In this document: positions 1-28,426 of the stretch, in pieces
Layout of the letters: every line of letters starts with the position of its first letter
Position numbering within the stretch: the first letter of the stretch is position 1
Source of the DNA: a virus
Reading direction: 5' to 3' (one strand)
Length of the DNA stretch: 28,426 nucleotides
Virus record (IMG/VR): IMGVR_UViG_3300027816_000322
Span: 1-28,426 of that record
The notes under the pieces: generated by a model
Seen by the model: only the letters and a program-made list of their open reading frames with translations
Told to the model about the DNA's origin: nothing
Databases searched by the model: none
Translations under genes and position numbers: made by a program

Positions 1-1
1 C

Positions 2-742
2 TTTGCACCATTCGTAATTAAAGGCCATAAAAAGGTTCTTATTTTATCCGATGTGCATCTACCCTACCACAACATCGAAGCCCTCACGGTGGCCCTGAAT
101 TACGGCAAGAAAGAGCAACCCGATGCTATACTGCTTAACGGGGATATTTTGGACTGTCATAAGCTATCACGGTTTGTTAAAGACCCGAAAAAAAGGGACT
201 TCGCATCCGAACTAGCATCATTCAAAGATTTCTTTGCTATCCTGCAAAAGACATTCCCAAAGGCAAAGGTTTACTACAAGTTAGGAAATCACGAAGAAAG
301 GTATCAGCATTTCTTATTGGAGAAAGCGCACGAACTTATAGGAGTGGAAGAGTTTGATCTTGCCAACATCATTAAAGCAAGGGCATCCGGTATTGAAGTG
401 ATAGGCGATAAGCGGCCTATCCGAATGAATAACCTTTGGGGGCTGCATGGACACGAATACCCTGGGGGAATATCGGCACCGGTGAACCCTGCAAGGGGCT
501 TGTTCCTTCGTGCTAAATTATCATGCTTTCAAGGCCATAACCACCAAACATCGGAGCATACCGAACCGACACTATCCGGGTCAATGGTAACCACATTTAG
601 TATCGGTTGCCTTTCGGAACTGCATCCGGCATTCATGCCACTCAATAAGTGGAATCACGGCTTTGGGTTTGTCGAACTTGCCAGCGATGGTGAATCTTTT
701 GAATTTAGGAATAAACGTATTTACAAGGGTAAACTATTATAA
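2..742 (+). CDS. Calcineurin-like metallophosphoesterase (5' end outside window)
   Basis: The frame is open to the left edge, so the true start lies upstream; the GTG at 53 is inside the first catalytic motif and cannot be the start. The visible motifs are the standard two-metal phosphoesterase set: LSDVHLPYH (D-x-H), LLNGDILDCH (GD..D), LGNHEERY (GNHE), GLHGHEYPGG and FQGHNHQTS (the two late histidine motifs). All metal ligands are present, so an active hydrolase acting on phosphodiesters or phosphomonoesters is likely. The substrate cannot be read from sequence; phage members may act on nucleic acids or nucleotides. It ends two bases before the next gene, so the two are probably co-transcribed. 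Confidence 0.88.
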   Translation, partial: FAPFVIKGHKKVLILSDVHLPYHNIEALTVALNYGKKEQPDAILLNGDILDCHKLSRFVKDPKKRDFASELASFKDFFAILQKTFPKAKVYYKLGNHEERYQHFLLEKAHELIGVEEFDLANIIKARASGIEVIGDKRPIRMNNLWGLHGHEYPGGISAPVNPARGLFLRAKLSCFQGHNHQTSEHTEPTLSGSMVTTFSIGCLSELHPAFMPLNKWNHGFGFVELASDGESFEFRNKRIYKGKLL

Positions 743-743
743 T

Positions 744-977
744 ATGAAGGTCATCCATCGCAAATTAGGCAAGGAGAAAGCCGATGGATTGGCGCACATT
801 GATAGCAACACCATTGAAATTGATGAGCGGTTAAAAGGCCGCTATCGCCTTGAAATCACCATACACGAAGCATTACACATACTATACCCGAAGGATAGCG
901 AAACGGCTATCATACGCAAGTCAAAGCGGCTCACGAAGGTTCTGTGGGAACAGGGGTATAGGAAAGTAGAAAAGTGA
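744..977 (+). CDS. Small HExxH putative metalloprotease-like protein (77 aa)
   Basis: I chose the ATG at 744 because it lies one base after the stop of the phosphoesterase gene; a longer reading from 663 would overlap that gene by 80 bases. The protein has a central IHEALHILYP segment (around residue 45), an HExxH zinc-binding pattern as in gluzincin or SprT-like proteases. It is very short (77 aa), with no obvious third ligand beyond nearby acidic residues, so proteolytic activity is uncertain. The N-terminal part (VIHRKLG...GLAHIDSNTIEID) resembles small phage proteins with this fold. Its TGA stop (975-977) touches the 3' end of a convergent tRNA gene. Confidence 0.65.
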   Translation: MKVIHRKLGKEKADGLAHIDSNTIEIDERLKGRYRLEITIHEALHILYPKDSETAIIRKSKRLTKVLWEQGYRKVEK

Positions 978-1047
978 CCACCGTACAGGACTCGAACCCG
1001 TATCACCCAGCTACAATGCAGGGGCTCTACCTTTGAGCTAACAGTGG
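977..1047 (-). tRNA. tRNA, probably Thr (anticodon TGT), compact and slightly degenerate
   Basis: Read on the minus strand, a 71-nt cloverleaf can be drawn: acceptor CCACTGT pairs with ACGGTGG (one G-T pair), the D arm is GCTC-AAAGGTA-GAGC, the T arm is ACGGG-TTCGAGT-CCTGT, and the discriminator is T. The anticodon loop reads ATTGTAG, giving TGT if T33 is placed normally. The anticodon stem (CCTGC/CTGGG) is weak, with a C-C mismatch and wobble pairs; an 8-base loop with CCCTG/CTGGG is the alternative. No CCA is encoded. The D and T arms make a tRNA very likely; the amino acid is less certain. Confidence 0.72.
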
Positions 1048-1089
1048 TGCCGTAGTGATTATAGCGTGTATTTATGTGTTAGTGGCAAC

Positions 1090-1119
1090 CGTAGGATACC
1101 CGACACCGAGCATCCTACG
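1090..1119 (-). terminator. Hairpin downstream of the 72-aa leftward gene
   Basis: A perfect 8-bp inverted repeat, CGTAGGAT / ATCCTACG, with a 14-base loop lies about 15 bases past the stop of the leftward gene that ends at 1135. It has no T tract, so it may be a processing or stabilising hairpin rather than an intrinsic terminator. It also sits just before the tRNA in the leftward transcript. Confidence 0.4.
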
Positions 1120-1134
1120 AACCACAATTATATG

Positions 1135-1353
1135 TTACTGTTTGAAAGAAAACTTTTCACCGAGTAACTCAATTCTTTGTCCAAGTATCTGTAAATACTC
1201 GTTCATTAATCTTGACTGTTTGTAAAGCAAATCTTTGTTTTGCCTATCAAGGTCAACAAATTTTTGCGTTCTCATAAAGTCATTTAAGGCGTTTGTTTTT
1301 GTCGCCAACTCTTGTGCTTCAATTAGAAGTCTGTCAAAAAATGAATTTTCCAT
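1135..1353 (-). CDS. Small helical phage protein, crAss001_48-like
   Basis: A 72-aa acidic, almost fully alpha-helical protein. Its pattern is an N-terminal F..RLL.EA.EL segment, a central QKF..L......LL.KQ, and a C-terminal MNEYLQILGQRIELL. That pattern recalls the short family often labelled crAss001_48-related in Bacteroidetes phages; the family has no established function. This assignment is from memory of the pattern, not a search. It has no cysteines and no membrane segment. It is probably expressed with the leftward cluster of small genes and tRNAs. Confidence 0.6.
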   Translation of the reverse strand: MENSFFDRLLIEAQELATKTNALNDFMRTQKFVDLDRQNKDLLYKQSRLMNEYLQILGQRIELLGEKFSFKQ

Positions 1354-1420
1354 TTTATAATTGTGGGTTTTACAAAGCCCGCCCAGAGCATTATCGTGAG
1401 AAGACCAGCAGCCGCTTTGT

Positions 1421-1433
1421 CCGCCACCTGACT
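1421..1433 (-). repeat. Second copy of the 5' end of the 110-nt tRNA-like gene
   Basis: The 13 bases CCGCCACCTGACT at 1421-1433 are identical to 1768-1780, which is the 5' acceptor and start of the D arm of the tRNA-like gene. The sequence beyond this in 1354-1420 does not form a T arm, so this is at most a fragment. The two copies flank the 71-aa gene at 1437-1652. Confidence 0.5.
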
Positions 1434-1436
1434 GTT

Positions 1437-1652
1437 TTATTTTGAATTGAATATTTTTACTATTAGTTCACTTAAATCTATTACTGTTTTTGACCCATCA
1501 ATAAACAGAATACTATATGACGGTTCTTCAGGATTAACTTCTGTTTCATATATCTCACCATCTTTATCTTGGTGAGGATATACATGAATATATTGATTAA
1601 AGCTAATATACTTAATTTTTTTCTCGAATATTTTTTCAAATATTTCTTTCAT
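1437..1652 (-). CDS. Hypothetical protein, A/T-rich (71 aa)
   Basis: Not recognised. The product is a lysine- and isoleucine-rich 71-aa protein starting MKEIFEKIFEKKIKY and ending DLSELIVKIFNSK. The pattern suggests an N-terminal amphipathic helix followed by beta strands. The gene is clearly richer in A/T than the genes around it and lies between a tRNA-like gene and a 13-bp copy of that gene's 5' end, which suggests an inserted cargo gene. The ATG at 1652 is preceded by an A-rich leader (AAAAAGTT), normal for Bacteroidota. No conserved motif is seen. Confidence 0.55.
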   Translation of the reverse strand: MKEIFEKIFEKKIKYISFNQYIHVYPHQDKDGEIYETEVNPEEPSYSILFIDGSKTVIDLSELIVKIFNSK

Positions 1653-1670
1653 AACTTTTTAATTATTAGC

Positions 1671-1780
1671 AGTCAGGACAGGATTCGAACCTGTATAGGA
1701 TAATTGTTAAAGTCCATTTTCACATTGTACAATGCGTTATCCCTAAACTCGTCTGCGTCTACCAATTCCGCCACCTGACT
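1671..1780 (-). tRNA. tRNA-like gene of Leu type, oversized (110 nt), anticodon arm unclear
   Basis: On the minus strand the acceptor AGTCAGG pairs perfectly with CCTGACT, the T arm ACAGG-TTCGAAT-CCTGT is perfect, and the D arm GCGGAATTGGTAGACGC is the form typical of tRNA-Leu. The stretch between the D and T arms is about 61 nt, roughly 25 more than in a normal tRNA-Leu. No good 5-bp anticodon stem can be drawn. GGATAA and TTATCC can pair to form a long arm that contains a smaller hairpin (CATTG/CAATG). The first loop-like segment contains TTTAG, so anticodon TAG is possible, but I cannot fix it. It may be a type II tRNA with an insertion or a decayed gene. Confidence 0.55.
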
Positions 1781-1786
1781 ATTTGC

Positions 1787-1882
1787 TTACTTATCCTCCC
1801 TCCCATGCTCACTTTCATACTTGCCCAATTGATAGGCAGCGTAAACCGTGAACAGAAATAGGACTGCTGCAAAGATTACCAT
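1787..1882 (-). CDS. 31-aa single-pass membrane peptide
   Basis: An ATG at 1882 opens a 31-codon frame beginning MVIFAAVLFLFTVYAAYQLG and ending in a charged tail (KYESEHGREDK). Residues 2-16 are a clear membrane segment; the charged tail suggests a small inner-membrane protein of N-out or N-in type that cannot be decided. Its start overlaps the end of the DnaA-like gene (the shared bases read AAATGGTAA), the classic sign of translational coupling. The function is unknown. Small membrane peptides of this kind in phages sometimes act in host takeover or exclusion, but nothing here shows that. Confidence 0.6.
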   Translation of the reverse strand: MVIFAAVLFLFTVYAAYQLGKYESEHGREDK

Positions 1883-2325
1883 TTTAGTTGATTTTCGATG
1901 TTGATTAAATGGGTTACAATATCCCCAGGGTTCTTTAAACTATGCTGATTATCAATGTATTTGATGCTATAAAGCACAGATGTATGATCCCGGTGGAATA
2001 GACGGCCAATAGCTTTAACGGGCATCTTTAACTCTGAACGCAAAAGGTACTGGGCTATTTGACGGGCCATTACCATCTTTGCCATTCTTGACGGCCCCAT
2101 GAGGCCCTGCATGGTTACATCGAAGTATTTTGACACCGTGTCGATGATAATAGTAACACTTATGCGGTCTTGGGTCATAAGACCGGGAGCTGCGTAATAG
2201 TTTAGCATATTGTTCCAATTTGTTGATAATGATTGCCATTCGGGAGTATGGCATATCGGATGGTGAATTGATACGGGGGGCCTTGTTATTCTTCGTATAG
2301 AATGGTGTGTTTGTTTTCTTAACAT
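1876..2325 (-). CDS. DnaA domain IV-like DNA-binding protein
   Basis: The C-terminal ~100 residues match the DNA-binding domain of the replication initiator DnaA: VMARQIAQYLLRSELKMP, then KAIGRLFHRDHTSVLYSIKY, which carries the DnaA-box-reading RDHT motif. There is no AAA+ ATPase domain, so it is a stand-alone domain IV protein. It could recruit the replisome to a phage origin or compete with host DnaA; that is inference. The N-terminus is uncertain. The ATG at 2325 gives a poorly convincing first 15 residues. A better-looking N-terminus (MNPNDYIQILANHVKK, starting at 2362) is in another frame, which would join near the G6 run at 2275-2280 (C6 on the coding strand). Confidence 0.75.
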   Translation of the reverse strand: MLRKQTHHSIRRITRPPVSIHHPICHTPEWQSLSTNWNNMLNYYAAPGLMTQDRISVTIIIDTVSKYFDVTMQGLMGPSRMAKMVMARQIAQYLLRSELKMPVKAIGRLFHRDHTSVLYSIKYIDNQHSLKNPGDIVTHLINIENQLKW

Positions 2326-2380
2326 GGTTTGCTAAAATTTGAATGTAATCGTTTGGGTTCATGATAGAGTATTGATGGTA

Positions 2381-2409
2381 AATAAAACCCCCGACAGAAT
2401 TGCCGGGGG
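2381..2409 (-). terminator. Intrinsic terminator of the leftward genes 2837-3001 and 2425-2817
   Basis: On the minus strand CCCCCGGCA-ATTC-TGTCGGGGG forms a 9-bp stem with one G-T pair, followed by TTTTATTT. It lies 15 bases after the stop of the gene ending at 2425 and before the DnaA-like gene, so that gene may have its own promoter or depend on read-through. Confidence 0.8.
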
Positions 2410-2424
2410 AAACCAAAACCCAAC

Positions 2425-2817
2425 TTATGCACTCACGAAATTAACTAATTCCGATGAAAAGGACAAGCTATCCAACATGGTGCGATAAACTTCCTGACTG
2501 CCATCGCTGAAGGTTATACGCTTGGTCATATACGGTATGTGCATTGCATCTAGGTCGAAGTCCTGCATGAAGTTCCACATGGAGTTATACTCCTCGTAGC
2601 GGTTCATGAATGGGTTAAAAATCTCAAATACTTGCACTTCCGAAATCGGCCGCTTTGTCGGCTGGATGTAGTAGTTAATCTGCTGACAGACTGAACCATC
2701 ATCATTGTAGGTTTGAATCATTCCACCTGTTTCTGTGAGGAACTCATCAAATTCTAAGTGGCTGCGTTCTGCGTAGTGCATGGCTTGTGTTCGGGTTGAT
2801 ACGGCTAACTTAATCAT
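2425..2817 (-). CDS. Hypothetical protein (130 aa)
   Basis: Not recognised. The 130-aa product has an acidic, aromatic-rich middle (FNPFMNRYEEYNSMWNFMQDFDLD) and a C-terminal part rich in beta-type residues (MTKRITFSDGSQEVYRTML). No cysteine-pair zinc motif, Walker motif or membrane segment is visible. It starts 19 bases after the stop of the 54-aa gene upstream and ends at a strong terminator, so the two form a small leftward transcription unit with the promoter at 3027-3059. Confidence 0.65.
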   Translation of the reverse strand: MIKLAVSTRTQAMHYAERSHLEFDEFLTETGGMIQTYNDDGSVCQQINYYIQPTKRPISEVQVFEIFNPFMNRYEEYNSMWNFMQDFDLDAMHIPYMTKRITFSDGSQEVYRTMLDSLSFSSELVNFVSA

Positions 2818-2836
2818 GGGGTTGGGTTTTTATTGG

Positions 2837-3001
2837 TTAATTAAAAGATACAAGTTTTTTCTTAATTGTTTTTTTCAGATTATCCCAAGATGGCGAACTG
2901 AACATTTTGCCGTTAATAATGCAAGAATAATCGCTTTTACGGGTAGAGGGTGCGTAAAATTGTGTTACTTCAATGCCTCTGTAGATTTTAATCGTTGTCA
3001 T
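2837..3001 (-). CDS. Small basic hypothetical protein (54 aa)
   Basis: An ATG at 3001 opens a 54-codon frame: MTTIKIYRGIEVTQFYAPS at the N-terminus and WDNLKKTIKKKLVSFN at the C-terminus. The pattern looks like two or three beta strands followed by a lysine-rich helix. It has a well-placed promoter (3027-3059) with a short A/C-rich leader (AAAACCAAAAACC) directly before the ATG, and it ends 19 bases before the next leftward gene. This position supports a real gene despite its small size. No family is recognised. Confidence 0.62.
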   Translation of the reverse strand: MTTIKIYRGIEVTQFYAPSTRKSDYSCIINGKMFSSPSWDNLKKTIKKKLVSFN

Positions 3002-3026
3002 GGTTTTTGGTTTTGATTTGATATAT

Positions 3027-3059
3027 CAAAGATACGGGTATTTACTCACAACTTCCAAA
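3027..3059 (-). promoter_or_regulatory. Bacteroidota-type promoter for the 54-aa and 130-aa genes
   Basis: On the minus strand TTTG (3059-3056) is followed after 21 bases by TATCTTTG (3034-3027), an exact match to TAnnTTTG. The ATG at 3001 lies 26 bases downstream. The upstream element overlaps a 5-bp inverted repeat, CCAAA/TTTGG (3055-3068), that could be an operator. Confidence 0.6.
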
Positions 3060-3070
3060 TATTTTTGGAA

Positions 3071-3388
3071 TTATTTTTGCAATTTTGTTGCATTTTCTAC
3101 TAACTTGCTGATTTTCAATACTTCCGCATCGTCTAAATATGTCTTATTATTCACCCATTCATGCAGTTTTAACTTACGCAGGCCAACTTTGCGCTCAATA
3201 GCGGAGAGGTTGAACACATGATCAGAGGTCAGTAGCTGGTGTAGTTTGTCGGATTTAGTCATTATCTTCTGCTCCCTTTCCATTTGTTTGGCTTGTTCAT
3301 ATAAATCTGCAAGTTCTGAATGATGTGATTCATGTATCATATCAACAATCATTTCACAAAACCAATCAACTGCTGTCTGTTGTGCCAT
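3071..3388 (-). CDS. Two-module small protein: MAQQTAV module plus putative helix-turn-helix
   Basis: The 105-aa product has an N-terminal helical module, MAQQTAVDWFCEMIVDMIH up to EQAKQMEREQ, and a C-terminal part (FNLSAIERKVGLRKLKLHEW to LKISKLVENATKL) that reads like a small helix-turn-helix: a helix starting with AIERKVG, a turn, and a second helix. The first module is also present in the late gene at 12255-12596, with exact DNA matches of 20 bp (start region) and 31 bp (3268-3298 against 12477-12507). A DNA-binding or regulatory role is plausible for the C-terminal half but is inference. It is the third gene of the leftward operon. Confidence 0.65.
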   Translation of the reverse strand: MAQQTAVDWFCEMIVDMIHESHHSELADLYEQAKQMEREQKIMTKSDKLHQLLTSDHVFNLSAIERKVGLRKLKLHEWVNNKTYLDDAEVLKISKLVENATKLQK

Positions 3389-3401
3389 AGGTTATTTAGT
3401 T

Positions 3402-3662
3402 TTATGCGATATTTAACTGACTGTAATCAATCGTAAACACCGCTTCAATATATTCTATGTAGCAAGTACCGTCACTTTCATTCCCTTGAATGTAAACTTG
3501 TGTTCCTTTTTTAAGATGCCAATAACCATTTTCCCAGTGTTCACTTTCGGGTAAAAAATCTTCTTTAAGTGTTGCGAGTTTACCTTTAAAAACATCGCAT
3601 AACACGGGTTTGGCAAAATTGCCGTTCTGTTCCACTGCCGTTAGGTTATTCGCCATTTTCAT
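3402..3662 (-). CDS. Hypothetical protein (86 aa)
   Basis: Not recognised. The product (MKMANNLTAVEQNGNFAK to EAVFTIDYSQLNIA) appears mainly beta-stranded, with repeated short aromatic patches (HWENGYWHLKKGTQVYIQG), like a small SH3- or OB-like barrel; this fold guess is weak. Two starts are possible, at 3662 and 3656. Both overlap the end of the upstream gene (by 17 or 11 bases), so translation is probably coupled. No catalytic motif is seen. Confidence 0.65.
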   Translation of the reverse strand: MKMANNLTAVEQNGNFAKPVLCDVFKGKLATLKEDFLPESEHWENGYWHLKKGTQVYIQGNESDGTCYIEYIEAVFTIDYSQLNIA

Positions 3663-3855
3663 TAAAGTTTTCAGTTATAAATTCAAGTACTTCTTTAAAA
3701 GCAGCGATGCGGTTGACTGCCACCTTGCGGTAATAGTCGGCCATAGGTTTCTGATGGTTTTCTTCCCAATGGTCTTTGTTTTCCTCGGCTTCCTTTATCT
3801 TTTCATTAAGGAACTCAATAATCGGAAACGCTGGGTTGTCTGTGTTGTCTGTCAT
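3646..3855 (-). CDS. Hypothetical acidic helical protein (69 aa), first gene of leftward operon
   Basis: Not recognised. A 69-aa acidic protein, mostly helical: MTDNTDNPAFPIIEFLNEK, a charged helix KEAEENKDHWEENHQK, and a C-terminal helix RIAAFKEVLEFITENFN. The start at 3855 lies 21 bases after a promoter that matches the Bacteroidetes consensus exactly, so this is the leader gene of the early leftward operon. Genes in this position are often host-takeover proteins, but no family evidence supports a specific role. Confidence 0.68.
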   Translation of the reverse strand: MTDNTDNPAFPIIEFLNEKIKEAEENKDHWEENHQKPMADYYRKVAVNRIAAFKEVLEFITENFNENGE

Positions 3856-3875
3856 AAATTATAGGTTTGTTTCAG

Positions 3876-3906
3876 CAAAAATAAAAAATATTTTTGTAAT
3901 TCCAAA
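3876..3906 (-). promoter_or_regulatory. Leftward early promoter (TTTG-N19-TATTTTTG)
   Basis: On the minus strand TTTG (3906-3903), a gap of exactly 19 bases, and TATTTTTG (3883-3876) match the Bacteroidetes housekeeping promoter consensus. The first gene starts at 3855. It overlaps the rightward promoter at 3894-3922, so one bound regulator could control both. Confidence 0.75.
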
Positions 3907-3922
3907 TTATTTTGCATCTTTG
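3894..3922 (+). promoter_or_regulatory. Rightward early promoter for the replication operon
   Basis: TTG (3894-3896), 18 bases, then CATCTTTG (3915-3922), which is 7/8 to TAnnTTTG. The ATG of the AAA ATPase gene is at 3943, giving a leader of about 15 bases. It is back-to-back and interleaved with the leftward promoter. Confidence 0.6.
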
Positions 3923-3942
3923 ACTTCTAAACTCAATTATTT

Positions 3943-4845
3943 ATGCAACTACAAAAAGCACAACGGAAGCAGACAATGCTTCGGCTAAACCTGTCAGCCC
4001 CAAGTGGCGCAGGTAAAACCTATTCTGCCCTTTTACTAGCCAAGGGCCTTGTTGGAGATTGGGATAAAATCGCAGTAATTGACACGGAGAATGGTAGCGC
4101 ATCTCTGTATAGTCATTTAGGCGAATTTAACACCATACAACTTGAACCACCATTTACACCTGAACGCTACATCCAGGCACTTGACATTGTTATCAATGCT
4201 GGAATAAAATGCGTTATTATTGATTCATCCACTCACGAATGGAGTGGCCCGGGGGGATGCCTTGAAATCAATGATAAACTTGCCCAACTCAAATACAAAG
4301 GCAACGCATGGGCAGCGTGGTCAGAAACAACACCCCGACATGATGCCTTCGTATCCAAGGTACTTCACTCACCTTTACACGTTATTACCTGCACACGCTC
4401 AAAGATGGAAACTGTAATGGGCGAAGGTAAGAAGGTACATAAAGTAGGCATGAAAGATATTCAGCGTGATGGATGGGAGTACGAACTAACCGTATCTTTA
4501 ACACTTGATAGAGATACACACCTTGCAATTGCATCAAAAGATCGTACTAACCTATTTGAGGGTAAAGATGCTTTTATAATTACTGAAAAAACCGGTGAAA
4601 TGATACGCAAATGGTGCGATACGGGAGTAGCTGATATGCCTACACCACCCCCTGCCCCATCCCGTACAACCGTATCTGATAAAGTTTTCAAGGATGCCTT
4701 AAAGAAAGTTAAGGAAGGCGCAATGCTCAAAGATGGCTCAAAGTCAGTAGCTGCATGGCTCGTTGAAGATGTTGAACTAACTGAATCGCAGGTGGCCGCA
4801 TTAACTCAAGTATTAAACGAAGGAGGTGAAGATGGAACTAATTAA
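3943..4845 (+). CDS. AAA/RecA-like phage ATPase (recombination or replication)
   Basis: A 300-aa P-loop ATPase. Walker A is APSGAGKTYS (residues 19-28), an acidic VIDTENG follows the second strand, and Walker B is CVIIDSST (91-98). TPRHDAF and a sensor-like ITCTRSK segment follow. The layout matches the family of phage nucleotide-binding proteins often annotated as AAA family ATPase, related to RecA-like single-strand annealing or recombination helpers (Sak4-type); the exact subfamily is not certain. The C-terminal 80 residues are a charged helical region after a proline-rich linker (PTPPPAPSR). As first gene of the replication operon, upstream of ssb, nuclease and primase, a role in recombination-dependent replication is likely. 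Confidence 0.82.
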   Translation: MQLQKAQRKQTMLRLNLSAPSGAGKTYSALLLAKGLVGDWDKIAVIDTENGSASLYSHLGEFNTIQLEPPFTPERYIQALDIVINAGIKCVIIDSSTHEWSGPGGCLEINDKLAQLKYKGNAWAAWSETTPRHDAFVSKVLHSPLHVITCTRSKMETVMGEGKKVHKVGMKDIQRDGWEYELTVSLTLDRDTHLAIASKDRTNLFEGKDAFIITEKTGEMIRKWCDTGVADMPTPPPAPSRTTVSDKVFKDALKKVKEGAMLKDGSKSVAAWLVEDVELTESQVAALTQVLNEGGEDGTN

Positions 4846-5296
4846 ATTCAACCATACCACTAAAGAGCAGCGTTCGGAGGTGGTAAATGAAATAATGAAT
4901 GAAGTGCTTAACGGCCGTGTTAACCCGTTAGAACTGCACCTGCGATTGAAGTCAGTAGAGGAAGTGATTAAGGCCCTGACATCAATGCCAGCGTACAAAG
5001 GCATCCTACTTGATGAAGCGCAGAAACACGGCAAGTCCTTCCAGTACCAAAACGCAAAGGTAGAGGTGAAGGAGGTTGGTATTAAGTTAGACTATTCTCA
5101 ATGTGGCAATAGTACGTTAGCTGATTTGTACTGCCAGGAGGAAGCTATCTCTGCCCGAATTAAGGAATTGGAAACCTACCACAAATCACTTCCCATCTCC
5201 GGCATTGAAGTACTTGACCCCGTATCGGGCGAACTTGAAAAACATTATCCACCTGCGAAAACTTCCACAACATCTGTGGCTTTTACGCTTAAATAA
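4832..5296 (+). CDS. Hypothetical phage protein, helical (154 aa)
   Basis: I chose the ATG at 4832, five bases after AGGAGG (4821-4826), one of the few clear Shine-Dalgarno sites here; a GTG at 4826 is possible but lies in that site. The gene overlaps the ATPase gene by 14 bases. The 154-aa product is helical and charged (ELHLRLKSVEEVIKALTSM, then a coiled-coil-like QEEAISARIKELETYHKSLP) with a likely disordered C-terminus rich in S and T. Proteins of this shape are common next to phage recombination ATPases and may be accessory factors; no function is established. Confidence 0.68.
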   Translation: MELIKFNHTTKEQRSEVVNEIMNEVLNGRVNPLELHLRLKSVEEVIKALTSMPAYKGILLDEAQKHGKSFQYQNAKVEVKEVGIKLDYSQCGNSTLADLYCQEEAISARIKELETYHKSLPISGIEVLDPVSGELEKHYPPAKTSTTSVAFTLK

Positions 5297-5302
5297 CATT
5301 TT

Positions 5303-5554
5303 ATGACAGAACAAGAAGCACAAGATAAATTCGGCAATTACATTAAAGATGCTGCCTTTCCTCAAACGGTAGAAACTTCCGAAAAGATTTTCCACACCAA
5401 AGGTCTCACCAAACGTGAATACTTTGCTGCAATGGCATTGCAGGGGATATTGGCAGACGGGATGGATATTCATCTACATGAACAAGGACACGCAAAAAAA
5501 GCAGTATTGTATGCCGATGCCCTTATCAAAGCACTAAACGAATCACAACCCTAA
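5303..5554 (+). CDS. Hypothetical phage protein with KREYFAAMALQG motif (83 aa)
   Basis: An 83-aa protein (MTEQEAQDKFGNYIKDAAFP; GLTKREYFAAMALQGILA; KKAVLYADALIKALNESQ). The motif GLTKREYFAAMALQG is recurrent in small phage proteins of unknown function in replication regions. The C-terminal helix is encoded by DNA (5513-5550) that occurs again at 5803-5840 beyond the next gene, so the 3' end of this gene has been duplicated around an inserted cargo gene. It starts 6 bases after the previous stop. Confidence 0.7.
   Translation: MTEQEAQDKFGNYIKDAAFPQTVETSEKIFHTKGLTKREYFAAMALQGILADGMDIHLHEQGHAKKAVLYADALIKALNESQP
5513..5550 (+). repeat. Direct repeat, left copy, flanking an inserted small gene
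   Basis: This 38-bp stretch is 36/38 identical to 5803-5840, and the last 26 bases (5525-5550 against 5815-5840) are exact. It is the 3' end of the 83-aa gene. The 290-bp unit between the copies holds one A/T-rich gene. Confidence 0.85.
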
Positions 5555-5565
5555 AATCTTATAAA

Positions 5566-5787
5566 ATGAGAGTAATAAAAACAAAAGACACAAAAGACCA
5601 TCTTTGCAGATATTGTCAAAATGATTTTGCAACTTGTCCAAAAGCTAATCATATTAAGTTTGGCGATGGTTTTGGAAATGACAATGTAATTGAGTGTAGT
5701 GAATTTGTAGTAACAAGTTGGCATAATAATTTTCCCATAGAAGGTACAGATATATTTGTTAAGCGTGTTGACCTGAATTTCCCATAA
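5566..5787 (+). CDS. Small Cys-rich hypothetical protein (73 aa), inserted cargo gene
   Basis: The 73-aa product has an N-terminal CRYCQNDFATCPKANH segment and a later NVIECSEF: C-x2-C ... C ... C, consistent with a small zinc ribbon or knuckle. The rest is beta-rich with aromatic residues (VVTSWHNNFPIEGTDIFVKR). The gene is richer in A/T than its neighbours and is bracketed by 38-bp direct repeats, so it looks like a recent insertion into the replication operon. No known family is recognised. Confidence 0.65.
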   Translation: MRVIKTKDTKDHLCRYCQNDFATCPKANHIKFGDGFGNDNVIECSEFVVTSWHNNFPIEGTDIFVKRVDLNFP

Positions 5788-5802
5788 CATTTTTTGCACA
5801 TA

Positions 5803-5840
5803 GCCGATGTCCTAATCAAAGCACTAAACGAATCACAACC
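5803..5840 (+). repeat. Direct repeat, right copy (remnant of the 83-aa gene's 3' end)
   Basis: This is the right copy of the repeat described at 5513-5550. It is non-coding here; it ends in the same CAACC followed by TAA or nearly so, as the original gene end does, and leads directly to the ssb gene 42 bases later. Confidence 0.85.
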
Positions 5841-5881
5841 ATAACTCTTAACGGCACCGGCTCCCGATACCCGGCCTTGAC

Positions 5882-6166
5882 ATGAGTACATTTTACAACG
5901 GCAGTATTTGCCTAAGCGACATCCCAAAGGAAAAAATAACCGAAGGGAAAAACGGAAAGAAGTATCTGAACATTACCCTATGGGTAAATGACACACCCGA
6001 TCAGTACGGCAACATTGGCAGCGTACAGGTTTCTCAAACGAAAGACCAAAGGGAAGCAGGGGAAAAGAAGCAGTACATCGGGAACTTTAAGCAGCCGAAT
6101 GCAGCAAGTACACCAACACCCACTGCAACGGCATCAACACCAGTACTTGAAGACCTCCCATTCTAA
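5882..6166 (+). CDS. ssb: Single-stranded DNA-binding protein
   Basis: A 94-aa protein with a short OB-fold-like core (SICLSDIPKEKI...KKYLNITLWVND; SVQVSQTKDQREAGEK) and a flexible, T/A/P-rich linker (around residues 74-88) ending in EDLPF. The acidic C-terminal tip ending DLPF is the hallmark of SSB proteins, which use it to dock partner proteins such as recombinases, nucleases and primases. It is shorter than cellular SSB (about 110-180 aa), which is usual for phage forms. It protects single strands made during phage replication. A strong hairpin terminator follows within 7 bases, separating it from the downstream nuclease and primase genes. Confidence 0.8.
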   Translation: MSTFYNGSICLSDIPKEKITEGKNGKKYLNITLWVNDTPDQYGNIGSVQVSQTKDQREAGEKKQYIGNFKQPNAASTPTPTATASTPVLEDLPF

Positions 6167-6172
6167 ACCAAC

Positions 6173-6202
6173 GGGGGAGGATAGCAACTCCCCCTTAATT
6201 TT
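6173..6202 (+). terminator. Intrinsic terminator (attenuator) after ssb
   Basis: GGGGGAG (6173-6179), an 8-base loop and CTCCCCC (6188-6194) form a perfect 7-bp stem followed by TTAATTTT. Since the same-strand genes continue 6 bases later with no clear new promoter, it probably acts as a partial terminator. The same stem occurs after the capsid gene (20695-20719). Confidence 0.8.
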
Positions 6203-6207
6203 ACACC

Positions 6208-6399
6208 ATGACCATCCACCAATACATCGAAAGAAAATACTTCCGGCTTAACACCACCGCCAAACTAGAGAAAGGCAAAATGTACCGCCTTGTTAATGGC
6301 CGATGGATGCCAGAACGTGAATTTGAGCGCATCTTCCCACTACCTTTGAAAGTGGGGATGAAACCGAATCCGGATAGCAGAAAGACATACTTATTATGA
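6208..6399 (+). CDS. Hypothetical basic protein (63 aa)
   Basis: Not recognised. A 63-aa basic protein (MTIHQYIERKYFRLNTTAKL; MYRLVNGRWMPEREFERIFP). It lies between the terminator after ssb and the nuclease gene, and its stop overlaps the ATG of that gene (ATGA), so the two are translationally coupled. The regular position in a replication operon suggests a helper for the nuclease or SSB, but no motif supports this. Confidence 0.62.
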   Translation: MTIHQYIERKYFRLNTTAKLEKGKMYRLVNGRWMPEREFERIFPLPLKVGMKPNPDSRKTYLL

Positions 6400-6821
6400 A
6401 ACACTACCCCGAATGGCGGCTACGATATAACACCGCCCATTATAACTACACCCTGCAACGCACACCCAATGTTATCCGGGATGGGTTCTACACCGGGCCG
6501 ACACTACCGAAAGTAGCAACGGCAAATGGACTGACACAATTCATCTGCAACTTCATTAACTGGTCAGGATTCAGGGCAACCCGTATTAATACAATGGGCC
6601 GAATGGTAGGCGGCCGATGGATACACTCTACAACTCGCAAAGGGTCAGCCGACATTAGCAGCACCATTAAAGGCCGTTCAGTGATGTGGGAGGTGAAGGT
6701 AGGCCGTGACCGCCCCCGCCCCGAACAACTTGCAGAACAAGCCAAAGAACGGGCAGCAGGTGGGATGTATGAATTTATATCTACACCGGAGCAGTTCTTT
6801 GCTATCTTTGACACCCTATAA
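6396..6821 (+). CDS. VRR-NUC-like nuclease
   Basis: A 141-aa protein whose C-terminal part has the PD-(D/E)xK arrangement of VRR-NUC nucleases: KGSADISSTIKGRSVMWEVK, with D (in GSAD) and E-x-K (in WEVK) as the catalytic set, followed by a helical region DRPRPEQLAEQAKERAAGG. The upstream ARG-rich FRATRINTMGR segment fits DNA contact. Stand-alone phage VRR-NUC proteins are thought to cut branched DNA such as Holliday junctions. The position between ssb and primase fits a role in resolving replication or recombination intermediates. The last bases do not overlap the primase start at 6835. Confidence 0.72.
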   Translation: MKHYPEWRLRYNTAHYNYTLQRTPNVIRDGFYTGPTLPKVATANGLTQFICNFINWSGFRATRINTMGRMVGGRWIHSTTRKGSADISSTIKGRSVMWEVKVGRDRPRPEQLAEQAKERAAGGMYEFISTPEQFFAIFDTL

Positions 6822-6834
6822 ACCAAAACCCCAA

Positions 6835-9042
6835 ATGCACGAATACCACGATTACCGAGAACTCGGCCTCACGGTCATCCCTATACAATGGGATAGCACA
6901 AACAAACAACCCGTATCACACCGTAATTGGAGCAACCCCGATGATCTACAACTCCGCCCGGATGATAACGGCATAATGATAAAGACGGGCAACGGTTACG
7001 GATGTTTAGACTTTGACCTAAAGAACACGAAGGACAAAGAAATATTCAACAAATGGATGGGTATAATCAGCAATGAAGCACCAGATATACTCAATAACCT
7101 ATTTATAGAGCAAACGAGGAACAAAGGGTATCACGTTTGGATGAAGTACGGCAACCTCCCAACAAAGACCGCACTTGCAGAATCACCCGAAGGAAGCGAA
7201 GTCATTGCCCTGTACTCCAATGGCCCGGTAGTTTATACCTACCCCACACCAGGTTATACCGAATGGCACCAGTCAATGGCCGATGTAGAGGAACTAAATG
7301 AGGCGCAATTCAACTACCTGATAGAAGTTTCACAATACTTTAACGAATATCAGCCAAAGTATGACCCTAATAAGAAAGCGGTAAGCTATCCAGAGGGGTA
7401 TGAGCAGCAATTGAGCCAGTATGATTCGCAAATATCCGATGATGATTTTGATGCCATACTGCACGAAATAGGGCTATTCCCGGTAGATACATACCGTTAC
7501 TCAAAGAAGGACAAATTCACCGCCTACAGGCGCAAGGGAAGTGAATCGGCCGGCATATCTGCTAAAGTCTATTATCAGTCCAGGAGGGTTATGATATTTA
7601 GCGCATCATTGCACACCTTTCCGAATTGGCACAATAGGCACGAATACCCGGTATGGTCACTGCCACCATCATTTATTCTGTTCTACCATTTGAACCGGGA
7701 TTGGAAAGCAGTACTCAAACGCATAGGCATTGAAGATGCAGCCAACGGCTATCCTACGGGTATTTTTCCACAGAGTGTTGAAAAATCAATACATGAGGTG
7801 GCAAGAGAAAAATCACTACACCCCGAATTTTTGGCAACTGCTGGACTATACACCATCGCATCCCTTGCCGGCAACTGCTATACTTCCGACCTACCGGATG
7901 AAACAAAAAACATCATTTTTGCCATAATGATTGCCCCGGTATCGGTAGGTAAAACTCCGGCATTCAAAACAATGTGCGAAAACCCACTAAAGGACCTGAT
8001 GGCAAGGGAGGATAAAGAATACGAAGCCGAAGTACAGGAATGGGCACGGGAACGGGCCGAAGCCAATGCCAACAAGCAGCCATTTAATAAAGCACATCCC
8101 AAGCGATTCATCCCCTTTGCCGTTGATGGTACCACAGAGGGCTATATTGGGCTAATGCAGGACCAATCTGCAGGGATGGGAATATATCACGATGAAGCGG
8201 AAACCATCCTAAATGCTGGGGCGCATAAGGCTAATAACGATGCAATTTCCTTTTTCACCCAAGCATTCAGCGGTGGCCGCTACACTCAAATCAGAGCTGA
8301 CCGGACAAAGGAAAGGGTGGTGAAATCGCTGAATATGTCGCTGCTAATGGGTACGCAACCATCCCGGCTAAAAAACCTATTCGGAGCAGATCGTATCCAA
8401 TCGGGGTTTGCATCCCGTTTCCTGCTAGTACAGTCCGACTATCTTAAACTAAAAGAAGATGTATCCCCGTTCACGGAAACCCGGCAAATGTGCCAGGAGT
8501 GGAAGGACCTACTTTTTGAACTATACAAACGCAACAAGCTATACTGCAAAGGAGATACCCCACAAATCAAAATAGTAATCACAGAACAGGCGGTACCCGT
8601 TTTAGAGAAGTATTACCGTCAGCAGCGAATTGATGCCAATAAAAGGCACGAAAACAAGGCAGAGGACTATGTTATGGGTACCGAAGCAAAGATGTCAGCT
8701 TATTACTTTCGATTCTGCCATTTGATTGCAATCGCTCACAACACCATGTGTCCGATAATTACTGCCGAAGTTGCTGAACTTGCATGGAAGTTATACCGTT
8801 GGTACGCTGAATCAACGGTCAATATCCTTGCAGGAATTTATACGGAAAATGAATCAGGGCTGCCGGCTGACTTACGGCTACTTATGGATAATCTTCCGGC
8901 TAAATTCACCACAAAGGAAGCCGAAGCACTTTGCATCCGGCTCAATATTCGGCCCAAACGATTCATTGATTCCATGCGCAGACATGACTTTGCCAGGCAC
9001 TTCAAACGTATCGCACACGGTCAGTATGAGAAACTGATATAA
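6835..9042 (+). CDS. Primase-polymerase with DUF3987 helicase-like ATPase domain
   Basis: I chose the ATG at 6835 (MHEYHDYRELGLTVIPIQW): it is the usual start of primpol proteins and follows the nuclease stop; an earlier frame from 6706 would run through the nuclease gene. Residues 1-175 form the bifunctional primase/polymerase domain: GIMIKTGNGYGCLDFDLK carries the catalytic DFD (59-61) and RNKGYHVWMK the later active-site residues. Residues ~300-600 match the DUF3987 family, with a P-loop-like APVSVGKTPAF (about 367-377) and acidic YHDEAETIL (about 451-459). This 735-aa protein is probably the main phage priming and helicase enzyme at the fork. Confidence 0.86.
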   Translation: MHEYHDYRELGLTVIPIQWDSTNKQPVSHRNWSNPDDLQLRPDDNGIMIKTGNGYGCLDFDLKNTKDKEIFNKWMGIISNEAPDILNNLFIEQTRNKGYHVWMKYGNLPTKTALAESPEGSEVIALYSNGPVVYTYPTPGYTEWHQSMADVEELNEAQFNYLIEVSQYFNEYQPKYDPNKKAVSYPEGYEQQLSQYDSQISDDDFDAILHEIGLFPVDTYRYSKKDKFTAYRRKGSESAGISAKVYYQSRRVMIFSASLHTFPNWHNRHEYPVWSLPPSFILFYHLNRDWKAVLKRIGIEDAANGYPTGIFPQSVEKSIHEVAREKSLHPEFLATAGLYTIASLAGNCYTSDLPDETKNIIFAIMIAPVSVGKTPAFKTMCENPLKDLMAREDKEYEAEVQEWARERAEANANKQPFNKAHPKRFIPFAVDGTTEGYIGLMQDQSAGMGIYHDEAETILNAGAHKANNDAISFFTQAFSGGRYTQIRADRTKERVVKSLNMSLLMGTQPSRLKNLFGADRIQSGFASRFLLVQSDYLKLKEDVSPFTETRQMCQEWKDLLFELYKRNKLYCKGDTPQIKIVITEQAVPVLEKYYRQQRIDANKRHENKAEDYVMGTEAKMSAYYFRFCHLIAIAHNTMCPIITAEVAELAWKLYRWYAESTVNILAGIYTENESGLPADLRLLMDNLPAKFTTKEAEALCIRLNIRPKRFIDSMRRHDFARHFKRIAHGQYEKLI

Positions 9043-9043
9043 T

Positions 9044-9766
9044 ATGACAAACGTATTTAATTTTAGCGGAGGTAAGACAAGTGCATACATGGTGCTGCAC
9101 TATTGGAAACCAGGTGATTTAGTGATATTCACCGATACTGGTAGAGAGCATCAGAAAACGTATAAATTCATACATGACTTTGAAGCATTTGAAAATATAT
9201 CAGTAATCAAAATAACTTACAAAGATTCGGAAACTCCATTTGATACACTACTTGAAACCAAGAAACATAAAGTTATACCTAACAGGGTTAAAAGATTCTG
9301 CACCAATGAGTTAAAGATAAAAACCTGTAAGAGATATCTACGCTCAATCGGAATAAGAAAGTTTAACAATTTTATAGGATTTAGGGCAGATGAGCCATTA
9401 AGAGTTAATCGCAGAAAACAAAAGTTTGTCAATGTCATTGATAAATTTCCTCTATACGATGACGGCATAACAAAGCCAATGATTAACGCATATTGGGCCA
9501 ATAAGCCGTATAATTTGGAGATACCTTCAATACTTGGAAATTGTACATTGTGTTTTATGAAAGGTAAAAATGCTATCATTAACATTCTTGCGACATACCC
9601 AGAATTAGCAGAGCCGTGGATAAAAGATGAGGAAAGGTCAAATAAACATACATACTTCGATGACGTTTCTATAAAACAACTCCTATCCATCGCCCAAAAT
9701 AACCTATTCAAAGACATAGATCTTAACAATGTTACACCTGCGTTTGACTGCGCTTGCACAACGTAA
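9044..9766 (+). CDS. PAPS reductase-like (PP-loop) protein
   Basis: A 240-aa adenine-nucleotide alpha-hydrolase-like protein. The PP-loop FSGGKTSAY (residues 7-15) binds ATP or a nucleotide sulfur donor; RFCTNELKIK (C86), GFRADEP and NCTLCFMKGK (C167, C170) follow, and the protein ends FDCACTT (C236, C238). Five cysteines in these positions could hold an iron-sulfur cluster, as in TtcA- and DndC-type proteins of this superfamily. Phage members are widespread, and their role (sulfur chemistry on DNA or tRNA, or sulfate metabolism) is not settled. The gene is more A/T-rich than the primase gene before it, suggesting separate origin. It is the last gene before a strong terminator. Confidence 0.78.
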   Translation: MTNVFNFSGGKTSAYMVLHYWKPGDLVIFTDTGREHQKTYKFIHDFEAFENISVIKITYKDSETPFDTLLETKKHKVIPNRVKRFCTNELKIKTCKRYLRSIGIRKFNNFIGFRADEPLRVNRRKQKFVNVIDKFPLYDDGITKPMINAYWANKPYNLEIPSILGNCTLCFMKGKNAIINILATYPELAEPWIKDEERSNKHTYFDDVSIKQLLSIAQNNLFKDIDLNNVTPAFDCACTT

Positions 9767-9793
9767 CAACAATTTTCGATAGACAAATCCGAC

Positions 9794-9823
9794 CCCCGGT
9801 GTTTCTACACTGGGGTTTTTTTT
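9794..9823 (+). terminator. Strong intrinsic terminator ending the replication operon
   Basis: CCCCGGTG (9794-9801), loop TTTCTA and CACTGGGG (9808-9815) form an 8-bp stem with one G-T pair, followed directly by eight Ts (9816-9823). It closes the 3943-9766 operon and insulates the repeat region and late promoter downstream. Confidence 0.93.
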
Positions 9824-9835
9824 GCCAGGCCAGGT

Positions 9836-10097
9836 GCAATTATGCTGCAATAATTGCGTCAAAATTGCGATAATTGCAGCGAGTGCAATTTTGTAACCTA
9901 TTGATATTCATAGCGTAACTGCCAATAATTGCATAATTGCGCAATTTTCTAAGATAATAATAATAATATCTCTTTATATTTTAAGGCTAATATAGGAATA
10001 GGGGGAATGCAATTTTACTGCAATTTTGCAATTTTCCCTGATAATCAATGAGTTACGTGCAATTTTGGTGCAATTTTATGCAATTTTGTGCAATTTT
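9836..10097 (+). repeat. Iteron-like cluster: 16 GCAATT-core repeats, possible origin or late operator
   Basis: This fills most of the 382-bp gap between genes (9767-10148). The core GCAATT(TT) starts at 9836, 9847 (as GCAATA), 9885, 9941, 10009, 10020, 10028, 10059, 10070, 10080 and 10090; its complement AATTGC starts at 9852, 9863, 9872, 9927 and 9935. Two copies meet head to head as inverted repeats (9847-9857 and 9935-9946). The last four are spaced 10-11 bp, one helical turn. An A/T-only block (9956-9983, TAATAATAAT-like) lies in the middle and could melt easily. Iterons plus an A/T-rich block fit a replication origin; the overlap of the last copies with a promoter fits a late-gene operator. 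The protein that binds is not known. Confidence 0.75.
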
Positions 10098-10127
10098 GGT
10101 ATTTTGGATGGGATGTCGGTAACTTTG
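10095..10127 (+). promoter_or_regulatory. Candidate late promoter
   Basis: TTTG (10095-10098), which is the end of the last GCAATTTT repeat, is followed after 21 bases by TAACTTTG (10120-10127), an exact TAnnTTTG match. The first late gene starts at 10149, so the leader is about 15 bases. The overlap with the repeat suggests that whatever binds the repeats also controls the late operon. Confidence 0.6.
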
Positions 10128-10148
10128 TAAACAACAAGTAACTACAAC

Positions 10149-10427
10149 GTGCCGAAGAAAGGACAAACAAATAACCCGAATGGCAGACCGAAGGGGTCAC
10201 CTAACAAGGCCACAAAGACGGTAAGGGAGCATTTCGCCCATGCTTTCAACCTGCTGCAAGAATCGGACACGGCTAACCTGCACCAATGGGCGCAATCCAA
10301 CCCCACCGAATTCTACCGCCTTGCTTCCAAACTTATACCGATGCAGGTGAGCAATGACCCGGAGAATCCGATGCCAAGCGTTATCATCCAAATCATTCCG
10401 GACCCGGATTGTAAACCGATTGAATGA
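10149..10427 (+). CDS. Putative small terminase / DUF5681-like DNA-binding protein
   Basis: A GTG start gives a 92-aa basic protein beginning MPKKGQTNNPNGRPKGSPNK, the N-x-x-GRPKGSPNK pattern found in phage proteins of the DUF5681 type that often sit near terminase genes. The basic loop fits DNA contact, and the following helix (TVREHFAHAFNLLQESDTAN) fits the helical core of a small terminase. As the first gene of the packaging and structural operon it is the best candidate for DNA recognition in packaging, although the large subunit lies 4 kb further on. The assignment is by position and N-terminal pattern only. Confidence 0.5.
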   Translation: MPKKGQTNNPNGRPKGSPNKATKTVREHFAHAFNLLQESDTANLHQWAQSNPTEFYRLASKLIPMQVSNDPENPMPSVIIQIIPDPDCKPIE

Positions 10428-10460
10428 TATTTCGGACATTAACCGACACAACCCAACCCA

Positions 10461-11222
10461 ATGAATGAAAAGCAATGCACAGTATGTGAAAAACTATGTT
10501 GCAGGTTAAAGATGGATTTCACAAAATCTTTTTGTTACTTTTGTGAACACAAAGCCAACCCCTTGCAAATTCATTACAACTTTGCCACACGCAGCCGGCC
10601 GCATAAGATGGCTGCTGCAATAGCCACCATCAAAGCATATTCCCACAAATCGGACTGGACTATTGGTCTAGTCATTGACGATGATGATCGGGCTACACTA
10701 GATTCACCCCAACTTATGGATGTTTTGCAGGACAAACGTATCTACGTTGTACCTGGAACAAGTAAAAACAAGATTCACGCAATCAACCGGGGTATGGTAG
10801 ATTGGAAAGGTGATATTGTTGTGAATATGTCGGATGATATGCGCTTCATTGCCCCTGGCTATGACATCGCTATCATTAACGCATTTGGTGGCAACCTTGA
10901 CCAGTTTATTCACTTCCCTGATGGAAGGGTGAATCACCTGCTGCCTACGATGAGCATAATGGGCAGGAACTACTATGACCGTGATGGGTACATCTACCAT
11001 CCGCAATATGAAAACCTGTGGTGCGACAATGAAGCTATGGACGTGGCTAAATTACGTGGGTGCCATAAGTACATCAACCGCCAAATATTCGACCATGTTC
11101 ACCCTGCATGGACGGGCGAGAAACCCGATGCCCTGTTAGAGAAAACGCAATCAACATTCCGGGCTGATGAAATAACGTATATCCGTAGAAGTAAGCAAGG
11201 ATTCCCAAAACATAACGTATAA
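10461..11222 (+). CDS. Glycosyltransferase family 2-like protein with N-terminal Cys-rich extension
   Basis: From about residue 35 the protein is a GT-A-type glycosyltransferase: IHYNFATRSRPHKMAAAI starts it, IGLVIDDDDRATL carries an acidic metal/sugar-nucleotide site, and NRGMVDWKGDIVVNMSDDMR carries the second acidic DD. The first 30 residues are instead C-rich (CTVCEKLCC ... FCYFCEH), like a zinc ribbon. An alternative start, TTG at 10562, would remove this part; a promoter-like TACTTTTG (10536-10543) lies inside it. The enzyme probably transfers a sugar from a nucleotide sugar; acceptor unknown. It starts the decoration-gene cluster ahead of the terminase. Confidence 0.72.
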   Translation: MNEKQCTVCEKLCCRLKMDFTKSFCYFCEHKANPLQIHYNFATRSRPHKMAAAIATIKAYSHKSDWTIGLVIDDDDRATLDSPQLMDVLQDKRIYVVPGTSKNKIHAINRGMVDWKGDIVVNMSDDMRFIAPGYDIAIINAFGGNLDQFIHFPDGRVNHLLPTMSIMGRNYYDRDGYIYHPQYENLWCDNEAMDVAKLRGCHKYINRQIFDHVHPAWTGEKPDALLEKTQSTFRADEITYIRRSKQGFPKHNV

Positions 11223-11264
11223 CAATAAAACCATATTGGTGAGGTCAACGAAATGATATAAGAC

Positions 11265-11498
11265 ATGAAACTATACACAGAAAAAGAAGTAAGAATTGCT
11301 ATTGAATTAGCACAAGAATGCGATTCAAATCCCGGGGGTGGCTATTTTATATATTCTAATCCTAATGGAATAATAGAAATTTTAACCCCAATAGAACTAC
11401 CAAGTGATGATGAGATAGAAGATAGGTCATTATCAGAAGAACAAGAAAAAGGGTTTAGAGATGGTGCCAAATGGGTAAAAGATAAAATATTTCCTTAA
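11265..11498 (+). CDS. Small acidic protein with KLYTE/LTPIELPS module (77 aa)
   Basis: A 77-aa acidic protein beginning MKLYTEKEVRIAIELAQE and containing EILTPIELPSDDE. Both elements recur in the 113-aa protein encoded at 12255-12596, with a 16-bp exact DNA match at the starts (GAAACTATACACAGAA) and near-identical DNA coding TPIELPS. So the two are paralogues made from shared modules. The C-terminus (SEEQEKGFRDGAKWVKDKIF) is helical. The gene is A/T-rich compared with its neighbours, as cargo genes in this window tend to be. The function is unknown. Confidence 0.62.
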   Translation: MKLYTEKEVRIAIELAQECDSNPGGGYFIYSNPNGIIEILTPIELPSDDEIEDRSLSEEQEKGFRDGAKWVKDKIFP

Positions 11499-11513
11499 TC
11501 CAAAACATAACGC

Positions 11514-11711
11514 ATGACACCGAAAGACAAAGCAATAGAGTTGGTAGATAAGTATAGCAAATTTGATTTCAGTACTTTGTCAGTTATCAAACAACGTCAA
11601 TATGCCAAACAATGCGCATTAATCGCAGTTGATGAGATAATATCGTATTCAAGTGAATGGGATGATAGTAATTATTGGGAACAAGTAATAGCCGAAATCG
11701 AAGCCCTATGA
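11514..11711 (+). CDS. Hypothetical helical protein, AKQCALIAVDEI type (65 aa)
   Basis: A 65-aa protein (MTPKDKAIELVDKYSKF; QYAKQCALIAVDEIISYS; NYWEQVIAEIEAL). Short proteins of this form, with the A-K-Q-C-A-L-I-x-V-D-E-I helix and a closing W-x-x-V-x-x-E-I, are frequent between genes in Bacteroidetes phages and prophages, often in several copies; no function is known. Its TGA stop overlaps the ATG of the next gene (ATGA), so translation is coupled. The low G+C supports cargo status. Confidence 0.65.
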   Translation: MTPKDKAIELVDKYSKFDFSTLSVIKQRQYAKQCALIAVDEIISYSSEWDDSNYWEQVIAEIEAL

Positions 11712-12250
11712 CCCTCTCCATCCTAATTTGCACCATCCGTGGCCGTGAAGGTTACCTTTCACAACTGCTGCAATCACTTGCACCGCAAAGAAGGGATGAT
11801 GTAGAGATATTGGTTGAATCGGATGATAGGCAAATGACAACGGGCCGCAAACGTAACATACTGCTGCAACGCAGTACCGGAAAGTACGTTGTGTTCGTGG
11901 ATGATGATGATGCTATTGCTGATACCTATGTGAGCGATATACTCAAAGCAGCAGAAAGTGACCCCGATGTAATCGTATTCAACGGCACTATGACCACCAA
12001 CGGCAAGGATGAACGGAAGTGGTACATTTCGAAGCATTACGGCTATGAAGCCAAGAACGGGGCGTATTACCGCTACCCGAATCACATTGTGCCAATACGT
12101 AGGGATATTGCGATTCAATTCAAGTTCATGGATATTACGGTGGGGGAAGATTATCTTTGGGCAACTGCGATACATACTTCGGGACTGCTCAATACGGAGG
12201 TGAAGATTGACAAGGAACTTTATCATTATCAATTTAGGACTAACAAATAA
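11708..12250 (+). CDS. Glycosyltransferase family 2
   Basis: I chose the ATG at 11708, which overlaps the preceding stop and begins the typical GT2 strand MTLSILICTIRGREGYLSQL; an earlier start at 11675 would overlap the previous gene. The 180-aa protein has EILVESDDRQMTTGRKRN (first acidic site and helix) and STGKYVVFVDDDDAIADTYV, the DxD-type motif that binds the metal and nucleotide sugar. TVGEDYLWATAIHTSG gives the ED motif of the catalytic base region. It is short but contains the full GT-A core. It likely adds a sugar to a phage or host surface component. Confidence 0.83.
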   Translation: MTLSILICTIRGREGYLSQLLQSLAPQRRDDVEILVESDDRQMTTGRKRNILLQRSTGKYVVFVDDDDAIADTYVSDILKAAESDPDVIVFNGTMTTNGKDERKWYISKHYGYEAKNGAYYRYPNHIVPIRRDIAIQFKFMDITVGEDYLWATAIHTSGLLNTEVKIDKELYHYQFRTNK

Positions 12251-12254
12251 ACCT

Positions 12255-12596
12255 ATGGCACAACAGAAACTATACACAGAATTTGAAGTAAAATTTGCTA
12301 TGGACATAGCAAGATGTCAACCTAATTTAACTTTTGATGAAGTTTTAGAACAGCTAACCCCAATCGAACTACCAAGTATGGCACAACAGACAGCAGTAGA
12401 ATGGTTGGAACAAGAAATAAGAAAGTTAAATATAAAAGTTGATGGGGCTGTTCAAGATTCTGCAATTAAAATACTTGAACAAGCCAAACAAATGGAAAGG
12501 GAGCAGATAGAGAATGCGTATTGGGATGGAGGGCAAGATGTACCAACCAACGCAATACGTTGTGAAGAATACTACACCAAAACCTTCGGCAAATGA
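12255..12596 (+). CDS. Chimeric small protein joining KLYTE and MAQQTAV modules (113 aa)
   Basis: I chose the ATG at 12255 (MAQQKLYTEFEVKFAMDIAR), after the glycosyltransferase stop. The protein has module A (KLYTE..V to LTPIELPS), also found at 11265-11498, fused to module B (MAQQTAVEWLEQEIRKL to EQAKQMEREQ), also found in the leftward gene 3071-3388. The junction ELPS-MAQQTAVEW keeps the original start methionine of module B, showing that two genes were joined. The C-terminus (ENAYWDGGQDVPTNAIRC) is a pattern seen in other small phage proteins. Function unknown. The gene is coupled to the following methyltransferase by ATGA. Confidence 0.65.
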   Translation: MAQQKLYTEFEVKFAMDIARCQPNLTFDEVLEQLTPIELPSMAQQTAVEWLEQEIRKLNIKVDGAVQDSAIKILEQAKQMEREQIENAYWDGGQDVPTNAIRCEEYYTKTFGK

Positions 12597-13192
12597 GATA
12601 CTCCCAAAATAACGAACAGGACATCATCCTGCAATACTTCGGTAACCGCAAAGGGTTCTTTCTTGACATAGGTGCAAACGATGGACAAACTTTGTCCAAT
12701 ACCTATGCCCTGCAATTACAGGGGTGGAGCGGTGTACTTGTAGAACCAAGCGAAGAAGCATTTAACCGTATCAAAGTACGTTACGGGTTGAAAAAGTTCA
12801 ATGTTGCTATTGGTACGGAAGATGGGCATTGTACGTTTCACGAAATGGGCAACCACCTCAACGCTGGGGATGTGTCGCTGCTATCCACTATTAAGAAAAC
12901 AGAGTTAAAGCGTTGGCCGGGGGTGGAGTTCAAAGAACGTATGACAGAGGTATGGACTTACAAAACACTACTCAAACATTCCCCGTTTAAGTTCTTTGAT
13001 TTCATAAGTATTGATGCAGAAGGGGTGGACTATGAGATATTGGAACAGATTGATCTCAAATATACTGACATGGTTTGCATTGAGCATAACTCTAACCCTG
13101 ACTTATTTCAGTTGATTAAAGAATACTGCAATAAGGCAGGTCTGACCAAAAAATTACTTAACAATCTTGAAAACGTAATATGGGCAAGGTAA
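12593..13192 (+). CDS. FkbM family methyltransferase
   Basis: A 199-aa protein with the standard FkbM layout: an N-terminal YSQNNEQDIILQYF, SAM-binding GFFLDIGANDGQTLSNT (residues 21-37), GVLVEPSEEAFNRI (acidic residue that holds the ribose), KFNVAIGTEDGHCTFHE, and the catalytic region FDFISIDAEGVDYEILEQID. FkbM-type enzymes O-methylate hydroxyl groups, often on sugars. Its position amid four glycosyltransferase genes strongly suggests it caps or modifies a glycan made by them. Start overlaps the previous stop (ATGA). Confidence 0.88.
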   Translation: MRYSQNNEQDIILQYFGNRKGFFLDIGANDGQTLSNTYALQLQGWSGVLVEPSEEAFNRIKVRYGLKKFNVAIGTEDGHCTFHEMGNHLNAGDVSLLSTIKKTELKRWPGVEFKERMTEVWTYKTLLKHSPFKFFDFISIDAEGVDYEILEQIDLKYTDMVCIEHNSNPDLFQLIKEYCNKAGLTKKLLNNLENVIWAR

Positions 13193-13902
13193 TCGTATCC
13201 CTTTCCTCCACCGGTAGGGAAAACTACAATGAGGCGCAGTTAGGATTAATACGCAGTATTGACCGAAAGGCACCCGACTATGACACTCACCTGCGTAGTG
13301 TTGATGGATATGTTGATGAATACCTGGAACGCAAAATAATCCTTGGCGATTGGCCGGAATCAAAGCGATGGGGCAAGTCATGGAATCATCAGAATATGCC
13401 ATACCAGTTCAAGCCGTTTATGGTAGCCGAAGCGTTGGAGAAAGGATACCGGAAGATAATTTGGTGCGATTCCACAATCCGGGTACATCAAAACCCCGAT
13501 CCGCTCTGGGCGTTAGCAGCCGAACATGGTATAGTTGCATGGGATAATGAAGGACACGAACTTCACAAATACATGCCAGACCATCAAATCGCATGGTTAG
13601 GGTTAAAGGACTACACAGAAATCAAACAAATGTATCAGATAATGGCTTGTTGCATCATGTTCGACTTCGACCATCCTGCAACGATGCCTATCTTTGAAAA
13701 GTGGATACAAGGGGCAAAGGAGAACTGCTTCCACCACAATGAAAGCAAGAATCCGCATTACGTTAGCAGCAGACATGACCAGGCGTTATTATCAGGGTTG
13801 ATGAACATGACAGGTATTCCGGTGCAGCCGTATGGTGGATTAGCATACAGGCACTATTTGCCTGTTGAACCTTATTTCATAAATTGGGGGGTTAAAGATT
13901 AA
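13180..13902 (+). CDS. Putative glycosyltransferase (GT-A type)
   Basis: A 240-aa protein starting MGKVIVSLSSTGRENYNEAQ. It shows KRWGKSWNHQNMPYQFKPFM, then GYRKIIWCDSTIRVHQNP, where D in WCDST would be the first residue of a DxD-like site, and a late SSRHDQALLSGLMNMTG, a H-D-Q motif often seen in GT8- or capsule-type transferases. This order (substrate strand, acidic site, H-D-Q near the end) fits a glycosyltransferase that acts on a sugar acceptor. The exact family is not certain. It overlaps the FkbM gene by 13 bases, so the two are likely made together. Confidence 0.65.
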   Translation: MGKVIVSLSSTGRENYNEAQLGLIRSIDRKAPDYDTHLRSVDGYVDEYLERKIILGDWPESKRWGKSWNHQNMPYQFKPFMVAEALEKGYRKIIWCDSTIRVHQNPDPLWALAAEHGIVAWDNEGHELHKYMPDHQIAWLGLKDYTEIKQMYQIMACCIMFDFDHPATMPIFEKWIQGAKENCFHHNESKNPHYVSSRHDQALLSGLMNMTGIPVQPYGGLAYRHYLPVEPYFINWGVKD

Positions 13903-13905
13903 ACT

Positions 13906-14082
13906 ATGGAATACACACACGAAGAATTAAATAAACGACAAAGAACTCAGTTGTGGTTACTTGTTTATGTTGAGTGCATAAAGAAACCAAATGCAGGATG
14001 GGAATCGGCATGGTTTGAAGCAAATAACGCAGTTCGGGCATTCGATGAAACATTCTCTAAACCTAAAGAAACACAACCATAA
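13906..14082 (+). CDS. Hypothetical protein (58 aa)
   Basis: A 58-codon frame from ATG 13906: MEYTHEELNKRQRTQLWLLV, then KPNAGWESAWFEANNAVRAF, ending SKPKETQP. It fits tightly: it starts 4 bases after the previous stop and its TAA shares one base with the next ATG (14082). The first 18 bases match the start of that next gene at 16 of 18 positions, so the 5' ends are duplicated. The protein is helical with a W-rich centre. No family is recognised. It is a real gene by position and coding character. Confidence 0.6.
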   Translation: MEYTHEELNKRQRTQLWLLVYVECIKKPNAGWESAWFEANNAVRAFDETFSKPKETQP

Positions 14083-14660
14083 TGGGCTACACACACGAAA
14101 CAACACGCATAATCGACCCCTACTTACCACACGTTCAATCGGTGGTAGATTTAGGAGCGCAGAATGATTACCGGGTACCATTGCCCGCACCTTACACCAA
14201 AGATTCATACTATGCCGGCAAAGACTACGAATCCATTGACATATCAGGGGAGAATGGAAGCACCCCGCTGGACTTATCCAAGCTACACAAATTCGAAAAG
14301 CAGTTTGATTTACTTGTGGATGCCGGCACATCCGAACACGTTGGAACAAACGGGAAGCACGACATCAAGGCCATATACAACTGCTGGAAGAACAAGCACA
14401 ACCTCGTTAAAGTGGGAGGATACATCATATCAGAAAACCCAAAAACAGGCAACTGGCCAGGACATGGATTCAACTACTACACAGAAGATTTCTACAAAAG
14501 ACTTGCTGAAATATGCGGTTATACTCTGCTTTCTGTCGGTAGCGTTGCTGCTATGGGCAATTATACAGATGGCTGGAATGTCTATTCGGTACTTCAAAAG
14601 AATAAAGAAACATTTTGCACGTTAGATGAATTTAAAGAGTGTGGTATTAAAACCAATTAA
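14082..14660 (+). CDS. SAM-dependent methyltransferase (class I)
   Basis: A 192-aa protein with the Rossmann methyltransferase pattern: HVQSVVDLGAQNDYR (SAM glycine-rich loop, residues 18-30), YAGKDYESIDISGENGSTPL with the acidic residue after the second strand, KQFDLLVDAGTSEHV (fourth strand, motif IV region), and LVKVGGYIISENPKTG. The GTSEHV segment is typical of small-molecule methyltransferases. The target is unknown; its place after the glycosyltransferase/FkbM group suggests sugar or surface modification. The end overlaps the terminase start by 35 bases. Confidence 0.78.
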   Translation: MGYTHETTRIIDPYLPHVQSVVDLGAQNDYRVPLPAPYTKDSYYAGKDYESIDISGENGSTPLDLSKLHKFEKQFDLLVDAGTSEHVGTNGKHDIKAIYNCWKNKHNLVKVGGYIISENPKTGNWPGHGFNYYTEDFYKRLAEICGYTLLSVGSVAAMGNYTDGWNVYSVLQKNKETFCTLDEFKECGIKTN

Positions 14661-16608
14661 AGCAACCCCGGTATTCTTTGAGAATCTCAAAGCGTATAAA
14701 GGCCCGGCACCCATTATCTGCAATGAGGGAGGAAGCCGTAGTTCGAAGTCATACTCCGAAGTGCAGTTATTGGTACTGATAGCAATGGATGAGCCTGGCA
14801 AACGTATAAGCATCGTATCGCACTCCTTACCCCACATCAAACGTGGAGCATATCGTGATTTTAGGCAGATTATGACTGATTGGGGCATTTGGGATGATGA
14901 CTCATTCTCCTTCACCGACTTTGTGTATAAGTTCCGCAATGGCAGTTATATTGAACTATTCGGACTTGAAGATGAGGGGAAAGCACGTGGACCGGGCAGG
15001 GATATACTATTCATCAATGAAGCGAACCTGATTAGAAAGTCATTATTTGACCAGTTGGCAATGCGGACAACGGGCAAGATATTCCTCGATTGGAACCCTG
15101 CCGACTTCGTTTCTTGGGTGTACGATGTAGCCGACAATCCGAATAACGCTAGGATACATTCTACCTATTTAAACAATTTACCGAACCTTTCCCCAATGCA
15201 GATAGGCATCATTGAGGGGTATAAGAACCTACCCGATGACTTTATGTGGAAGGTGTACGGCTTGGGGGAACGTGGGGCAGCAAAGGAGATAATTTACACA
15301 CAATGGCAAATAACCGACCAACTGCCCGAAGGTGGTGATGTGTTCTATGGGTTGGACTTTGGATATGTTCACCCATTGGCACTTGTTAAGGTGGTACATT
15401 ACGAAGGTGCTAACTATGTGCAACAATTACTATACAAGTCAGGGTTAACCCCATCCGAAATGATAAAGGAGGTGAAAGATTACATCCATGACCGCAAACC
15501 CGTGTACTGCGATGCGGCAGAGCCGAAAAGCATTGAGGAACTATACAGAGGCGGTATCAATGCGCAACAAGCGAATAAGGAAGTATGGCCGGGGATACTG
15601 AAAGTGAAATCATATCCATTGTACGTTCACAAAGATAGCAGGGAACTAATCAGGGAACTGCAATCGTATAAGTGGAAGAAGGACAAGAATGACAATGTTG
15701 TGGATGAACCTGTTAAAGAATTTGACGATGCATGTTTTGTAGGCGAAACACAAATAACAACAATTAATGGTCAAAAAAGAATTGATGAAATAAAAGTAGG
15801 CGATTTAGTATTAACAAGGAATGGGTATAAAAAAGTGTATGCCGTGCATAATAACGGAGTGAAACAAGTGCAAAAGTATTTGATGCAATTCGATACGCAT
15901 TCGGTATATTTGCATTGTACTTCAAATCATTTAATTTATACTCAAAACGAATGGACAAAGATTTCGAAATTAGAATTAATGGAAACGGTAAGCCATATCA
16001 AACATTTAATGGCAGACCATTCACATTACATCCCGGAGCAAGGTATTTCACAAATGGGCCACTACACATGCATTGGTACGTTTGGGAACACTACAACGGG
16101 AAAAGAGAAAAAGGGTATCATATTCATCATAAAGATGGGAATTCATGGAATAATCAAATATCTAACCTTGAAAAAATCAAATCCTCTACACATCTTAGTA
16201 AGCATATTAAACAAAGGATTAAAGACAACCCTGAAAAGTTCAAAGAGTTCTATGCAAAAGGAATTGAAGCAGCAAAGCAATGGCATAAAAGTGCAGAAGG
16301 TATCGAATGGCACAAACAACATGCAGCTAAAAACAACTTCGGGAAACCATTATCTATTGAATCAAAATGCATGCATTGCGGAAATGAATACATCGCAAAA
16401 ACAAAGCATTCAAAGTTCTGCCATCCAAACTGCAAAGCTAAAGAACTTCGAGTGCGTTACAAGTTGGCAGGAAAGAGTTTACGACCTAAGCGTTGAAGAT
16501 GAGCATGAGTATTTTGCTAACGGGATATTAGTCCATAATTGCGATGCTATGAGATATGCCATCTTCACCCATCTACACAAGCCACAATTCCAGGTAGCCG
16601 TTTGGTAA
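14626..16608 (+). CDS. terL: Large terminase subunit, interrupted by an intein
   Basis: The extein is 391 aa (residues 1-369 plus 639-660). Its ATPase domain has Walker A GGSRSSKSYSE (35-45), Walker B DILFINEAN (126-134) and FLDWNP (153-158). Its nuclease domain has GLDFG (D244), VYCDAAEP (D296) and CDAMRYA (D640), the three acidic metal ligands. The intein (residues 370-638) sits between FDDA and CDAMRYA, one residue before the third catalytic aspartate, so no functional nuclease forms until it splices out. After splicing the protein packages phage DNA into the prohead. The ATG at 14626 overlaps the previous gene by 35 bases; a GTG at 14641 is the alternative start. Confidence 0.9.
   Translation: MNLKSVVLKPIKATPVFFENLKAYKGPAPIICNEGGSRSSKSYSEVQLLVLIAMDEPGKRISIVSHSLPHIKRGAYRDFRQIMTDWGIWDDDSFSFTDFVYKFRNGSYIELFGLEDEGKARGPGRDILFINEANLIRKSLFDQLAMRTTGKIFLDWNPADFVSWVYDVADNPNNARIHSTYLNNLPNLSPMQIGIIEGYKNLPDDFMWKVYGLGERGAAKEIIYTQWQITDQLPEGGDVFYGLDFGYVHPLALVKVVHYEGANYVQQLLYKSGLTPSEMIKEVKDYIHDRKPVYCDAAEPKSIEELYRGGINAQQANKEVWPGILKVKSYPLYVHKDSRELIRELQSYKWKKDKNDNVVDEPVKEFDDACFVGETQITTINGQKRIDEIKVGDLVLTRNGYKKVYAVHNNGVKQVQKYLMQFDTHSVYLHCTSNHLIYTQNEWTKISKLELMETVSHIKHLMADHSHYIPEQGISQMGHYTCIGTFGNTTTGKEKKGIIFIIKMGIHGIIKYLTLKKSNPLHILVSILNKGLKTTLKSSKSSMQKELKQQSNGIKVQKVSNGTNNMQLKTTSGNHYLLNQNACIAEMNTSQKQSIQSSAIQTAKLKNFECVTSWQERVYDLSVEDEHEYFANGILVHNCDAMRYAIFTHLHKPQFQVAVW
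15733..16539 (+). mobile_element. Intein in the large terminase (269 aa), hosting an HNH gene in another frame
   Basis: The intein begins at Cys370 with CFVGETQITTINGQKRIDEI (block A, with VGDLVL next), block B contains LHCTSNHLIYT with its histidine (H435), and it ends DEHEYFANGILVHN before C+1 (blocks F and G: the H-N dipeptide and the following Cys). All residues for protein splicing are present. The region between, residues ~452-605, has no intein-like or known sequence in this frame: it is rich in K, S, T and N, and looks like an out-of-frame reading of the HNH gene. It is nonetheless free of stops, so the intein can still be made as one chain. Confidence 0.92.
15951..16496 (+). CDS. HNH homing endonuclease nested out of frame inside the intein
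   Basis: In frame 3 (the intein is frame 1) an ATG at 15951 opens a 181-aa protein: NGKPYQTFNGRPFTLHPGAR, then WYVWEHYNGKREKGYHIHHK (HH 59-60), GNSWNNQISNLEKI with the HNH asparagines, and H81; a zinc finger follows with CMHCGNEY (C140, C143) and FCHPNC (C157, C161). This is the standard order of stand-alone phage HNH homing endonucleases. It stops at 16496, in the C-terminal splicing block. The leader (TTAATTTATACTCAAAACGA) is A/T-rich as expected for host translation. It likely cuts intein-less terminase genes and so drives spread of the whole element. The last ~18 residues read through intein code and may be accidental. Confidence 0.88.
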   Translation: MDKDFEIRINGNGKPYQTFNGRPFTLHPGARYFTNGPLHMHWYVWEHYNGKREKGYHIHHKDGNSWNNQISNLEKIKSSTHLSKHIKQRIKDNPEKFKEFYAKGIEAAKQWHKSAEGIEWHKQHAAKNNFGKPLSIESKCMHCGNEYIAKTKHSKFCHPNCKAKELRVRYKLAGKSLRPKR

Positions 16609-16628
16609 GGTAATTCGGTGTAATTTTG
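16601..16628 (+). promoter_or_regulatory. Weak candidate promoter before the portal gene
   Basis: TTTG (16601-16604), 16 bases, then TAATTTTG (16621-16628), an exact TAnnTTTG. The spacing is shorter than the usual 19, so this may be a secondary promoter for the head genes. The portal ATG is at 16645. Confidence 0.4.
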
Positions 16629-16644
16629 TTACTAAATCTTTAAT

Positions 16645-18009
16645 ATGGGGGTATTTGATTTTCTTAAGCGCAAAGCTGCACCTATAAAATCACCTGTTCA
16701 AATTTCGGTAGAGCGTGGTCTGTTAACTTGGGACGGGCAGAACCAAGCCGAAATCGTGAAAGATAGTTACATGGGCAATGATCTTGTCTATGCTATCATT
16801 ACACTAATTACGCAAAAAGCGAAGGTTGCTCCGTGGGGAGTGTACCGGATAAAGAATAAGGATGCCGCTAAAAGATACAAGGCAATGCTCCTGGACCGTG
16901 AGCCGGATATGCGGAAGCTATACGAACTCAAAGAACAAGCGTTAGAGCCGTATAAGGATGTGAGGTTAGAAGAAATGCTGAAATACCCGAACAGTGATGA
17001 TACATGGGCCGACATCATCGAACAATGGGTAGGGTTTAAGAAGATAACGGGCAACGCATTCATGTACGCAAAGATGGTTGGTGAAGCATCGGTGAACAAG
17101 GGTAAGCCGTTAGAGGTTTATATGCTTCCTAGTCAGTACATGGCAGTTAAGGTGGATATTGACCAATTCCCACCAAAGAAAGTGGCCTATCAACTTTACT
17201 ACGGGCAGTACATCCCGTTCAATACGCTGGAAATTCTGCATGATAAGTATTTCAATCCAGAATGGTCAGCAACGGGAGGGCAGTTATACGGCCTTTCACC
17301 GCTACGTGCTGCAAGTAAGGTGCTGACCCGTTCAAATTCATCAAAAGAAGCAAGCGTAGCAATGTTTGACAACATGGGGCCGCTAGGTGTGCTATACATG
17401 GACGATGTACGCTTCGACCCATTGTCCGGTGCAAGTCAGGCACAGGCACTAAAGCAGTCAATATCTACGAATACGGGAGCCGGGAAGTACGGAAGTACTG
17501 CAGTATCGGGTTACAAAGTAGGATGGGCGCAAATGGGCTTGCCGGCGAAAGATTTGCAGCTAATAGAATCAGAGAAATGGGATAAAGAAGCACTTTGCTC
17601 AATTTACGGTGTACCACCCGTACTGCTTGGAAGCCAAGAAGCTGCGACATACAACAACATGAAAGAAGCGGAGAAATCTCTCACCCTTCGTGCCGTTCTT
17701 CCCGAACTTGTCGCAATCCGTGATAACATTAACCGCAAGTTGTACTCCGATTGGGGTTACAAGGACACAGATATTTGCGTTGACTTCGATATGACCGTAT
17801 ATCAGGAGTTGGAAGCGAATAGAGGTGAACAAGCTACATGGCTTAATACCGCATGGTGGTTAACTCCCGAACAAAAGTTAAAGATTCAGGGCCTTGCACC
17901 TGACCCGAATGTTCCTATAGAAGATTACCAAAAGTTATACATCCCTTCTGGGTTGCAGCCGTTAGATGATTTCACCAACTTACCTGTTGATGTACCGCCA
18001 GCTCTATAA
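16645..18009 (+). CDS. Portal protein (HK97 family)
   Basis: A 454-aa protein with the features of HK97-type portals: N-terminal VFDFLKRK and YMGNDLVYAIITLITQKAKV, a core PSQYMAVKVD and LYGLSPLRAASKVLTRSN, VPPVLLGSQEAATYNNMKEA (typical of the portal clip region) and LVAIRDNINRKLYSDW near the end. It forms the 12-subunit ring at one vertex through which DNA is packaged and released. It follows the terminase by 36 bases and overlaps the start of the minor head gene by 20 bases, which is the standard order in this class of phage. Confidence 0.92.
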   Translation: MGVFDFLKRKAAPIKSPVQISVERGLLTWDGQNQAEIVKDSYMGNDLVYAIITLITQKAKVAPWGVYRIKNKDAAKRYKAMLLDREPDMRKLYELKEQALEPYKDVRLEEMLKYPNSDDTWADIIEQWVGFKKITGNAFMYAKMVGEASVNKGKPLEVYMLPSQYMAVKVDIDQFPPKKVAYQLYYGQYIPFNTLEILHDKYFNPEWSATGGQLYGLSPLRAASKVLTRSNSSKEASVAMFDNMGPLGVLYMDDVRFDPLSGASQAQALKQSISTNTGAGKYGSTAVSGYKVGWAQMGLPAKDLQLIESEKWDKEALCSIYGVPPVLLGSQEAATYNNMKEAEKSLTLRAVLPELVAIRDNINRKLYSDWGYKDTDICVDFDMTVYQELEANRGEQATWLNTAWWLTPEQKLKIQGLAPDPNVPIEDYQKLYIPSGLQPLDDFTNLPVDVPPAL

Positions 18010-18826
18010 CAAATACCGTAAGAAATACCGGGTGATTATCAAGAAGGAACTTGATAAGCAATGCCGCCAAATACTTAACGGTGAAATACCGGATGAAGAA
18101 GGTTTGAAGCGTGCCATCCGTTCACTTCATCAGGGGGCAGGTCAGCAAATGGCTAGGTACACTTATGACAAGGTGCTGCGCAGTGCCGGGATGAAGCAAG
18201 AGTTAACTCCGCAACAAAGATGGGCGATTGTTATAAAGATGCTGCTGGAAGGTGGTTTGCAGAAGTTAACGGGTGAAATAACGGACACTACCCGTGATAA
18301 TATGAGAAAAATTCTCACAAAGGGCATGCAAGAAGGTTGGAGCATCAATGACATGATGAAGGAACTTGAAAAGTTAGGCATCAATGCGTACCGGGCAGAA
18401 TTAATCGCACGAACTGAAACAACACGGGCAGCAAATCAGGGAGCGTTACTTGGCGCAGTATCTACCGGACTGCAAACCGTGAAAGAATGGATTTCGGTAA
18501 ACGATGATAGAACAAGGCGCATCCCACGTGATAAGTTCGACCATCTACACATGGACGGTAAACAAGTTCCTACAGATATGCCTTTCACCGTTCCAGGTAT
18601 GACAAGTATTGACATCATGGAATATCCAGGTGATCCCAATGGAAGCGCAGGCAATGTATGTAACTGTAGATGCACCGTTGGATTTGAAGTTGTAAGAGAT
18701 TCACAAGATAGACCCGTTGAAATTACGGGCAACCTTCGTGGGCCGGCTGGCACCATGTGGAATCTATGGAATAACTCGTTATTTTTGCAATTACAAAGTT
18801 TAATCAATGAAGCAGTATCAATGTAA
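17990..18826 (+). CDS. Minor head / Mu F-like morphogenesis protein
   Basis: I prefer the ATG at 17990 (MYRQLYNKYRKKYRVIIKK); an ATG at 17966 extends it by eight residues and overlaps the portal more. The 278-aa product has the phage head morphogenesis (SPP1 gp7/Mu F) domain: YRAELIARTETTRAANQGAL, VKEWISVNDDRTRRIPRDK, and late GSAGNVCNCRCTVGF with the conserved C-x-C. Proteins of this type are few per virion, join the portal vertex, and help early head assembly or DNA ejection. It overlaps the protease start by 20 bases. Confidence 0.86.
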   Translation: MYRQLYNKYRKKYRVIIKKELDKQCRQILNGEIPDEEGLKRAIRSLHQGAGQQMARYTYDKVLRSAGMKQELTPQQRWAIVIKMLLEGGLQKLTGEITDTTRDNMRKILTKGMQEGWSINDMMKELEKLGINAYRAELIARTETTRAANQGALLGAVSTGLQTVKEWISVNDDRTRRIPRDKFDHLHMDGKQVPTDMPFTVPGMTSIDIMEYPGDPNGSAGNVCNCRCTVGFEVVRDSQDRPVEITGNLRGPAGTMWNLWNNSLFLQLQSLINEAVSM

Positions 18827-19541
18827 GCAGGTAAAGAATGATGTGGAAGATGTGGACATGGAAAGCCGCAAGGTTAAAGCCGTGTGGGCAAGAATGGGTA
18901 ATGTTGATTTGGACAATGACATCATCGCACCTGGAGCATTTACACGAACCATTGAGCAACGTGGCCCGAAAGGGAAAAACCTTGTTTGGTCATTGATTGA
19001 TCATAAGGCATCCTTGAAATCCGCAATCGGTAAACCTTCCGAATTGTATGTTGAAGGTGATATGCTGATTGCGGTAACTCCAATTATTGATTCAGAAGCA
19101 GGTGATGATATACTTAAATTTTACCAAGCTAAACTAATTAATCAGCACTCTATCGGGTTCAGTACAATCAAATCAGATTCAACAACCGAAGGTGTGAGAA
19201 CCATTACCGAACTAATGTTATACGAAGGTAGTGCAGTACTATGGGCAGCCAACCCTGAAACTCCAACAATCGCAATGTATAAGGGAATGGAGCCGGAGAA
19301 AGTGAAAGAAACGCTGATTGGTAGATTGGATTCACTTTACAAAGCATTTAGACACGGTACATTCACAGATGAAACGTTCCAACTATTGGAACTTGAAATA
19401 AAACAAATACAAACGGCTATATCAGAACTCACCACTCAACCCGACGCAGCGAAGCAGTCACTTGACCCGGTAGAAGATAACAAGGTTGTATTTGAGGCCC
19501 TTAAACAATTAAACAACAAATTTAAACTGTCTACAAAATGA
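18807..19541 (+). CDS. Prohead protease (HK97-type serine protease)
   Basis: A 244-aa protein with the caudovirus prohead protease pattern: KVKAVWARMGNVDLDNDIIA, LVWSLIDHKASLKSAIGKP (catalytic H66), VTPIIDSEAGDDIL, and INQHSIGFST (catalytic S115 after H114), followed by the VLWAANPETPT segment. It cleaves the N-terminal scaffold region from the capsid protein during head maturation. The C-terminal ~70 residues are helical and charged and may bind the capsid scaffold. Its stop overlaps the capsid ATG by four bases (ATGA), so the two are made together. Confidence 0.92.
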   Translation: MKQYQCKQVKNDVEDVDMESRKVKAVWARMGNVDLDNDIIAPGAFTRTIEQRGPKGKNLVWSLIDHKASLKSAIGKPSELYVEGDMLIAVTPIIDSEAGDDILKFYQAKLINQHSIGFSTIKSDSTTEGVRTITELMLYEGSAVLWAANPETPTIAMYKGMEPEKVKETLIGRLDSLYKAFRHGTFTDETFQLLELEIKQIQTAISELTTQPDAAKQSLDPVEDNKVVFEALKQLNNKFKLSTK

Positions 19542-20686
19542 CACAAGAGCAAATCGCTGCGGAGGTGAAATCAATCGGAGATAACCTCACGCAAGTACTG
19601 GCAAACTCTGCCACTGCAAAATCCGATGCAATAGAAGCAAAATCAGTTGTTGCCGAACTTAAAAGCAAATTGGAATCAGTTGCTTCTGCTGCTGACCTTG
19701 CTGAATTTAAGAACGCAATGCAGTCTCAATTCGATGCCCTTACCACTAAGGTGAAAGCAGGCAATCCTGATCCTGCAAAATCTTTTAACGAAGCATTAGC
19801 CGAGAAATTGGATGGTCGTAACATCGAAGCCGAAATCAAAAAGAATGGCCGTGTGATAATCGAAATGCCAGAGGTTAAGACCATGACATTAGCCTCTAAC
19901 CTTTCAGGTGATTCTGTTGCTACTTACAATAGCCGTCAAGCTATCCAACCTGCGCAGTTAGTAAACTTCCGTGATTATGTGCCTACCGTACAAAGCCCTA
20001 CCGGACTTTATGTAACCTATCGTGAGGCTACAGGTAACGCAAACAACATCGCTGCACAGTTGGAAGGTTCATTGAAGCAAGAGAACAACTATTCTCTAAC
20101 CGAGGTAAAGACTGTTAATCAGTTCATTGCCGGATTCAGCAAGTTTAGCCGTCAAATGCTTGCATCTTTGCCTTTCATGAGCCAAACGTTACCACGTTTG
20201 TTGACTCGTGATTTCTTTAAGGCAGAGAATGCCTCTTTCTTCACTTCCGTATCAGGTGCTGCCACAGGTGTAACAACTACATCTGCAACTACCAACCTCG
20301 GAGATTTGATTCAGTTGATTGGTAACCAGCGTGCTGCTGATTTCAGTCCTTCTGTAATCTTCGTTAGCAATGCTACTTATAGCACTTTGCTGATTGAATC
20401 TTTCACCAATGGTTACTACCTCGGTGCAGGTTCATTGGGTATCGGTGCAAACGGTGCTTTGAATTTAGTTGGCGTGCCTATCGTTGGCGTTAACTGGATT
20501 CCGAATGCCCGAGCATTGGTACTTGATAACTCATTCATTGAGCGTATCGAAGTGAACGGATTGAACATCGAATTGAGTCTCGAAGATCAAAACAACTTCG
20601 TGACCAACATGGTTACCGCTAGAATAGAGTGCTATGAAGCCATCAACCTGATGCTTCCTAATAGTGCCATCTACGCTACTATCTAA
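19538..20686 (+). CDS. Major capsid protein (HK97 fold)
   Basis: A 382-aa protein. The first ~105 residues are a helical scaffold-like delta domain (IAAEVKSIGDNLTQVLA; SVVAELKSKLESVASAAD), to be removed by the protease. From ~105 on it shows the HK97 fold: IIEMPEVKTMTLASNLSG, NFRDYVPTVQSPTGLYVTYR, an E-loop-like region with LEGSLKQENNYSLTEVK, FFKAENASFFTSVSG, and the A-domain SVIFVSNATYSTLL and LVLDNSFIERIEV. It forms the icosahedral shell. The gene is followed within 9 bases by a terminator with the same stem as that after ssb, fitting a need for high, separately set expression. Confidence 0.94.
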   Translation: MTQEQIAAEVKSIGDNLTQVLANSATAKSDAIEAKSVVAELKSKLESVASAADLAEFKNAMQSQFDALTTKVKAGNPDPAKSFNEALAEKLDGRNIEAEIKKNGRVIIEMPEVKTMTLASNLSGDSVATYNSRQAIQPAQLVNFRDYVPTVQSPTGLYVTYREATGNANNIAAQLEGSLKQENNYSLTEVKTVNQFIAGFSKFSRQMLASLPFMSQTLPRLLTRDFFKAENASFFTSVSGAATGVTTTSATTNLGDLIQLIGNQRAADFSPSVIFVSNATYSTLLIESFTNGYYLGAGSLGIGANGALNLVGVPIVGVNWIPNARALVLDNSFIERIEVNGLNIELSLEDQNNFVTNMVTARIECYEAINLMLPNSAIYATI

Positions 20687-20694
20687 TCAATAAC

Positions 20695-20727
20695 GGGGGA
20701 GGGGTAAAATCTCTCCCCCTTATTTTA
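20695..20727 (+). terminator. Intrinsic terminator after the capsid gene
   Basis: GGGGGAG (20695-20701), an 11-base loop and CTCCCCC (20713-20719) give a 7-bp stem followed by TTATTTTA. Stem and tail nearly repeat the terminator after ssb at 6173-6202. With same-strand genes continuing, it is probably partial, boosting capsid over the genes that follow. Confidence 0.82.
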
Positions 20728-20738
20728 TATGAAAAAGC

Positions 20739-21689
20739 GTGAACGAAAACACATACCCAAAAAAACTGCGCATCTTGTGGCACGTTCAGAGCTACTTGCC
20801 AATGGCAAAATCTGGGTCAGAATGGATGGCACACGCCATCAACAAATGGATGTTAGCAAGAGGTCACAAAGTAAAGGTGATGACCTCCGCAATGAACAAT
20901 GAATACTACGAGTACGAAGGAATACAAGTATTCAACCGTACCCATGATTGGTACTTCCATCACGAATGGGCCGATATAATTTTCACACAACTAGACTTTG
21001 CGCAAGATGTAGTCAATGACTGCAAAGTAAGTAAGAAACCAGCCGTTTGGTTTGCACATAATACATTCATGTACACTTCTGTTAGGTCGAATCCACAATT
21101 AAATGTGGTTTATAATAGTAAATGGAATAGTGAGTTTTGCAAATACAACAATTCGGGCTTTATATTGCCCCCTCCCGTTGACATTGACCATTACAGAGTT
21201 GAAAAAGGGCAGGAAATAACACTAATAAACTTAAATAAGAATAAAGGTGCGGAGATGTTCTACCGTATAGCCGAAGCCATGCCACAGGAGCGATTTTTAG
21301 GCGTACAGGGCGGCTACGGGCAGCAGATATACAAAGAGTTGCCGAATGTTTCCTACATGGCCAATCAGCCCGACATTCGCAATGCGTATAGGCGCACAGG
21401 CATACTATTAATGCCATCGCAGTATGAATCATGGGGAAGGACGGCAACGGAAGCTATGGCATCTGGAATTCCCGTTATAGTGAGTGATTTGCCCGGCCTT
21501 CGTGAGAATTGTGGCGATGCTGCGATATACTGCCGACCTGACCGATTGGAGGACTGGACTGCTGCCATCAATAATGTAAGAAATAAATACGAATTTTACA
21601 GTCATAAATCGCTGCAACGGGCGAATGAACTTGAACCGGAGCAAAATTTAATAAACTTTGAACAATGGGTAATCAGTCTTACATCATAG
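20739..21689 (+). CDS. Glycosyltransferase family 4 (GT-B fold)
   Basis: The only in-frame start is GTG at 20739, just after the capsid terminator. The 316-aa protein has KLRILWHVQSYLPMAKSGSE and WMLARGHKVKVMTSA (N-terminal Rossmann domain), and C-terminal LLMPSQYESWGRTATEAMA with the E-x7-E motif (E230, E238) that binds the sugar nucleotide, then GIPVIVSDLPGLRENCGDAA. This is a full GT4 retaining transferase. Genes for sugar transfer do not normally sit between capsid and head-tail connectors, so it may glycosylate the virion. It overlaps the next gene by 25 bases. Confidence 0.9.
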   Translation: MNENTYPKKLRILWHVQSYLPMAKSGSEWMAHAINKWMLARGHKVKVMTSAMNNEYYEYEGIQVFNRTHDWYFHHEWADIIFTQLDFAQDVVNDCKVSKKPAVWFAHNTFMYTSVRSNPQLNVVYNSKWNSEFCKYNNSGFILPPPVDIDHYRVEKGQEITLINLNKNKGAEMFYRIAEAMPQERFLGVQGGYGQQIYKELPNVSYMANQPDIRNAYRRTGILLMPSQYESWGRTATEAMASGIPVIVSDLPGLRENCGDAAIYCRPDRLEDWTAAINNVRNKYEFYSHKSLQRANELEPEQNLINFEQWVISLTS

Positions 21690-22195
21690 ATAGTCAGTTA
21701 ACGGAGGTGAGTTATGGCGAACCTTTAACACTTGCCGAAGCAAAGTTGTATATCCGTGTTAGCCATACCTCCGAAGATGCACAGGTGGCATCGCTGATTA
21801 GTGCTGCCCGGAAAACAATCGAAGATGCTGCCGGAATATCCATCCTGACAAAGACGGTGAAAGTATGGTTTTCCAACAAAGGGGGTTCTTTCAACCTACC
21901 TTTTGGCCCGGTGATTTCCGATGTTGTGTTGTATGATGACTATACTAATACATTACTTGCTGACAAGCGAATTATCGGAGGTAATTACCCCGTTGTAAAG
22001 TTTCCTCAAATAGATACTTTGAGGGCAGAATACCAGGTAGGCATGACCCATGTTCCCGTTGCTTTGAAGTTTGCGATTCTCGATCAGGTTAACCATATGT
22101 ACGAAAATCGTGGGGCAGGTGCGGAAGGTATGGGTATTTGTGAAAAGGCATGGAGAGCATGCCAACAGTTTAATAGAACAAGTCCGATACTATGA
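21665..22195 (+). CDS. Head-tail connector protein (gp6-like)
   Basis: A 176-aa protein starting MGNQSYIIDSQLTEVSYGEP. TLAEAKLYIRVSHTSEDAQV and ISAARKTIEDAAGISILTKT are the pattern of the phage gp6-like connector family (short N-terminal helix bundle that stacks beneath the portal). The C-terminus (PVALKFAILDQVNHMYENRG) is the usual closing helix. It forms the ring next to the portal. It comes right after the inserted GT4 gene and overlaps the next gene by four bases. Confidence 0.82.
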   Translation: MGNQSYIIDSQLTEVSYGEPLTLAEAKLYIRVSHTSEDAQVASLISAARKTIEDAAGISILTKTVKVWFSNKGGSFNLPFGPVISDVVLYDDYTNTLLADKRIIGGNYPVVKFPQIDTLRAEYQVGMTHVPVALKFAILDQVNHMYENRGAGAEGMGICEKAWRACQQFNRTSPIL

Positions 22196-22530
22196 AATTA
22201 AGGAAGGGTATAAACTTTTTAGCAGCAGATTTGCTGACAGAACCAATCGAGGTCTTTGAACCTGTATTAGTTAGCGATGGTGAGGGGGGTTATTCGGTCA
22301 CCCTTAATAAAACGGCTGACATTTGGGGTTTGTTTGTGCCGGAGGGGAATGACCGCACACTAATAGCAGCGGAGGTAAGTTACACGCAACAGGCGAGACT
22401 ATTCGTCCGCTTCCCCCTCACCATTGATAATACCTATAAGCTAGGAATAGAAGGCAATCAGTGGACTATTCATAGTATCACGAATTTGGATAATAGGAAG
22501 GAGTATTTGGAAATATTAATATATCGGTAA
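22192..22530 (+). CDS. Head closure protein (SPP1 gp16-like)
   Basis: A 112-aa, mostly beta-stranded protein (PIEVFEPVLVSDGEGGYSVT; KTADIWGLFVPE; ARLFVRFPLTIDNTYKLGI; WTIHSITNLDNRKEYLEILI). The sequence L-D-x-R-x-x-L near the end and the order of strands fit the phage head-tail joining (stopper) family. It closes the head after packaging and lets the tail attach. It has the expected length (~110 aa) and place between the connector and HK97 gp10-like genes. Confidence 0.82.
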   Translation: MKLRKGINFLAADLLTEPIEVFEPVLVSDGEGGYSVTLNKTADIWGLFVPEGNDRTLIAAEVSYTQQARLFVRFPLTIDNTYKLGIEGNQWTIHSITNLDNRKEYLEILIYR

Positions 22531-22532
22531 TT

Positions 22533-23096
22533 GTGGGTGCATTTCAGCTAAACATATCAGGGGTAAAGCAAGTGCAAGATGCCTTCAAGAACATGGATAA
22601 GAAGGTAACGGAAGGCATCGCAAAAGAGTTTGATGCAGCAGCACTTAACATACAAAAGGCAGCCAAAAGACGTGCGCCTGCCTTCGATGGTAAATTAAGG
22701 CAAAGTATTATAATTAGTGTTGGTAATCGTGGGCTAAATAGAACCGTATTAAGCACCGTAAAATATGCCCCTTATGTGGAGTTCGGCACACGGTCAAAGG
22801 TGCAAATTCCACCGGGATACGAAGCATTTGCAGCCCAATTCAAAGGCAGGGGAGGTGGTACATTCCGTGACTTGTTTAATGCAATGGTCAGATGGGTGAA
22901 GAAAAAGAACCTTGCACAGATTACCAATAGCTATACCGGAAGGAAAAGCACAAAGAAAGCCGATGTAAACTATTTAGCAATGTATATTGCATGGCTAATT
23001 ATCAGACACGGGGTCAAAGCACAACCATTCCTGATACCTTCATTTGAGGAAGAAAAACCCAAGTTGCTCAAACGATTAAGAAACCTTTTCAAATGA
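22533..23096 (+). CDS. HK97 gp10-like tail attachment protein
   Basis: A 187-aa protein starting at GTG 22533: GVKQVQDAFKNMDKKVTEG, ALNIQKAAKRRAPAFDGKLR, and VKYAPYVEFGTRSKVQ, the G-T-R motif with Y-x-x-Y-V-E-F-G of HK97 gp10. The C-terminal region (AWLIIRHGVKAQPFLIPSFE) carries the second conserved patch. It contributes to the head-tail joint. The TGA overlaps the next ATG (ATGA). Confidence 0.86.
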   Translation: MGAFQLNISGVKQVQDAFKNMDKKVTEGIAKEFDAAALNIQKAAKRRAPAFDGKLRQSIIISVGNRGLNRTVLSTVKYAPYVEFGTRSKVQIPPGYEAFAAQFKGRGGGTFRDLFNAMVRWVKKKNLAQITNSYTGRKSTKKADVNYLAMYIAWLIIRHGVKAQPFLIPSFEEEKPKLLKRLRNLFK

Positions 23097-23509
23097 TAAT
23101 GAAAAACCCTGCCATAGAGATTAAGAAGTGGTTAGTCAGCCAATTACAGGCCTATTCATACATTGATGTTTACGATGCTATGGTACCGGATGATGCCGAT
23201 GGTGAGTATATTGTCATTTCTGCCCGTACTGCTTCACCGATTGACAATAAGACCGGGTATAGTCACGAAGTATCCGCAAACATTGACATTGTAACGAAGG
23301 GCAATGGCTTTGGCTTCAAGAGGGCAGAACAGATTGCAGAGTTAGTAATGGGCGGCATCAATTCCGATACGATTGTAACCCTTCCGGCTGGATGGGATTG
23401 CAAGAACGTAGTCATGGCATCCATCAACAACTTGGAGGACTTGGACCCGTTTGGCAATACGTTTCGTGTAATAATTCGTTATACCTTTGTAATCACTCAA
23501 ACAATATAG
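23093..23509 (+). CDS. Tail completion protein (DUF3168-like)
   Basis: A 138-aa protein beginning MIMKNPAIEIKKWLVSQLQA; a second ATG at 23099 is possible. VYDAMVPDDADGEYIVISAR and SHEVSANIDIVTKGNGFGFK fit the DUF3168 tail-terminator family, which forms the ring capping the tail tube. It ends 3 bases before the tail-tube gene. The order stopper, gp10-like, terminator, tube is normal for siphoviruses. Confidence 0.78.
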   Translation: MIMKNPAIEIKKWLVSQLQAYSYIDVYDAMVPDDADGEYIVISARTASPIDNKTGYSHEVSANIDIVTKGNGFGFKRAEQIAELVMGGINSDTIVTLPAGWDCKNVVMASINNLEDLDPFGNTFRVIIRYTFVITQTI

Positions 23510-23512
23510 AAT

Positions 23513-23953
23513 ATGTCTTACACTTTCGTAAATGCGAGGGATATCATCCTTCAACTTGACTTCGACCAAAACGGCTCATTTCTGCCCGTTGCGTGTCTTA
23601 CTTCCAACTCAATGGAAATCACCCGTGACCCGATTGATGCTGATTCCAAATGCGGAGATTTGCAACTGCCCGGTGATTCAGTTAGTCAGACCATTTCTTG
23701 TAGTGGTCACGCTATTGACCAAGCCGGAACCGTGAGCCGTGAAAGCTATGAGCGTCTGTACTCCATGTTGCAAAACAAAGTACAATGCCCTGCAAAATTC
23801 GGCCCTGCTTCGCCAGTATCAGGTGATATCGTGTATAGTGGCAATGTATTTGTTACCTCACTTTCATTGAGTGCTGACGATAAAGATACCATGAAGTTCG
23901 ATGCTGAATTTCAGGTGGCCAATGCTCCTTTAACTCAAACAAAGACATACTAA
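23513..23953 (+). CDS. Major tail tube protein
   Basis: A 146-aa protein (MSYTFVNARDIILQLDFDQ; TSNSMEITRDPIDADSKCGD; SGHAIDQAGTVSRESYERLY; NVFVTSLSLSADDKDTMKFD) with the mixed beta structure of siphovirus tail tube subunits (the TP901-1/gpV type). It would assemble in stacked hexamer rings around the tape measure. The gene sits after the tail terminator and before the tail chaperones, as in lambda-like and TP901-type phages. Confidence 0.84.
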   Translation: MSYTFVNARDIILQLDFDQNGSFLPVACLTSNSMEITRDPIDADSKCGDLQLPGDSVSQTISCSGHAIDQAGTVSRESYERLYSMLQNKVQCPAKFGPASPVSGDIVYSGNVFVTSLSLSADDKDTMKFDAEFQVANAPLTQTKTY

Positions 23954-23956
23954 TTT

Positions 23957-24298
23957 ATGACACCATACGAATTACCAATTTCGGGAGGTGTTATCAAATT
24001 AGAGTGGGGAACATGGGCGATGCACCGCTTTTGTGAGATGAATGGCAATCTTGCCATATCAAAGCTAATGCAGTTGTATGATGGTGAGGTGTTTGCTTTC
24101 AAGCACATAATCACAATGGTTCAGGCAGCATCGGAGAGTGCAGGAACGGTGATTGATGAAAGAACTGCTGCAAGGTACATTGATGAGTCGGGGGGTGCTA
24201 ATGGTGCTGCTATTGCAGGGTTTGTGAATTATACCATTAAGTCCATGATTCCCGATATACCTGCTGATAAGGAGGCGCAAGAGGAAAAAAAAAGTTAA
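23957..24298 (+). CDS. Tail assembly chaperone G (frameshift partner)
   Basis: A 113-aa acidic protein (MTPYELPISGGVIKLEWGTW; AMHRFCEMNGNLAISKLMQL; FAFKHIITMVQAASESAG; ending KEAQEEKKS). This matches the pre-frame product of the two-frame tail chaperone pair. Its last codons before TAA (24296-24298) lie on a run of nine As, where ribosomes can slip back one base to make the longer G-T fusion. It escorts the tape measure protein during tail assembly and is not in the virion. Confidence 0.82.
   Translation: MTPYELPISGGVIKLEWGTWAMHRFCEMNGNLAISKLMQLYDGEVFAFKHIITMVQAASESAGTVIDERTAARYIDESGGANGAAIAGFVNYTIKSMIPDIPADKEAQEEKKS
24285..24293 (+). promoter_or_regulatory. Programmed -1 frameshift site (A9 run)
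   Basis: The zero frame reads GAG GAA AAA AAA AGT TAA. A slip of one base backward on A-AAA-AAA (24286-24292) moves reading to AAG TTA AGG GAA AAG, which opens the second chaperone frame through 24606. Nine As also allow slippage by RNA polymerase, which would give the same fusion by adding one A. The stop follows three bases after the run. Confidence 0.8.
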
Positions 24299-24606
24299 GG
24301 GAAAAGACGTGGGATGAGATTATAGTTCTCGCCTTGGAAGTTGGCCTAACCATTGAGCAGTTTTGGCGGCTTACTTGGCGAGAATTTTTATTGTATAGGA
24401 AAGGGTATGAAGCAAGGCAGTTGGCGGAATGGCAAAGGACACGGTTGATAGCTTATGTGATCTACTGCACGAACACGGAAACGAAGGGCAGAAAAGATAT
24501 AACAGAGTTCTTACCTTTGTCAACGGATGAAAAGCCGGACAGAGGGGAAAAATTAACACAGGAGCAATTCATCGAAAACATGAAGAAACTATCACAAGCA
24601 CTATAG
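24292..24606 (+). CDS. Tail assembly chaperone T extension (made by -1 frameshift)
   Basis: This frame continues coding right from the slip site: KLREKTWDEIIVLALEVGLT, then IEQFWRLTWREFLLYRKGYE, QLAEWQRTRLIAYVIYCTNT and TQEQFIENMKKLSQAL. The T-I-E-Q-F-W-R-L-T and R-x-x-L-I-A-Y-V-I-Y patterns are typical of the T part of siphovirus tail chaperones. There is no convincing own start: the coding sequence before the GTG at 24334 is already protein-like, so it is best read as the tail of a ~216-aa fusion with G. It would bind the tape measure made from the next gene. Confidence 0.82.
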   Translation, partial: KLREKTWDEIIVLALEVGLTIEQFWRLTWREFLLYRKGYEARQLAEWQRTRLIAYVIYCTNTETKGRKDITEFLPLSTDEKPDRGEKLTQEQFIENMKKLSQAL

Positions 24607-24607
24607 C

Positions 24608-26149
24608 ATGGCAGAAGAATCATTGCGGATAACGATAACGGCAGATAATAAGGATGCCGTAAAGAAGATACAGGATACTATTCTTGCGCTTGATGGTGTA
24701 GAGAAAGCAGGGAAATCAGCAGGTGGTGCTACTCAAAAGTTAGGCAAAGACTTCACAGGTATCAGCCGTGTCATTCAAGATTTACCATATGGTTTTAATG
24801 CTATCGCCAACAACTTAACGCAGTTGGTGCCGGCTGCTGGTGCTGCTGGACTTGCTTTCAGTGCGTTGGTGGCAGGGTTATCATTTGCTCAAATAGGGTT
24901 ATCGAATTGGACAAGGGGAAGTAAGGATAGCAATGAAACAACAAAAGAAGTAACTAAAAACCTAACTAATTTTTATACCAATCTTCAAGAAGTTAAGACT
25001 GCTTTTGATACTGCCCGTGGTGGTGCAATGAGTAAGACTAAAGCACTTGAAGAATACAATGACAAGTTAGGTGCAACTATTGGATACGCTACATCATTAG
25101 AAGAAGCAGAAAAATTACTTGCAGCCAATACAGAAAAGGTTATTAAGGCCCTGATGTTAAGAACACAGGCACAGGTAATGTATGGTGAAGCAGCGAAAAA
25201 CTCTGCAAAAATTGTTAGTGGTGAATTAGCGACATTCGATGTGGATGGTGAATCATTTAAGGAATTAGTAAAGAGTTTTTTTACGGGGGCAAATGCAATT
25301 GATGTATTCAAAAGAAGAACGATTGAATCAACAGATGCAGTAAGCAGGTTAAATGCAGAGGGTAATAAATTAATACAACAAGCAATTGGAATTGAAAAAG
25401 GTTTAGCAGGGTCAAGAGAAAAAGCAACGGGCGGGGGAAAGGGTAAAACACCTGTAACAGATGCCAAAGATTTAAACAAGGAACTTGAAGCACAAATAGC
25501 AATATATCTCCGTTTGCGAGATGCCCGTATTCGTGCTACAGGTCAGGGCGCATTAGGTACTATAATGCCCGAAAGAGATAAGGCGAAAGACTTAACCAAT
25601 CTGAAACTCACTACCGATGGTAACTCTGCACTCAATCAGGTATTGCTTGTACAATCCCAATTGCAAGACCAACGCAATCAAAATTTAGCCATCGCCAACG
25701 GCCTTACTGATATGGCTATGAATAGCATTAGCGGACTTGTTAACGCTATGGCAAACGGGCAAAATATCGGTCAAGCGTTGGGTGATATGTTTAAGCGGTT
25801 AGCGGTTGACATCGCACTAGCAGCAGCGAAGGCGGCAATATTTCAGGCGATACTTGGGGCCGTTACTGGTGGTGGAAGTGCAGCCGGGGGAAGTGCGTTT
25901 ATGAAAGGGTTCGGCAAGATGCTCGGATTCTCCGAAGGTGGAACGGTATCCGGCCCTAAATCCGGGTATCCCGTAATGTTACACGGCACAGAGCATATTG
26001 TTCGGCCCGATCAGATGCGGTCAATTATCGCATCCGCATCGCAAATGGGAGGGGGTAATAGCAGGGTGATAGTGGAGGGAAGGATATCCGGTCAGGACAT
26101 TTGGTTGAGTCAGCAGCGTACATCTGTTTATAGGGGGTTAACTACTTAA
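24608..26149 (+). CDS. Tail length tape measure protein
   Basis: A 513-aa protein. The N-terminus (SLRITITADNKDAVKKIQDT) and residues 72-98 (a long hydrophobic, A/G-rich segment) are typical, as are a helical coiled region (~105-360), a second alanine-rich hydrophobic region about 385-430 (DMFKRLAVDIALAAAKAAIF), and the C-terminal FSEGGTVSGPKSGYPVMLHG, a motif seen in many tape measure proteins. At ~0.15 nm per residue it would set a tail of roughly 75 nm; that estimate is rough. Its hydrophobic parts may help DNA cross the host membrane. Confidence 0.88.
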   Translation: MAEESLRITITADNKDAVKKIQDTILALDGVEKAGKSAGGATQKLGKDFTGISRVIQDLPYGFNAIANNLTQLVPAAGAAGLAFSALVAGLSFAQIGLSNWTRGSKDSNETTKEVTKNLTNFYTNLQEVKTAFDTARGGAMSKTKALEEYNDKLGATIGYATSLEEAEKLLAANTEKVIKALMLRTQAQVMYGEAAKNSAKIVSGELATFDVDGESFKELVKSFFTGANAIDVFKRRTIESTDAVSRLNAEGNKLIQQAIGIEKGLAGSREKATGGGKGKTPVTDAKDLNKELEAQIAIYLRLRDARIRATGQGALGTIMPERDKAKDLTNLKLTTDGNSALNQVLLVQSQLQDQRNQNLAIANGLTDMAMNSISGLVNAMANGQNIGQALGDMFKRLAVDIALAAAKAAIFQAILGAVTGGGSAAGGSAFMKGFGKMLGFSEGGTVSGPKSGYPVMLHGTEHIVRPDQMRSIIASASQMGGGNSRVIVEGRISGQDIWLSQQRTSVYRGLTT

Positions 26150-26150
26150 T

Positions 26151-28426
26151 ATGGCGTGTAATAAACTAACAATAACAGTTTCAAGTACAGATATAGCTGC
26201 TGCATCTGATGGATTTGTATATTTTGAATTTCAAACGTGCCAAGGTGAAATTGTAACATTTGCTTACAATGAAGTAAGAACTAATTATGTCACAGGGTAC
26301 AATTACGAAACTGCATATACCCCACAGATATACATTTTTGCACCAAATAAACAAGCAGCTACAGGCGGCTCGTCTGTAACATCTGGAATTATAGCAGGTG
26401 CAACAACAACACCATACGAAACTGCTTCTCTGCTTGTTCCTCCGGCATACGGTAAAAAATATACCCTATCCGCCATAGGGAAGTCAGGGCATACCTTTAC
26501 TGCTGAAATTTGGGAGAAAGGTTATTCGGGGAGCGTGTATTCAGTAGGTACAGGGCCGGAGCCGTTTGTAATGAATTGTAATGCTTCCGGCGATGACCAA
26601 TTCCAACCGATACTACCTACCACATTTACGATACAAGCGGACTTCACTTCATTTACAGGCCCATTACCCGACTTTACTACAACGGATGACAGAAAGTATC
26701 ATGTGAAATTTTATGCTAATGGTACGTCTTATTTCATTTGGCAAGGGTTTATATTATTCGATACCGTTTCATTGCCTTTCACTACTGGAAGAAACTTTAT
26801 AACCCTTAATTGCATTGATGGGATTGGGATGCTGAAAAGTATTGCATATATTCCATCAACAGGAGATATTAACGAACTTGAAACGATACAAAAGATAATT
26901 AACAATTGTTTAATGAATATCTATCTTCCTGATGGATATACATTCAATTCATCAGTTAATTATTATCTACCAGTTGCAATGAGCGAAAGTACAAGCACTA
27001 TAAGGCAATTGTATTTAGCACCTGCAATATTCCTTAAAAGCTCAACAACATATCCAAGTTGCTATGAAGTATTAGAAAGGATTTGTGAGTCTTTCGGAGT
27101 GCAATTATATCAATCAAATGGGCAATGGTGGCTTACTTCGGTAAATGAAAAGGCATCTGATAGTATCAGGGTATTCACTACAAATTGGAAGTTAGTTGCT
27201 GATACTTTAAGCACAAAGAATATTAAGTATGATATAAAGCCATACCAAAACGATACATTAACACCGTTCTACTTTATAAATAATGGGCAAGTTAAAATAT
27301 TAAAAAAAGGGTATAATAGTATTCAAATAACAGGTGATATTAAATTTCCTGAAAATACAATAGCTAATGGAGATTTGTCAAGATTAGATTCGTCTGGTGA
27401 GCCAATATATTGGACAAAGTCTTTAGGAGTTAGTGGTATTTATGATAGAGTTGTTGTTGATAATTTCACTTGCCAAAGAATTGTAGCGGGAACGGTAGCA
27501 AGTACTTTAATTTGTGATAGACCAGGCAAGGTGCAACAAAACGAGGAAATAGATTTGACTTTTGTTTATGGCGCAACCTATAACAATGTAAATGACTTGT
27601 TAAGAATATTTATTCGTATTGATGTTGGGGGTGGAAACTTTTGGAATTACAGGAAAAACAATGACGAACCTTATTGGGTTTATAATGATAGCGCTGCTTA
27701 TTATGGAGCGCCACAAAACTCTGACAGGATAAAAGAAACAAATATAAAGACATTAGCAGCCCCGGCAAGTGGAACACTCGTAATATATTTTAATGTTAGA
27801 GCAACCGAGGTAAATGCCCTGTATCTTGCATCTGTAACAAGGAAATCATCATATCCTGTAACCAGTAGAGTTATTTATAATGATGTAACACCTACACCTT
27901 ACAAAAAAGAAGTTAAAGTGTTACTTGGTTTGCCATTCCCAGCCAATGGAGTTAATCAAACTCAATCAATATACATTAATACAAATTATGAAATTTTTGC
28001 AGATGTTTACAGGTTCGGGGCATCTACTACACTATACACAAATTTAGGTACCTTATTATTTAACCAATATTTTAACTGCATATCAAAGCCACAAATAAAT
28101 ATGCAGTTTAGTCAGTATAACTTATTCAATAATACTGAATTTATAGGGCTGCTTAATACAATGGCAATAACTGACCCGTCCCCTACTTTGTCCGTCAATG
28201 ACAACAGGTATATTTTCGGTGCATCGCAATTTAATTTCGTAAGTAATACCATAGAAGCAACTGCCCTACAAATTAGGGATGAAATATTACCATACACCCT
28301 TATAGACCCGGCTAACCCTGCATTATTGCCTCCAAGTTGCAAACGCTATACAAATACTTCACCATTTAACTGGACAGGTGGGTATCAGAAATGCGATGGA
28401 ACTTGGTTATACAATGTAACTTTGAC
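26151..28426 (+). CDS. Large tail protein (distal tail / baseplate), 3' end outside window
   Basis: An open frame from ATG 26151 runs without stop to the right edge (at least 758 codons). It starts MACNKLTITVSSTDIAAASD and has beta-rich, T/Y/N-rich sequence. A central segment, YEVLERICESFGVQLYQSNG followed by QWWLTSVNE, matches a pattern I associate with the large tail proteins after the tape measure in Bacteroidetes phages. It probably forms the distal tail or receptor-contact structure. No signal peptide, enzyme motif or Gly-X-Y repeat is seen in the visible part. The C-terminal domain, which would show host binding, is not in the window. Confidence 0.75.
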   Translation, partial: MACNKLTITVSSTDIAAASDGFVYFEFQTCQGEIVTFAYNEVRTNYVTGYNYETAYTPQIYIFAPNKQAATGGSSVTSGIIAGATTTPYETASLLVPPAYGKKYTLSAIGKSGHTFTAEIWEKGYSGSVYSVGTGPEPFVMNCNASGDDQFQPILPTTFTIQADFTSFTGPLPDFTTTDDRKYHVKFYANGTSYFIWQGFILFDTVSLPFTTGRNFITLNCIDGIGMLKSIAYIPSTGDINELETIQKIINNCLMNIYLPDGYTFNSSVNYYLPVAMSESTSTIRQLYLAPAIFLKSSTTYPSCYEVLERICESFGVQLYQSNGQWWLTSVNEKASDSIRVFTTNWKLVADTLSTKNIKYDIKPYQNDTLTPFYFINNGQVKILKKGYNSIQITGDIKFPENTIANGDLSRLDSSGEPIYWTKSLGVSGIYDRVVVDNFTCQRIVAGTVASTLICDRPGKVQQNEEIDLTFVYGATYNNVNDLLRIFIRIDVGGGNFWNYRKNNDEPYWVYNDSAAYYGAPQNSDRIKETNIKTLAAPASGTLVIYFNVRATEVNALYLASVTRKSSYPVTSRVIYNDVTPTPYKKEVKVLLGLPFPANGVNQTQSIYINTNYEIFADVYRFGASTTLYTNLGTLLFNQYFNCISKPQINMQFSQYNLFNNTEFIGLLNTMAITDPSPTLSVNDNRYIFGASQFNFVSNTIEATALQIRDEILPYTLIDPANPALLPPSCKRYTNTSPFNWTGGYQKCDGTWLYNVTL

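What the first reader, a model, noticed from the sequence alone, without database searches (positions are those of the whole stretch)
15733..16539. HNH homing endonuclease encoded out of frame within a terminase intein
The terminase reading frame (frame 1) contains complete N- and C-terminal intein splicing blocks, but the ~160-codon middle makes no sense as protein in that frame. In frame 3 the same DNA encodes a convincing HNH endonuclease with its own ATG (15951) and zinc finger. The intein frame stays free of stops for the whole ~540 bases, which is unlikely by chance (order of 10^-4 for random sequence of equal base content; higher or lower with this composition). So one stretch must serve as a splicing linker in one frame and an enzyme in another. 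Known inteins carry the endonuclease in the same frame, as one chain. A free HNH gene seems to have invaded a small intein and been kept because it landed without breaking the terminase frame.
Basis: partly seen in the sequence, partly recalled or inferred. Interest (0 to 1): 0.93.

Follow-up and report, generated by a model that had tools for sequence, protein, structure and literature searches.

The report
Homing enzyme hidden in intein's frame
In this phage, one stretch of DNA is read two ways: as part of a self-removing segment (intein) of the DNA-packaging enzyme, and, shifted by two bases, as a separate DNA-cutting 'homing' enzyme; well over a hundred related phage and archaeal sequences share the arrangement, and it has largely escaped annotation.

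Summary
The terminase large-subunit gene (14626-16608) carries a complete intein (15733-16539, 269 codons). An HNH_3 endonuclease gene (ATG 15951, TGA 16494-16496) lies inside it at offset +2. It is not an indel artefact: six other contigs carry the same layout without any indel, one of them identical over the intein.

Selection switches frame exactly at the overlap. Outside it the intein frame is conserved (omega about 0.2). Inside it the HNH frame is conserved (about 0.18) and the intein frame is not (1.5-2.0).

I found 138 such loci (96 distinct inteins) in phage contigs, isolates, prophages and a haloarchaeal plasmid. All are at offset +2 and none has a stop in the intein frame. For 42 of them 127 stops are expected from synonymous shuffling. 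Non-nested relatives of the same HNH show 123 against 122 expected. Start and stop codons of the nested gene are mostly built from conserved intein codons. Nearest terminases (95-96%) have a clean empty site.

Best reading: an intein whose homing endonuclease is overprinted rather than fused. Splicing, HNH translation and cleavage are not shown. ShiLan (2025) is the nearest published case, but has no splicing domain.

The parts
14626..15732 (+). Terminase large subunit, N-extein (ATPase and most of the nuclease domain)
   Evidence: PF04466 Terminase_3 E 1.2e-8, PF17288 Terminase_3C E 1e-3; nearest intein-less homologues 95-96% identical over 369 aa
15733..15948 (+). Intein N-terminal splicing region (Cys1, block B T63-x-x-H66), intein frame only
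   Evidence: PF14890, TIGR01445; C1, T63, H66 invariant in 33 inteins; omega about 0.2 in this frame; pLDDT 87-97
15951..16496 (+). Nested HNH homing endonuclease gene, offset +2 to the intein (ATG 15951-15953, TGA 16494-16496, 181 aa)
   Evidence: PF13392 E 2.6e-11; omega about 0.18 in this frame; model pLDDT 91, best PDB match I-HmuI
15951..16440 (+). Overlap: read in the intein frame it is a stop-free linker of about 163 residues with no conserved sequence
   Evidence: Intein-frame omega 1.5-2.0, changes concentrated at frame-1 codon position 2 = HNH codon position 3; linker pLDDT mostly 37-79
15951..15954 (+). HNH start codon, made from the intein Glu-Trp codons (ga-ATG-G)
   Evidence: In 80 of 94 nested loci the HNH start overlaps an intein TGG (Trp) codon
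16125..16154 (+). HNH catalytic motif (invariant H59, H60, N68)
   Evidence: Invariant in 31 relatives, nested and free
16368..16433 (+). HNH C-terminal Cys4 zinc knuckle (C140, C143, C157, C161)
   Evidence: Invariant in 31 relatives
16441..16539 (+). Intein C-terminal splicing region (blocks F and G, VYDLSVEDEHEYFANGILVHN); its first 56 nt overlap the HNH tail
   Evidence: TIGR01443 E 3.9e-8; intein-frame omega 0.3-0.55 in the shared tail and 0-0.2 beyond it
16494..16496 (+). HNH stop codon TGA, made from the Val-Glu codons of intein block F (gt-TGA-a)
   Evidence: In 44 of 96 loci the stop is made by Tyr-Asp or Tyr-Asn codons (block F); 7 loci use Val-Glu
16540..16608 (+). Terminase C-extein, Cys+1 then DAMRYAIF...
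   Evidence: Empty-site homologues read DDA|LDAMRYAIF; here DDA|intein|CDAMRYAIF

Best explanation
A mobile intein in the nuclease-domain active-site motif of the phage terminase, whose homing endonuclease is not fused into the intein chain but overprinted on it. Shown by sequence: the terminase ORF is one open frame through N-extein, IntN, a stop-free linker, IntC and C-extein; the same DNA, shifted by +2, encodes a complete HNH protein under its own purifying selection, with an ATG and stop embedded in intein codons. Inferred: the intein frame splices post-translationally and discards the linker. HNH is made as a separate protein by internal initiation at 15951, cuts terminase alleles that lack the intein near the DDA|LDAMRY codons, and repair copies the whole 807-bp element in (homing). 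Also inferred: the HNH came from the family of terL-linked free-standing HNH genes, and the +2 frame was kept because it is the only shift in which this HNH's codons rarely produce stops in the intein frame.
For: Complete splicing motifs and Hint fold: Pfam, NCBIfam, Foldseek top hit gp41-1 intein, E 7e-8, TM 0.81 by target length. Reciprocal switch of selection at the overlap edges, repeated in most of 14 pairs. 138 nested loci, 96 distinct inteins, 0 stops. Expected 127 stops against 0 in 42 loci, and no deficit in non-nested relatives. The third frame would carry about 19 stops in the window's HNH. The ATG is present in 91 of 96, the upstream HNH-frame stop lies a median of 4 codons before it, and in-phase slippery sites are not conserved (39 of 96), which favours internal initiation over frameshifting. 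Homing signature: nearest terminases (95-96% identical) are empty at the exact site, with Leu to Cys at +1, and the intein is patchily distributed. One locus, L039, keeps the intein frame but has a broken HNH, as expected if only splicing is essential.
Against: No splicing, translation or cleavage data. No Shine-Dalgarno motif before the ATG (SD-like sequence in only 10 loci). The structural match of the HNH to I-HmuI is modest (E 5e-3, TM 0.27). The linker is predicted as low-confidence helix, so a fold of its own is not excluded. All relatives were found by similarity, so the uniform +2 offset partly reflects shared descent. Insertion sites differ by a few codons among families, so the exact cleavage site is not fixed by these data.
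Confidence: 0.82

Rival explanations
1. HNH is made by a -1 programmed ribosomal frameshift, as a terminase-IntN-HNH fusion, rather than by internal initiation.
For: The HNH frame is the -1 frame of the intein, the usual direction of frameshifting. In-phase slippery heptamers exist in 39 of 96 loci and two heptamers of the wider pattern in the window, at 16098 and 16110.
Against: Slippery sites are not conserved, and those in the window lie inside the HNH domain, after its first 49 residues. In most loci an HNH-frame stop sits a median of 4 codons before the ATG, so upstream slips would terminate. ATG is present in 91 of 96 and N-terminal residues are conserved straight after it.
Confidence: 0.07
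2. The HNH is a decaying or passive passenger: the selection on it is past, and it no longer drives homing.
For: L039 has a broken HNH with an intact intein; mini-inteins without HNH exist (L027; two in L019).
Against: HNH-frame omega of 0.16-0.28 in most pairs of relatives with enough changes to judge (one pair, L096-L099, 0.5); catalytic and zinc residues invariant; 1 of 96 broken.
Confidence: 0.08
3. The insert is removed as RNA (a group I intron with an HNH ORF), and the apparent intein motifs are incidental.
For: HNH genes are common in phage group I introns; a relative in Exiguobacterium phage vB_EauM-23 (L080) interrupts terL and may be intronic.
Against: No Rfam match in 15600-16700, even with permissive settings. 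Complete splicing blocks under amino-acid selection and a Hint fold. The frame is kept open in all 96.
Confidence: 0.01
4. Chance overlap or sequencing indels.
For: A single sequence could mislead.
Against: Identical layout in independent contigs and 96 distinct inteins, with stop counts far from chance and matching controls.
Confidence: 0.005

Closest known systems
ShiLan element: out-of-frame HNH in a mycobacteriophage DNA methylase (Arsenault, Gosselin and Gogarten 2025, PMC11855218)
   Same: HNH gene in the +2 frame of an insert that keeps the host gene open; patchy, homing-like distribution; own start and stop inside the insert
   Different: ShiLan has no splicing domain and is thought to stay in the protein; different HNH (31% identity over 32 aa only); non-essential methylase. 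Here complete splicing domains flank the HNH and the host gene is terL
Canonical large inteins with in-frame endonuclease, e.g. the HNH_3 intein in dCTP deaminase of cyanophage CL131 (PMC6293099)
   Same: Hint splicing domain with an endonuclease between blocks B and F; HNH_3 domain
   Different: There the HNH is described in the same ORF as the intein; here in another frame as its own protein
Split inteins with an endonuclease gene between the halves ('fractured genes', Dassa et al. 2009; listed in the references of PMC10448857, original not readable here)
   Same: Splicing halves around a separately coded endonuclease. Relatives of this very HNH sit so in terL of Lactobacillus phage CL2, Staphylococcus borealis, Fructilactobacillus and two IMG/VR contigs
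   Different: In the window the intein is one continuous chain, with no stop
HNH homing endonucleases of phage group I introns (I-HmuI)
   Same: HNH nuclease, best structural match; gene nested in a self-removing insert
   Different: No intron found; removal is predicted at protein level
gp41-1-type inteins
   Same: Nearest solved splicing fold
   Different: gp41-1 is used as a split intein; no nested gene
WHO elements of yeast FBA1 (PMC7282813)
   Same: Relatives L047 and L088 lie behind terL with a second copy of its 3' end, as WHO genes do
   Different: The window's element is an intein insert, not a 3'-end replacement

Membership tests
Intein | Nucleophile at residue 1, block B TxxH, terminal Asn, Cys/Ser/Thr at +1 | tested here: met
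   C1, T63, H66, N269 invariant; Cys+1 here, Cys or Ser in the relatives
Intein | Hint fold | tested here: met
   Foldseek: gp41-1 intein 6qaz, E 7e-8, TM 0.81 by target length
Intein | In-frame insertion at a conserved site, absent from close homologues | tested here: met
   Exact empty site DDA|LDAMRY in terminases 95-96% identical
Intein | Excision and extein ligation | not testable with these tools
   Needs expression of the precursor
Canonical large intein (endonuclease as a domain of the intein chain) | Endonuclease in the same reading frame | tested here: not met
   HNH at offset +2; 0 in-frame among the related loci
HNH homing endonuclease (HNH_3) | HNH motif and fold | tested here: met
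   PF13392 E 2.6e-11; invariant H59, H60, N68; modest match to I-HmuI
HNH homing endonuclease (HNH_3) | Site-specific cleavage of the uninvaded allele | not testable with these tools
   Only the patchy distribution and the clean empty site support it
ShiLan-type out-of-frame HNH insert | HNH in another frame of a stop-free insert | tested here: met
   ShiLan read directly
ShiLan-type out-of-frame HNH insert | No splicing domain | tested here: not met
   Complete splicing domain here
Split intein / fractured gene | Intein halves on separate polypeptides | tested here: not met
   One open frame 14626-16608
Group I intron with HNH ORF | Intron RNA structure | tested here: not met
   No Rfam match in 15600-16700 up to E 1

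The most novel reading that the evidence does not exclude
A widespread, undescribed class of inteins in phages and archaeal viruses that carry their homing endonuclease as an overprinted gene. The nested gene borrows its start and stop from conserved intein codons, and the arrangement is a stepping stone between mini-inteins, free-standing homing genes and split inteins: one nonsense mutation in the passive frame plus a start for IntC would split it.
Probability: 0.6. Interest if true: 0.88.

Novelty: new variant of a known kind. Interest (0 to 1): 0.78.

Why it matters
Inteins are normally explained as one chain with a fused endonuclease. Here dozens of distinct inteins carry the endonuclease in another frame. 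That gives a concrete route by which a free homing gene can gain a harmless seat in an essential gene, and by which split inteins, used widely as protein-ligation tools, could arise. It also means annotation pipelines miss the nuclease (for example RefSeq 'Hint domain-containing protein' WP_205250754.1), and it is a large natural set of overlapping genes in which both frames can be measured.

Tried and rejected
(a) Sequencing indels: rejected. (b) Group I intron: rejected for the window. (c) Conserved frameshift site: not found. (d) A sign that the intein-frame linker avoids proline and glycine proved an artefact of how stops were removed from the denominator; raw counts equal expectation. (e) Profile scans with the full HNH alignment failed for lack of conserved blocks; a closer subset worked. 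(f) Insertion direction from the HNH tree: nested and other forms interleave (10-11 changes, at least 6 on well-supported branches; quick tree), root unknown, so no direction is claimed. (g) A first automatic search for duplicated terL ends returned nothing; direct alignment found two clear cases. (h) Mutaforma13 was fetched by a wrong accession while looking for ShiLan. (i) The preprint most likely to overlap (Gosselin et al. 2025, bioRxiv 2025.01.02.630785, 'non-canonical architecture') and Dassa 2009 are not held.

Full report
WHAT IS THERE. The window carries a phage terminase large-subunit gene (14626-16608) followed by a portal gene. Codons 370-638 of the terminase form an intein (15733-16539): Cys1, block B T-x-x-H, blocks F and G ending HN, then Cys+1. 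Inside it, at offset +2, runs an HNH_3 endonuclease gene, ATG 15951 to TGA 16496 (PF13392, E 2.6e-11), with the catalytic His-His...Asn and a Cys4 zinc knuckle. The intein frame has no stop across the overlap, while the third frame has 20.

NOT AN ARTEFACT. IMG/VR contig L002 has the identical intein. L003-L007, five further contigs, share one intein that differs from the window's by 105 substitutions and no indel; L008 and L009 differ by 112, again without indels. All keep both frames.

SELECTION IN BOTH FRAMES. Between the window and L003 or L008, 61-69 changes fall in 15951-16440. Of these, 40-43 sit at the second codon position of the intein frame, which is the third of the HNH frame. There omega is about 0.18 for HNH and 1.7-2.0 for the intein frame (1.5 for L003 against L008). 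In 15733-15948 and 16497-16539 it is the reverse: about 0.3 or less for the intein frame and above 1.4 for the other. The same switch appears in most of 14 pairs tested in this and other families. So the splicing ends are constrained as intein, the middle as HNH, and the middle of the intein frame is a passive linker. An AlphaFold model agrees: splicing parts at pLDDT 85-97, linker mostly at 37-79. Its best PDB match is the gp41-1 intein (E 7e-8, TM 0.81). The HNH model (pLDDT 91) best matches the homing endonuclease I-HmuI, weakly (E 5e-3).

OPEN BY SELECTION, NOT LUCK. Shuffling synonymous codons of the window's HNH leaves the intein frame open with P = 0.005. Over 42 nested loci 127 stops are expected and none is seen, while the third frame shows 963 against 929. 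Seventeen relatives of the same HNH that are not nested show 123 stops against 122 expected in the equivalent frame. Repeating it on 95 distinct nested inteins gave 200 expected, 0 seen. The test also suggests why the offset is always +2: in the other shift an HNH of this make-up would put about 10-40 stops into the intein.

HOW COMMON. Scans with the intein and HNH proteins and profile-based sorting gave 138 nested loci (96 distinct inteins), all at offset +2 and none with a stop. No in-frame case was seen. At least 543 HNH relatives exist in IMG/VR (not all sorted). Nested cases include isolates Tetrasphaera phage TJE1, Rhodobacteraceae phage LS06-2018-MD07 and Acinetobacter phage Highwayman, whose HNH is unannotated; contigs of Bacteroides, Prevotellaceae and Anaerolineae bins; and a plasmid of the archaeon Halobacterium sp. 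GSL-19, annotated only as a Hint-domain protein. Nine of ten divergent hosts tested match a terminase Pfam model, one of them weakly; the tenth, L050, matched none.

FIT OF THE NESTED GENE. The HNH has an ATG in 91 of 96 loci. In 80 of 94 the start overlaps an intein Trp codon (xxA-TGG). The stop is made by the Tyr-Asp or Tyr-Asn codons of intein block F in 44 of 96; in the window Tyr is TAC, so the next chance, Val-Glu (gt-TGA-a), is used. The gene thus runs from just after block B to block F, the seat of the in-frame endonuclease in canonical inteins. An HNH-frame stop lies a median of four codons before the ATG, and slippery sites are not conserved, so internal initiation is more likely than frameshifting; neither is shown.

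MOBILITY. Terminases 95-96% identical to the window's lack the insert: GATGCA|CTT-GAT-GCT (DDA|LDA) becomes GATGCA|intein|TGC-GAT-GCT, the new Cys being the +1 residue needed for splicing. In the sampled relatives most sites are empty. L096 and L099 have almost identical intein ends within terminases about 10% different nearby, and an HNH core that differs strongly, so HNH and splicing parts can have separate histories. L039 has a broken HNH but an intact intein. Distances of splicing domain, HNH and extein correlate (r about 0.67-0.70), so the association is also inherited.

OTHER ARRANGEMENTS OF THE SAME HNH AT terL. Free genes directly behind terL (PAE1, SN1, FBPa53, Poludnitsa). Split inteins with the HNH gene between IntN and IntC (Lactobacillus phage CL2, Staphylococcus borealis L086, L137, L170, Fructilactobacillus ixorae L254); in the four loci where frames were compared the HNH keeps offset +2 to IntC. 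HNH behind terL with a second copy of the terL 3' end starting at the DxxRY codons (L047, L088), like yeast WHO elements (PMC7282813). The tree of 100 HNHs mixes these forms. Together they point to one family of terL-targeting homing genes with several ways of not killing the gene; that the intein site is the cut site is inference.

KNOWN OR NEW. The closest report is the ShiLan element (PMC11855218): an HNH out of frame in a methylase, explicitly without splicing domains. I read ShiLan itself: its HNH is also at offset +2, but shares only the core HNH motif with this one. Mycobacteriophage TerL inteins described earlier lie in the ATPase domain (PMC5050341), not here. Hence 'new variant of a known kind'.

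Noticed in passing
L073 1502-2771 (Lactobacillus phage CL2, KR905067.1); L086, L137, L170, L254: terL is split: terL-IntN ORF, separate HNH gene, then IntC-terL-C ORF with C+1 and DxxRY, which is not annotated in CL2 or Fructilactobacillus. Looks like a split intein flanking an endonuclease.
   Followed up: partly
L047 (also L049) 2816-2941 and 3488-3613; L088 around 2866 and 3538-3595: HNH gene behind terL flanked by a second copy of the terL 3' end that starts at the DxxRY codons, as in WHO/FBA1 homing.
   Followed up: partly
L019 (IMGVR_UViG_3300000234_000240) 2970-4046: terL of a phage reading TGA as Gly (26 in-frame TGA, at glycine positions where relatives can be compared; code 25) carries two separate mini-inteins without HNH.
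   Followed up: partly
L080 2260-3280 (Exiguobacterium phage vB_EauM-23): terL stops shortly after NNH; CDATRYA resumes about 0.9 kb later behind an HNH gene of the same family. No intein blocks; a P7-like AAGATAGTCC suggests a group I intron, but Rfam found none.
   Followed up: partly
L096 and L099, intein positions 240-480: Nearly identical intein ends around an HNH core with up to 24 differences per 60 bases: mosaic exchange of the endonuclease inside the intein.
   Followed up: partly
L039 1079-1609: HNH frame broken by a stop while the intein frame is intact.
   Followed up: yes
window 977-1047 and 1670-1780, minus strand: Two tRNA matches by Rfam; the second spans 111 bases, unusually long.
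   Followed up: no
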